The position numbers and the translations under genes were made by a program. A DNA stretch of 48,884 bases from a bacterium. Its GTDB lineage: Bacteria; JACRDZ01; JAQUKH01. The stretch lies in assembly GCA_040754625.1 (NCBI GenBank), contig JBFMCF010000060.1, positions 1 through 48,884 on the forward strand. Direction: 5' to 3'. Below the pieces are notes generated by a model. That model did no database searches. It was not told the DNA's origin and saw only the letters and a program-made list of their open reading frames with translations. Positions 1 to 48,884 of this stretch are shown here, piece after piece; positions within the stretch are counted from its first letter, which is position 1; the number at the start of each line of letters is the position of its first letter.

Positions 1-124
1 GCTGGGAATAAAGATCCCTAATCGTCCGGTTTTTATACAAAATGTAGTGCAGAATTTGAGGGGGTAAAACCCGCAACCCCTTGAAAAATAAGAAGCTTGA
101 TTTTAAAACTGCGGAACTTAGGCT
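1..124 (+). mobile_element. Insertion-sequence 3' end (left contig end)
   Basis: These 124 bases are repeated perfectly, in inverted orientation, at 48759-48882. An open frame from position 2 runs into a stop at 65-67 and could be the last 21 codons of a transposase (it contains LGIKIPNRP), followed by about 57 bp of non-coding end. Identical sequence at both contig ends is the usual sign of assembly breaks inside a multicopy IS. The family is not certain; an IS4/IS1634-like element is a guess from the C-terminal peptide only. The IS boundary on this side is probably at 124. Confidence 0.65.
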
Positions 125-235
125 AACGCAAATATTAGAAAACATAAAGTAAGTTTTGAAAAAGAAGACCGTGACTGTAATCAGGGAAGTGAATAAAAAA
201 TCGATCGATGAAATAAATGCTGAAAATCAAACAAA

Positions 236-1394
236 ATGGCATCGAACAACAAAAATGACAAGATAGAAAAACTGTTTTTCTTGTCCGTTTTTTATCAGTT
301 ATTATTGCACGTATATTTTTCTTTTATATCAAGAGACCCCCGTTTGTTTATTCCTCATGTAGTTTCATATCTTCACGATATTGCCCTTCTCGGAATAATA
401 ACCGCATTTGATTATTTAGCGGCAGCCGTTTCTCCGGAAAAATTCAAACAGACAGTTAATAAAGCAGGGCAGGTATTTATTATAATTGTTGGAATACTAT
501 TAGCGGGCTATCCAAAAATTCTACGAGAATATCTGGCATTTCCGGTAAATATTTTTGAATCGGATTTGGGGAGCGCGAAGACCCTGATTTCAGATTATAT
601 GGGCGCAACAGCTTTATTGCCGGCGATTATTGCGTTAATATTATCTGTCTTAGTTTTATTTACCCCGTTAGAGAATACTGGTAATAACTTTGATTCAGTT
701 CTATATAAAGTTTCTACTGAAAATAAAGGGAATTCTCTAACGGGGTTTATTCCTAAGGGTTTGAGAATATCAAATAAGATTAAAATTACCGTCTTGATTA
801 TTGTCCTGATAATCTTCGCATTTTCTTTGAAAAGGCCTTCACCCCAGCCGTTTGTGTTCAGCCTGCAGAAAAAAATCGAAAGCATCATAAAAAATGAAGA
901 ACGGGAAGTTCCTTCATTAAAAAGGCCATATTCAAAGTCAAAGATAATTGATGATAAAAACACACTCACCTTTTCGAAAAAAGAAATTACAAACTATAAA
1001 CATATTTTATTGATCGTATTGGAAGGTGTGACTTCAGAGGATTTTGAGAGGGAATTCCTAACGCTGCCTGACGGGTTTTATCAACAAAATAAAAACCGGG
1101 CATGTTATTATAAAAATTATTACGCTACAACCATGGATTCTTATACAAGTTTAATCTCAATGCTGACTTCTGTCCAGGTTCCATACCGCGCCTATGCGGA
1201 TGAGACTCTTTTTATTAATGTTAATAACGCGCTGAACATTGCTCAGGATTTGCGTAACAGAGGATTCTATACTGTTTTCATGAGCACCTGCGAATACCAT
1301 CCGTTCTCAAAAAGGAGAACTAAAACCAATTGAAGTTAGAAATGAATTTCAAAAATATGTAGATGAGTTCAACGCGAAATATGGAGTAAAATAA
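236..1394 (+). pseudogene. LTA synthase/phosphoglycerol transferase-like protein, broken
   Basis: The N-terminal part has several membrane segments, as in LtaS/MdoB-type enzymes that move phosphoglycerol groups on the outer face of the inner membrane. It is followed by the start of a sulfatase-type domain (HILLIVLEGVTSEDF at about residue 260, then a YYATTMDSYTSL stretch whose Thr/Ser suits the catalytic nucleophile region). The first frame stops at 1333 after 365 codons, before the rest of the catalytic domain; family members are usually 550-700 residues. An open stretch in another frame (GELKPIEVRNEFQ...) runs to a stop at 1392-1394, consistent with an internal deletion plus frameshift near 1300. 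No clear ribosome site precedes the ATG. An 85-bp palindromic element sits at 662-746. Confidence 0.6.
662..746. repeat. 85-bp in-gene palindromic element, copy 1
   Basis: A 15-base arm at 662-676 (ACCCCGTTAGAGAAT) is repeated perfectly inverted at 732-746. The element is exactly 85 bp, as is copy 2 at 5467-5551, whose arms differ by one base. It is read in frame as an extra 28 residues in a loop between two membrane segments of the host gene, beginning TPLEN and ending NSLTG. The 55-bp centres of the two copies are not obviously alike. Confidence 0.75.
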
Positions 1395-1421
1395 AGCAGG
1401 CAATTAAAAGAGGTAAAATAA

Positions 1422-2543
1422 TCAAGGGTTGCCTTTGCCGGACATTTTAAGCAGTTTGCTTTCCCCGTCATCTTTATATTTATTCCTGATTTCCAAAATT
1501 TTATCGCGGGAAGTTAAAAAAGCGTCTGTCATTTCCGGGTCAAAATAATTCCCTCTTCCGTCTTTAATAATCGCAAAAGATTTCTCGACGGGAAATATTT
1601 CTTTATACGGCCGTTTTGACGTCAGCGCGTCGAAAACATCCGCTATGGCGCAGATTCTTCCTGCTGCCGGGATACCTGCCGCCTTTAAACCCTTTGGGTA
1701 TCCGCTCCCGTCCCATTTTTCATGGTGTGTCAGAGCGATAACCTCAGCAAGCTTGATAAAATCCGCTTCGGAATTTGCCAGGATTTCCGCGCCGATAATC
1801 GTATGCTGCTTCATGATTTCCCATTCACCGGGAGTAAGTTTGCCGGGTTTTAACAGAATATGGTCAGGGATACCTATCTTTCCGATATCATGCATAGGGG
1901 CCGCGTAAAGAATTTGTTTGACGCTTTGTTTATCCAGCCCTATATTTTCCGCGATCACCGCGGCGTAATTGCTCATCCGTTGTATGTGGGAACCCGTATG
2001 TTCATCTTTATATTCCGCGGCGCGGGAAAGACAATAAATAGTTTCAAGATGCGCCGTATTTACTTTATCTAAAGCCGATTGAAGTTCTTTTGTTTTTTTT
2101 GCCACTTCATATTCCAGCTTCTTTTCATAATCCTGCATACAGTCGTGGTATGCTTTTACCGTGAGAAGCGACTTCACTCTTGCAAGAAGTTCCGGTCTTT
2201 CAACCGGTTTACTCAAAAAATCATCACACCCCGCGTCAATGCCTTTTACCCTGTCCTGCAGGCCGCTTAAAGCGGTAACCAGGATAACCGGTATCAATCT
2301 CGTTTTCTCATCAGTTTTTAGCTTTTTTGTTACTTCAAAACCGTTCATTTTAGGCATCATGACATCTAAAAGTATAAGATCTATATCTTCAGCCAAAACT
2401 TTACGCAATGCCTCTTCCCCGTCGGACGCAGTAATAACATCATATCCATTTGGGATAAGGTTTGCTTCAAGCAGTTTAATATTTACCGGTTCATCATCGA
2501 CGACGAGGATTTTTTGTTTTATTTTCATATTTTTTTTTAACAC
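1422..2543 (-). CDS. Response regulator with HD-GYP phosphodiesterase domain
   Basis: An N-terminal receiver domain (acidic pair in VVDDEP, phospho-acceptor Asp60 in LILLDVMMP, Lys112 in the SKP motif) is joined by a coiled linker (about 135-165) to an HD-GYP domain with His218-Asp219 ([10 protein letters not shown]) and [11 protein letters not shown] at 273-283. HD-GYP domains of this kind hydrolyse cyclic di-GMP, so the protein should be an RpfG-like phosphodiesterase switched by phosphorylation. Its start overlaps the 3' end of the upstream histidine kinase gene by 7 bases, so the two are probably translated together and the kinase is the likely partner. Confidence 0.93.
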
Positions 2544-4420
2544 CTTACGCTGTTTTCCAATTTTTCAACAAGTTCGCCGCTTGTTTTTGCGTCAACAGGA
2601 AAAGTGGCCGACCCGCATACGTATTTCATATCGATTGCCTTATCCGGATTTTCAAAAAACTTCCCCATCGAATCCAGGAGTTTCCTGGTTACCTGGGGCG
2701 CGTTTTGTTTATTGACTTCAGCTATTATAACGATTATTTCGTCTTTCTCCACTTTTATTACCTGGTCATCGGCCCTCAATATACCTTTAAGATACTGCGT
2801 AATTTTAAATATAACGCCTTCTATCTCTTCTTTTTTGTTTTTTTTCATTATTTCCGCGAAGTTATTGAAACATAGTGCAAACATTGAAAATTCTTTTTTA
2901 TTATATTTAGATGCCCGGATCCTGTTATTTATATTTGCAAGAAGCACCTGCCTTGGCATATACTCGGGTAATGTAAAGCTGAACCGTGTACCTTTGTCTT
3001 TTCCGGCGCTCTCAAACCATATTTTCCCGCCATGCATATCAATAATTTTTTTACTCAAGGCAAGGCCGAGTCCGGTCCCGCCGTATTTGCGGGTGTGGCT
3101 GTTGTCAATCTGCTCAAATTCGTTGAATAATTTATATTTGTCCTTCTCTTCTATCCCAATACCTGTATCCACAACAGAAACTGTAATACCGCTTTCTCCT
3201 TCCCGTTTTGCCTCAATCCCGATTTTCCCGCTGTCCGGGGTGAATTTAGCGGCATTAGAAAGCAAATTATAAATCACCTGCTTTATTTTAAGTTCATCTG
3301 CCGTTATAAAACCCACATCGTTGCCTGCTTCCAGGTAAAGTTCCAGATTATGTTTTAACGCTTTTTCCTTTATAAGACTCATACTGCCCTGTAAAAGTTC
3401 CTTTAAGTTAAAATAGTTCATCTCGATATCCATTTTACCTGCTTCAATTTTAGAAAGATCCAGAACGTCATTTATTAAGGAAAGGAGATGTTTCCCGCTG
3501 TCCAGGATATCTTTCAGAAATTCTTTTTGTTTTTCATTCAGACGCCCGAAATTTTCTTCGTCCAGAATTTCTGAAAATCCGATGACTGCGTTCAACGGCG
3601 TGCGCAGTTCATGGGACATGTTGGCAAGAAAATTTGATTTTGCGCGGTTGGCGAATTCAGCTGTTTCCTTTGCATGAGAAACTTCTTTCAGGCTTTTCTC
3701 CAGCCGGTCCCTGATTTCCCAGTTAAAAATAAACAGGATATTCCAAACCGACCATGCCAAAACCGCACTGCAGAAAGCCCTAAACACCTGCACGGGAACA
3801 TGAAATAGATTAAAAAAACCTGTAACATTTATAACGGAAGCGGGAAAAAAATCCGCCTTCGGCGTAACAAACCCGCCCAATATGCCGTAAATGCCAATAG
3901 ATAGACCCGCCGCTAAAAAATACCATTTGTTAATAAGGTTTTTTAATATATTTTTATTATCGTTATAATACCAGAAAAAAGCTGCTGCTGAAAAAATCCC
4001 TCCCGGTAAGCCCAGGAAATAACGAAGCCAGATACTCCTGTCACTTTCTGACACAATACCAAGTAAAACAGAAACAAAACACAACATGATTGTAATCCAT
4101 TTATTGGAAAATTTTCTGTATCTCAGGGAAGCAAAACGCTGCCCAAACTCAAAAAGAAAAGCATATGATACAAATAAAGCCGCCAGGCGCGCCAGGTTGA
4201 ATATACCCGATTTAATCCCTCTGGTTATCGCGAACATATCAAGCCATTCGTTTAAGCCGTGAATTAACCCGAAAACAGCCAATAACCATATAATATTCGA
4301 CAGTTCAAACATGCTTTCCCTGCGCGGCTGGACAAGGATCGCAATCCCCATAAAAACAAAAGAGAATCCGTAAACAAAATATACTATATCTAAATTTTTA
4401 ACAAAAACATCTGTTAACAT
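2537..4420 (-). CDS. Membrane histidine kinase with degenerate GGDEF-like tail
   Basis: Residues 1-232 form about seven hydrophobic helices, a membrane sensor of the kind common in environmental kinases. A HisKA domain follows with phospho-acceptor His270 ([11 protein letters not shown]) and a HATPase domain with N, G1 and G2 boxes ([21 protein letters not shown]). Beyond the usual end, about residues 490-627 resemble a GGDEF fold: a [10 protein letters not shown] strand, a [18 protein letters not shown] stretch where GGDEF would be, and a CGSATFP segment. The active-site motif itself is absent, so this tail cannot be a normal diguanylate cyclase and may be a regulatory relic. It is followed directly by the HD-GYP regulator. 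Confidence 0.9.
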
Positions 4421-4562
4421 ATTAACGACTATTCTATAACTATTTTTTTCTTTTGTCGATAAATTTCGGGAAGCAAAAACTATAAGATTATTTAATGATG
4501 TATTAATGTGCCAAATCGTATATAATATGGTTTAAACTATTTTAAAAAAGGAGAGAAAAATT

Positions 4563-5378
4563 ATGAAAAAATTTCTTATTTATTCCGCCGTATTTCTTGT
4601 GATGGTGATAAATTCACCCGTATGGTCGCAGGAAACCCAGTTGTCCGACAGCAGGGCGAAAATCGAGGTAAACGGTGAAGCTGTATTAAGCGTTAAACCT
4701 GACAGGGTTGTTATCAATTTCGGAATCGAAACGTTTGATAATGATATTGGTGACGCTAAAAACAAAAACAATAAAATTTTAAAGAAAGCGTTTGCAGTTA
4801 TGAAAGAAGACCTTGGAATACAGGAAAATGAAGTCCAGGCTGACCGCGTGTCGATAGAACCAAAATGGAAAAAGGATAAAGACAGGGAAGAATTAGCCGG
4901 CTATGTGGCCCGCGATATGTTTGTTGTAAATCTGAACGACGCGGAAAAGGCCGAAGATGTCATTTTTAAATTGCTTGACGAGGGTGTAAATTGTATATAT
5001 GGGATAAGCTTCCAGTCGGCAGAGCTTAAAAAATACCAGGAACAGGCAAGGGAACTTGCTTTAAAAACGGCCAGGGAAAAGGCTGAAAAAATGGCGGTTG
5101 TATTAGGGCTGGCTATCGGTGACGCTGTTAAAATTACTGAAAATGCCACTGAACCGTCATGGTATTATTATTCAAGCTGGTGGCACTGGGGAACAGGGCA
5201 GTACCAGGAAATGTCAAAAAATATCCCGCAGGGTATTAAAAACACAAAATGTGAAATGGTGGATGTTTTTAAACTGGGGCAGATTACGGTTTATTCAAAT
5301 GTTGATGTTACATTTTTATTAAAGAAAGAAGGAAAGGAAATTAATGAAACACCTGCACCGCAGGAAACAAATAAATAA
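4563..5378 (+). CDS. SIMPL (DUF541) family periplasmic protein
   Basis: A signal peptide with likely cleavage after PVWS is followed by a SIMPL/YggE-type domain: a conserved start (IEVNGEAVLSVKPDRVVI), repeated alternating strands, and a helix with LALKTAREKAEKMAVVLGL, a hallmark of the family. E. coli YggE is linked to oxidative-stress tolerance; the molecular function is unknown. The ATG has a good ribosome site (AAGGAGAG at about 4549). A TATAAT box lies at 4521-4526 but without a convincing -35. The next gene begins on the base after this stop codon, so the two form an operon. Confidence 0.85.
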   Translation: MKKFLIYSAVFLVMVINSPVWSQETQLSDSRAKIEVNGEAVLSVKPDRVVINFGIETFDNDIGDAKNKNNKILKKAFAVMKEDLGIQENEVQADRVSIEPKWKKDKDREELAGYVARDMFVVNLNDAEKAEDVIFKLLDEGVNCIYGISFQSAELKKYQEQARELALKTAREKAEKMAVVLGLAIGDAVKITENATEPSWYYYSSWWHWGTGQYQEMSKNIPQGIKNTKCEMVDVFKLGQITVYSNVDVTFLLKKEGKEINETPAPQETNK

Positions 5379-6818
5379 ATGAATATATTAAGTTCAAGAA
5401 AATTTATAAATTCAATTTTATTTATAATAATCGCGCATACCGCCGTTTATGCCCAGGAAACGATTGACCCCGTTAGAAAATATCCGTCACTGATACTCAG
5501 TAAATCGTCAATGAATGGTTCAAGAGAAGCACAGGCATTTTCTAACGGGGTTGACGAAAATGCATTGTTTTCTAGCCAGGAAATAGTCGCTGAGACAACG
5601 GGAATCGTTGATGCAAAAATTATTGAAGAAGAAAAAAAGACGGTTAATTTCTCAGGCGAAGTAACAGCGGCATCCCAATATACTTTAAGCCGTGATAAGG
5701 ATGCAAAAGACAATTCCCTGGCCTCTCTGGTTTATGCGAATTTCTTCCTTGATGCGCGTCTAAAAAAAGGCACAAAATACTTCGCCAACCTGGAATTGCT
5801 GAATAACGCCAGCGGGAGCAATAATAATGACAATGATTTTTTGCTTTCGTTCAGGGAGTCCTTTATTGATTTTAATATTAAAAATACTGCATACTTCAGG
5901 ACGGGCAAACAGGTGATCCAGTGGGGCAGGTGTTATTTATGGAACCCATCGGATGTTATTAACGTTGAAAAGAAACCGTTTATAAAAAAAATAGGTTATC
6001 GCGAAGGCACTTATGGCATGAAAATTCATGTGCCTTTCGGCACAAAATACAACATTTATAGTTTTATCGATACAAAAGACGCGAAAGACATTGATGAACC
6101 CGGCCTGGCGTTTAAATACGAGTTTATTCTTAAAAAAACAGAAATGGCGTTTTCAGCGTGGGGCAAAAAAGGGTTTAAACCGGTTTACGCGTATGATTTT
6201 TCAGCGAGAATATCCGGGATCGACACTGTCGGGGAAGCGGCCTTTTCCCGCGCAGATATTGCTGAAAGGCTTAAGGAAGAAAACGGTATCTTATCAAAAT
6301 TCAGAGAAGGCAATAAATGGATTCCGAGGGCAAGCATAAATTTCGGCAGGCAGTTCGATTTTATGGATATAAGCGACAGGATATCGGTAAATATGGAGTT
6401 TTATTATAACCGGTCCGGTTATAAGGAAAATCTTTTTGGTGACGCTCAAACCTATACCTTCGCCCAGCCGGTTACAGTCTACGATTCATCCGGTGTTCCT
6501 GTTGTAAAAACGAGCGGGACGAAAAAAGATTTTTTGCTTGATAACAATCTTTACCAGGCAAACTATCATTCGAGATATTACGCGGCGCTGTTTACAAGCG
6601 TCAGAAAATTTATAATAAGTGATTTGACCCTGACCTTGAATCTTATAGGCAATCTTAACGACAAGTCTTCCATTTTAACGACAGGTGTAACTTACACGGA
6701 CATAAATGATTTCAGCCTCGGTTTTAATGTCTATTCATACCTTGGCCATTCAAACCGCGAATACACCTACTTAAATGACTTGCTTGCCGCGCGGGTTACG
6801 ATAGGGGTTGTGTTTTGA
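5379..6818 (+). CDS. Outer-membrane beta-barrel protein (DUF1302-like)
   Basis: A signal peptide (cleavage near AVYAQE) leads into a protein of alternating amphipathic strands, with a motif RTGKQVIQWGRCYLWNPSD resembling the conserved G+Q..WG segment of DUF1302-type outer-membrane proteins, and a terminal strand ending in aromatic Phe as in barrel proteins. Function and ligand are unknown. It abuts the SIMPL gene and is followed after 32 bases by the BON-DUF1207 gene, giving an envelope cluster. An 85-bp palindromic element lies just after the signal peptide and adds about 28 residues. Confidence 0.65.
   Translation: MNILSSRKFINSILFIIIAHTAVYAQETIDPVRKYPSLILSKSSMNGSREAQAFSNGVDENALFSSQEIVAETTGIVDAKIIEEEKKTVNFSGEVTAASQYTLSRDKDAKDNSLASLVYANFFLDARLKKGTKYFANLELLNNASGSNNNDNDFLLSFRESFIDFNIKNTAYFRTGKQVIQWGRCYLWNPSDVINVEKKPFIKKIGYREGTYGMKIHVPFGTKYNIYSFIDTKDAKDIDEPGLAFKYEFILKKTEMAFSAWGKKGFKPVYAYDFSARISGIDTVGEAAFSRADIAERLKEENGILSKFREGNKWIPRASINFGRQFDFMDISDRISVNMEFYYNRSGYKENLFGDAQTYTFAQPVTVYDSSGVPVVKTSGTKKDFLLDNNLYQANYHSRYYAALFTSVRKFIISDLTLTLNLIGNLNDKSSILTTGVTYTDINDFSLGFNVYSYLGHSNREYTYLNDLLAARVTIGVVF
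5467..5551. repeat. 85-bp in-gene palindromic element, copy 2
   Basis: The arm at 5467-5481 (ACCCCGTTAGAAAAT) is perfectly inverted at 5537-5551. Length (85 bp) and arm positions match copy 1 at 662-746. It is read in a different frame from copy 1, giving a segment that starts DPVRK and ends AFSNGV, placed just after the signal peptide of the barrel protein where an insertion would be tolerated. Confidence 0.75.
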
Positions 6819-6850
6819 TGAGACCGTAAATTAAAATCTGGAATAAAATT

Positions 6851-8035
6851 ATGAACCTAAATTTGATCTGGTATTTAATTCTGATTTTTTTAATCGCCGG
6901 GGCAGGTTTTAAACCGGCCATACCGGCTGGTTACGGCGGGTGGTTAGGGTTCAAAAACACGGTAAAAAAAATCACTTCATCTGAATTTGATTATCACCTG
7001 CAGGGTTATATCGAAGCATGGCTTTTTTATAAATACACCCTCGGTACAGACCGGCTCAGGGTGTCCGTGAAAAACGGAGTCGTTATGCTTGAAGGATCTG
7101 TCAACAGCGACAGGGAAAAAAAATTAATCCCGTTGACTATCCGGTCGTTTAAAGGTGTAACGGACGTAATCGCAAAACTACAGGTATGGCCTTATATTGA
7201 CAGGCGCTACAAAACCAGGTGGCAGTCCTGGTCAACATGGACTGTCCCGGATACAGGCGAACGCAAACTATTTTTTCCAAAAGGAGATCTTTTCGCGCCG
7301 CCATTGGCCGACCCGAAACAGCCAAAATTCTTTGCCTCTGTAGAACGGTATAAGACCGAATTTTCCAAAAACAGCATAGCTTCGGTGGGGTTCGGGGAGG
7401 ATATCGGGCTTATCAGGTGGCCGGGAAAATTTGAAGGTGACGGTAAACAGGTCGGAATAAGCGGGGCGGTTTTAGCTATATTTAACCTGGAAGCTAAATC
7501 AAAAGATCTTATTAATGCCGACTATATTATCGGGATTCCTTTCAGCGCACGAAAGGATATATGGTCGTGCAGGGTAAGGCTTTATCACCAATCATCGCAC
7601 CTTGGAGATGAATTTTTATTATTGCCACAGCCCGGGCCGAAAGTGGAACGGATAAATTTAAGTTTTGAAGCTTTGGAACTTCTTGCTTCATGGGAAAGGA
7701 GACGGCTTCGGCTTTACGGCGGAGGGACAAGAATTTTGCAGACAGAAACTGTTTTAGATAAGAATCATATGCAGTGCGGATTGGAATATCGTTTCACGCC
7801 GCCGGGCTGGGAAAAAGCCAGTTTTATCTCGGGGATGGACTTTAACGGCGCACTGAAAAACAGGAGCTGGTCGCCTGATATCAGTATAAAAGCAGGGGGC
7901 ATGCTTCACAGCCCCTATGACGATGTGAGATCTTCACAGGTTTTCCTGGAATATTATAAAGGCCACTCCCCCCACGGGCAGTTCAATGATTATAAAGTTA
8001 ATTATTACGGGGTTGGGTTCGCATTTTCTATCTGA
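6851..8035 (+). CDS. BON domain + DUF1207 envelope protein
   Basis: An N-terminal hydrophobic segment (residues 5-25) precedes a BON domain (about 65-115; RLRVSVKNGVVMLEGSV ... FKGVTDV), a fold thought to contact membranes or polysaccharide. The remaining 250 residues match DUF1207: FAPPLADPKQP, SGAVLAIFNLEAKSKDLINA (145-255), YHQSSHLGDEFLL and a strand-rich C-terminus. DUF1207 proteins are secreted or outer-membrane associated with no known activity. Two bases after the barrel stop lie G/A-rich sequence but no strong ribosome site. The association with the neighbouring barrel gene suggests a shared envelope role. Confidence 0.8.
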   Translation: MNLNLIWYLILIFLIAGAGFKPAIPAGYGGWLGFKNTVKKITSSEFDYHLQGYIEAWLFYKYTLGTDRLRVSVKNGVVMLEGSVNSDREKKLIPLTIRSFKGVTDVIAKLQVWPYIDRRYKTRWQSWSTWTVPDTGERKLFFPKGDLFAPPLADPKQPKFFASVERYKTEFSKNSIASVGFGEDIGLIRWPGKFEGDGKQVGISGAVLAIFNLEAKSKDLINADYIIGIPFSARKDIWSCRVRLYHQSSHLGDEFLLLPQPGPKVERINLSFEALELLASWERRRLRLYGGGTRILQTETVLDKNHMQCGLEYRFTPPGWEKASFISGMDFNGALKNRSWSPDISIKAGGMLHSPYDDVRSSQVFLEYYKGHSPHGQFNDYKVNYYGVGFAFSI

Positions 8036-8048
8036 TTATTATTCTTAT

Positions 8049-8516
8049 ATGAACACTAAAATTTTTATAAAACATAACATACTCCTGTTAATACTTTTTC
8101 TATTTTTACTCCTGCCTTTTATCCGTGTATCTTCTGAAGATACGGAATTTAAAAAACAAAGGATACAAATTAATGAAAATATTTTGATTGTTGAAATTGC
8201 GGATACCGGGGAAAAAAGGCAAAAAGGCCTGATGCACAGGGAAAAATTAGATGAGGATAAAGGCATGCTTTTTATTTTTGAAACGCCTCATTATTACGCG
8301 TTCTGGATGAAAGACACAAAAATCCCTTTATCTTTGGCTTTTATAGATGAAGATTTCAAAATTACCGGGATAGTCGATTTAAAACCGATGGATACAACAC
8401 CCGCGGTTCCATTAAAAAAAATTTCCTATGTTTTAGAAGTAAATAAAGGATGGTTTGAAAAAAATAAGGTTAAAACCGGGGATATAGTGAGTGGAATTAA
8501 GAAAAACAACAAATGA
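8049..8516 (+). CDS. DUF192 family exported protein
   Basis: A signal peptide or anchor (LLLILFLFLLLPF) precedes a complete DUF192 domain: RQKGLMHREKL, GMLFIFE, FWMKDTKIPLSLAFID, VLEVNKGWF and a terminal GDIV. Function is unknown. I chose the ATG at 8049 because the longer frame from 7986 overlaps the previous gene by 50 bases and puts a non-hydrophobic extension before the signal. The ribosome site is weak. Confidence 0.85.
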   Translation: MNTKIFIKHNILLLILFLFLLLPFIRVSSEDTEFKKQRIQINENILIVEIADTGEKRQKGLMHREKLDEDKGMLFIFETPHYYAFWMKDTKIPLSLAFIDEDFKITGIVDLKPMDTTPAVPLKKISYVLEVNKGWFEKNKVKTGDIVSGIKKNNK

Positions 8517-8544
8517 AATTAATTTTTAAAAAGGAGGATTTATC

Positions 8545-9063
8545 GTGGTTAAATTGTGGAGGTGTGAAATCTGCGGCGACCCTTATATAGGAAATAACCC
8601 GCCGGATAACTGCCCGTTCTGCGGGGCGCATAAAAAATATATCAAAGAGGCAAAACAGGCAGCGGTAAATTTTAATGTTGAATTAAATGAAAAAGATATG
8701 GGTAATGCCGGGCATGCCCTCCAGGTCGAGATCAGCAATTCATCATTTTATTTCTGCGCTGCCAAAAAAACTGACGACGCTGAAGGAAGGTTATTATTCA
8801 AGGCCTTGGGTAAAGTCGAGGCTGAACACGCCGCTATCTGGAAAAAGATATTGAAACTTCAAATTGTGCCTAAAGGGAATGAAGTATGCCATTCCAAAAA
8901 TGCGGATAATTTAAATGACTCCCACAAGAGAGAGACAATGGCCATTGAGTTTTACAAAAAAGCAGGATCGGAGTCAAAAAACCAGCGGATTAAACAGATT
9001 TTTGAAGCACTGGTTGAGGTGGAAACGGACCACCTGCATCTTTCGGAGCAAAGACTAAAATAA
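8545..9063 (+). CDS. Reversed-order rubrerythrin (rubredoxin-ferritin-like)
   Basis: The N-terminus is a rubredoxin-type iron site with Cys7, Cys10, Cys23 and Cys26 (CEICG ... CPFCG). The rest is a ferritin-like four-helix domain with metal-ligand motifs EAEHAAIW, RETMAIEFY and VEVETDHLHL. Classical rubrerythrin has the opposite order. Such proteins reduce hydrogen peroxide in anaerobes and microaerophiles. The GTG start follows a strong AAGGAGGA site at 8531. The 3' end overlaps the convergent PIN-like gene by 9 bases. Confidence 0.88.
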   Translation: MVKLWRCEICGDPYIGNNPPDNCPFCGAHKKYIKEAKQAAVNFNVELNEKDMGNAGHALQVEISNSSFYFCAAKKTDDAEGRLLFKALGKVEAEHAAIWKKILKLQIVPKGNEVCHSKNADNLNDSHKRETMAIEFYKKAGSESKNQRIKQIFEALVEVETDHLHLSEQRLK

Positions 9064-9519
9064 TTCCATCGGAGTGACTATCTCAACAGGCTGGTACCCG
9101 AACATCTGGTTTATACCTTTAATTTTCATTTTTATTTCAAGCCGGACAAGGTTTTTATAATCAGTGCTTAAGATAACAGGAATATTATTTACCGCGCAGG
9201 ATGCGGCTTCAGTATAATAAAGATTCTGCGGAGAAGAAAACAGGCCATATTTTTTGTATTCTTCAGAAAGTTTATTAATTTCTTCGTTTGGAACAATAAT
9301 GATAGGTTTTAATTTTAATATTAAGCCTTTTAAAATTTCCTTTGAAGATTCCTGCCAGTTATTCGAAATTTCCATGGTTTTTTGAGATATAAAAACAGTG
9401 TATTTTTTTTCTGAAAGGGCCGGGAGAAAGGCCTCACATAAGGTTTTATCATTGATGTTCCCTGATGAAAGCAATCCCCATAAGTTATGTTCAATTAAGA
9501 TGTCCGGGTTTTTTTCCAT
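9055..9519 (-). CDS. PIN-like protein, possibly degenerate
   Basis: About 154 residues with the outline of a PIN domain: a first strand ILIEHNLWGLLSSG where IxDTNxW is expected, a middle motif YYTEAASCAVNNIPVILSTD resembling the usual D..ha.A....ll.T.D segment, and a short C-terminal strand. The first acidic residue is Glu and the second motif has Glu, so nuclease activity is uncertain. It begins inside the last 25 bases of the methyltransferase gene and is probably translated with it. No antitoxin is adjacent. The assignment is by pattern only. Confidence 0.45.
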   Translation of the reverse strand: MEKNPDILIEHNLWGLLSSGNINDKTLCEAFLPALSEKKYTVFISQKTMEISNNWQESSKEILKGLILKLKPIIIVPNEEINKLSEEYKKYGLFSSPQNLYYTEAASCAVNNIPVILSTDYKNLVRLEIKMKIKGINQMFGYQPVEIVTPMELF

Positions 9520-10139
9520 ATAAATATTTTTGTAAAAGGTTTATTAAAAAATATTTCAGATAAAAAAGATATAGTAAAGGACTCTTTTACAAGTTTCAGC
9601 CCGGACATTAAAAACAAATCCGAATAGAATTTTTTATCCCTGAAAAAAACAAAGTTGTTTTTTATAAAAGGTTTCCCGGCAATATGGTCCCTGAATAAAA
9701 GTTTGCCATTATTTTTTAATACGCGGCTGATTTTATTTATCAGGTTTCCGCATCCTGCTTCATCTATCAATTCAAGTATCCCGGAGATAATGACAAAATC
9801 ATAATATTCCTCTTTTTCCGGCTTCCAGTCATTTATATCAGATTTGATAAATAAGATATTATTGATTTTTTGTTCTATCGATTTCTGCCTGACATGTTTC
9901 AGCATTTCGGCTGAAAAATCTATACAGGTAGTTTTTTTTACTTTAGGCGCAATCCATAACGCCCACCGGCCTGTCCCGGCCCCGATATCAAGGGTATTCC
10001 AATTTTTGGAAAAAGCAATGTTTTGGCTGATAAACCATTTTTCAAAAAGTTCAGTTTTTGAAATTTTAACATTTTGTCCGCGATACGCGGTGTCAAGATT
10101 TTTTTTTGCGGTGTCCCAGTATTTATTATGAAAATTCAT
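9495..10139 (-). CDS. Class I SAM-dependent methyltransferase
   Basis: The Rossmann-type SAM site is clear: LDIGAGTGRWALWIA (motif I), CIDFSAEML (motif II acid), DINDW and FVIISGILELID (motifs III/IV), and a C-terminal KNNGKLLFRDH strand. The substrate is unknown; the overall form is like UbiE/TylF-type small-molecule methylases. Its start overlaps the upstream TPR gene by 4 bases (ATGA) and its end overlaps the PIN-like gene by 25, so the three are one transcript. Confidence 0.85.
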   Translation of the reverse strand: MNFHNKYWDTAKKNLDTAYRGQNVKISKTELFEKWFISQNIAFSKNWNTLDIGAGTGRWALWIAPKVKKTTCIDFSAEMLKHVRQKSIEQKINNILFIKSDINDWKPEKEEYYDFVIISGILELIDEAGCGNLINKISRVLKNNGKLLFRDHIAGKPFIKNNFVFFRDKKFYSDLFLMSGLKLVKESFTISFLSEIFFNKPFTKIFIWKKTRTS

Positions 10140-12001
10140 TTTGTTTTATTTTCCATATCTTGAAGTATTTTTTTTGCCGCCTCCATATTGTGCTGCACAA
10201 TATCATAATACTCCTTATTATCCGCGGACAATAAAATATCCTCGTATATAGAAATAGCTTTGTTTATGTTTGTTTTTTTCTCCAGGGGGAGGTGTGTATA
10301 AGCATTAGCAAGATTTACTTTTGTCATTATTAATTCTCTTTTACCTCCAAATTTTTTATATATTTCGAACGCTTCATTAAAATATTTTATAGCTGATTCT
10401 AATAGATTTGCCACGTCTTTTAAAGAGCCAGTTTCATTTAACATGGATAACTCCACAAAAATATTAGCCAGATTATTTTTCAGGCCGGCATATTGAATGG
10501 GATATAAATCTTTTTCAAAAACTTTGAGGGCGTTATTGTAAAAATATTCCGCTTTTTTCAAATTGTCGGGCCCCTTATTGTATTTCAGTGAACTGTATAT
10601 AAGCCCGAGATTGCTGCTAATCCGTCCAAAACTTACAGGGCGGTTATCCTGATTAATGACCTTTAAGGCATTCTCGTAATATTTAACAGCCTCTATGAGG
10701 TTGCTTTCATCAGAAACACTTCGCATATTTAATAAAATATTTCCCAGGTTTTCCTGGATGAACCCGAACTGGATTGGATAAATATCTCCTTTAAAAAATT
10801 CCAGGCTCATAGTAAAATGCTTTAAAGCCTCTTTTATGTCGTTTTTATAAATATATGTTAAGCCGAGATTTGCAATAATAAGATAAAATACCTCTGCCTG
10901 GTTGTCTTTTGAAACCAGTTGTTCTGCTCTATTGAGATTATTAAGGACCTCTTTAACATTCTCCTTCATCTCATTTTTTATTTTAAAATAACTTACTCCA
11001 AGATTGTTATATGTAACAGCCTGCATTTCTTTGTTTTTGTGTTCCCGAAACACCCTGATTGATTCTGAAAAGTTTTTAATAACCAGCCTGTCGAACTTAT
11101 TTTTATCACCAAAATATAAATTTTCATACACAATTGCAAGGTTGCTTAAAGCAATTCCATATTCTTCATTTGACCAGTCAGGGGACGTTTTGACTGCCTG
11201 TTTTAAATAATTTTGCGCATTAACAAAGTTTTCACTGTTTAAGTCAAACGGATAACTTAAATAATGCACTCCTAAATTATTTAATATGCTTTGGTAAAAT
11301 ATTAAATTTTCGTTTTTATCAATTAATGGAATTATGTTCTGATAATATTTCCTGGCTTCCAGATGGTTATATCTGACCTGTTCCCCTGTTTGAGAATGCA
11401 GTAAACAGGCATTCCCAAGGAAAAATGATATTATGGGATTATCAGGGAATTTACCTCCCCATACTGATATTGCCGTTTTATAATCCCTGTTTAGATACTG
11501 AACATATCCCCGCAGGAAAATTTTAATTAAAGAACCGTTATTTTCATTAAAATTTTTAACAGTATCCGTAAATTCAATATTTTTGAGATTAAGCAGGCTG
11601 GCAATGCTGTTGTCTATAGCAATATAATTACATGCCGGTCTTTGCATCGTTAAGTAAAACCGGATATTCCCGTCTTCTATCTTTCCCCAGATCATTAATT
11701 CTGCGTTTGACTTTTTTAGTTTTTTTAAAGCCTGCCGGTTATCGTTTATTTCTACAGATGTTTTTTTAAGAATTATTCCCGGTGGCGGCTGCAATGAGGT
11801 TTTTATTTCTTTTAATATATTTTCAGAGACATTGTCATTATCATTCCGGAAGGCGTTTATAACCCAGGTGTTTTTTTCTTCTTTGCCCGCAATTTTTAAA
11901 AAAAAGATGGTTAATACAGTAACGATAAAGAAGAAACCAAATATATAAGTAAGTTTTACATTTTTAGGCATTGTATTTTCTAAAATTTTGCTAATCAGCA
12001 A
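10136..12001 (-). CDS. Membrane-anchored TPR protein
   Basis: An N-terminal membrane helix (about residues 17-38) is followed by an alpha/beta segment (40-130) and then some ten tetratricopeptide-like repeats (about 160-610) with the usual pattern of small residues, for example NNLGVSYF, ANLGLTYIY, ENLGNILL, SNLGLIYSS, NNLANIF. TPR arrays bind other proteins; the partner is unknown. It is the first gene of an overlapping operon with a methyltransferase and a PIN-like protein. Confidence 0.85.
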   Translation of the reverse strand: MLISKILENTMPKNVKLTYIFGFFFIVTVLTIFFLKIAGKEEKNTWVINAFRNDNDNVSENILKEIKTSLQPPPGIILKKTSVEINDNRQALKKLKKSNAELMIWGKIEDGNIRFYLTMQRPACNYIAIDNSIASLLNLKNIEFTDTVKNFNENNGSLIKIFLRGYVQYLNRDYKTAISVWGGKFPDNPIISFFLGNACLLHSQTGEQVRYNHLEARKYYQNIIPLIDKNENLIFYQSILNNLGVHYLSYPFDLNSENFVNAQNYLKQAVKTSPDWSNEEYGIALSNLAIVYENLYFGDKNKFDRLVIKNFSESIRVFREHKNKEMQAVTYNNLGVSYFKIKNEMKENVKEVLNNLNRAEQLVSKDNQAEVFYLIIANLGLTYIYKNDIKEALKHFTMSLEFFKGDIYPIQFGFIQENLGNILLNMRSVSDESNLIEAVKYYENALKVINQDNRPVSFGRISSNLGLIYSSLKYNKGPDNLKKAEYFYNNALKVFEKDLYPIQYAGLKNNLANIFVELSMLNETGSLKDVANLLESAIKYFNEAFEIYKKFGGKRELIMTKVNLANAYTHLPLEKKTNINKAISIYEDILLSADNKEYYDIVQHNMEAAKKILQDMENKTK

Positions 12002-12053
12002 GAATTGTAATTATTTTTCAGATATATGTCAATATGTTATTGGTATTTTTTTC

Positions 12054-12095
12054 TTGACAAAGCCATTATCATATAATGAATGACCAGTCAGTCAT
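12054..12095 (+). promoter_or_regulatory. Promoter and operator-like palindrome of tetR-efflux operon
   Basis: TTGACA at 12054-12059 and TATAAT at 12072-12077 lie 12 bases apart, too close to act as a pair, so the true -35 may be elsewhere. Immediately downstream is an inverted repeat ATGAC-N6-GTCAT (12080-12095), the size and position expected for a TetR-family operator that blocks initiation. Confidence 0.5.
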
Positions 12096-12186
12096 AAATT
12101 GTGAACCGTGTTCCGTGATTTGTTGTCCGTAAATAAAATTATCAATAATTTTCCTGTTCGCGATTTACAATGCGTAGTATTTTGCC

Positions 12187-12795
12187 ATGAAACAGACAGA
12201 AGAAAAAAAAGAAAACCGTAAAAAATTAATTTTAAAAACCGCCCGCAGGGTGTTCGCCAAGCACGGGTATTTTTTGACGACTATCGATATGGTTGCTAAA
12301 GCCGCGGACCTTGCCAAAGGAACAACTTATTTGTATTTTAAAAACAAGGAGTATCTTTTCTTTTCGCTTGTTGAGGATGGGTACAACGAACTTTTCTCTT
12401 ACCTGATAAATATCAAAAATGAGAATGTCGACCCTCTGAGAAAAATTTATAACATGATAAAACTCGATGTTGAATTCCACGGGAAAAACGATGATTTGTG
12501 CAGATTGTTCTTTAGCAATCAAGCCCAGGTTGTCGACAATTTTCTGCCTAAATTCAGGCAGAAAATACTGGAAAAACATATGGAACAGATAAAACTTGTC
12601 GCGGAAATTGTGAGTGAAGGAATAAAGCAAAAAAAGCTGAAAAAAATGGATCCCATTCAATTGGCGATTGTCATAATAGGAATAACGCATTGCCTGAACA
12701 TAACAAACTGTATGAATATTTCAAAGCAAAAAAGCGCCGAAAGCGAAATTTCTTTTATGTATGATTTTGTTTTGAATGGCTGCAGGAAACATTGA
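12187..12795 (+). CDS. TetR/AcrR family transcriptional regulator
   Basis: The N-terminal helix-turn-helix is typical (LKTARRVFAKHGYFLTTIDMVA, then GTTYLYFKNKEYLF), with a variable C-terminal ligand-binding part; 202 residues is the usual size. It is the first gene in front of a TolC/HlyD/RND efflux operon and probably represses it, responding to a pump substrate. No Shine-Dalgarno sequence is visible before the ATG. Confidence 0.92.
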   Translation: MKQTEEKKENRKKLILKTARRVFAKHGYFLTTIDMVAKAADLAKGTTYLYFKNKEYLFFSLVEDGYNELFSYLINIKNENVDPLRKIYNMIKLDVEFHGKNDDLCRLFFSNQAQVVDNFLPKFRQKILEKHMEQIKLVAEIVSEGIKQKKLKKMDPIQLAIVIIGITHCLNITNCMNISKQKSAESEISFMYDFVLNGCRKH

Positions 12796-12852
12796 CGCGC
12801 GAACGCGTATAAGCGTTAAAAGAAATATTTGCCAGAGCACAAGGTAGTTTAG

Positions 12853-14136
12853 ATGAAAAAAACCGCTTTATTATTTTATATAATCTGTTTTTTACATGTG
12901 TCTTTTGCGGGGGAGGGAAAGCTGACTCTCGATAACTGTATAAATATCGCGCTTGAAGAAAACAAGCTTTACCTCGCGGCGAAAATCGATAAGGATCTCG
13001 CGGATTTGAACTTGAAAAAAGCCGTGGCTGTGGCCCTGCCCGAGATCAGCGCGAAATCTTCATACACAAATAACGGGCTCCTGCCTGAGACGGAGTTCCA
13101 GGGAATGAAAGTCACTATCGGCCAGAAAAAAATTTACTCAAACTCCTTAAGTATCAGCCAGCCTTTATTCAACAGGCGCACCTTTATACTTTTCAAAGGG
13201 GCAAAGATAACGGTCAAAAGTGAACAGAATAAATTGTCGGAAGAAAAAAACCTGCTTGTTTTTAATGTGACAGAAGCCTTTTACGGTTTACTCCGGGCGA
13301 AAAAAATTGTCAGCCTTCAGAAAAGCGCTATTGATTTAATGAAAGAACATTTAAAAAACGCGGAGGCGCTTTTTAAAAACGGCATTGTTATTGAAACAGA
13401 TGTGTTAGGGGCGGAGATGGAACTGGCCAAGGCCGAAAAAAATCTTTTAACGGCCTCTCAAAATGAAATTCTCGCGGCGGAAAATCTAAACCTGGTTTTA
13501 GGCCGTGATCCCGGGTATCCTCTCGAAATTGAAGAAGAATTAAAAGAAATAAATTATACTGATGAGGGCCTTGACTTTTATCAAAATGAAACAAAAAGCA
13601 AAAGGCCAGCCTTGAAAAAAATAAAAGAGGATTTGCTCCTCGCGGAGGAAAATGTTTCCCTGGCCAGGGCGGGTTACTGGCCCACATTTTCGATAAAAGG
13701 CAATTATAACTGGAGCGATGATAAATTTGTTCCCGGGAATGATTCCTGGAATATCGGATTAACGGCGGACATCAGCCTTTTCAACGGAGGTTTTACCCGG
13801 ATAGAAACAAGAGAAGCGGGATACAAACTGGAACAGGTAAAAAACCAGTTATGGCAGAACGAACAATCGGTCCTTCTGGAAACAAAACAGGCTTATATGA
13901 AACTGGAAGAAACACGCCAGCTTGTCGGTGTAAACAAAAAAATTGAGAATATAGCCGAAAAAAATTTTGAGATAATCAGGAAAAGCTATATGGCCGGCCT
14001 TGTACCAAACACTACTGTTCTCGAGGCATACACGGCTTTGCTGGAGGCGCGGACAAATAAGGTTTCATCTGATTATGATTACAGAATAGCTGTTGCGAGA
14101 CTGGAAAAGGCAGTGGGAATATCTTTAATTGATTAA
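12853..14136 (+). CDS. TolC family outer-membrane efflux protein
   Basis: A signal peptide (cleavage near SFAGEG) is followed by the two-fold repeated coiled-coil and beta-strand pattern of TolC proteins: LTLDNCINIALEENKLYLAA, ALPEISAKSSYTNNG, and in the second half RPALKKIKEDLLLAEENV and YWPTFSIKGNYNWS. It forms the outer-membrane channel of the pump encoded by the next two genes. Length (427) is normal. Confidence 0.93.
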   Translation: MKKTALLFYIICFLHVSFAGEGKLTLDNCINIALEENKLYLAAKIDKDLADLNLKKAVAVALPEISAKSSYTNNGLLPETEFQGMKVTIGQKKIYSNSLSISQPLFNRRTFILFKGAKITVKSEQNKLSEEKNLLVFNVTEAFYGLLRAKKIVSLQKSAIDLMKEHLKNAEALFKNGIVIETDVLGAEMELAKAEKNLLTASQNEILAAENLNLVLGRDPGYPLEIEEELKEINYTDEGLDFYQNETKSKRPALKKIKEDLLLAEENVSLARAGYWPTFSIKGNYNWSDDKFVPGNDSWNIGLTADISLFNGGFTRIETREAGYKLEQVKNQLWQNEQSVLLETKQAYMKLEETRQLVGVNKKIENIAEKNFEIIRKSYMAGLVPNTTVLEAYTALLEARTNKVSSDYDYRIAVARLEKAVGISLID

Positions 14137-14154
14137 AAAAACGGAGAATATTTT

Positions 14155-15567
14155 ATGAAAAAAAATCTACTGATAATTTTTTGCCTTGCTTTATTTTCTT
14201 TTTCCTGCAAAAATGGCAACGCGAAAGCGAACGTTTCCCCCCAAGAAAAAATAAAACTCATTCCTGTAAAAGTAGCATCTTTTACCCGCGGGCCGATCAA
14301 GAGGACACTTTCCACTTCCGGGGATATAAAACCCATCGCTGAAGCAAATATTACCGCTAAAATCGGCGGCGAGATAAAAGAAGTATTTGCGGAAGAGGGG
14401 GATAAATTAGAAAAAGGGAGCGTGCTTCTGAAAATTGACGATTTCCACGCGAAAAAAGAAAAAGAGCGCGCTGAAGCCTCGCTGATCGGCGCTTCCGCGA
14501 GATATCAATACGCGCAGGAAACCGCTGAAAAAACAGTAGCTGTCCAATTGAAGGATGCCGAAGCGAACCTCAAAACCGCGAAAGCCGCAATGGAGCTTAT
14601 ATGCAAAGGCGCCCGGGATGAAGAGATCAAGCAAATTAAATCTGAAAAAGATTCTGCCGAAGCGGTCTTAAATAATATTAAGGGTAATTACGACCGCGTA
14701 AAAAATCTCTGGGATAACAAACTTGTATCACAGCAGGAATGGGAGAAAATACAGACTGAACTTAAAACAGCGCAGTCAAAATTTGACGCGGTATCGGAAC
14801 AATATAATATTTTAGTAAAAGGCGCGCGTGACGAAGACATTAAAAAAGCCGAGGCCCAGGTTGATAAAGCAACCGCTGCTTATGAACTCGCGAAACAGCT
14901 TTATGATTCAAAATCATGGTATAAGGACCTGAAATCCGCGTCCGCGTTTTCAAAAGAGGCGCAGGCGTCTTTCGATCTTGCCTCAAAAGCGGTTGATGAC
15001 ACGGAAATAAAAGCCCCTTTTTCTGGAACCATAATGAAAAAAAACGCGAATATAGGGGAAAATATCAAACCGGAGCAGGTAGTATTTTCAATAATGGATT
15101 TTTCAAAAATCAAAGTTGAAGCAAACATAGCGGAAGCAAACATAACCGAAATAAAGGCCGGACAGGCTGTAAATATAAAACTTGACGCTTATCCCGGGAA
15201 AGTATTTCACGGAAAGGTTAATCTGATTTCTCCCGGTATAGACAGTAAAAACAGGACCGCAAAGATCGAAATCCTGGCCCCAAATGAAGATAACCTTATA
15301 AGGCCCGGCATGTTCGCCCAGGTGGAAATAATCACAAAAGAAAATTTTAATGCCAATATTCTGCCGAGGGAAAGCCTTGTTGAAAAGGAAGAAAAAAAAG
15401 GTGTTTTTGTGGTTGAAAACGGGACCGCGATTTTCAAAAATGTCCAAGCGGGAACTGTCACGGATGAAAAATTTGAAGTCCTTTCCGGGATTAATAAAAA
15501 TGACAAGGTTGTTGTCAAGGGTGTTTCGGATTTGTGGGATGGAATAAAAGTAGAAGTAATACAATAG
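14155..15567 (+). CDS. RND efflux periplasmic adaptor (HlyD/AcrA family) lipoprotein
   Basis: A lipoprotein signal ends at Cys18 (FSFSC). The barrel-lipoyl fold follows (TLSTSGDIKPIAEANITAK, EEGDKLEKGSVLLKID), with an unusually long alpha-hairpin (about 95-285) containing two copies of the phrase KGARDE(E/D)IK, then IKAPFSGTIMKKNANIGENI and a C-terminal membrane-proximal domain. It bridges the inner-membrane RND pump and TolC. It starts 19 bases after tolC. Confidence 0.93.
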   Translation: MKKNLLIIFCLALFSFSCKNGNAKANVSPQEKIKLIPVKVASFTRGPIKRTLSTSGDIKPIAEANITAKIGGEIKEVFAEEGDKLEKGSVLLKIDDFHAKKEKERAEASLIGASARYQYAQETAEKTVAVQLKDAEANLKTAKAAMELICKGARDEEIKQIKSEKDSAEAVLNNIKGNYDRVKNLWDNKLVSQQEWEKIQTELKTAQSKFDAVSEQYNILVKGARDEDIKKAEAQVDKATAAYELAKQLYDSKSWYKDLKSASAFSKEAQASFDLASKAVDDTEIKAPFSGTIMKKNANIGENIKPEQVVFSIMDFSKIKVEANIAEANITEIKAGQAVNIKLDAYPGKVFHGKVNLISPGIDSKNRTAKIEILAPNEDNLIRPGMFAQVEIITKENFNANILPRESLVEKEEKKGVFVVENGTAIFKNVQAGTVTDEKFEVLSGINKNDKVVVKGVSDLWDGIKVEVIQ

Positions 15568-15570
15568 CCG

Positions 15571-15597
15571 TTTAAACGGTTTAAACAGCTTGAACCG
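15571..15597. repeat. 9-bp tandem repeat array A (3 units)
   Basis: Three 9-base units, TTTAAACGG, TTTAAACAG and CTTGAACCG, fill the gap between the adaptor and RND genes. Each unit contains the near-palindrome GTTTAAAC across unit borders. Related arrays are at 35169-35204 and 36479-36518. Confidence 0.75.
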
Positions 15598-15620
15598 TTT
15601 TATTAAGGAGTTAAATTCGA

Positions 15621-18600
15621 ATGCGCAAACTAATTGAATTTTCGGTCCATCACCCGGTTACAATGGCGATGGTCCTTCTCATCCCGATTGTATTCGGCAT
15701 TTTTTCGGCGTTCCAAATGCCGGTCGATATGCTCCCTGAAATCAACGCGCCCACGCTTGTCGTGACCACTAACTATTCCGGGACAGGCCCCGAGGAAATG
15801 GAGAAGCTTATCACGCGTCCCATGGAAGAGGCTTTCTCCAGGATGAAAGACCTTAAAAAGGTCTCATCCGTAACAACGGAAGGCAAATCGACAATAATTG
15901 TCGAGTATGACTGGGGAAAAGACATGGATATCGCGGCCATGGATGTCAGGGAACAGATTGATAAGATAAAAAACCTGCTCCCTTCAGAAAGCGAAAAACC
16001 TGTAATACAGAGGTTTGACCCTAACGCGTGGCCAATTATATGGATCAACTTGTCAGGGCCGCAGGAATCCTACGAGGTGAGAAAGACCGCCGAGGATGTG
16101 TTCAAAAACGCGATCGAGCAGATTCCAGGGGTCGCTTCGGTGGAAATTACGGGAGGCAAGGAAAAAGAAATACAAATACAGGTTGAAACAAAAAAACTTC
16201 TCGCTTATAACCTTACCCTGCAGGATATATCTCAAGCTATAAAAATAGAAAATCTAAACATGCGGGCGGGAAAGGTTGAAGAAGGGCGGATGGAGTTTCT
16301 TGTCAGGACAATAGGTGAATTCTCATCGATTGACAACCTGAAAAAGCTAATTGTCTCAAACAAGGATAACAATCCGATTTATTTAAAGGACGTCGCGGAT
16401 GTTCTAAGCAGTTATAAAGATGTCGTGAGCTACTCAAGATTGAACAAGCAGGACAGCGTCGGAATGCTTATATTTAAGGAAAGCGGCGGAAACACTGTAG
16501 AAATCAGCGACCTTGTTTTGAAAAAGCTTGAAAGCATAAAAAAACAGCTCCCGGCCGGGATGGTAATCGATATTGTATTTGACCAGGCGGATTATATCCG
16601 CGATTCTTTGAAAATGGTCAATGAAAGCGCCGTTTCAGGTTCCATTCTTGCCGTGTTTATTCTTTTCCTGTTTCTTATCGACTGGAGAAGCACATCAATC
16701 ATATCATTATCAATCCCCATATCCGTGTTTTCAACAATCGGGGCGCTTTATCTTTCCAAAATAACCTTGAACATATTAAGCCTCGCGGGATTGGCCCTCG
16801 GTATCGGTATGGTGGTTGACAATTCCATTGTTGTCCTTGAAAACACATTCAGGCATATTAATTTAAACAAAGAGAATCCCGTGCATGCCACGATAGAAGG
16901 CACGGCTGAAGTCGCGATGCCGATACTTTCTTCAACAATTACCACTATCGTTGTGTTCCTGCCTCTCGCGTTTGTCAAAGGGATCGCCGGGGAGATATTT
17001 TTTGACCTGTCATTTTCAATCGCTTTTTCACTGGTTTTTTCGATTATAGTTTCATATACCGTTGTCCCCATGGCAACCGCGATCCTTTTTAAACGCAAAA
17101 AACACGCTAAGGAAACAAAACGCGAAGAAAAATTTTTTAAAATAATCCGCTGGACCGCCGGGACAATTTCCATAGTTATAGCGTATTTGGGTATGGGTTA
17201 CAGCCCGTTAACATCCCTTGTTATTTTTATCATGTGTTTTATTGTGTTTAAATTCCGGCTTATGATAGGAACTAAAATTCTTGATCTTTACAAGGATTTT
17301 ATGGTCTGGCTCCTTGGTAAACGGGTCCGGCAGGCGGGCGCGCTTTTAACTTTACTGGTATTTTTTATCCTAAGCCTTACGATAAAGCCCGGCATGCAGT
17401 TTTTCCCGCCGGGAAGGCAGAAACTTATAAGGGGTGATGTTGAGCTTAAACCCGGCGCGAGTTTAAACGCGACTGACAACATAGCGAGAGAAATGGAAGA
17501 AATAATCCATGAACTTCCTGAAGTAGTCACTTCGGCGATAAATGTCACACCTCAAAAAGCGGACATAACAATAAAAGTGGATGAAACAAAAGGAAGGCAA
17601 ATCCCCGAGATAATCAATGTCCTGAATGAAAAATCCAAAAATTTTCCGGACGCGAATATAAAACTCAAAAGAATGGAAGGTTTCCGCCATGGCGAGGAAA
17701 GTGATATAAGCATTAAAATCATCGGAGAGGATTTAACCAGGCTCAAAGAAATCGGCGGGAAATTGCTGGCAGAAATAAAGGCGGTCCCTGACCTTAAGGA
17801 CTTTGACATTTCCATTAAAGAAGCTTTGCCTGAAGTCCAGGTAATACCGAACCGGGCCAAAATATCAGACCTCGGCCTTAACACTCAATATATCGCGCAC
17901 ACCTTACAGACAAGTATCGACGGCGAAGTCGCTTCAACTTACTGGGACAAAAATGATGAGATAGACATACGCCTGAGGCTAAAAGACGCGAATAAACAAA
18001 ATATCGACTTTTTAAACACTATACCTTTGACTAAAACCCTTCTGCTCGGCAATGTGGCGCATGTAGTAAAAAGCGCGGGCCCGTTGAAAATCGAACGTGA
18101 AAACCAGGTGAGGAGCGTGTCTGTGACGGCAAATTTGAAGGAAGGCCTCGCCCTCGGCGATACAATGCAAAAATTAAGTAATAAAAACCGGACGGGTTTT
18201 GTCGACACGTTTAATTTTCCTCCCGGTTACTCATGGCATTATGGCGGCCAGGGCGAAGAGATGATGGAATCGTTCAAGTATCTCATGTTCGCGCTTATAG
18301 AATCCTTAGTCCTTATTTATATGGTAATGGCGGCGCAGTTTGAGTCTTTCGGGCACCCGTTTTTAATCATGTTTACCATGCCGATGGCGTTTATAGGGGT
18401 TACCGGCGGCCTTCTAATTTCAAGGGACAAATTAAGCATTACGGCGATGGTCGGTATCATAATGCTCGCCGGTATCGTGGTCAACAACGCGATACTTCTT
18501 ATTGATTATATAAATGTTTTGCGGAAAGAAGGCATGGAGCGCAAGAAAGCGACGGTCCAGGCAGGAGTTACAAGAATGCGGCCCATATTCATGACCACCC

Positions 18601-18806
18601 TGACAACCGTTCTCGGTATGCTTCCGATGGCCCTCGGTATCGGCGCGGGCGTGGAATTCTACAAGGCGCTGGCGGTCGTTGTCATCGGCGGATTAACGTT
18701 TTCAACAGGATTAACGCTTATTGTAATTCCGATCCTGTATAATATTTTCGAGGCAGGGAAGGTTAAGATATTTGAAGGAGTGAAGAGTTTGATAAGAGGT
18801 GAGTAG
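15621..18806 (+). CDS. RND family efflux transporter, inner-membrane subunit
   Basis: The protein has the RND signatures: FQMPVDMLPEINAPTL at the N-terminus, GLALGIGMVVDNSIVVLEN in TM4, a second periplasmic half, and GIIMLAGIVVNNAILLIDY in TM10. The TM4 motif is of the hydrophobe/amphiphile type rather than heavy-metal type, so a proton-driven multidrug or lipid exporter is likely. Residues about 506-548 add two hydrophobic helices between TM6 and TM7 that ordinary RND pumps lack. The ATG has an AAGGAG site. Pump, adaptor and TolC make one operon behind tetR. Confidence 0.93.
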   Translation: MRKLIEFSVHHPVTMAMVLLIPIVFGIFSAFQMPVDMLPEINAPTLVVTTNYSGTGPEEMEKLITRPMEEAFSRMKDLKKVSSVTTEGKSTIIVEYDWGKDMDIAAMDVREQIDKIKNLLPSESEKPVIQRFDPNAWPIIWINLSGPQESYEVRKTAEDVFKNAIEQIPGVASVEITGGKEKEIQIQVETKKLLAYNLTLQDISQAIKIENLNMRAGKVEEGRMEFLVRTIGEFSSIDNLKKLIVSNKDNNPIYLKDVADVLSSYKDVVSYSRLNKQDSVGMLIFKESGGNTVEISDLVLKKLESIKKQLPAGMVIDIVFDQADYIRDSLKMVNESAVSGSILAVFILFLFLIDWRSTSIISLSIPISVFSTIGALYLSKITLNILSLAGLALGIGMVVDNSIVVLENTFRHINLNKENPVHATIEGTAEVAMPILSSTITTIVVFLPLAFVKGIAGEIFFDLSFSIAFSLVFSIIVSYTVVPMATAILFKRKKHAKETKREEKFFKIIRWTAGTISIVIAYLGMGYSPLTSLVIFIMCFIVFKFRLMIGTKILDLYKDFMVWLLGKRVRQAGALLTLLVFFILSLTIKPGMQFFPPGRQKLIRGDVELKPGASLNATDNIAREMEEIIHELPEVVTSAINVTPQKADITIKVDETKGRQIPEIINVLNEKSKNFPDANIKLKRMEGFRHGEESDISIKIIGEDLTRLKEIGGKLLAEIKAVPDLKDFDISIKEALPEVQVIPNRAKISDLGLNTQYIAHTLQTSIDGEVASTYWDKNDEIDIRLRLKDANKQNIDFLNTIPLTKTLLLGNVAHVVKSAGPLKIERENQVRSVSVTANLKEGLALGDTMQKLSNKNRTGFVDTFNFPPGYSWHYGGQGEEMMESFKYLMFALIESLVLIYMVMAAQFESFGHPFLIMFTMPMAFIGVTGGLLISRDKLSITAMVGIIMLAGIVVNNAILLIDYINVLRKEGMERKKATVQAGVTRMRPIFMTTLTTVLGMLPMALGIGAGVEFYKALAVVVIGGLTFSTGLTLIVIPILYNIFEAGKVKIFEGVKSLIRGE
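18772..18806 (+). repeat. 35-bp imperfect direct repeat, copy 1 (3' end of RND gene)
   Basis: The last 35 bases of the RND gene match 19876-19910 at 31 of 35 positions, all four differences being substitutions. The two copies enclose the AbrB-RelE module. Confidence 0.7.
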
Positions 18807-18910
18807 CTTAAAGTAAAATACCAATCATGGGATTCTCACCGGGATGTTTCTCCACCCGATCATAGTAATTTACACCTGGAGATTGTTAATAATGGCAGTT
18901 TCAAGGCCTT

Positions 18911-19192
18911 TTATCTAAAACTTCGTAGATATCTTTTTACATCCTCATGGCTTCCTGCCAATACAAGATAAAAGGTGTTATTTTCTTCTTTTACAACAAC
19001 CCGGAGTTTAATATTAACTCTGAATTCATATTTATTATGATTTATTTTTTTGAATCGAAATCCAAATGGATCTTTTCCAGAAACAAGAAATGTATTAAAC
19101 GCCTCAAGACTTTCCGCGATTTGGTTTTTATCCTGCGGGTTCATTTTTTTAATTGAGCGGTCAAAAGATGGTAAAACTGAAATTTTTTTCAC
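18911..19192 (-). CDS. RelE/ParE-type toxin
   Basis: 93 residues with the RelE/ParE pattern: FDRSIKKMNPQDKNQIAESL, a central FKKINHNKYEFRVNIKLRVVV strand pair and a terminal GSHEDVKRYLRSF. Relatives cleave ribosome-bound mRNA or poison gyrase. It begins with GTG in a GTGA overlap with the AbrB-type antitoxin stop, the normal order for an antitoxin-toxin pair. Confidence 0.85.
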   Translation of the reverse strand: MKKISVLPSFDRSIKKMNPQDKNQIAESLEAFNTFLVSGKDPFGFRFKKINHNKYEFRVNIKLRVVVKEENNTFYLVLAGSHEDVKRYLRSFR

Positions 19193-19452
19193 TTAGTTGC
19201 CCTTTTTATATATTCCGAAAACTCTTTCCCCGGTTTTAACACCTTTGCCTCCGCCTTTTCACTATCTACAATACGATCTATATTAGTTAATTCTTCGGGC
19301 GTGTAGCGGGGTTCAATTTCTACAGGCGTAAGTTTTATATAATTCTCCTCAACATCCACCGCGAACAATTCATTCAATTTTAAATGCAATTTGTTCACTA
19401 TTTCATTTGGAATAGTTACCTGATTTTTTATTTTCAATTTTGTAATAGTCAT
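19189..19452 (-). CDS. AbrB/MazE-type antitoxin
   Basis: An N-terminal swapped-hairpin DNA-binding domain (MTITKLKIKNQVTIPNEIV, LHLKLNELFAVDV) precedes an acidic C-terminal tail that would cap the toxin. The ATG at 19452 is chosen over the 74-codon longer frame because it has a strong GGAGGTGA site and sits just downstream of a consensus promoter. AbrB domains paired with RelE-fold toxins are known from PrlF-YhaV, so this is a plausible type II module. Confidence 0.85.
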   Translation of the reverse strand: MTITKLKIKNQVTIPNEIVNKLHLKLNELFAVDVEENYIKLTPVEIEPRYTPEELTNIDRIVDSEKAEAKVLKPGKEFSEYIKRATK

Positions 19453-19474
19453 TACCTGTTCACCTCCGGCGATA

Positions 19475-19510
19475 ATTATAACCTTAGTGCTATAGTATGT
19501 CAAGTCATAC
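19475..19510 (-). promoter_or_regulatory. Consensus promoter and operator of the AbrB-RelE module
   Basis: On the minus strand TTGACA (19498-19503) and TATAAT (19475-19480) are separated by exactly 17 bases. An inverted repeat GTATG-N6-CATAC (19495-19510) overlaps the -35 box and is a good site for autorepression by the antitoxin. Confidence 0.8.
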
Positions 19511-19759
19511 TTTCTAACATAATGGGGACAGTAACCAGAAGCGCTCATAAAACCCTGAATTAATTTGCCAATTGTTCTACAAATATCCAAACGGTTTATA
19601 TAAAAAAAATTCATCCTATATTTATACAACATACGGGACCGGGGTATGGGGCCCGGCAATGAGGCTCTTTTCACGTTCGGAAATTGTTAAAATTATTCTT
19701 AAGGTGTAGACTGCATTAAACTAAATAATGAAAGTGCTTTTGTATAACATCTTGATAAT

Positions 19760-19900
19760 TTAAATCATCGCTTCAATTTGTGTCCCATCTTTTATATGGT
19801 AATTTATTTTATTTTTAGCGCAAAATTCAATAATCTTTAAGCTTAAATCAAATATTGTCTCTGAATTAGGATTAGTTGAAGGGGTGAGGAGTTTGATAAG
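19760..19900 (-). pseudogene. Possible gene remnant
   Basis: In the 496-base gap between AbrB and HicA, one minus-strand frame is open for about 47 codons and reads like real protein (ETIFDLSLKIIEF, then INYHIKDGTQIEAMI, stop at 19760-19762). It has no start codon of its own, and its upstream end runs into the direct repeat at 19876. It may be the tail of a decayed gene. Nothing else is recognisable in the gap. Confidence 0.3.
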
Positions 19901-19910
19901 GGGTGAGGAG
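19876..19910 (+). repeat. 35-bp imperfect direct repeat, copy 2
   Basis: Matches the 3' end of the RND gene (18772-18806) at 31 of 35 bases. Either a duplicated relic of the efflux gene end or a trace of insertion of the AbrB-RelE segment between two copies. Confidence 0.7.
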
Positions 19911-19947
19911 TGAATAATCATGGTTTGACAATTTTAATATATGACGT

Positions 19948-20136
19948 CTATTTTATTCTTGGTATCCCAAGATCTTTGCAAATTTTTCTTGCAAGATTGT
20001 CATTTATTTCATTATGTCTGGGAACTGATGAACGTTTATTCAATTTTGGATTTCCCCACCACGAATGGCTTCCACCTTCTCTGATAAAAACACAGCCATT
20101 TTCCCTAAGATACTTCAATAATTCAAGCCGTTTCAT
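19948..20136 (-). CDS. hicA: HicA-type toxin
   Basis: 62 residues of the HicA/YcfA double-stranded-RNA-binding fold: LLKYLRENGCVFIREGGSHSWW with catalytic His24 in GSH, and SVPRHNEI. HicA is a ribosome-independent mRNA ribonuclease. It overlaps the HicB stop by 4 bases and is read after it, the B-A order seen in many hic loci. Confidence 0.92.
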   Translation of the reverse strand: MKRLELLKYLRENGCVFIREGGSHSWWGNPKLNKRSSVPRHNEINDNLARKICKDLGIPRIK

Positions 20137-20339
20137 ATAAGAATAGACGCCTCAATATAATTAGTGCTTGCTTCGCGAATTGCTTCTTGTTTATTCATAT
20201 CAATAGCTTCTTTTAAAGTAATTTTAAGGCTTTTTAACAAGTCTTCTTTGGTTTTTTCTTGGCAATTAACACCTTGGATTTCTTCGATCCAGCCTATCCA
20301 CCAATCACCTTCTTTTTTAATAACTGCTGTATATTGCAT
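20133..20339 (-). CDS. hicB: HicB-type antitoxin
   Basis: 68 residues with the partial RNase H fold of HicB: YTAVIKKEGDWWIGWIEEIQGV and a helix LLKSLKITLKEAID. There is no extra DNA-binding domain, so any autoregulation must come from the complex. The ATG is preceded by GGAGA. An ATTATA at 20384-20389 could be a minus-strand TATAAT, without a clear -35. Confidence 0.9.
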   Translation of the reverse strand: MQYTAVIKKEGDWWIGWIEEIQGVNCQEKTKEDLLKSLKITLKEAIDMNKQEAIREASTNYIEASILI

Positions 20340-20439
20340 AACTATTCTCCAATCTTTAATTCTTTTCTATCATATTTGTATATATTATACTACAATTTTT
20401 GAAACTTTTAATGGAAAATATTTGAAATTAGTAATATAA

Positions 20440-20673
20440 CATAGAAAAAAGGAGACGCGGAGCCGTCTTGTAAGTTGTAACGACTTGGAAATCGTTCCAA
20501 TAATGTTGTAAAGTCTAATTAAAAAAAGTAAGTTGTAAAAAAGAGTAGGGTTCTATGCCCACCTGCCAAATTTAGTTTAAAGTGGATAATTGACTTTTCC
20601 ACTCCCAATTTACGCTATCGGGTTTCGGGCTATCCTACTTCACAGTAGTTTCGCACTTGCTCCCCTGTCTCTC
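20440..20673. other. Unassigned intergenic region
   Basis: No open frame of note. Several short repeated words are visible (GTAAGTTGTAA near 20470 and 20530) and a patch of higher GC at 20570-20670 could fold, but I recognise no known RNA or site here. Confidence 0.4.
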
Positions 20674-21204
20674 CTATTCATCTTTAAAATTGATGACTTC
20701 TGTATGATTAATTTTATGTATCTCTTGATTTAAAAATCTCAATTTTTTTAATAAATTCTCATATGATTGATAAGCATCATTAAATTTTTGTTTTGGCTCT
20801 TTAATAATGTCCCTTCCTTCCTTATGTATAACTTTAACGTATGCGGATTCCGTTAATCTGTTGGTAAAAACATCAATATCTTTTAATAAATTTTTCTTAA
20901 TTTCTAATGCCTCTGATAAACTTACCTCTGTACCATCATAATTAAATTTTGATTTTAAATTTGCCAATTGTAATTCCCGATTTAATTTCACCCGCTTAGT
21001 CTGTAATTTCTTTAACTTTTCCTGAATTGATTCAATATTAAAATCTTTACTTGGTTGCAACTCATCTTCCTCTCTTGAGGAAAAAAATCCTTTTCTTTCT
21101 CTCTTTTCGTCAATTAGGTTTTCCAAGATTTTACTATGCTTGTCAAACTCATTTCTTAATTCAATTGCCTCATAAATATAAAGATTATTCTTGTTGTCAG
21201 ACAT
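20674..21204 (-). CDS. Coiled-coil protein, DIP1984-like
   Basis: A 176-residue, highly charged, helical protein. The pattern IYEAIELRNEFDKHSKILENLI, KLKKLQTKRVKLNRELQLAN, then YDGTEVSLSEALEIKKNL is reminiscent of the DIP1984 (septicolysin-like) family of unknown function. I chose the ATG at 21204, 8 bases after a GGAG site, over an in-frame TTG two codons upstream. It stands alone between the HicBA locus and a divergent radical SAM gene. Confidence 0.6.
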   Translation of the reverse strand: MSDNKNNLYIYEAIELRNEFDKHSKILENLIDEKRERKGFFSSREEDELQPSKDFNIESIQEKLKKLQTKRVKLNRELQLANLKSKFNYDGTEVSLSEALEIKKNLLKDIDVFTNRLTESAYVKVIHKEGRDIIKEPKQKFNDAYQSYENLLKKLRFLNQEIHKINHTEVINFKDE

Positions 21205-21330
21205 TATCAAACTCCTTTCTTTTGTTCTTTTGTGCTTTTCAATATAATATTAATTTATTTTAAGTTTGTCAAGATAAAAGTAAAATTAAATATATAAGCA
21301 GGTTTGGAGCTTGTCTATACATCTACAATG

Positions 21331-21345
21331 TTTTTCTAACGGGGT
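21331..21345. repeat. Solitary half of the 85-bp palindromic element
   Basis: TTTTTCTAACGGGGT matches the right arm of the elements at 662-746 and 5467-5551 except for one base. No matching left arm is seen within 100 bases. It lies 43 bases upstream of the radical SAM start. Confidence 0.45.
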
Positions 21346-21387
21346 TCACTTGATAACCACAGGAATATATGTTAAACTTTCTTCATT

Positions 21388-22752
21388 ATGAAAGTCCTTT
21401 TAATCCAGCCCAGGAAAGGGCAAAAATCGATCGGCGGCGAGGATTTCCATATGTTCGAGCCGCTCGCGCTTGAATATCTCGCCGCGGGAATTGAAAACGA
21501 ACATGATGTAAAAATCCTTGATATGCGCATTGAAAATAAACTTGAATCTTATATAAACACCTTCAAGCCTGATGTTATCAGGATCTCCGCCTACACAGTC
21601 CATGTTAATACAACTAAAAGTTTATGTGAAAAAATAAAAAATATCAATCCGGATATTTTTACAGTTGTCGGTGGTCACCACGCGACAGTAATGCCGGAAG
21701 ATTTTTTAACGCCATACATTGACCTTGTCGTAATGGGGGAAGGCGTCCTTCCATTTAAAGAAATAATGTCCATGCTCTCACAGAAAAAAGAGATTGATAG
21801 AATCCCCGGGACCGCTTATATGAAAGATGGGAAACCGGTAATTAACGCTAAGAATGAATTTAAAGACCTTGATTCTGTTCCATTTCCAAACAGGAAATAT
21901 TCCCAAAAATATCGAAAACATTATTACAGCGAATGGCTGAAGCCGCTCGCGTCAATGCGGACCTCCAAAGGATGTAATTTCAGGTGTAAATTCTGCGCGT
22001 TATGGAAGGTCGCGGAAACAAATTATCTGGTAAGAACACCGGAAAAAATCCTTGAAGAACTCGCGACTATTGGAGAGAAAAACGTTTATTTTGCGGACGA
22101 TGAATCGCTCCTCGACGTGGAACGGATGATGACCGTCGCGAATCTCATAATAAAATCCGGTATAAAGAAAAATTTTTTCTTTTACGGAAGAAGCGACACC
22201 ATAGTGAGGCACCCCGATTTACTGGCAAAATGGAAGGAAGCGGGGCTTAAACGGCTTTTCGTCGGGCTCGAATTTTTCAGGGATTCGGATCTTAAATTTA
22301 TTAAAAAAGGTTCAACCGTCCAGATTAATATTGAAGCCGTTAAAATACTCAACCAACTTGGCATCGAAATATTCCCTTCATTCATAATAAGGCAGGAATT
22401 TGACGAAAATGATTTTAGAGAGCTGAAAGAATTCTGCCTCAAACTCGATTTTAATTTTATCGGTTTTTGCGTCTTAACACCTTTCCCCGGAACGGATTAT
22501 TATAATGAGGTTAAGGATAAACTTATCACAACAAACTATGATTATTCCGACCTGTTCCATACATTGCTTCCGACAAAACTGCCCATTAAAGAATTTTATG
22601 AGGAGTATATTTCACTTTTCAATAATTCAAGGTCAAAAGCAAAACAGATCGAATTCATGAGAAAATACCCGCTCCGCGAATGGCCGTCACTCTTCAAGAT
22701 ATATTACAATTTCAACAACCAATTGAAGAATTTGTGGAGGGATTACGAATAA
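21388..22752 (+). CDS. B12-binding-domain radical SAM protein
   Basis: The N-terminal 150 residues have a cobalamin-binding-like Rossmann fold (VLLIQPRKG, DVIRISAYTVHV, FTVVGGHHATVMPEDFL, DLVVMGEG). The radical SAM core has the CxxxCxxC motif in KGCNFRCKFCALW and later strands including YFADDESLLD and LFVGLEF. The usual DxHxxG cobalamin histidine is not visible, so B12 may not be bound. Class B radical SAM methylases and related oxidative enzymes share this layout; the substrate cannot be told. The ATG has no Shine-Dalgarno; TTGATA (21350-21355) and TAAACT (21373-21378) could place transcription start almost at the ATG. Confidence 0.88.
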   Translation: MKVLLIQPRKGQKSIGGEDFHMFEPLALEYLAAGIENEHDVKILDMRIENKLESYINTFKPDVIRISAYTVHVNTTKSLCEKIKNINPDIFTVVGGHHATVMPEDFLTPYIDLVVMGEGVLPFKEIMSMLSQKKEIDRIPGTAYMKDGKPVINAKNEFKDLDSVPFPNRKYSQKYRKHYYSEWLKPLASMRTSKGCNFRCKFCALWKVAETNYLVRTPEKILEELATIGEKNVYFADDESLLDVERMMTVANLIIKSGIKKNFFFYGRSDTIVRHPDLLAKWKEAGLKRLFVGLEFFRDSDLKFIKKGSTVQINIEAVKILNQLGIEIFPSFIIRQEFDENDFRELKEFCLKLDFNFIGFCVLTPFPGTDYYNEVKDKLITTNYDYSDLFHTLLPTKLPIKEFYEEYISLFNNSRSKAKQIEFMRKYPLREWPSLFKIYYNFNNQLKNLWRDYE

Positions 22753-22757
22753 TGTTA

Positions 22758-22787
22758 TTGTAGGGGCAGGGCTTGCCCTGCCCTCTG
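22758..22787. repeat. REP-like hairpin 1
   Basis: TTGTAGGGGCAGGGC followed by its near-perfect complement GCCCTGCCC forms a GC-rich stem with a TT loop. Related hairpins lie at 23029-23116, in part at 23401-23415, and at 25399-25432, all next to or inside REP-associated transposase genes. Confidence 0.7.
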
Positions 22788-22791
22788 TATT

Positions 22792-23381
22792 TTAAACATA
22801 ATTTTCATCATCCTGCCAATTGATAGGATTGTTAATTATGTATTCCACAATTTTATACAATTCTGCTTCGTTTCGTATTATATGCTCATAATAATTACGC
22901 TGCCAAACGGGTACCCCTAACCGATTTAAATATTTATTAATTTTGATAGCTGAAATTGATTTTAAGACACGAACAACATCACCGATTGTTTTCCGTTTTT
23001 CATTATTCGCTTTATATTTGTTAGTAATTGTAGGGGCAAGGCTTGCCTTGCCCTCTGACGTTTCTGACATAACCATTGGTGTTGTATCAGAGGGTAGGGC
23101 AAGCCCTACCCCTACATTAAAATCATTGATCACTATAATTGCATGTATGTGATTCGGCATTATAATAAATTGTTCTAATTGTATTTGGGAAAATCGTTTC
23201 GGCAATTCCTTCCAGCATTTCTCGATAATTTCCCCACATTCGTTTAATTGCATTTTTTTATTTTCAATTCCACCTAACAAACATTCTTTATTCCTACAGC
23301 ATATCGTTATCCTTCTTTCGAATAATCATAATTTTTTAATCTAATGGATCGCCTATGATGAATATCAGGATTGTATTTCAT
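22792..23381 (-). pseudogene. REP-associated tyrosine transposase (IS200-like), frameshifted
   Basis: The Y1 transposase fold is plain: LEQFIIMPNHIHAIIVI with the HxH metal motif, and VWQRNYYEHIIRNEAELYKI with the catalytic Tyr. The N-terminus is in another frame: an ATG at 23381 begins a segment with RSIRLKNYDYSKEG that meets a stop, while ITICCRNKECLLGG is read one frame over, consistent with a small deletion near 23312. A REP pair is inserted within the gene and translated as VGVGLALP ... GKASLAP. Such transposases process REP hairpins. Confidence 0.8.
23029..23116. repeat. Inverted pair of REP-like hairpins inside the transposase gene
   Basis: REP unit 23029-23060 (TTGTAGGGGCAAGGC and its complement) and an inverted unit at 23087-23116 (AGGGTAGGGC ... 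CTACCCCTAC) face each other across 26 bases. Both are related to the hairpin at 22758-22787. Confidence 0.75.
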
Positions 23382-23396
23382 GGATTTGGAATTAAT

Positions 23397-23555
23397 TTAT
23401 TTTGTAGGGGCAGGCTTATCTAAATTAAAATAGCAATCAAAAGGATCATTTAGCTTCTCAAGTTTTGGGAAACATATTTTCTTATTTTTAAAGATATCTT
23501 TAGTATGGTTTTTCTCCTCCAACTCCTCAACATTTTTTCGCCTCTCTTCAATCAT
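23397..23555 (-). pseudogene. Short unidentified ORF, probably a gene remnant
   Basis: A 52-codon frame beginning MIEERRKNVEELEEK and ending DKPAPTK. The frame stays open a further 12 codons upstream (AGYSTIFSRE), and an overlapping frame begins with MDKRA, suggesting a shifted 5' end. The last codons come from a partial REP unit (TTGTAGGGGCAGG at 23402-23414 on the plus strand), so the end has been replaced. No ribosome site. Family not recognised. Confidence 0.35.
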
Positions 23556-23642
23556 TTCACGAGAAAAGATTGTAGAGTAGCCCGCTTATCCATTTTTTTA
23601 TCACCAGAAAGATAATTAATTTTAAATTCCTTTTTGTAAAAC

Positions 23643-24548
23643 TTACCCCTTGTTAAAATTATTTACTCTTTCTTTTATTATTTTTCCCAGCTTTGATGAA
23701 ATATCATTATTAATATTTACAATACCGCCCAGTAATGCTTCAGAATTTATATATTTCTTAAAAACTTCATCCGTATATTTTTTGTTAATGCCCAGGTACC
23801 CGTTGAATGAATAAAAATCGGTTTTTTTGATATTGTTTTTCTTTCCGTTGAGCGTCAACGCGAAATCCTCCTCATCCTTTATCAGAATTTTCGACGACAC
23901 AATATCATACGCGGGCGCGAGCCTTATCAGTCCGTTATCTTCATAGCGTATAGAAAAATTTTTCAAGTGAGCGTCTCCGTTGCCAATTATGTAATAAAAT
24001 AGTATTCTTTCAAATAACAATTGAACATCCAATCCCGGGATTTCCGATATTGTTTTCAGCTTTTTCCCTATTTCTTCATAAGAGCCTTTATATTTGTCTT
24101 TTTTTTCTAATATCTGCCCAAAATCCTCAACATGTATTTTATCTCCGCGGCTCCTGTCAAATCGCTTAACGATATACGCCAAACTCTCGTCTTTTAGTTT
24201 TATTAACGCGAAAGAGGGGACATCAATTTCCATTTTTCGCGCGAGAATTGTACAGGTCCACTCATTTTCAGGCAAATTATAAAATGTTTGGGACTGCGGT
24301 TTTAAAATATATTCGCCGCCTTCCGCGGCCGCTTCTATTTTATTTTTTTCCTTATTAAGCCTGACGGATACTTTTGGCTGTACACCGGATATGGAAAGTT
24401 TACCTGCCATTTTCTGCGCCTCGATGTTAATATCTGAAAGCTTTAAATCTATTTCCGGCGTTTCATCTGTATCAAAAACCTTTTTTAGACAACTTTTATG
24501 ATAATTACCTTTTTCTTTAAATGATTCTCCGCAAATAAGGCAGTTCAT
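23643..24548 (-). CDS. hipT: HipT-like Ser/Thr kinase toxin (HipA C-terminal part)
   Basis: This is the kinase core of HipA without its N-terminal subdomain. Features are: a zinc-finger-like start (Cys3, Cys6, His17, Cys20), the Gly-rich loop with the Ser-Ile-Ser motif 52-54 (SISGVQPK), ATP-binding Lys83 (YILKP), catalytic Asp192 in GNGDAHLKN and metal-binding Asp215 in APAYDIVSS. HipA/HipT kinases phosphorylate aminoacyl-tRNA synthetases and halt growth. Order hipB-hipS-hipT with short overlaps matches the tripartite HipBST system of E. coli O127. The target is unknown. Confidence 0.87.
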   Translation of the reverse strand: MNCLICGESFKEKGNYHKSCLKKVFDTDETPEIDLKLSDINIEAQKMAGKLSISGVQPKVSVRLNKEKNKIEAAAEGGEYILKPQSQTFYNLPENEWTCTILARKMEIDVPSFALIKLKDESLAYIVKRFDRSRGDKIHVEDFGQILEKKDKYKGSYEEIGKKLKTISEIPGLDVQLLFERILFYYIIGNGDAHLKNFSIRYEDNGLIRLAPAYDIVSSKILIKDEEDFALTLNGKKNNIKKTDFYSFNGYLGINKKYTDEVFKKYINSEALLGGIVNINNDISSKLGKIIKERVNNFNKG

Positions 24549-24868
24549 TTTTTCTCCATAACTTTTATCGCGCCTATGGTGTCTTTGCAGGTGGCAAGCA
24601 GTAAACCAAATTTGTCGTTTTTGTCAATCTTTAACGATTTGCTTACGATGTCGAGATACCAGCCTTCAGGCAATAACCCCTCAAAAAATGGAAATAGTTC
24701 GCGGCTTTCAAACGGTTCTTTTCTTACTGGCAACGATATGGAAATGGGAATTTTGTTTTTAATGAAATCGATATTATAAATAAATTTATATCCGCTTTCT
24801 GTTTCTTCCAATAGTCCGGCTATTTGCTGTTTAAAATAAATTCTTGCTTTTCTTTTATTTTCTTTCAT
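24545..24868 (-). CDS. hipS: HipS-like protein (HipA N-terminal subdomain)
   Basis: 107 residues that match only the N-terminal subdomain of HipA, with FEGLLPEGW at 62-70 and an ending GAIKVM. In the HipBST system this small protein, not HipB, neutralises the kinase, by placing a Trp near the active site; Trp70 here, in LLPEGW, lies where that residue would be expected. It overlaps hipT by 4 bases and hipB by 14, so the split is genuine gene organisation rather than a broken hipA: both parts have proper start and stop codons in a translationally coupled layout. Confidence 0.85.
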   Translation of the reverse strand: MKENKRKARIYFKQQIAGLLEETESGYKFIYNIDFIKNKIPISISLPVRKEPFESRELFPFFEGLLPEGWYLDIVSKSLKIDKNDKFGLLLATCKDTIGAIKVMEKK

Positions 24869-25055
24869 TTCTGATTGCCTCTAAATGATACCCGAAATAT
24901 TCCAGCAATTGATTAAGTTTGTCCATTCTGATTGTCTTTTTCCCTTGTTCAAGGTCTCTTACAAATCTCAATCCAACTCCCGCCCTTATGGCAAAATTGA
25001 CCTGTGTTAACCCGGATTTTTTTCGTAATTCTTTTATTTTTAATCCTATATCCAT
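24855..25055 (-). CDS. hipB: HipB-like XRE-family DNA-binding protein
   Basis: 66 residues forming one helix-turn-helix: IKELRKKSGLTQVNFAIRAGVGLRFVRDLEQGKKTIRMDKL. It should bind the palindromic operators just upstream and repress the operon, and may help hold HipT. It is the first gene of the hipBST-like operon. Confidence 0.92.
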   Translation of the reverse strand: MDIGLKIKELRKKSGLTQVNFAIRAGVGLRFVRDLEQGKKTIRMDKLNQLLEYFGYHLEAIRNERK

Positions 25056-25058
25056 AAT

Positions 25059-25110
25059 TATACCCTTTAGGTTATATTTATATATTATACCTCTTAAGGT
25101 ATAATGTCAA
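25059..25110 (-). promoter_or_regulatory. hipB promoter with two HipB operators
   Basis: On the minus strand TTGACA (25105-25110) is followed after 17 bases by TAATAT (25082-25087), or after 15 by TATAAT. A perfect operator TATACC-N6-GGTATA (25086-25103) lies between the boxes; a second with one mismatch (25059-25076) covers the transcript start. The form resembles the TATCC-N8-GGATA site of E. coli HipB. Confidence 0.8.
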
Positions 25111-25156
25111 GAAAATTTCCCTTTTTCACCTATAAAAAATTAATCATATTACACAT

Positions 25157-25174
25157 TATACCTTATTGGGTATA
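25157..25174. promoter_or_regulatory. Third, upstream HipB operator
   Basis: TATACC-N6-GGTATA, identical in its arms to the operator in the promoter and 71 bases upstream of it. A distant third site could allow cooperative or looped binding. Confidence 0.72.
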
Positions 25175-25204
25175 AAAAAATCTGAATTGCCCCATATTTT
25201 TTAA

Positions 25205-25527
25205 CGAAATATAATTTTTATCATTCTTCCAATCAACCGGGTTATTGATTGTATATTCCGTAATTTTATAGAATTCTGTTCCATTGCGAATGATATGTTC
25301 GTAATAATTGCGTTGCCAGGCGGGCACGTCTATATCGTTACGAATTTTGTGTTAACCGCACAGGCGCATCTCGCCTTGAATTAACGCAAAATTTCCCCTA
25401 TTGTAGGGGTGTGATTTATCACGCCCTGAATTGTTTGACTGTTAGACGAGGAATTGGGCGACCCTGCATTAATAATTACAATCCCATGAATATGGTTTGG
25501 CATAATAATGAACATGTCCGATTATTA
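25205..25527 (-). pseudogene. Second REP-associated transposase, decayed
   Basis: Two blocks of a Y1 transposase survive in different frames: FIIMPNHIHGIVIIN (near 25470-25515) and VPAWQRNYYEHIIRNGTEF (near 25280-25330), followed by INNPVDWK. Between them lies a REP-type hairpin at 25399-25432. The 5' end is missing where the vapC gene ends, so the gene is truncated as well as shifted. Confidence 0.75.
25399..25432. repeat. REP-like hairpin 4
   Basis: TTGTAGGGGTGTGATTTATC followed by ACGCCC, a stem of the same type as the other REP units, here the variant with GTGAT in the stem. It sits in the decayed transposase. Confidence 0.6.
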
Positions 25528-25947
25528 TTAAGTGTTTGTTTTGAACGGTATTATTTCGAAATGGGTGCAATGCGCTGGACGATATGTGGAAAAATCCTTC
25601 CTATCAAGCGTGAAAATTGTTTTTATTTTATAGGCCTCGGCTGTTACGATAAGTGTCGCGTCAGCCAGATCCATCGGGTTGTCGGAATATTTTTTCATCA
25701 GCTCTTTCATCCGCACATAATAAGAAGGGGTGATATCGTGAATTTTAACCCCTCCGGCTATTATAAAATTCCAAAGTTCGTTCCTGCCTTTTTGCCAGTC
25801 ATCGAGCAAATAAAAGGATTCTGTTAGTACCGCCCATGAAGTTATAAGAGAAGATTTGATTTCTTTTAGGGTATTTTTGCAGGCATTATGATAAGGTTCA
25901 GATTCGTCAAAGAGAGAAACAATCGGGCCAGTATCTATAATGACCAT
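25528..25947 (-). CDS. vapC: VapC-type PIN-domain toxin
   Basis: 139 residues with the four PIN acidic motifs: Asp5 in IIDTGPI, Glu in LTESFYLL, Asp in MDLADATLI and Asp in FTLDRKDF. VapC toxins are Mg-dependent RNases that cut tRNA or rRNA. The start overlaps the antitoxin gene by 13 bases. Confidence 0.92.
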   Translation of the reverse strand: MVIIDTGPIVSLFDESEPYHNACKNTLKEIKSSLITSWAVLTESFYLLDDWQKGRNELWNFIIAGGVKIHDITPSYYVRMKELMKKYSDNPMDLADATLIVTAEAYKIKTIFTLDRKDFSTYRPAHCTHFEIIPFKTNT

Positions 25948-26198
25948 TTTTTACGCCCCGCCTCTGATTTTTTCTTTAATGTCTTTTTGCCGTCTGAAAC
26001 ACGTTTGCCGTAATTACTTCCTCCCGGTTCATGTACTGAAAAATAAATTTCCCAGGAAGTAACTTTATTTTCAATAACCTTTTTGCAGTATTCTCTAAGG
26101 GCTATCCTGACAATTTCCGATTTTGTAACGGCCGAACGCTGAGCCGCCCGGTTTAAAAATTCTTCTGTTTCTTTATCCAGTCTTGTGCTCGATGGCAT
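25935..26198 (-). CDS. vapB: Ribbon-helix-helix antitoxin of VapC
   Basis: 87 residues; the first half is a ribbon-helix-helix (SSTRLDKETEEFLNRAA, VTKSEIVRIALREY) and the basic C-terminal part should bind VapC. The ATG has a GGAG site. Direct repeats in the promoter fit this DNA-binding type. Confidence 0.85.
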   Translation of the reverse strand: MPSSTRLDKETEEFLNRAAQRSAVTKSEIVRIALREYCKKVIENKVTSWEIYFSVHEPGGSNYGKRVSDGKKTLKKKSEAGRKKWSL

Positions 26199-26212
26199 GT
26201 TTTTAATTCTCC

Positions 26213-26249
26213 TGTCCTACATTATGTCCTACAGTAAGGCCTTTGTCAA
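26213..26249 (-). promoter_or_regulatory. vapBC promoter with direct-repeat operator
   Basis: On the minus strand TTGACA (26244-26249), a 17-base spacer and CATAAT (26221-26226). Two copies of GTAGGACA start 12 bases apart (26213-26220, 26225-26232) and straddle the -10 box, as expected for autorepression by a ribbon-helix-helix protein. Confidence 0.78.
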
Positions 26250-26289
26250 GATAAATTTTAAAATTAGGGATATGTCTTGCCTGTTTTTT

Positions 26290-28809
26290 TTACAATCCAA
26301 GCCCCATATTTATTTTTGATTTTGTGACGGAAAGAATTTCCCCGGTTTCAACCCGCATTAATTTCAGGAAAAGTTCAAAATTATCGTCTTTGATATACAT
26401 ATCTCCGTAAACAAGCATTTTGGCGCCGATCATATTTCCTACTTTAACGGCGTTTTTTTCATCCATGAAACCGGCCATGCTTAATTCCATTTCTTTTACC
26501 GCGTTCTGGAGGTCTTTTCGTTCAACCATTTTGAATTTCCTTTTTTTGGTCAAGGAAAGCATAAGCTGTTCCGTGAAATATTCGGCATTCTTATTTTGCG
26601 CTGTTTCTTTCGTGCTTATGGATAGAACAGCCGCCGGGGTATTGTCATCAATGGTGTAACTTGAATAATCAATTAACTGAGAGGCGGCCATGTCAAATAA
26701 TTTTTTAAGCGTTTCTTCTTTTTTTTCGCTTTCAATTTTATTCGCGATAAAATAATCTTCTCCTTCCTCAACGGGCTGGTCTGTAAAATTGCTTAACTCT
26801 TCCTTGGCGATTTTTATTATAATCGCTTCAAGTTTATCCGTTTCATAGTTTGAACCTGTATGGTGGCTGACACTGCCGGGCATCCCACCCTCACTTTCGC
26901 CTTTTTCACCGTAAGTCAAAAATATGTATTTAGCGGATGTATATTGTGATAATTGCCTAAGTATGTATTCTCCCATTGGGTCCAAACCGCCTGTGCCCAC
27001 GCTGTAAATTTTTATCCCTTTATCCTTCGCGTCTTTTGCCGCATTGACATAAGTGTATGTTTGCCCGTAATCCAGGTGAGGCGGGGCATCTGTTACAATA
27101 AAACTTAGCCTGATGCCGTTTTTATTCCAGTCAATCTGTTGAATTGAGTCTTTTAACGCCGATTGTAAATCCTCCGGCCCGTCACCGCCGCCGGCAGTTT
27201 TGACTTTATTTAATTCTTCCTGGAAGATATTTAGATCCTTGGTCAGGGGGATAATTTTTGTAACAAATTCATCTCTCCTGTCCCTAAACAGGACCATCCC
27301 GAAACGCACTTCCGGCTTTGAAGATATGGACGCGATATTAAGTTTTATGAGTTCTATCGAAGATTTCAACCTGTCGATTTCTTCCTTCATGCTTCCTGTT
27401 ACATCAAATATAAAAAGAATATCAATGGGGACATTTTCACTGGCACTTTTTTGATAATCCAATTTAACCTCAATCTCGCGTTTGCCGGCTCTCTCTATGG
27501 TAATTTCTTTTTTGGTTTGCACGTAGTTTATTACTGTCTTGTATTTTGAGATATTTCCCGCGTGTTCGGATGGAAAAAACATGAATGAACCGTCTGAATA
27601 CGTCTGGCCTTTTGAAATTAAATTGTTATTTGAGAAAATATTTATTTCCGCGTTTGGCAGGGAATTACCGTTTATGTCCTTGACTGTTAATATTATTCTT
27701 TCTGAAATATTGATAGGGTAGTGCTGGAGATGCGCGAATTTATTAAGATAATCAATAAAATAATTAAATTGTTTATTATCGTTGGAATAACCGGCTTTTA
27801 AACCTGAACCGGATAAATATATCTCTTTAATTTTTTCTTCTTTTTTAGGCTCCATGGCCGCAGGAGCTACAGGTACCTCGTCTTTCTTATACATAGAAAA
27901 CGCGCCTTCCGCTTCACTTGAGTAAAATGGCGATGCTCTCAACCTCTTTGTTGATGAGCTTGAACCCTTAACGCTCATAGGCGCTTCATAAATGGCATCT
28001 TCTGCGGCTTCAAATGAAGCCGCTAATTCCCGAGAATCCCTTTTAATCTCTTGGAACATTTTCCGGTATTCCTCATTTTCTGGATTAAGTTCAATTGCTT
28101 GTCTGATTTCATGCTCAGATTTATCCAATAAACCAAGGGACATGTATATCTTTGACGCCCATGAATGATATTCCGGGTTATCCCGGTTATTTTTTATGGC
28201 TGATTCTATTTCTGTTTTTGCATCCTCATTTTTCTTTTGCGCAAAATAAATTTGGGCCAGGTAGAAATGGCTTTCTCCAATAAGGCCGTCCTTGCTTCCG
28301 ATGGAAACCACTTTTTTAAATACATCTTCAGCGTCTTTATACCAATAATTTCCGGGCATTGAAAAATAAGCCATACCCAGTTTAAATAATATTTCTGCAT
28401 TTTCCGGCTTAATATTCAGAAGTTTTTTTAAAGCCTTTATCGCGTCACTGTAATTTTTCTTTTCCATATAAGACCCCGCTAAACGGTTATAGGCATCGAT
28501 AATTCCCTCTATTGCCTCCTTGTTTTCGGGATCAACATTCAATATTTCATTATAAACATCAATGGCCTTTTCAAATAGCCCGGTTATCATATAATCTTTT
28601 ACCACCACAGTCCTTTTCCTGATGTATTCCTCTTTGTCTCCTATATTCTCTTCTTTTTTTTGCTCTTTTACTGATTCTTCATTTTTCTCCCCGGGTGTTT
28701 CGCTTTTGACGGTCCCGGGAATTGTTTCAGCAAAGCCTTGTGAATGATTCAAAAATAACAATGAAAGTATAAGAACGATCTGGAAAAAATATATTCTCTT
28801 GGAGAACAT
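26290..28809 (-). CDS. Exported TPR - vWA - CsgG-like protein
   Basis: A signal peptide (to about residue 28) and a Glu/Lys-rich linker lead to TPR-like repeats (about 45-265; PENKEAIEGIIDAYNRLAG, PENAEILFKLGMAYF). Next come an Ig-like/carboxypeptidase-regulatory segment (about 365-440; NGNSLPNAEINIFSNN), a von Willebrand A domain with metal site DVTGSM and GGGDGPED, and a C-terminal domain like CsgG/LpoB-type periplasmic proteins (MVERKDLQNAVKEM ... GAKMLVYGDMYI). It is probably an envelope scaffold that binds a ligand through metal. No family-level name is justified. It is read alone from its own leader. Confidence 0.82.
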   Translation of the reverse strand: MFSKRIYFFQIVLILSLLFLNHSQGFAETIPGTVKSETPGEKNEESVKEQKKEENIGDKEEYIRKRTVVVKDYMITGLFEKAIDVYNEILNVDPENKEAIEGIIDAYNRLAGSYMEKKNYSDAIKALKKLLNIKPENAEILFKLGMAYFSMPGNYWYKDAEDVFKKVVSIGSKDGLIGESHFYLAQIYFAQKKNEDAKTEIESAIKNNRDNPEYHSWASKIYMSLGLLDKSEHEIRQAIELNPENEEYRKMFQEIKRDSRELAASFEAAEDAIYEAPMSVKGSSSSTKRLRASPFYSSEAEGAFSMYKKDEVPVAPAAMEPKKEEKIKEIYLSGSGLKAGYSNDNKQFNYFIDYLNKFAHLQHYPINISERIILTVKDINGNSLPNAEINIFSNNNLISKGQTYSDGSFMFFPSEHAGNISKYKTVINYVQTKKEITIERAGKREIEVKLDYQKSASENVPIDILFIFDVTGSMKEEIDRLKSSIELIKLNIASISSKPEVRFGMVLFRDRRDEFVTKIIPLTKDLNIFQEELNKVKTAGGGDGPEDLQSALKDSIQQIDWNKNGIRLSFIVTDAPPHLDYGQTYTYVNAAKDAKDKGIKIYSVGTGGLDPMGEYILRQLSQYTSAKYIFLTYGEKGESEGGMPGSVSHHTGSNYETDKLEAIIIKIAKEELSNFTDQPVEEGEDYFIANKIESEKKEETLKKLFDMAASQLIDYSSYTIDDNTPAAVLSISTKETAQNKNAEYFTEQLMLSLTKKRKFKMVERKDLQNAVKEMELSMAGFMDEKNAVKVGNMIGAKMLVYGDMYIKDDNFELFLKLMRVETGEILSVTKSKINMGLGL

Positions 28810-28922
28810 AAATTCCTCCTTTTTTAAATAGAAGGGAGTATATCACTTAGGAGAGTCTATTTTTATTTATTCTGATTATATTGCTTGTTTAATCTTACGT
28901 CAATATTTTATATAAAATCTGT

Positions 28923-29417
28923 TTAAATAAAATCTTTCACTTTTTTATTTAATTTTAATATTTTTTCAGATTCAGGGGCATTATTATCGAGCAATTTAAA
29001 TCCTTCAAATTCAAAACCGGGGGCGACAACACATGCGGCAAATGAAAAATTTCCTTTTGACCTTGCCGCCTGCCATACTCCGGTATTAACAAGCACCTGC
29101 CGGTTTTCCGGATTAAGTTCTTCAACTGAATATCTTTTCTTTTTCAAGTCAGCCTTGTGCAGTTCTAAACTATCCCCGTCCAGAAATATCCATATTTCAT
29201 CCGCATCCACTTTATGCCACCTGCTGATTTCATTTTTGGTCAATAAAAAATAAATAGATGTCACGGCATTCCTCTTTTTGCCGTTAAATTGAATGAGATT
29301 TTCAGAGCGGATGATCTCTCTATACCACCCGCCCTCGGGATGTTTTTGAAGTTTATATTTTTTAATTATCTCTTCGCTGTTTTTAATATCCGCTTTTAAG
29401 ATTTTTACCTGTTTCAT
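28923..29417 (-). CDS. DUF985 cupin protein
   Basis: 164 residues with the family signatures HPEGGWYREIIRS, TSIYFLLTKNEISRWHKVDADEIW, and GVWQAARSKGNFSFAACVVAPGFEFEGF (written here in parts). The fold is a jelly-roll cupin; the activity is unknown. Complete length for the family. Its leader is separate from the decayed genes on its upstream side. Confidence 0.9.
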   Translation of the reverse strand: MKQVKILKADIKNSEEIIKKYKLQKHPEGGWYREIIRSENLIQFNGKKRNAVTSIYFLLTKNEISRWHKVDADEIWIFLDGDSLELHKADLKKKRYSVEELNPENRQVLVNTGVWQAARSKGNFSFAACVVAPGFEFEGFKLLDNNAPESEKILKLNKKVKDFI

Positions 29418-29489
29418 ATTTTATTGATTTTGTTATAATTTTCTTCATTACCATATTATCATTTTAATCTTTTTCATGACGAAAACGAC

Positions 29490-29549
29490 TTATGAAACAG
29501 CCTCTTTTGTTTTCTTAATAAAATCAATTATTTTATCATCAACATTCAT
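29490..29549 (-). pseudogene. 5' fragment of an unidentified gene
   Basis: A 19-codon frame, MNVDDKIIDFIKKTKEAVS, starts at 29549 within TGAATG at the old stop of the RhuM gene, the way genes in an operon join. It ends after only 19 codons, so it may be the cut beginning of the next gene of a lost operon. Family not recognisable. Confidence 0.3.
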
Positions 29550-30132
29550 TTAATTGTCTGCCGATTGGTCCCTGACGATTTCTGCTCAAGCTCTTTCACT
29601 GCACGGTCAAAATCCGAAACATATAATCAATACTTGTTGCGTAAATATCTGTCACTTTCTGGTAAAAATTACGTTCACTGCTCCTGATATCACGGATTCG
29701 CTGTAATAATTCCTGAAAGTACCGCGCTTTTTGCCCTCCCTGCTTCAAACGCTCATTATCCAATGCGAAACCTTTAATGATATATTCTTTCAGGCGTTGT
29801 GTCGCCCAAATACGGAATTGAGTACCTCGCAACGATTTTACACGATAGCCAATAGAAATAATGACATCCAGATTATAATGCTTAACACTATATTCTTTTC
29901 CATCGGACGCAGTTCGTCGGAATTCCCGACATACTGATTTCTCGTCGAGTTCCCCTTCTTCAAATACATTATTTATATGTTCTGTGATTGTACTTCTGCC
30001 TTTTTCAAACAAATCCGCCATTTGATCCTGCGTAAGCCAGACCGTTTCATCTTTCATTGTTACCTGAAGTTTTGTTTGTTTGTCCTCTGTCTGATACCAA
30101 ATAATTTGCGATATAATTTTATTCTTATGCAT
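29546..30132 (-). pseudogene. RhuM family protein, internal deletion
   Basis: Residues 20-170 match the RhuM family closely (VWLTQDQMADLFEKGRSTI, REFRRTASDGKEY, NLDVIISIGYRVKSLRGTQF, YATSIDY). Full proteins are about 330 residues; here the frame ends at residue 178 with unrelated residues. In a second frame, SDFDRAVKELEQKSSGTN runs to a stop at 29546, resembling a RhuM C-terminus. About 140 codons are missing at 29620-29630, with a shift of frame. RhuM proteins are often found in defence or virulence islands; the role is not established. Confidence 0.78.
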
Positions 30133-30164
30133 TTTAATTCTTTCTCTTTTTTAAAACAATTACC

Positions 30165-30398
30165 TTATAAAATAAGTCTTTCTGCCTCAACTAACGGCTT
30201 TAGCCAAAATAATAGTTCATCAAAATTAGCGTCCAATGGGAGTTGGTTACTCTCAACAAAGTTATCCATTGTCGGCAGTATTTTTCCATTAGCGTCACCA
30301 TTAGGAAATGCCGCGACGCTCGCCCCAGCTCCAAGTATAACGATATGGCGACGCAGGTTTTCCGGTTTATTTATAAGTTGAGATTTCGTAATGCACAT
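30165..30398 (-). pseudogene. SIR2-like or related Rossmann protein, truncated
   Basis: 77 codons starting with a good ribosome site (AGAAGGG) and a nucleotide-binding-like strand RHIVILGAGASVAAFPNGD, as in the first part of larger proteins of about 350 residues that carry a SIR2-type or similar fold. The frame ends at a stop after only 77 codons, just before the truncated RhuM gene. The exact family is uncertain; the truncation is a judgement from the motif's usual position at the start of a long protein. Confidence 0.55.
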
Positions 30399-30415
30399 TT
30401 TTCCCTTCTAACTTT

Positions 30416-31036
30416 CTAATCATTCACCTTCACAACCTTCCGAACCACGCCCTGAATGCGAAAATCTTTTGAAACTATAATCGGCTGATATTTATTGTTT
30501 TTGGATTTTGGCAGTAAGGCAACGAAATCTTTATGCGGCTTAAAATATTTGACTGTCGCTTCATTATCTATAAGCACAAGCACTATCTCCCCGGCATTTG
30601 CAAAAGATTTGCTTTCAATCAACAATAAATCGTTATCTTCTATCCCCGCGGCATTCATCGACTCGCCTCTGGCCCGCAGAAAGAAATAATTTCCGGGTTT
30701 ATTTTTAATAAGTGTTTTAACCACAGAAACATAGCCTTCTATATTTTCTTCGGCAAGAAGAGGTGTGCCGCAGGCAACTCTTCCAAGCAAGGGAATATTT
30801 ATCAAATCTGTCTTTTGTCTTTCATAAAAATTAGTATTTCTTATTCCCTGTTTTTTCTCGATATGAATATATTTTCTTTCGGCAAGAACTTTAATAAATT
30901 GCTGGATAGAATTAACTGACGCATACCCTAGTGTATCTGCTAACTCTTTATAGCTCGGCATACGATTATTAATCCTCCGGAATTCCTTTATTGCTTCGAA
31001 TACTTTCTGCTGTTTTGGCGTCAAATGTATTTTCAT
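30416..31036 (-). CDS. lexA: LexA-type repressor with Cys-Gly cleavage site
   Basis: The N-terminal winged helix (LTPKQQKVFEAIKEFRRINN, MPSYKELADTLGYAS) is followed by a peptidase S24 domain. Counting from the ATG at 31036 (206 residues), the catalytic dyad is Ser126 (RARGESMNA) and Lys163 (TVKYF). The self-cleavage site is Cys89-Gly90 (RVACGTPLLAEE) in place of the usual Ala-Gly. LexA controls the SOS response; a phage-like or mobile-element repressor of this fold is also possible. The longer upstream frame is not used because 31044-31072 is the promoter. Confidence 0.87.
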   Translation of the reverse strand: MKIHLTPKQQKVFEAIKEFRRINNRMPSYKELADTLGYASVNSIQQFIKVLAERKYIHIEKKQGIRNTNFYERQKTDLINIPLLGRVACGTPLLAEENIEGYVSVVKTLIKNKPGNYFFLRARGESMNAAGIEDNDLLLIESKSFANAGEIVLVLIDNEATVKYFKPHKDFVALLPKSKNNKYQPIIVSKDFRIQGVVRKVVKVND

Positions 31037-31043
31037 ACATAGC

Positions 31044-31072
31044 ATTATACATATAATATGTATGATTGTCAA
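31044..31072 (-). promoter_or_regulatory. lexA promoter with self-operator
   Basis: On the minus strand TTGACA (31067-31072), exactly 17 bases, TATAAT (31044-31049). A 17-base perfect palindrome with odd centre, ATACATAT-T-ATATGTAT (31047-31063), covers the spacer and part of the -10 and is the likely autoregulatory site. Transcription should begin within a base or two of the ATG at 31036, giving a leaderless mRNA. Confidence 0.82.
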
Positions 31073-31225
31073 CATTTTTATACACTTATTTAATTTACCG
31101 ATAAATCTCGAATTATTTACAGATGTTGTTAAAAACGGTTTCATAAGTCCCTTCTATTGCAGTCAGCTGCAGGATTTATGCAGCAAACGATATTATCTTA
31201 GTAAGATTTTTCTTATTTTTTCCTC

Positions 31226-31254
31226 TTGACAAAATATTTCTTACATATTATAAT
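31226..31254 (+). promoter_or_regulatory. Consensus promoter of the AbrB-like gene
   Basis: TTGACA (31226-31231), 17 bases, TATAAT (31249-31254). The next gene's ATG at 31261 is at the expected transcription start, so this mRNA should also be leaderless. GTAAGA (31201-31206) and TCTTAC (31239-31244) are inverted around the -35 box. Confidence 0.82.
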
Positions 31255-31260
31255 TAAAAT

Positions 31261-31476
31261 ATGATTAAAAATATTGAATCATCGAAAGGAAATCAGTTAA
31301 TAGGATGGGTTACGGTTTCAAGCAAGGGGCAGATTGCCATACCCGTTGAATTGCGGGAAAAACTTAATCTCAAAAATGGAGACAGACTGCTTGCTGTCTT
31401 GAGAAAAGACGAGGACGGGTTTAATCTGATAAAATCATCCGCCCTGAATGACGTGTTTGACAAATTCGCGAAATAA
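31261..31476 (+). CDS. AbrB/SpoVT family DNA-binding protein
   Basis: 71 residues, one swapped-hairpin domain: GWVTVSSKGQIAIPVELREKL and NGDRLLAVLRKDEDGF. No toxin gene follows, so it is better seen as an orphan transition-state-type regulator than an antitoxin. It is followed by a hairpin and a zinc-ribbon gene. Confidence 0.88.
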   Translation: MIKNIESSKGNQLIGWVTVSSKGQIAIPVELREKLNLKNGDRLLAVLRKDEDGFNLIKSSALNDVFDKFAK

Positions 31477-31495
31477 CATAAATCAATTCGCAGGG

Positions 31496-31518
31496 GGACA
31501 GACCCCGTGTGTCTGTCC
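31496..31518. repeat. Hairpin GGACAGAC / GTCTGTCC
   Basis: An 8-bp perfect stem with a 7-base loop between the AbrB and zinc-ribbon genes. It is not followed by a T-run, so it is not a standard terminator; it may be a REP-like unit or an mRNA processing site. Confidence 0.55.
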
Positions 31519-31554
31519 AAAATAATGAGGGCGAACCCCTGCAGGAGACAAATC

Positions 31555-31932
31555 ATGATAAACAAAGAGTGGCATCAAAACCATAAAATGCCCGCTAAGG
31601 CAACGGATGAACAAAGGCTTGAGTGGCACATGGAGCATGCGAAACACTGCAAATGCCGGCCCATCCCCGAAAAACTTATCCCTGTCTGCCAGAGCTGCGG
31701 CATGCCGATGAAAATTGAAAGCGACTTCGGAACGAACGCCGGTAAAAGTAAAAACAGAGAATATTGCACCTATTGTTACCAGGGCGGGAAATTCACAAAG
31801 CCGGATATCACAATGGACCAGATGACAAAAGGGTGTATTGGAATCATGGTAAAATACGGTATGCCGGAAGAACAGGCAAAGAAACAGATGGAAGCATTGA
31901 TTCCATCTTTAAAAAGGTGGAAACAATTATAA
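31555..31932 (+). CDS. Putative zinc-ribbon protein
   Basis: 125 residues. The N-terminal half has the phrase WHMEHAKHCKCRPIPEKL seen in many small proteins of unknown function, and the C-terminal half is a zinc-ribbon of PF12674 type (CQSCGMPM ... YCTYCYQGGKFTKPDITMDQ), with a helical tail. The ATG at 31555 has an AGGAGA site; the longer frame starts in the hairpin region. Function unknown. Confidence 0.82.
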   Translation: MINKEWHQNHKMPAKATDEQRLEWHMEHAKHCKCRPIPEKLIPVCQSCGMPMKIESDFGTNAGKSKNREYCTYCYQGGKFTKPDITMDQMTKGCIGIMVKYGMPEEQAKKQMEALIPSLKRWKQL

Positions 31933-31944
31933 AATATTTGTTTT

Positions 31945-33585
31945 TTATTTCAATTCCTCAAGAGCCGCCCATGAGGCGCTTACAAGGTGGCTGTTTATCC
32001 TTCCGAGGTTATTAAGGACGTCAAGATGTATCGCGGATGAAGCGATTGTTTCCTTTGTCCCGTGATGCAGGCGGCTGATATGCCGGTGATGCAGTTCGCG
32101 CTCATATTCCGCGATTTCCTCCCGCCTCGAGATTATCTTTTCCGCGAGTTTATAATTCCCGGTAAAAAGCGCTTCGATAAGCAGCGCGAAATTTTTTCTT
32201 ATAATGGAGTAAAAATCTCTTATTTCATTTTCTCCTTCATTCGAGAAAGAGACATTTTCGTTTATCTTTTTCTCTCCCAGCCTTATCATGTTTTTGTCGA
32301 CAATATCGCCGATATTTTCGATATCGTTTAAAATGTATAAAATTCCGGTGTCCGTTTTTGATTCATTTGTGGAAAGTGTGTTTTGGGCCATCTGGACAAG
32401 AAAATCGTGTATTGTGCGGTTTAATTTATCTATCTCATCATCGCGGGAACGCAAATTATCGATTAAATCGCGCTTGTTCTCAAGGATACCTGTAATTACT
32501 TCGTGCACCATTGCTTCCACGAATTTAGCCATTCTCGCGGCCTCGCGCCGGGCGTTATCCAGGCCTATCGACGGCATTTCGAGGCCTGACATTTTAATAT
32601 ATTTTGTCCGGCTTATCCGGTCTTCAATTTCCTTCTCGGGTACAAACTTATTCAGGAATTTTACTTCCCGGTCGATAAACGGGATAAAAATAAGCGCGCT
32701 TATTACATTGAACATTAAATGACCGTTGGCTATTTCCCGCCCAACCGAAGCCCGGGAAAATAATGAAGAAAATTTCATAGTTATTATCTCAAAACCAGGC
32801 ATAAAAACAAAAAATAATACCGCGGCAATGATTTTATACAAGAGGTTTGCCCATACGGCCCTTTTGCCTTCATGGAACGCTCCCCAGCTTGCGACAACCA
32901 CAGCCACACAGCTCCCCAAATTCGAGCCAAGTACCATAAGCAAACCGCCTTTAATGTCCAGGAGCCCGTGATTGGCAAGGATAATTACCATTCCTATGGA
33001 AGCTACGCTTGATTGCGTCAGGACGGTCATGCCGAACGATAATATAATCGACAAAAAAGGTTTTTGGCCCGCGTCGACGAGAATGCGCTTGAATTCATCG
33101 ACATTTTCCAGGGATTTCATCCCGTCACCAAGTATCTTCATTCCAAGAAAAATAAAACCGGCGCTGAGAATGATTTTTCCGAAATAAATGTTTCTCCGGT
33201 TCTTGCTGAGGAGAAGAATAATTAAAAGACCGATAAAAATAAAAACAAGAGAATAGTCAGAAAGGTTAAAAGCTATCAACTGGACTATAAGGGCCGTCCC
33301 GATATGCGCCCCGAGAATAATAGCCAGTCCCTGCCAGAGCATTATAAGCGAAGAATCGAGAAATCCCACGACAAGGGAGATAGCCGCGTTACTGCTTTGA
33401 ATTGCGAGTGTCGCCATCATGCCCACGAAGGCCGCCTTTAAACGGCTGTCGGTTAAATCTTTGAGGACATCTTTGAGTTTAAAACCGGCAAGCTTTTGGA
33501 TATTTTCCCCGGCCAGGCGCATTCCATAAATAAAAAGGGCCAACCCCCCGAAAAAATTCAGGTAAAAAACTGTCCAGTTGTCCAT
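31945..33585 (-). CDS. Na/Pi cotransporter family protein with PhoU-like tail
   Basis: About ten membrane segments in two inverted repeats. The repeat signatures are IQSSNA (residues 62-67) and TQSSVA, in place of the more usual QSSSA. The N-terminus has GGLALFIYGMRLAGENIQKL. Residues about 345-546 are helical and PhoU-like, as in NptA-type proteins of bacteria that couple phosphate uptake or efflux to Na+. The use of Na+ would suit the Na+ pump encoded at 40-48 kb. The gene converges on the zinc-ribbon gene. Confidence 0.9.
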   Translation of the reverse strand: MDNWTVFYLNFFGGLALFIYGMRLAGENIQKLAGFKLKDVLKDLTDSRLKAAFVGMMATLAIQSSNAAISLVVGFLDSSLIMLWQGLAIILGAHIGTALIVQLIAFNLSDYSLVFIFIGLLIILLLSKNRRNIYFGKIILSAGFIFLGMKILGDGMKSLENVDEFKRILVDAGQKPFLSIILSFGMTVLTQSSVASIGMVIILANHGLLDIKGGLLMVLGSNLGSCVAVVVASWGAFHEGKRAVWANLLYKIIAAVLFFVFMPGFEIITMKFSSLFSRASVGREIANGHLMFNVISALIFIPFIDREVKFLNKFVPEKEIEDRISRTKYIKMSGLEMPSIGLDNARREAARMAKFVEAMVHEVITGILENKRDLIDNLRSRDDEIDKLNRTIHDFLVQMAQNTLSTNESKTDTGILYILNDIENIGDIVDKNMIRLGEKKINENVSFSNEGENEIRDFYSIIRKNFALLIEALFTGNYKLAEKIISRREEIAEYERELHHRHISRLHHGTKETIASSAIHLDVLNNLGRINSHLVSASWAALEELK

Positions 33586-33660
33586 TTCAAGATAATAATA
33601 TTAATTTAAATTTTTTGCAAGAATATTATTGTAATCCAGTTTTAAATGTCCTTATATTTC

Positions 33661-33690
33661 TTGACATCTTAATAATATTTATAATATCAT
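33661..33690 (+). promoter_or_regulatory. Promoter of the duplicated-domain gene
   Basis: TTGACA (33661-33666), 18 bases, TATCAT (33685-33690), 5 of 6 bases matching in the -10. A TATAAT at 33680-33685 is only 13 bases away and less likely. Confidence 0.6.
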
Positions 33691-33728
33691 AAATATAAAT
33701 ACGGCCTTTCATTATGGGGGACAAAAGC

Positions 33729-34610
33729 ATGAAATGTCTCAACAAATTCACATTAGTGGAGATAAAAAATTCCCCGACGGCTCAACTAAAAAAGGGATTA
33801 AAGAATAAATTTAAAATAACCCTGACAATAAATTTATTCCTGCTTCAAATATTTCCTGCCGGATTAACCATAAATATATCTTTCGCGCAAATCGACAAAG
33901 AAGATTCAGCTAAAGCTGTTTTTATGCTCCGTGAAACCGGTAAATATAAGCTTAATGAACTTTATATTTACGATGATTGCTCATACGTTTATTATAAATT
34001 ATACGACAATAAAGAGTATGAGGGGTTCCTTTCTCCCACCGAGGAAGAACAGATCTCGGAGTTAATTAATAAATATAATGAAATCCAGTTCGATACAGCC
34101 TATTCATACAAAAATTCCAAAACATCAGTTTCCTGGGGTTTATGGGGTTTTGGAAAAAAAGAAAATATAGACAGCGAAGATTTAAAAAAAATCCAATTGC
34201 TAATTGACTCCCTGGTAAAAAGCGCCAATAAAAATATTTATATGATACTTCCAAAAGACACGGAAGAAGAAAGCAAGGATGCAGTTTTAATATTCCGCGA
34301 AAACGATATACATCAATTCAATAAACTATATATCTCAAAAACATATTCATTTACATACTTCAAATTATTATTAAATCAGGAATATAAAGGATTTCTCTCG
34401 GCGGACGAAGAAAAAAAGCTTACGGAATTTACCGATAAATACGGTGAAATCCACTGGACCACATTGCCGGAATCAGAAACAGGCGCTTTATCACAAACCT
34501 GGAGTTTATGGGGTTTTGGCGAAAAAAAAGAAATAGATGACAAAGATAAAGAAAAGATAAGATCAATCATTAATTTATTGATTGAAAGGGTCATACACGA
34601 TAGTGATTGA
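33729..34610 (+). CDS. Unknown secreted protein with internal duplication
   Basis: No family recognised. A hydrophobic segment (residues about 30-50) ending in ISFAQ suggests export. The rest holds two copies of a domain of about 110 residues: copy 1 has LNELYIYDDCSYVYYKLY, EYEGFLSPTEEEQI and WGLWGFGKKENID; copy 2 has FNKLYISKTYSFTYFKLL, EYKGFLSADEEKKL and WSLWGFGEKKEID. I prefer the ATG at 33729, 9 bases after GGGGGA, to one at 33714 which has no site. It faces the apt gene tail to tail. Confidence 0.75.
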   Translation: MKCLNKFTLVEIKNSPTAQLKKGLKNKFKITLTINLFLLQIFPAGLTINISFAQIDKEDSAKAVFMLRETGKYKLNELYIYDDCSYVYYKLYDNKEYEGFLSPTEEEQISELINKYNEIQFDTAYSYKNSKTSVSWGLWGFGKKENIDSEDLKKIQLLIDSLVKSANKNIYMILPKDTEEESKDAVLIFRENDIHQFNKLYISKTYSFTYFKLLLNQEYKGFLSADEEKKLTEFTDKYGEIHWTTLPESETGALSQTWSLWGFGEKKEIDDKDKEKIRSIINLLIERVIHDSD

Positions 34611-34619
34611 TATTTTTAT

Positions 34620-35138
34620 CTATTTTTTATATACTATTTCTGAAAATATGTCGTATCCCGGGAGTTTACTGCGGCCGTTTAAAAACGCGAGTTCAATAAG
34701 AAATCCAATGCCTGCGATTTCGCCGCCGAGTTTCTTGACCATATTAACCACTGCGGAAACTGTTCCTCCGGTAGCCAGTAAATCGTCAACAATCAGGATT
34801 TTATCGCCGGGTTTTACGGCGTCTTCGTGAATCTGGAGGGTGTCTGTCCCGTATTCTAATTGATACGTTTCGCTGATTGTTTTATATGGAAGTTTTCCCG
34901 GTTTTCTGACCGGGATAAACCCAGTTTTCATTTTTGCGGCCAAAGCACCAGCAAAAATAAATCCGCGGGATTCCACAGCGACAATCGCGTCAATGTGTTT
35001 TCCCTTATAATGCTTTGCCATTTTATTTATTGCTGAGCGAAACGCCTTCTGGTCTTTTAATAAGGGCGTAATATCCTTGAAAATTATTCCCTGTTTCGGA
35101 AAATCAGGCACGTCGCGGATAATTTTTTTCAGGCTCAT
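34620..35138 (-). CDS. apt: Adenine phosphoribosyltransferase
   Basis: 172 residues, complete. The PRPP-binding loop is ILIVDDLLATGGTVSA; the N-terminus IRDVPDFPKQGIIFKDITPLL is typical of Apt. The enzyme converts adenine and PRPP to AMP. It is third in a minus-strand cluster after metK and ahcY; ahcY yields adenosine, so apt fits a methyl-cycle and purine-salvage operon. Confidence 0.97.
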   Translation of the reverse strand: MSLKKIIRDVPDFPKQGIIFKDITPLLKDQKAFRSAINKMAKHYKGKHIDAIVAVESRGFIFAGALAAKMKTGFIPVRKPGKLPYKTISETYQLEYGTDTLQIHEDAVKPGDKILIVDDLLATGGTVSAVVNMVKKLGGEIAGIGFLIELAFLNGRSKLPGYDIFSEIVYKK

Positions 35139-35168
35139 TTTTTTCTCCTTTTAAATTCTTTCAGGCGG

Positions 35169-35204
35169 CTTAAACAATTTGAACCGTTTAAACCGTTCAA
35201 ACGG
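35169..35204. repeat. 9-bp tandem repeat array B (4 units)
   Basis: Units CTTAAACAA, TTTGAACCG, TTTAAACCG and TTCAAACGG fill most of the gap between ahcY and apt. Related to arrays at 15571-15597 and 36479-36518. Confidence 0.78.
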
Positions 35205-35209
35205 TCTTT

Positions 35210-36466
<1,257 letters not shown>

Positions 36467-36478
36467 TTAATCTCCTAT

Positions 36479-36518
36479 TTTGAACTGTTCAAACTGTTTA
36501 AACGGCTTAAACTGTTTC
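36479..36518. repeat. 9-bp tandem repeat array C (4 units and a part)
   Basis: Units TTTGAACTG, TTCAAACTG, TTTAAACGG and CTTAAACTG, then TTTC, lie between metK and ahcY. Confidence 0.78.
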
Positions 36519-36521
36519 TTA

Positions 36522-37724
36522 TTACGCGTCAGCCCTTAAGAGTTCCGCCTTATCCGTTTTTTCCCATAAAAAGCCCTCGCCCTCACGTCCAAAATGTCCA
36601 TATGCGGCAGTTTTGAGATAAACCGGGCGATAAAGTTCCAGGGTTTCAATAATTTCCCGCGGTGTCAATTTAAAATGTTTGCGTACCAGTTTATTAAATT
36701 TATCTTCAGAAATTTTACCAGTACCAAACGTTTCAACCATAATGGATACCGGCTCGGGGACCCCGATTGCATATGCGAGCTGTATCATACATTTATTCGC
36801 CAGTTTACTCGCGACAATATTTTTCGCAATGTAACGCGCCATATAGGTTGCTGACCTGTCAACTTTTGTAGCGTCTTTTCCGGAAAACGCGCCGCCTCCG
36901 TGAGGGGCCATTCCTCCGTAAGTATCAACAATAATTTTCCGTCCGGTCATTCCGGTATCGGATTGAGGCCCGCCAACGAGAAACCTGCCGGTGGGATTAA
37001 TGTAACAATCTTTTTTCCAGTTAAAATTCTTTAAAAGTGAAGAAGAAATAACCGGCTTTATAACTGCTTCAATTATCTCATCCCTGGCCCAGTCCGCCAT
37101 ATTATCCGTCTTTTTATCAAGCGCCTCTTCTGTATGCTGGCTTGAAACAACAATCTTGTCCACCGCAATTGGCTTGCCATCTTCGTATTTTACCGTTACC
37201 TGTGATTTCCCATCCGGGCCTAAATATGAAAGAATGTTCTTCTTCCTGGCTTCTGCCAGCCTTCGTGCCAGCTTGTGGGACAGCATTATCGGAAGAGGCA
37301 TAAGTTCTTTTGTTTCATCACTGGCATAACCAATCATCAATCCCTGGTCTCCTGCCCCGATAATTTTCCCTTTTCTTCCGACTCCCTGGGCAATATCCGG
37401 TGATTGACGGCCAATCGCGTTTAATATCGCGCATGTTTCATAATTAAAACCATATTTCGCATGTGTATAACCAATACTTTTTATCAAATTTCTTACAATA
37501 ACAGGCAAATCAACGTAAGCGCTTGTTGTTATTTCACCGCCGACAATTACTAATCCGACGGTAATATATGTTTCACAAGCGACGCGGGTGCGAAAATTAT
37601 TTTTGTTGGGCGGGTCCTGGCGGTAAACCTCGTCCAAAACTGCGTCTGAAATTTGATCGCAAACTTTGTCAGGATGCCCCTCTGTGACTGATTCCGATGT
37701 GAATAAATAGTTCTTTCCTACCAT
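36522..37724 (-). CDS. metK: S-adenosylmethionine synthetase
   Basis: 400 residues, full length. Signature motifs are present: [49 protein letters not shown]. It joins ATP and methionine to make SAM. The ATG has an AAGGAG site. It is first in the metK-ahcY-apt cluster, which is a SAM production and SAH recycling unit. The leader holds a possible attenuator (see 37848-37943). Confidence 0.98.
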
Positions 37725-37847
37725 GTTAAACTCCTTGTTTAATAAACATTAAATTAATTTTTTTATTGCTTTTCTTAAAAAATAAGCTAAAATTTAATCA
37801 GAAAAAATATATGTTCAATTTTAAAAAATAAAAACCGATAAAATAAA

Positions 37848-37943
37848 AGCTGGGTAGCCAAAGTAGTCCTGATAACAATCCCATCCCTCTTGTTAATCAG
37901 GTGCAACTACTCAGCTGTTTTTGGTAAAAATCGCTGAGTAGTT
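37848..37943 (-). promoter_or_regulatory. Mutually exclusive hairpins upstream of metK
   Basis: On the minus strand three complementary segments occur in order: A at 37933-37943 (AACTACTCAGC), B at 37905-37915 (GCTGAGTAGTT) and C at 37848-37857 (CTACCCAGCT). A and B pair perfectly over 11 bp. B, extended by one base, also pairs with C, with an inner stem CCTGATTAACAA / TTGTTATCAGG, and C is followed by TTTATTTTAT. This is the layout of an antiterminator/terminator pair. A repetitive-element origin is also possible. Confidence 0.5.
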
Positions 37944-37969
37944 TCTTTCCCGATATACAAGCCGGGTAT

Positions 37970-38152
37970 TTATTTTTCAACCAGTTCAATCGCTTTCTGC
38001 GGGCAATTTTCCACGCAAATACCGCATTCCGTACAATCTTCAGGATGGACGACTTTTGACTTCTTGTCTTTAAGTTCAAACACATTTGCCGGGCAATTTT
38101 CCACACAAATTCCGTCGCCATCACATTTGTTTAAATCAACTTTTGGAAACAT
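37970..38152 (-). CDS. 2[4Fe-4S]-type ferredoxin with Asp in the first cluster
   Basis: 60 residues. The second cluster motif is complete (CTECGICVENCP). The first is CDGDGICVENCP, with Asp where the second Cys should be, as in the Pyrococcus furiosus ferredoxin, where this cluster can be 3Fe-4S or Asp-ligated. The ATG at 38152 has a strong AAGGAG site; the longer frame is not preceded by one. Soluble electron carrier. Confidence 0.92.
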   Translation of the reverse strand: MFPKVDLNKCDGDGICVENCPANVFELKDKKSKVVHPEDCTECGICVENCPQKAIELVEK

Positions 38153-38206
38153 ATTTTTCTCCTTTCTTAATTTCATCTTTTTTTTACTGCCGAAAAAATG
38201 CATTTA

Positions 38207-38235
38207 ATTCTAACATAATCATTCCGGCACCGCAA
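38207..38235 (-). promoter_or_regulatory. Ferredoxin promoter
   Basis: Minus strand TTGCGG (38230-38235), 17 bases, TAGAAT (38207-38212), with TG just before the -10 (extended -10). Confidence 0.6.
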
Positions 38236-38264
38236 GTGTTTTTTTGTTTTATTTTAAAAAATCC

Positions 38265-38294
38265 TTGACAAATACGTTAAGCTTATGGTATTTT
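38265..38294 (+). promoter_or_regulatory. Promoter of the M23 peptidase - bactofilin genes
   Basis: TTGACA (38265-38270), 18 bases, TATTTT (38289-38294), divergent from the ferredoxin promoter. Confidence 0.6.
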
Positions 38295-38308
38295 AAAATA
38301 GATTTTTT

Positions 38309-39265
38309 GTGTGCAAATTTAAAAAACATATGTTAAAAAAGAAATCTTTCACAATAATGATTGTTCCTCATACGGATTCTAAGCCGGTCCATTTTCATAT
38401 TACGATGCCGGTTATTGTTCGTATATGCGCTCTGGCCGGCTTTATCGCATTGATGTTTTCTCTTTTCCTTATAGACTATAATAATGTCAGATTAAAATTA
38501 TTTTCTGTGGCTCCGCTGCAGGAAAAGCTTGTTAAGGAGCAAGAACGGCTTGCAGAGGAAAGGGCCAGGCAGGAAGAGGATTTAAAAAAAATCAAAGGGA
38601 TTATGTCCCGTTTAAAAGACGTTGAAGATAAGTTTAAAAATATCACCGGTATTGAATCAAAATTGAAAAAGGGCGGGCAGGGCGGCCCTTTATATAATGA
38701 TAAGGAATTAAGCCGCCGTATTAAAGACCTGGGATTTGGCAGGGAACTGGACACTAAATCCGAAGAAATTTTGGAAGATGTAAAAGATTTAGAGGATTCT
38801 TTGTATTATCAATCGTTGAGACTGGAAGAATTCTCAGAATTTCTTGAAAGCCAAAAAGGTTACCTGGAATCAATGCCGCTGATTTGGCCTGCAAGGAGCG
38901 GACACATTTCAGGGAAATTCGGATACCGCCGTTCTCCCTTTGGCGGAGAAAGAGAATTTCATTCAGGTCTTGATATATCTTTAAGGCCTAAAACACCTGT
39001 TATCGCCACTGCTAAAGGTAAAGTGATATATTCCGGATGGATCCCGGGTTTGGGCAATACTGTGAAAATATCTCATGGGAACGGGCTGGTAACTGTTTAC
39101 GGCCATAATTCCAAACTGCTCGTAAAATCCGGACAGGTTGTTAAAAGAGGGCAGGATATCGCCCTCTCAGGCAATACTGGTTTAAGCACAGGCCCTCACC
39201 TGCATTATGAAATACAAAAAAAGGGTTACTTTGAAAATCCGATAAATTATATCTTTAATCTTTAA
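38309..39265 (+). CDS. M23 family peptidoglycan endopeptidase
   Basis: One membrane helix (about 35-55), a periplasmic coiled coil (about 70-130 and 160-195), and a C-terminal LytM/M23 domain with zinc ligands in FHSGLDISL and GPHLHYEI and the phrase GKFGYRRSPFGGE. It should cut peptide cross-bridges in peptidoglycan, or act as a septal/shape factor. The start is either GTG 38309 or ATG 38330; neither has a good ribosome site. The next gene is a bactofilin, a pairing known in cell-shape control. Confidence 0.92.
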   Translation: MCKFKKHMLKKKSFTIMIVPHTDSKPVHFHITMPVIVRICALAGFIALMFSLFLIDYNNVRLKLFSVAPLQEKLVKEQERLAEERARQEEDLKKIKGIMSRLKDVEDKFKNITGIESKLKKGGQGGPLYNDKELSRRIKDLGFGRELDTKSEEILEDVKDLEDSLYYQSLRLEEFSEFLESQKGYLESMPLIWPARSGHISGKFGYRRSPFGGEREFHSGLDISLRPKTPVIATAKGKVIYSGWIPGLGNTVKISHGNGLVTVYGHNSKLLVKSGQVVKRGQDIALSGNTGLSTGPHLHYEIQKKGYFENPINYIFNL

Positions 39266-39288
39266 AAATCCAGGAGAAGGTAACAGCG

Positions 39289-39642
39289 GTGAAAAAAGAA
39301 GATGAAAAAATTGACCCAATAGACACTGTTTTAAGCCAGGGTGTAATTTTAAAAGGCGAATTAAAAGGAAACGGAAATATAAGAATAGACGGCCATCTTA
39401 GCGGCAAGGTCGAAGCCACGGGTGATGTATATATAGGTAAAAAAGCCGAAGTTATCGGGGATTGCCATGTCGGGAGCATTATCATCGGCGGGAAAGTAAA
39501 AGGAAATGTATTTGCCAAAAAAAGAGTAGAGGTTCTTCCCAGCGGGGAGTTGTACGGCGATATCCTTGCCCCCCGGATATGTATAGCGGACGGCGTTGTT
39601 TTTGAAGGAAATTGTAAAATAGCGAAAGAATCGGGTTATTAA
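39289..39642 (+). CDS. Bactofilin
   Basis: 117 residues with the repeated beta-helix hexad pattern: GVILKGELKGNGNIRIDGHL, GDVYIGKKAEVIGDCHVGSI, GELYGDILAPRICIADG. Bactofilins polymerise into membrane-associated filaments that localise peptidoglycan enzymes such as the upstream M23 peptidase. GTG start with GGAGAAGG site 9 bases upstream. Confidence 0.93.
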   Translation: MKKEDEKIDPIDTVLSQGVILKGELKGNGNIRIDGHLSGKVEATGDVYIGKKAEVIGDCHVGSIIIGGKVKGNVFAKKRVEVLPSGELYGDILAPRICIADGVVFEGNCKIAKESGY

Positions 39643-39668
39643 ACAAAATTTTCATGCCTAAAGATACC

Positions 39669-39692
39669 GGAGGGCGCGCCTCCTTTTTTTTT
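39669..39692 (+). terminator. Intrinsic terminator after bactofilin
   Basis: Stem GGAGG/CCTCC with a GCGCG loop, followed by nine T. It lies between the bactofilin and the first V/A-ATPase gene. Confidence 0.85.
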
Positions 39693-39714
39693 GTCCGGAT
39701 AAAAGAGAATATTT

Positions 39715-40035
39715 ATGCAAAAAACATTCAGCGAGATAAAGCAAAAAGAAAAAGAGGGGAAAGAATTAGTCGGTAAAACAAAAAAAGATTGTGAAGAAAA
39801 GATAACGATTGCCAGGAACAATCTTTTGGAAAAATATAATAATTCCCTTGCTTCTTTTAACAAAGAAGCGGGAGAGGTTTTTTCAACCAAGAAAAAAGAA
39901 ATTGAAAATGAATTATATATTAAACTCGAAAAGGCGGAAAAAGAAAGAAATCGGATTATAGAAAAGGCGAAACTTAATTTCCCAAGCGCGTATGAATTCA
40001 TAAAAGAAAAAGTTTATAAACAATTTTCCGGATGA
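39715..40035 (+). CDS. V/A-type ATPase peripheral-stalk subunit (H/G-like)
   Basis: A 106-residue, highly charged, coiled-coil protein (KQKEKEGKELVGKTKKDCEE) of the kind that pairs with subunit E in the outer stalk. The first place in the operon, ahead of subunit I, matches AhaH/NtpF in archaeal and bacterial operons. No similarity beyond heptad pattern is visible, so the call rests on position and form. Confidence 0.75.
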   Translation: MQKTFSEIKQKEKEGKELVGKTKKDCEEKITIARNNLLEKYNNSLASFNKEAGEVFSTKKKEIENELYIKLEKAEKERNRIIEKAKLNFPSAYEFIKEKVYKQFSG

Positions 40036-40039
40036 ATCT

Positions 40040-40135
40040 TTTCGCGGCAAGCCGCGAGGTATATAAAAAGCATTTTTTTTAAATCGCCCGCAAGCGGCGG
40101 GGGATTAGACCTTGTCCGCCTTTGGCGGATTAAAA
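40040..40135 (+). other. Cluster of GC-rich hairpins between the first two ATPase genes
   Basis: Three hairpins follow each other: TCGCGGC/GCCGCGA (about 40040-40056), CGCCCGC-AA-GCGGCGGG (about 40085-40101) and TCCGCC-TTT-GGCGGA (about 40115-40130). None has a T-run, so they are more likely to stabilise or process the mRNA than to end it. Confidence 0.55.
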
Positions 40136-40143
40136 GGGACACA

Positions 40144-42114
40144 ATGGCTGTAGTTAAAATGAAAAAGTCTTTTATTTTTTCTCCCGTGAACTACACGGAA
40201 GAAATAATAAAAAACCTTCATGAACTTGGAATAGTACAGATTTCAGATATTCAAAAATTTGACGGTTTGAAAGAACTTTCACTCCCTGACATAAAAAACA
40301 CTGATGAAAAAATCAGTAAAATCCAGTTTTTGCTCAGCTTCCTGCCTGTTCTCCCAGTAGAAAAGAAAAGTTTTGTCCTGGATATGATGGCCGCAAAAAA
40401 CCTTGTGCGTAAAGAAGACTTTGAAAATTCAATTTCGGGGTTTGAATGGGAAAACATATTTTCGCGGTGTGTGGAAATAAATAAAGAACTTGAAGAAATT
40501 AAAAAAAAGAGGGAGATTTACCATCATACTATCCAGGAACTGGAGCCGTGGGCTGATTTTAATCTTCCCCTGGATGAGATAAAAGGCACCCGGTTTACAT
40601 TTGTCATACTCGGTAAAGTGGAAATAGAGGTTTACCCGTGGCTGTTCGGCGATCTCAGTGCGAAAAGCAATATATTTATTATAAACGGGATCAAGGACAC
40701 AGGCAGGGACAGGTATTTTATTTTACTCGGGCTAAGAGATGAAGAAGGCACCCTTATTTCCGTATTGAAAAAATTTAATTATTCGCCTGTAACTTTACCG
40801 GAAGGAAAAGAAAAACCGAAAGAAATACTCGCGAAAATTAATAACGAAATTACAGCGCTCTTCCAAAAAGAAAAGCTTTTACTTGACGAAAGGGCAGGAT
40901 TTTCCCAAAAAAGGCAAACTTTAATCAACCTTCATGATTATTATTTATGGGAAAAAGATAAAATCACCGTTCAAAAAAATTTCAGGGAAACAGAAAAAAC
41001 AATTTTAATCGAGGGCTGGATAAAATCTGAGGATACCGGAAGGTTAAAAAACATTTTAGCGGGAATATCGAATGACATATACGTTGATTTCCGGGACCCC
41101 GCCGCGGGGGAAAACGTCCCTACCGCTTTAAAAAACAATCCTGTTTTCAGGCCCTTTGAATTGATAGTTGAACTTTACGGAATGCCGAATTATTATGAAA
41201 AAGACCCCACACCGATTATCGCCGTGTTTTTTTCAATTATTTTTGGTTTTGCGCTTGGAGACGTGGTTTACGGTATCGCGCTCTCACTGATTTCATATTA
41301 TATCTCGAGAAATTTAAAAATGGCCGAGGGCGATAAAAAGATATTCGGCCTGTTCTTCTGGGTCGGCGTAACTACGATTTTTATCGGCGCCATTACAGGG
41401 ACATGGATGGGGGATTTGCCCGACAAATTGCCGCCTTCACTGGGATTTTTCAAAACACTGAAAAATTCACTCATGATTATCGATCCTTTGAACCAGCTGA
41501 TCCCCTTCATCGCGCTCGCGCTTGGCGTGGGAGTGATCCATGTTTTTACGGGACTTGGATTTAAGGCATACCAGAATGTCATAAACGGAAAAATAGTTGA
41601 CGCCTTATTTGACCAGATTGTATGGATTTTCCTTGTCGGCTCATTAATCCTTATGGGTGTTGTCAAGGTAAACCTTATTCCAAATAGTTTATACCCCGTT
41701 TTTTCATGGGCCGCGAAGATTTCAACCCTGTTAATTTTGCTTTTTTCGGCAAGGGACACAAAAAATATTTTCGCGAGGGTCGGCCTCGGGGCGTACAAAC
41801 TTTACGGTATTTCAGCCTACATCGGCGACATACTTTCATATGTCCGGCTTGTTGCGCTCAGCCTCGCCGGTTCGATTATCGCCATGGTTTTTAATATCAT
41901 GGCTTTCCTGCCGGGTAATCCTTTCGCGAAAACAATCACGATAATAATCTGCCTCGTCGGCGGACATATTTTCAATTTAATCATAAATATGCTCGGTGCT
42001 TTTGTGCATACAGCGCGCCTGCATTATGTTGAATTTTTCGGGAAATTTTATGATAACGGGGGAACACCGTTTAAACCTTTCCGGCAGGAAGGCAAATACA
42101 TTGTGATAGAATAA
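40144..42114 (+). CDS. ntpI: V/A-type ATPase subunit I
   Basis: 656 residues: a long coiled cytoplasmic stalk region (1-360) and about seven membrane helices in the C-terminal half, with motifs GFALGDVVYGIAL, DILSYVRLVALSLAGSIIA and FVHTARLHYVEFFGKFY. The essential Arg is in SYVRLVALSL. Subunit I is the stator half-channel for the ion. It has an AAAGGGA ribosome site. Confidence 0.95.
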   Translation: MAVVKMKKSFIFSPVNYTEEIIKNLHELGIVQISDIQKFDGLKELSLPDIKNTDEKISKIQFLLSFLPVLPVEKKSFVLDMMAAKNLVRKEDFENSISGFEWENIFSRCVEINKELEEIKKKREIYHHTIQELEPWADFNLPLDEIKGTRFTFVILGKVEIEVYPWLFGDLSAKSNIFIINGIKDTGRDRYFILLGLRDEEGTLISVLKKFNYSPVTLPEGKEKPKEILAKINNEITALFQKEKLLLDERAGFSQKRQTLINLHDYYLWEKDKITVQKNFRETEKTILIEGWIKSEDTGRLKNILAGISNDIYVDFRDPAAGENVPTALKNNPVFRPFELIVELYGMPNYYEKDPTPIIAVFFSIIFGFALGDVVYGIALSLISYYISRNLKMAEGDKKIFGLFFWVGVTTIFIGAITGTWMGDLPDKLPPSLGFFKTLKNSLMIIDPLNQLIPFIALALGVGVIHVFTGLGFKAYQNVINGKIVDALFDQIVWIFLVGSLILMGVVKVNLIPNSLYPVFSWAAKISTLLILLFSARDTKNIFARVGLGAYKLYGISAYIGDILSYVRLVALSLAGSIIAMVFNIMAFLPGNPFAKTITIIICLVGGHIFNLIINMLGAFVHTARLHYVEFFGKFYDNGGTPFKPFRQEGKYIVIE

Positions 42115-42154
42115 ATCAATAAAAAATAGATTCGTAAAAGAAGGAGGATTGAAA

Positions 42155-42757
42155 TTGAAAAAATCATTATGTTTTTTATTAATCGGCTTGATGCTTGTCT
42201 CATTTACAAAATCGTTTGTAAATGCCCAGGAATCCGCTGTTGAACCCGCGCAGGCGGAAACAGTCATGCAGAAAAGCGGCGGTATTGACGGTGTTACGCT
42301 TGCTGTGATAGGAGCCATAATTGCTATAGTTTTCTCCGGTTTCGGCTCAGCGAGAGGGATTACCCTGGCCGCGGCGCCTGCGACCGGGATTATGAGCGAA
42401 AATCCCGACATGTTCGGGAAACTTCTCATCCTTGTGACATTGCCCGGGACACAGGGTATTTATGGTTTTGTCACCGGCTTTCTTGTGCTTTTAAAAATCG
42501 GAATTATAGGGGGGGCGATCCAGCCTGTGACTTTAAACCAGGGGGTACAGATCCTCGGGATCTGCGCGTTCCAGTCATTTATAGAATTATCATCCGCCAT
42601 TTACCAGGGCAAAGTCGCCGCCCACGGCATCGTGATGACCGGCAAGAAACCCGAGGCGTCAATGAAGGGTGTTATCATGGCGGTCCTTGTTGAAACTTAC
42701 GCCGTCCTCGGCCTTTTGGCCGGTATCCTTGGCATCTGGTTCGGAATCAGGTTTTAA
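42155..42757 (+). CDS. ntpK: V-type ATPase subunit K (rotor ring), Na+-type
   Basis: 200 residues from a TTG start 7 bases after AAGGAGG. An N-terminal hydrophobic segment with an Ala-rich cleavage-like site (VNAQESA) precedes the four-helix, two-hairpin protein of eubacterial NtpK type. All residues that bind Na+ in E. hirae NtpK (Leu61, Thr64, Gln65, Gln110, Glu139) have counterparts: Leu96, Thr99 and Gln100 in LPGTQG, Gln151 in YQGKVAAHG, Glu180 in VETYAVLG. The ring is therefore predicted to carry Na+. The N-terminal extra segment is absent from E. hirae. Confidence 0.9.
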   Translation: MKKSLCFLLIGLMLVSFTKSFVNAQESAVEPAQAETVMQKSGGIDGVTLAVIGAIIAIVFSGFGSARGITLAAAPATGIMSENPDMFGKLLILVTLPGTQGIYGFVTGFLVLLKIGIIGGAIQPVTLNQGVQILGICAFQSFIELSSAIYQGKVAAHGIVMTGKKPEASMKGVIMAVLVETYAVLGLLAGILGIWFGIRF

Positions 42758-42770
42758 AGAGGAACACAAA

Positions 42771-43364
42771 ATGGGTAAAGAAGAACTCCTGTCAAAAATT
42801 AAATCTGAATTTGAAAAAGAGGCAAATCAAATTACAGAAGAAACCACCTTGATAATCCGACGGATGCAAAAAGAGAATGATGAAAGTATTTCCTTAAAAC
42901 GCCATGAGATTTTTGCCGCGCTGCACAAAAACCTTGAAGATATCCGCAGGAAAGACACAATAGAAACCGACATAAAGATACGGAATTTGTTTCTCGGGGT
43001 AAAACAATGTTTAATAGATGAAGTTTTCGAAAAAGTCCAGTCCGAAATAAAAGTAACGGATTACCAAAAACTTATTGAAAATATGATAACGCGTTCAGTG
43101 CAGGACGGCGAGGGAGAAATCATTTTTTCAAAAGAAGACAGTAAAATTTTCACGGATGATTATGTCAGGGGAATCAACAACCGCCTGAAAACGTCAGGGA
43201 AAAACGCGGCACTTAAACTTGGGAAAAAATACGGGGATTTCCGCGGCGGATTTACCCTTCGCTACAGCGGGATAGAAATAAATAATACTTTTGAAACAAT
43301 CTTTGGCAATTTACGCAAAGACCTGGAGATGGAGATTGGACAGATACTTTTTTCAAAAAAATAA
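42771..43364 (+). CDS. V/A-type ATPase subunit E
   Basis: About 197 residues: an N-terminal coiled-coil (MGKEELLSKIKSEFEKEAN) and a C-terminal globular half with GGFTLRYSGIEINNTFE. It forms the outer stalk with the H-like subunit. The ATG at 42771 is chosen over a longer frame that starts within ntpK; a GAGGAA site precedes it. Confidence 0.88.
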   Translation: MGKEELLSKIKSEFEKEANQITEETTLIIRRMQKENDESISLKRHEIFAALHKNLEDIRRKDTIETDIKIRNLFLGVKQCLIDEVFEKVQSEIKVTDYQKLIENMITRSVQDGEGEIIFSKEDSKIFTDDYVRGINNRLKTSGKNAALKLGKKYGDFRGGFTLRYSGIEINNTFETIFGNLRKDLEMEIGQILFSKK

Positions 43365-43392
43365 TTATTTTCTGGATATAGAGAACCTTCAC

Positions 43393-44340
43393 ATGGAAAA
43401 TCCTTATTATGGTTATGTTTCAGGAAGGCTCGCGATACTGGAGAAATTTATTATGGACCAGAGCGCTTATAAGGAATTGATTTCTTCGGCGGGCGTTGAA
43501 GAAATGTTAAAACTCCTGGAAGATAAATATGGTTTTAAAGCAAAAAAGTCATGGGAAGATGTTTTAAACAAAGACTGGGCAGCTACTTACAATTTGGTTT
43601 ATGATCTGGCGCCGAAAAAAGAAATATTTGACATATTTTTTCTCCAGTATTCCTTCCATAACCTGAAGGTGCGTTTAAAAGAAAAATTTTTAGGGCATAA
43701 AACCGGAACGCCTTTTTTTGAGACTGCCCCGTTTATTTCGGAAAACAACTATCCGGGTTTACATCAATTAGTAATGAATATAGAAGAAAATTTTTATAAA
43801 GAAGGCCGTTTCCAGGATGTTGACTGTATGCTTGATGAAGAGTACTTTGTCCTTCTTCTGGAAAAAACAGAAAAATTTAAAACACCTTTGCTTACAAGCC
43901 TCGTTAAAACATGGATTGACCTTGCCAATATCAAGCTTTTTTTTCGTTTCAAAATGCTTGGAAAGGAGAAAAACAGTTTATCCGGATTTTTGTTTCACGG
44001 CGGGAATTATGAAGAAAGGTTTTACCCGGATATTTATAGTATAAGCCCCGATAATTTAAAAAAAGAAATAAAAAATAATTATTACGCGGACCTTTTTTTT
44101 ACGGGGATTAAATGCCTCGAGGATTTAAAATCCATGGATGAACTGGAAGAAAACTGCGACAAATTTACCCGGAAACGGTTTAATGAGACAAAACATATAG
44201 TTTACGGCATTGAACCTATGATACGCTATTTATTGCGGAAAGAAAATGAAATTAAAATACTTAGGATGATATTTATCGGCAAAGAAAACAATATCGCGGA
44301 GAATATCATTGAAGACAAAATAAACGGGTATATTACTTAA
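43393..44340 (+). CDS. V/A-type ATPase subunit C
   Basis: 316 residues of mainly helical form, with YYGYVSGRLAILEKF at the start, as in subunit C (AhaC/NtpC), the socket that joins rotor ring and central stalk. The ATG at 43393 is the first after the subunit E stop; the longer frame overlaps that gene. Ribosome site weak, suggesting coupling. Confidence 0.85.
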   Translation: MENPYYGYVSGRLAILEKFIMDQSAYKELISSAGVEEMLKLLEDKYGFKAKKSWEDVLNKDWAATYNLVYDLAPKKEIFDIFFLQYSFHNLKVRLKEKFLGHKTGTPFFETAPFISENNYPGLHQLVMNIEENFYKEGRFQDVDCMLDEEYFVLLLEKTEKFKTPLLTSLVKTWIDLANIKLFFRFKMLGKEKNSLSGFLFHGGNYEERFYPDIYSISPDNLKKEIKNNYYADLFFTGIKCLEDLKSMDELEENCDKFTRKRFNETKHIVYGIEPMIRYLLRKENEIKILRMIFIGKENNIAENIIEDKINGYIT

Positions 44341-44346
44341 AATATT

Positions 44347-44655
44347 ATGTCTAAAATCGCTTTTATCGGCGAACAGCCGTCAATATTGGGTTTCAAGGCC
44401 ATCGGGGCGGACGCGTTTCCCGTGACAAACGGGAAAGAGGCGGTGCCGCTCCTTGAAAAAATGTTTAATGAAGATTATAAAATAATCTATATTACCGAGC
44501 TCTTGGCGGAACAAATCCCGGATTATCTGAAAAATATCGACAGGCTGTGGCCGATTGTGACAATTATACCGGGCTTTAGAGGGAGCAGGGGGCTTGGTAA
44601 AAACCGTCTTAGAAATTATATCATTAAGGCGACAGGAACGGATATTTTAAAGTAA
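44347..44655 (+). CDS. V/A-type ATPase subunit F
   Basis: 102 residues: IAFIGEQPSILGFKAIGADAF, KIIYITELLAEQI and PIVTIIPG, the Rossmann-like subunit F that binds subunit D in the rotor. Starts 7 bases after subunit C. Confidence 0.92.
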   Translation: MSKIAFIGEQPSILGFKAIGADAFPVTNGKEAVPLLEKMFNEDYKIIYITELLAEQIPDYLKNIDRLWPIVTIIPGFRGSRGLGKNRLRNYIIKATGTDILK

Positions 44656-44692
44656 AAATGAAAAATTCAAAATGAAAAAGTGAGGTATCAAA

Positions 44693-46465
44693 ATGATAAA
44701 GGGTGAAATTTTGAAAGTCGCGGGGCCGCTTGTAGTAGCTGAAAAAATGGACGGCGTCAATATGTATAATGTCGTCAAAGTAAGCAAACATGGGCTTGTC
44801 GGTGAAGTTATTGAGCTTAAACAGGACAAGGCTTCCATACAGGTTTATGAGGAAACCGTCGGGATAGGACGGGGAGAACCTGTGGAGGACACAGGGAGCC
44901 CGCTTTCACTTGAACTCGGCCCGGGCCTTTTGGAATCGATCTTTGACGGTATCCAGAGACCACTTGACATAATTAAAGCCAAAACCGGGAATTTTATATC
45001 GCGCGGAATTTCCGTCCCGGCGCTGGACAGGAATAAAAAGTGGTCATTTGAACCCCTCGCTAAAAAAGGCGACAAGGTTTCAACGGGTGATAAATTAGGA
45101 GTCGTTCAGGAAACCGTCCTGATAAAACATTATATAATGGTGCCGAATGACGTTGAGGGTGATTTAATGGAAATTTCCGCAAAAGGCGAATACACGGTCA
45201 CCGATCTGATAGCTAAAATAAAAACCCGCGACGGAATAAAAGAGGTCACCATGCTTCGCAAGTGGCCGGTAAGGGCGATGCGGCCTTACCAGGAGAAACT
45301 GCCGCCGAAAGAATTACTGTCTTCCGGGCAGAGGGTGATAGACATGTTTTTTCCCATTACCAAAGGCGGGACAGCATGTATCCCAGGTCCTTTCGGCACA
45401 GGAAAAACAGTGGTCCAGCAACAGCTCGCGAAATGGGCGGACACTGATATTGTGATTTATATCGGGTGCGGTGAACGCGGTAATGAGATTACTGACGTCC
45501 TTCTGGAATTCCCTGAATTAAAAGACCCGAAAAGCGGTGAATCGCTGATGAAAAGGACTGTTTTAATCGCGAACACATCAAATATGCCCGTCGCGGCGCG
45601 CGAGGCATCGATATATACCGGTGTTACAATGGCCGAATATTACAGGGACATGGGTTATAATGTCGCCGTAATGGCGGACTCAACCTCTCGCTGGGCCGAG
45701 GCCCTGCGGGAAATATCCGGGCGTCTCGAGGAAATGCCGGGAGAAGAAGGTTACCCTGCTTACCTCGCGTCCCGAATAGCCGGGTTCTACGAACGCGCGG
45801 GACAGGTGGTATGCCTCTCGAGCAAGGAAAGAAGGGTTGGAAGCATATCTATTGTCGGTGCGGTATCACCCCCGGGAGGAGACCTTTCCGACCCGGTAGT
45901 ACAGGCAACCCTGCGTATCGTAAAAGTATTCTGGGGGCTGGAAGATAAAATCGCGTATCGCAGGCACTTTCCCGCGATAAACTGGCTCAGGAGTTATTCC
46001 CTTTATATTGAAAATATCGAGGAATATCTAAAACGCGTAGCGCCTGATATTCCCGGTCTCCGCGCCAAATCAATGCGCATCCTCCAGGAAGAGGCGGAAC
46101 TCGAGGAAATTGTGCGCCTTGTGGGGATAGACGCTTTATCGGACCATGATAAGCTTACGATGGAAACCGCTAAATCAATCAGGGAGGACTTTCTGCACCA
46201 GAATGCTTTTGATATGCAGGACACTTACACCTCCCTTAATAAACAATACAATATGCTTAAACTTATCATTAACTTCCATCAAAAATCCCTGGAAGGTCTG
46301 GAAAAAAAGGTCCCCCTGAAAGAAATTTTTAAACTTCCCGTCAGGGAACAAATTGTTAAAGCGAAATTTACACCGGAAGAAAAACCGGAAATTCTTGTGA
46401 ATTCAGAGAATGAGATGAATCAAATTTTTGAAAAATTATTTGATCAACATACGGAGAAAAAATAA
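44693..46465 (+). CDS. ntpA: V/A-type ATPase catalytic subunit A
   Basis: 590 residues with Walker [10 protein letters not shown] (Lys238), the catalytic [11 protein letters not shown], and [19 protein letters not shown]. This is the ATP-hydrolysing (or synthesising) subunit. The A insert (non-homologous region) is present at about 120-180. The 38-base gap before it holds AAAATGAAAAATTC-type simple repeats. Confidence 0.97.
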
Positions 46466-46466
46466 T

Positions 46467-47843
46467 ATGTTCAAAGAATATCTTTCCGTTACAGCTGTTA
46501 ATGGGCCGCTTTTGCTCGTGGAACGTGTCGAAGGAGTTAAATACGGTGAACTTGTTGAAATTGAGCTTGAAAATAAAGAGGTCAGGCGGGGCCAGGTACT
46601 GGAAGTTTCCGGAGATAAAGCCCTTATCCAGATTTTTGAAGGAAGCTCGGGTATCAACCTTACAGGGAGCCGCGTCCGTTTTACCGGGAAAAGCATTGAG
46701 ATCGGTGTTTCGCTTGACATGATGAGCAGGATTTTTAACGGGCTCGGCGAGCCCATAGATAACGGGCCCCGGATCCTGCCCGAGAAAAAAATCAACATCA
46801 ACGGGAGCCCGATAAATCCTTACGCGAGAGATTTCCCGAAAGAATTCATACAAACCGGAATTTCCTCCATTGACGGGATGAACACTCTTGTTCGCGGGCA
46901 AAAACTTCCCATATTTTCAGGATCAGGCCTCCCCCACGCGAGAATCGCGGCCCAGATAGCGAGACAGGCAAAAGTCCTTGGGAAAGAGGAAGAATTCGCC
47001 GTGGTATTCGGGGCCATGGGTATCACATTCGAAGAAGCGGACTTTTTTATCGAGGACTTCAAAAAGACAGGGGCGATAGACCGCGCCGTCCTTTTTATTA
47101 ATTTGGCCAGCGACCCGCCCATCGAACGTATCGCCACGCCGCGCGTTGTTTTAACCACCGCCGAATACCTGGCTTTTGAAAAAGACAAGCATGTGCTCGT
47201 GATCCTGACCGACATGACAAACTACTGCGAGGCGCTCAGAGAGGTTTCAGCCGCGAGGAAAGAAGTACCGGGCAGGAGAGGCTACCCGGGATATTTATAT
47301 ACAGACCTCGCGACTATTTATGAACGGGCGGGCCGGGTCCAGGGCATGAAAGGTTCTATCACGCAGATACCGATCCTTACAATGCCTGAAGACGATAAGA
47401 CCCATCCTGTCCCGGACCTGACAGGCTATATCACTGAAGGGCAGATAATAATATCTCGCAGCCTTCACCAGAAAAATATCTACCCGCCGATCGACGTTTT
47501 GCCGAGTCTTTCCCGCTTGAAGCAGAAAGGCATTGGCCGCGGCAGGACAAGGGACGACCACGCGGACCTGACAAACCAGTTGTTCGCTGGTTACGCGAGA
47601 GGGAAAGAGGCGAAGGAACTCGCTGTCATTCTCGGTGAGGCCGCGCTTTCTGAAACAGACAAGCTCTTTTCAAAATTTGCCGACGAGTTTGAAAATAAAT
47701 TTGTGGCGCAGGGCGAATACGCGAACCGGCCAATCGAGGAAAGCCTGAATATCGGGTGGGAGCTTTTGAAAATCCTCCCGCGCAGTGAATTGAAACGGGT
47801 GAAGGAAGACCAGATTAAGAAATATATGGACAAGAATCAGTAA
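46467..47843 (+). CDS. ntpB: V/A-type ATPase non-catalytic subunit B
   Basis: 458 residues. There is no Walker A Lys; motifs [21 protein letters not shown] and [24 protein letters not shown] (in parts) are typical of subunit B. The ATG at 46467 follows the subunit A stop by one base and has an ACGGAG site. Confidence 0.97.
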
Positions 47844-47846
47844 AAT

Positions 47847-47896
47847 GTAAATCGTAAAAAGTAAATAGATGAATTCCAACACTTATTACGATTTAC
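47847..47896. repeat. Inverted repeat between subunits B and D
   Basis: GTAAATCGTAA (47847-47857) is perfectly inverted as TTACGATTTAC (47886-47896). The surrounding TTTACGTTTCACGTTTTACG words are of a simple, repetitive type. Could be an mRNA stem or the relic of an intergenic repeat. Confidence 0.6.
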
Positions 47897-47968
47897 GTTT
47901 CACGTTTTACGAACACCAATTTAATAAGACAGTAAAGATGCCATGATTTAATCAAATGAGGAAATAAA

Positions 47969-48589
47969 ATGTTAGCTGATGTCAGCCTTACCAGGATGAA
48001 CCTGATGAAAATGAAAAAGCGTTTTGTTATAGCGCTTCGCGGGCATAAGCTTTTAAAAGACAAGCAGGACGAGCTTATGCGTAAATTCCTGGAGCTTCTT
48101 GACGAGATAAAATCATACAGGCTTGATGTCGAATCCGAACTCGAAAAAGTCCATAAGCAGTTTTTCTGGGCGCAGGGCGTGATGTCCAGGGAATTTCTCG
48201 AGGAGGCCGTCATGGCCCCGCAGGTTTCCCTTAATTTAACAACCAGCCAGGAACAGGTATTTAATATCCAGACACCAAAGCTTGACTTTAGAATCGAAGG
48301 CGATATTTATTCCTACGGTTATCTTTTTACATCCCAGCAATTAGATACAGCGCTGGACGGATACAAAAATATCCTGCCAAAAGTGCTCCATCTATCCGAG
48401 ATCGAAAAAAGGGCCGAGCTTTTGGCGTCCGAAATCGAACAAACAAGAAGGCGTGTAAACGCCCTCGAATACATATTAATCCCCGAGTTAAAACAAACCA
48501 TCAAATACATTTCCATGCGGCTTGCCGAGCTGGAGCTTTCCAACCAGATACGGTTGATGAAAATCAAGGATATTGTAAGGAAACATTAG
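47969..48589 (+). CDS. ntpD: V/A-type ATPase subunit D
   Basis: 206 residues: MKMKKRFVIALRGHKLLKDKQDELMR (in parts) and RRVNALEYILIPELKQTIKYI, the antiparallel coiled-coil of the central rotor axle. Ribosome site GAGGAA. Last gene of the operon. The order H-I-K-E-C-F-A-B-D is a known bacterial/archaeal arrangement. Confidence 0.95.
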   Translation: MLADVSLTRMNLMKMKKRFVIALRGHKLLKDKQDELMRKFLELLDEIKSYRLDVESELEKVHKQFFWAQGVMSREFLEEAVMAPQVSLNLTTSQEQVFNIQTPKLDFRIEGDIYSYGYLFTSQQLDTALDGYKNILPKVLHLSEIEKRAELLASEIEQTRRRVNALEYILIPELKQTIKYISMRLAELELSNQIRLMKIKDIVRKH

Positions 48590-48600
48590 ATTCAAAATAT

Positions 48601-48629
48601 TTGACATATGTTAGATATTTAACTATAAT
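48601..48629 (+). promoter_or_regulatory. Consensus promoter for an interrupted gene
   Basis: TTGACA (48601-48606), exactly 17 bases, TATAAT (48624-48629), pointing out of the window towards the IS. The -10 lies within the inverted repeat at 48617-48642. Confidence 0.75.
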
Positions 48630-48642
48630 TTTATAGTTAAAT
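48617..48642. terminator. AT-rich 12-bp hairpin after the ATPase operon
   Basis: ATTTAACTATAA is perfectly inverted after a TT spacer, then AAG and TTTTTT follow. It could end the operon, but the stem has little GC and its sequence also includes a promoter -10, so an operator is another reading. Confidence 0.5.
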
Positions 48643-48741
48643 TATAAGTTTTTTACAAAATACTAATTTATATTTTTAAGAAATCACTTCATTAAAATTA
48701 TTAATTGGTAATAATCAAGTTAGTCAATATACTGGAGACCA

Positions 48742-48765
48742 ATGAGCGAAATTAATCTAGCCTAA
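48742..48765 (+). pseudogene. Start of a gene cut by the insertion sequence
   Basis: ATG at 48742 follows a GGAGA site (48734-48738) and the consensus promoter, and reads MSEIN before entering the IS end at 48759, where it meets a stop. The gene was probably separated from its promoter by the insertion. Confidence 0.45.
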
Positions 48766-48882
48766 GTTCCGCAGTTTTAAAATCAAGCTTCTTATTTTTC
48801 AAGGGGTTGCGGGTTTTACCCCCTCAAATTCTGCACTACATTTTGTATAAAAACCGGACGATTAGGGATCTTTATTCCCAGC
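48759..48882 (-). mobile_element. Insertion-sequence 3' end (right contig end)
   Basis: Perfect inverted copy of 1-124. Here the presumed transposase frame reads on the minus strand, so both contig ends show the IS tail facing inwards. Two bases after the repeat (48883-48884) end the window. Confidence 0.65.
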
Positions 48883-48884
48883 CT

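Follow-up and report, generated by a model that had tools for sequence, protein, structure and literature searches.

A short inverted-repeat element inserted in protein-coding genes and shared by distant bacterial phyla, with a candidate GIY-YIG-encoding parent

Introduction

Rickettsia palindromic elements (RPEs) are short palindromes that interrupt unrelated housekeeping genes without shifting the frame and are translated (PMC10969869). The element described here is likewise inserted in frame in unrelated protein genes. RPE families, which measure about 150 bp and encode a conserved peptide, have been reported from Rickettsia, whereas the present element has unrelated interiors, is mostly 59–100 bp long, carries clear 4-bp duplications, crosses phyla and likely has an autonomous partner. 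Bacterial MITEs (Correia, RUP, MITEAba12, and others) resemble it in being short, non-coding and multicopy, with terminal inverted repeats, target duplications and derivatives arising by internal deletion. To our knowledge, wherever the mobiliser of a MITE has been identified, the parent is a DDE insertion sequence, whereas the candidate parent here is a GIY-YIG element of about 278 bp, and the inner arm bases covary rather than being fixed. REP/BIME sequences with their RAYT enzymes, and the IS200/IS605 elements, share with it hairpin ends, tiny enzymes and multicopy palindromes, but they lack target duplications and use another nuclease, and the Y1 genes found here are not flanked by the arms.

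Mobile GIY-YIG nuclease genes are represented by the homing endonucleases (I-TevI, seg genes); homing, however, is allele-specific, involves neither target duplications nor terminal inverted repeats, and employs additional DNA-binding domains. In fungal mitochondria, double-hairpin elements are small hairpin elements found near mobile nuclease genes. UPF0213 (1zg2) and Slx1 are the closest solved sequences and folds to the element protein, but mobility is not known for either, and Slx1, a structure-selective endonuclease, acts with Slx4 on branched DNA. The present study concerns a 48,884-bp stretch of bacterial DNA (contig JBFMCF010000060.1, hereafter the window), in which two short copies lie within genes.

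Results

Two 83-bp copies in the window

A preliminary description had reported an 85-bp element with perfect 15-bp arms. The arm positions, the span and the perfection proved exact, with ACCCCGTTAGAGAAT at 662–676 and its perfect inverse at 732–746 showing zero mismatches, and the inverted pair of the second copy (5467–5481 and 5537–5551) likewise spanning 85 bp. The true unit, however, is 83 bp rather than 85 bp, because the outermost A/T pair is part of the duplicated target. The features are as follows, with strand and basis in brackets.

236–1333 (+; ORF, no Pfam match): host ORF 1, membrane protein
659–662 (no strand; sequence): left target-site duplication TTTA of copy 1
663–745 (+; sequence and scan): short element copy 1, 83 bp, starting CCCC and ending GGGG
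663–676 (+; sequence): left arm of copy 1, CCCCGTTAGAGAAT
732–745 (−; sequence): right arm of copy 1, perfect inverse of the left arm
746–749 (no strand; sequence): right target-site duplication TTTA of copy 1
5379–6818 (+; ORF, no Pfam match): host ORF 2, 479 aa, signal peptide followed by an outer-membrane-like region
5464–5467 (no strand; sequence): left target-site duplication TTGA of copy 2
5468–5550 (+; sequence): short element copy 2, 83 bp, interior unrelated to copy 1
5551–5554 (no strand; sequence): right target-site duplication TTGA of copy 2
21335–21344 (−; sequence): solitary arm (TCTAACGGGG on the + strand), then TTCA

No partner for the solitary arm was found. A window scan blind to the arm sequence, which sought perfect inverted repeats (9 bp or longer) bordered by 4-bp direct repeats, returned four matches, two of them copies 1 and 2, compared with 0–2 in shuffles. 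The 83-bp unit and one 4-bp duplication together make 87 bp, exactly 29 codons, and therefore the frame is kept in both hosts; the roughly 28 added residues given previously should accordingly read 29. Copy 1 with one TTTA adds 87 bp translated as FTPLENTGNNFDSVLYKVSTENKGNSLTGF, and copy 2 is translated as IDPVRKYPSLILSKSSMNGSREAQAFSNGVDE, the two being read in different frames (TPLE...SLTG and DPVR...FSNGV, respectively). The two interiors showed no similarity beyond chance. The earlier observation of a second copy of equal length, in another frame of an unrelated gene, thus holds: host ORF 1 is a membrane protein that we take, by eye, to be sulfatase/LtaS-like, and host ORF 2 is an outer-membrane-like ORF with a signal peptide, with zero Pfam matches for either.

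Three further features of the window were noted. Host ORF 1 stops inside the sulfatase/LtaS-looking domain and is probably truncated or frameshifted. The contig ends form a perfect 125-bp inverted repeat (1–125 and 48758–48882), probably a dispersed repeat that broke the assembly or a foldback artefact. In addition, a different intergenic palindrome family is represented by three related 34–40-bp repeats of the GTAGGGGCAGGGCTTGCCCTGCCC type (22748–22787, 23024–23057, and 23088–23127).

Insertion in host genes

An orthologue of host 2 in a congener (L403 in G001, 59% identity) lacks exactly the inserted residues. The congener reads ...AQEKIDENSLF and the window ...AQETI-(29 residues)-DENALF, so that deletion of the 87 bp gives AQETIDENALF, and a more distant homologue (G020) reads ...QQLDENALF. 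For host ORF 1, no orthologue was found among 116 related genomes, and the case for insertion there is thus made by its repeats. Copies elsewhere are also accommodated by conserved proteins: HypD aligned to the solved structure 2z1d has element-encoded residues 185–213 that are absent from the structure, and GlyRS aligned to 8u2q has residues 206–228, in the element region, that are likewise absent. Other 83-bp copies in the window's own genome (G000) lie inside an Mrp/NBP35-type ATPase and at the N-terminus of a presumably TatC-like gene. The earlier proposal of a dispersed insertion tolerated in frame in protein genes is therefore borne out by the empty site for copy 2 and the extra residues in HypD and GlyRS.

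Copies do not always reside in frame within genes; many are intergenic or lie exactly in start codons. Thirty of 199 elements interrupt the start codon (A|TGAA and similar) of ORFs of at least 40 codons; there, an in-frame GTG or ATG is formed by the terminal base of the element, which is G (A where the arms are of the TCCC type), and the TG of the duplication. Collapsing the duplication returns normal gene starts, for instance in genes that, judging from their N-termini, we take to be proS, rplC, valS, and pgk, with rpmI assigned as a host in the same way. The possibility that the interiors around start codons are native host DNA was considered and rejected, given that the ancestral start lies upstream at the left duplication and that collapse restores the normal N-terminus. 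In four pilin-like genes (L156, L174, L220, and L223) the element lies just upstream of the GFTLIE prepilin motif and the leaders end SLTG|FTLIE, a recurrent target.

A 178-bp copy in the own genome (L038, G000:C122:6356-6533) occupies the linker of an ORF in which what appears from its sequence to be an ABC ATPase is fused to a permease. Its ends resemble those of the 143-bp hairpin-rich intergenic copies described below, and its insertion possibly created the gene fusion.

Taken with the empty site, these insertions leave us virtually certain that the repeat unit is a mobile element. The opposing reading, in which immobile conserved hairpins (RNA or protein loops) were selected in each host gene, draws on the pairing of the arms and the frequent location of elements near start codons, but it is contradicted by the empty sites and further disfavoured by the extra residues relative to solved HypD and GlyRS, the target duplications, and the unrelated hosts and frames; its probability is negligible.

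Arms, target duplications, and interiors

Arm statistics were computed for 199 distinct elements (clustered at 80%), all with 13-bp arms as terminal inverted repeats; these had been recruited by an exact arm core, so the common core is imposed by the search and the statistics concern the flanks and the other arm positions. Exact 4-bp direct flanks were present in 124 of the 199 (shuffled mean 16, maximum 31), as against direct flanks of 3 bp in five, direct flanks of 5 bp in four, and inverted flanks in 12. Off-consensus target duplications, such as CGAG and CGCG, also occur. Within elements, the two arms were complementary at position 11 in 187, at position 12 in 180, and at position 13 in 158 of 199 cases (shuffled means 97, 116, and 80, respectively), and from position 14 onward pairing fell to chance, leaving a sharp edge at 13 bp. 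Position 1 covaries as well (194 versus a shuffled 179, sd 1.1). The inner three base pairs of the arms are thus free in sequence and constrained in pairing. Most simply, this would reflect pairing between the two arms in the substrate; the covariation would also be explained if one arm were copied from the other.

Element size is mostly 59–100 bp (83 bp in the window copies), and none of the short copies holds a complete gene. Interiors are mostly unrelated, and those of the own-genome copies are no more alike than shuffles. This departs from the close parallel with RPEs drawn earlier, as only the 13-bp arm pair is conserved here. In a 0.7-Mb Nealsonbacteria MAG (G044), 20 copies of 58–59 bp have intact arms, mostly perfect duplications and drifting interiors; given their constant length, the idea that a new interior is built at each insertion was dropped as unneeded. 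Repeated transposition would keep the arms and randomise the interiors if the arms, and perhaps the length, alone matter for movement.

Distribution across genomes

In the 2.75-Mb own genome there are 21 occurrences of the arm core, compared with two of a reversed control pattern, and many copies are present in other genomes. Both checks proposed in the preliminary description spoke against refutation: further copies are numerous, and the one window host open to comparison has an element-free orthologue. The congener has no match to the arm core, and the core is frequent in unrelated genomes. Inward-facing arm pairs, with the two arms 50–80 bp apart, were found in at least 117 GTDB contig stretches, and the orientation was inward among the arm pairs listed. 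Phyla among the matches listed include Patescibacteria, Deltaproteobacteria, Omnitrophota, Planctomycetota, Brocadia, Nitrospirae, Cloacimonadota, WOR-3, Elusimicrobia, and KSB1. The element is therefore not lineage-specific, as distant phyla carry the same one. The Nealsonbacteria MAG has 158 arms (control 0), and another MAG (G047, reached via L237) has 176. Unbiased scans for arm plus duplication yielded 132 matches in 1.29 Mb versus two in shuffles, and 45 versus one in part of one Patescibacteria genome.

Length variants were also observed. An own-genome subfamily of about 143 bp (L022, L025, L033, and L034; G000 C28, C55, C73, and C78) is intergenic and rich in internal hairpins (CCGTTAGAG...CTCTAACGG and GCCACCGACTTTAGTCGGTGG), with TAAA duplications in its two complete copies. 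In the 176-arm MAG, many hairpin-within-hairpin variants of 27–277 bp (L301–L320) belong to one family and seem to have arisen as internal palindromes were gained and lost. In addition, one element lies in a predicted viral contig from IMG/VR (L270), at the start of a radical-SAM-like gene; this contig is a possible vehicle for cross-phylum spread.

A candidate full-length element encoding a GIY-YIG nuclease

In the Nealsonbacteria MAG, a 278-bp element with TGAA duplications (C1:61168-61445) has an interior consisting of one ORF, MFYTYVIQSKK...KRFLSLTG*, and an element with the same length, arms and ORF is present in another lineage (G023, contig series JAJYUJ01). Such 278-bp GIY-YIG elements carry CCCCGTTAGA arms. 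The encoded 86-aa GIY-YIG nuclease, of the UPF0213/Slx1 type, is the only gene found to span from arm to arm; full-length members measure about 275–290 bp, and the last residues of the nuclease are encoded by the right arm. The nuclease matches PF01541 (2.7e-16), with Y3, Y16, R26, and H30 invariant and E62 nearly so. Its predicted structure (pLDDT 92) has UPF0213 and Slx1 as best fold matches, followed by I-TevI, in agreement with the sequence. Among element nucleases dN/dS was about 0.1 where dS was measurable, and the gene is under purifying selection.

A homologue search with the G044 protein against 145 genomes of its phylum, in which the arms were not used, recovered relatives in 76. Thirty loci were examined, and of the ten most similar, nine lie in CCCGTTAG-type arms, of the form (C/T)CCCGTTAGA, and one (L379) in a different perfect pair (GCCCGAACACTG arms, TTTG duplications). 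The less similar homologues among the thirty mostly lack a perfect arm pair of at least 10 bp, and roughly half of the closest GIY-YIG copies are not flanked by a perfect direct repeat. As short copies, the second arm family, CCCAGCACC, was represented by only one 37-bp copy in 12 genomes. No relatives of the nuclease were found in plasmid and phage collections; IMG/VR held two, and the one inspected has no matching arms.

The own genome contains an intact GIY-YIG element that has CCCAGCACCTC arms and a TGAA duplication and interrupts the start codon of a WbqC-like gene (L120:1485-1761, G000 C122). A second one, with CCC(C/T)GTGAAATAA arms, is decayed and contains an internal TAG stop (L117:~800-1080, G000 C76). 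No CCCCGTTAGA-armed GIY-YIG gene was present among its matches, and hence the own-genome copies would be relics or have moved from elsewhere. Truncated GIY-YIG copies between arms (L083 and L368) illustrate the expected route to short elements, and the 83-bp unit is probably a non-autonomous derivative of the GIY-YIG-encoding element.

Eight genomes with the LTG-type nuclease have 32, 90, 30, 2, 21, 52, 56, and 33 arms, and 20 genomes without a GIY-YIG match have 0–2, except one with 18 (G055). At least 18 arms were thus present in seven of the eight genomes with the nuclease versus one of the 20 without (exact p ~5e-5, phylogeny ignored, 28 genomes). In a genome with the nuclease in TCCC arms (G119), TCCC was found in 23 of the 30 arms listed.

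Discussion

We consider it likely that these elements form a family of GIY-YIG-encoding minimal transposons with short derivatives, mobilised by the GIY-YIG protein. With somewhat less assurance, we favour the wider reading that this is an unrecognised class of DNA transposon of about 278 bp, whose sole gene, an 86-residue GIY-YIG nuclease, serves as a transposase on paired (hairpin or cruciform) arms and makes 4-bp duplications, that has spread over many phyla with very many short derivatives, and that remodels proteins by in-frame insertion and by start-codon insertion that re-creates the start. We know of no GIY-YIG protein that acts as a transposase. Searches of the open-access PMC literature found neither a GIY-YIG transposon nor this arm as a repeat, in line with the earlier remark that no named family with it was known.

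We infer catalysis of movement by the GIY-YIG protein, paired arms as its substrate, and the manner of strand joining as follows. The nuclease would cleave the paired arms at their base; once released, the element would be joined into a new target with a 4-bp stagger and the form TNNA, the 4 bp being duplicated. Short copies would retain only the arms, which would be re-selected at each move while the interior drifted; identical arms could accompany unrelated interiors because selection would renew the former and leave the latter free to drift. Insertions would persist where they are harmless: between genes, in in-frame loops and linkers (as in both window copies), and in start codons (ATGAA).

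The main competing explanation is that the short copies are ordinary MITEs moved in trans by the DDE transposase of an insertion sequence with matching ends, the GIY-YIG gene being a passenger between the arms. It is typical of MITEs to be short and to have arms and 4-bp duplications of this kind, a few IS families produce 4-bp duplications, and the check for GIY-YIG genes covered only part of the arm-rich genomes. However, a search of the loci examined for a transposase ORF between arms spaced at most 3.5 kb apart gave none, whereas the sole cargo filling the arms is the GIY-YIG gene, in several genomes and with several arm sequences, always as one arm-to-arm ORF. This cargo is, moreover, under purifying selection and its presence tracks copy number, and covariation at arm positions 11–13 would be unexpected if each arm were read as duplex DNA. 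We therefore regard DDE-driven movement as unlikely, though it is the rival to which we give most weight.

Movement of REP/BIME-like palindromes by a RAYT (Y1 HUH) transposase would suit the palindromic arms and the hairpin-rich variants, and Y1 proteins are present in all nine genomes searched; yet none of 30 Y1 loci was arm-flanked, and the 4-bp duplications that predominate here would not arise from Y1 transposition, which leaves targets unduplicated. RAYT was accordingly rejected as the mobiliser, and we hold it to be very improbable. Homing-style spread, in which the GIY-YIG protein cuts an empty site, repair copies the element from the occupied allele and short copies spread passively, is slightly less credible still. 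GIY-YIG is the catalytic fold of I-TevI, and freestanding GIY-YIG homing genes exist (PMC1564403), but homing acts at specific sites and produces no short duplication, in conflict with the hundreds of unrelated sites with fresh 4-bp duplications and the roughly 80–90 arm pairs in some genomes.

Should the claim of a GIY-YIG mobiliser fail, a cross-phylum MITE family with covarying arms remains. If it is true, a terminal-inverted-repeat element with a GIY-YIG nuclease as sole gene would add an enzyme class to the bacterial transposition enzymes known to us (DDE, HUH, tyrosine and serine recombinases, Cas1-type integrases, and reverse-transcriptase systems) and would rank with the smallest autonomous elements so far proposed. 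For annotation, PVR/TPLE...SNGV/SLTG segments in such proteomes are to be read as mobile-element insertions. Being common to Patescibacteria, Omnitrophota, Deltaproteobacteria, Planctomycetota, and others, the element is a marker of gene flow among uncultured bacteria of groundwater and sediment, and the short translated peptides that it puts into housekeeping proteins, together with the start codons that it restores, bear on how mobile DNA creates new segments of proteins.

Follow-up and report, generated by a model that had tools for sequence, protein, structure and literature searches.

The window, by which we mean the whole 48,884-nucleotide stretch of DNA analysed, carries an 83-bp mobile element (copy 2; 5468–5550, no strand assigned) that has inserted in frame into a gene for a putative outer-membrane protein. 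The same ends recur at at least 118 loci in at least ten phyla, and it is highly probable that these are MITE-like, trans-mobilised elements with 13-bp terminal inverted repeats, which insert at TTNA|C and behave in the manner of the palindromic elements of Rickettsia and Wolbachia (RPEs).

An 83-bp insertion in the window

The preliminary description reported an 85-bp inverted repeat at 5467–5551, with the arms of a first copy except at one position in each and with a different centre, and the sequence agrees: ACCCCGTTAGAAAAT and ATTTTCTAACGGGGT (inverted arms CCCCGTTAGAAAAT) are fully complementary and enclose 55 bp. The outermost A and T of these 15-bp arms are bases of the target duplication (TTGA in copy 2, TTTA in copy 1), so that both copies are 83 bp long (663–745 and 5468–5550). 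Copy 2 is thus bounded by a left terminal inverted repeat CCCCGTTAGAAAA (5468–5480, + strand), with one base more of complementarity in this copy, and by its reverse complement at the right (5538–5550, – strand). The target duplications TTGA lie at 5464–5467 and 5551–5554 (both + strand), the right one with C as the next base, in agreement with the family consensus.

The host gene (5379–6818, + strand) is an open reading frame of 479 codons, of which copy 2 forms codons 30–58, directly behind a signal-peptide-like N-terminus; together with flanking target bases it encodes DPVRKYPSLILSKSSMNGSREAQAFSNGV. The product, taken for a beta-barrel in the preliminary description, is probably an outer-membrane protein; it has no Pfam match, and an AlphaFold model built without an alignment is uninformative. 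An element-free homologue, 59% identical, is present in a genome of the same genus (G001:C13; empty site in L230), and its protein reads IYAQEKIDENSLFSN across the empty site, with the junction YAQEKI|DENSLF where the window protein has VYAQETI-DPVRKYPSLILSKSSMNGSREAQAFSNGV-DENALFSS. In the DNA, the empty site ATCGATGAA corresponds to ATTGA, 83 bp and TTGACGAA in the window, a difference of exactly 87 bp made up of the 83-bp element and the duplicated TTGA, and equal to 29 codons. Copy 2 is therefore a precise insertion into the host gene, as the preliminary description had supposed in proposing that such homologues be compared for added length and target duplication. Its argument that the frame could be kept only by added target bases holds, and its example of 85+2 is replaced by 83+4. 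The element has probably landed in a tolerant region of the host protein.

Other copies in the source genome

Copy 1 (663–745, no strand assigned) has arms CCCCGTTAGAGAA and a TTTA duplication at 659–662 and 746–749, and lies in frame in an open reading frame at 236–1333; as an inverted repeat it spans 662–746 with arms ACCCCGTTAGAGAAT, equal in length to copy 2 and different at one position per arm. The centres of the two copies are unrelated, with 19 of 55 positions identical in register and a local alignment score of 18; shuffled sequences average 16.2, and 146 of 500 shuffles reach 18. The host frame of copy 1 stops abruptly and may be a broken gene; it has no homologue, and hence no element-free allele, in the 60 genomes searched. 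A solo arm CCCCGTTAGAAAA, followed by TTCAC and with an unrecognisable partner, is found at 21332–21344 (– strand).

Over the 138 contigs of the source genome (2.75 Mb in total) there are 19 occurrences of ACCCCGTTAGA and none of its reversed control, and recurrence of the arm is therefore not due to chance. Copies of 83–84 bp are present on contigs C60 (two), C85 and C1, and longer structured copies of up to 178 bp on C28, C55, C73, C78 and C122; several copies are flanked on each side by an exact TTTA or TAAA. A search of relatives for an empty-site comparison turned up no close homologue for the C85 and C122 copies. The 178-bp member on C122 (L020, 738–2480) is situated where the reading frame of an ABC-transporter ATPase continues in frame into that of a permease, possibly a gene fusion made by the element. 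Elsewhere in the window, a GTTATTGTAGGGGCAGGGCTTGCCCTGCCC repeat resembling GTAG-type REPs occurs twice (22754–22787 and 23024–23057), and two neighbouring reading frames (23643–24868, – strand) contain the HipA N-terminal and C-terminal domains, likely a HipA-type toxin kinase in two parts.

A family with common ends in many phyla

Scanning one genome per species (GTDB) for paired arms 45–75 bp apart yields at least 118 stretches, distributed among unrelated genes and intergenic sites. Among the matches listed, the hosts include Patescibacteria (Kaiser-, Uhr-, Moran-, Sung- and Buchananbacteria, and others), Omnitrophota, Elusimicrobia, Nitrospirae, Nitrospinota, Deltaproteobacteria, Planctomycetes, Aminicenantes, Stahlbacteria and WOR-3, together with one contig labelled Nanoarchaeota, which may be misbinned. 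Element-rich genomes have tens of arms and few or no reversed controls, as in a 0.8-Mb Uhrbacteria genome with 35+33 against 0. Viral contigs give only 17 matches to the arms, and plasmids give no match to a long member.

In the Uhrbacteria genome G041 there is a subfamily of 135–160 bp (L258, L262, L267, L275, L289 and L297) with identical arms and mostly TATG duplications, in which the arms are 100% identical and the centres 68%. Across genomes, too, the arms are conserved and the centres vary, and the suggestion in the preliminary description that spread depends on the arms is well supported by these comparisons. Arms at two other G041 sites (L298, 3328–3439, and L299, 4617–4877) enclose tRNA-Pro and tRNA-Val genes, with 4-bp flanks that do not match. 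Two Deltaproteobacteria loci (L031 and L091) share an in-gene element that is 99% identical within flanking gene sequence of 78–87% identity and is without a target duplication.

Target duplication and orientation

Among the 118 distinct elements in the matches listed, complementarity of the arms falls to chance past position 13; complementarity up to that position was itself a requirement of the scan. Position 11 covaries between the arms (G/G in 70, A/A in 41, mixed in seven). An exact 4-bp flanking duplication is seen in 73 of these 118 (about 62%), against 0–10 for the other lengths tried, and about 38% of the elements in the matches listed are without an exact one. The duplications are mostly TTTA, TTGA and TTCA and their complements, with CACA, CAAA, TACA and CGCG also represented, and where exact they are identical on both sides; the target consensus is TTNA followed by C.

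When elements are oriented by their internal sequence alone, TTN[AG] is read on the left in 28 and in the reverse sense in none, and C directly follows the duplication in 26 of 31 (both among the matches listed); insertion at TTNA|C is therefore directional. Subfamilies with the same ends have other targets, TATG in G041 and CTTA in an Elusimicrobia genome (G044). Some elements, including those of L131, L098, L091 and L054, have inward-pointing TTNA on both sides (TTTA...TGAA) and no direct duplication, and are perhaps recombinants between inverted copies.

Elements within protein-coding genes

The length plus four is divisible by three in 61 of the 118 elements among the matches listed, where one third would be expected (p=3e-5), and in elements outside open frames the three length residues are evenly represented (29, 26 and 23, likewise among the matches listed). 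Where an open frame of at least 300 bp spans the element, 35 of 40 among the matches listed are in frame, a figure owed in part to ascertainment, since an element inserted out of frame interrupts the open frame. The arms are free of stop codons in two of three frames and encode FTPLE[KN]...SLTGF or [DNHY]PVR[EK]...FSNGV.

The in-frame hosts are unrelated proteins, essential ones among them, and include peptidyl-tRNA hydrolase (Pth), MurG, DXS and glutamate dehydrogenase, the last with two elements in one protein. All four have solved homologues that are without the segment, and alignments to the solved structures break at the elements. Pilins are also hosts, with eight elements among the matches listed at the prepilin cleavage site, G|FTLIE. 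Here the GGN-TTT-ACN codons of the pilin hold a TTTAC target and the GGGG end of the element supplies the G of G|FTLIE; judging from these sequences, the mature pilin should be unchanged. A nested element is present in a pilin gene leader of L042 (3078–3674), with a second pair of arms within the first. Insertions of another kind, inteins, appear to be present in a UDP-glucose dehydrogenase reading frame (L038, 2837–5674) and a UvrB reading frame (L061, 1129–4813).

Proposed mechanism

We propose that the family consists of non-autonomous, MITE-like elements defined by the 13-bp terminal inverted repeats CCCCGTTAGARAA. The element inserts in a single orientation at a short, asymmetric site (5'-TTNA|C), of which the four bases TTNA are duplicated, and there is little constraint on its centre; an enzyme supplied in trans and recognising the paired arms would carry out the movement. 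A copy would persist within a gene and add a peptide if its length plus four is a multiple of three and its centre is free of stops, and genic copies that break the frame would later be removed by selection. In the window, the target was a TTGAC just behind the signal peptide, and the gene gained 29 codons. The precise insertion, the 4-bp duplication, the orientation, the frame, the pairing of the arms, the freedom of the centre and the spread over phyla are shown by the observations above; the trans-acting enzyme and the later selection are inferred. That the same arms are associated across phyla with differing duplications (TTNA, TATG in G041 and CTTA in G044) is not simply explained by a single enzyme. 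A more speculative version, which we think rather doubtful, is a mobile system spanning many phyla in which an undescribed transposase acts on paired 13-bp ends, with oriented insertion at asymmetric targets that are subfamily-specific (TTNA, TATG or CTTA). If true, the choice of target would be set apart from recognition of the ends, perhaps via a guide in the element, and such a system would be adding peptides to proteins across bacteria.

The moving enzyme and alternative explanations

Our searches did not find the moving enzyme: no transposase gene lies between arms in the host loci examined (about 0.85 Mb), over most of one host genome, or in the surroundings of the Y1 and DDE genes found. 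Approximately 0.70 Mb of G041, most of that genome, contains no arm pair of insertion-sequence size, and in an all-against-all comparison of reading frames near elements pilins recur and no transposase does. Arm pairs at insertion-sequence spacing with equal flanks, considered as possible autonomous partners, turned out to be ordinary chromosomal genes only, and singleton arms in two Elusimicrobia genomes are mostly decayed MITEs. Of eight host genomes searched for DDE_Tnp_1, the transposase of IS4/IS5-type DDE elements, five gave no match. In the source genome a weak fragment from the C-terminal part of DDE_Tnp_1 (L006; G000:C28:2355–2609) lies 39 bp before a 142-bp element, as if a decayed insertion sequence stood beside a MITE, and is too decayed to interpret.

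Movement by a single-strand HUH transposase (Y1, of the IS200/IS605 or RAYT type), with the tetranucleotide at the right travelling as part of the element, is the foremost alternative. The palindromic or hairpin ends and the oriented insertion beside a short asymmetric target are in keeping with it, orientation bias being common to the IS200/IS605 class, and a search of six host genomes found Y1_Tnp genes in five. However, the sixth, G041, gave no Y1_Tnp match despite its roughly 30 element pairs, and none of the 25 Y1 loci examined has an arm. The flanking tetranucleotide moreover varies jointly on both sides (TTTA, TTCA, TTGA, CACA, CAAA, CGCG), as in a true duplication, which argues against a simple IS200/IS605 mechanism, and we judge this alternative improbable.

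Less probable still is that the arms are mainly functional RNA or DNA hairpins, acting in processing, termination or translation, and that selection at the individual sites, not recent movement, preserves their identity. The arms do remain perfectly complementary as centres diverge, and they bracket tRNA genes at the two G041 sites described above, but copies within open frames would be translated through, the empty site and the exact duplications of 4 bp show movement, and the four element loci examined have no Rfam match. A reading without insertion, in which the palindrome belongs to the coding sequence of the gene family or is a hairpin arisen by chance or selection, is scarcely credible. 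The segment can be read through in frame as a plausible soluble linker, and the L031/L091 element is conserved beyond its flanks as if constrained, but the empty site in G001 contradicts this reading for copy 2 (as it does the possibility, raised in the preliminary description, that the segment belongs to the gene family), and the same arms are found in many phyla, both in unrelated genes and at intergenic sites.

Comparison with known systems

Several known systems offer comparisons. IS5 and IS1380-type DDE insertion sequences have target duplications of approximately 3–5 bp and short inverted ends. The elements described here share both features, but differ in that most of the host genomes searched have no DDE_Tnp_1 match, as noted above. 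REP and BIME sequences moved by RAYT (Y1) proteins likewise have palindromic ends and many copies, in hosts that often have Y1_Tnp. REPs carry GTAG or CGTC tags (PMC3733652), whereas the ends here are CCCCGTTAGA, a 4-bp target is duplicated, no arms are found near Y1 genes, and a cognate Y1 gene is lacking in G041; we therefore do not place the family with REP/RAYT.

The closer likeness is to prokaryotic MITEs (Correia, RUP, ERIC, Nezha, MITEAba12 and others), which are small, non-coding, and both genic and intergenic, with terminal inverted repeats and target-site duplications. Copy 2 has 13-bp arms in 83 bp, a centre too short for a transposase, and TTGA on both sides, with an empty site in G001, and exact duplications are seen at 73 of the 118 loci among the matches listed. 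Differences from known prokaryotic MITEs are that no parent insertion sequence is present in the sequence examined, that the same ends cross phyla, and that the target is asymmetric with a fixed orientation.

In behaviour the family resembles RPEs, which are approximately 100–150 bp, comprise several families, and lie in frame in unrelated protein genes at tolerated positions (PMC10969869; PMC3767692). These were described from Rickettsia and Wolbachia, so far the main source of in-frame palindromic insertions, and the occurrence of one set of ends in such a range of phyla points to a general route to longer proteins. As a natural collection of in-frame insertions that proteins tolerate the family is very large, and FTPLE..SLTGF and PVRE..FSNGV provide a motif by which insertions can be spotted in annotated proteins. 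An open-access literature search with the arm sequence and the peptide motif returned nothing relevant, and an earlier description elsewhere is possible. We do not class the family as RPEs by descent, the comparison being one with published descriptions of RPEs; by those descriptions it shares with RPEs short palindromic elements in frame in unrelated protein genes, as in Pth, MurG, DXS, glutamate dehydrogenase and the pilins, and differs in its fixed 13-bp arms over many phyla, in duplicating the 4 bp TTNA, in inserting in one orientation, and in having centres that are unrelated.
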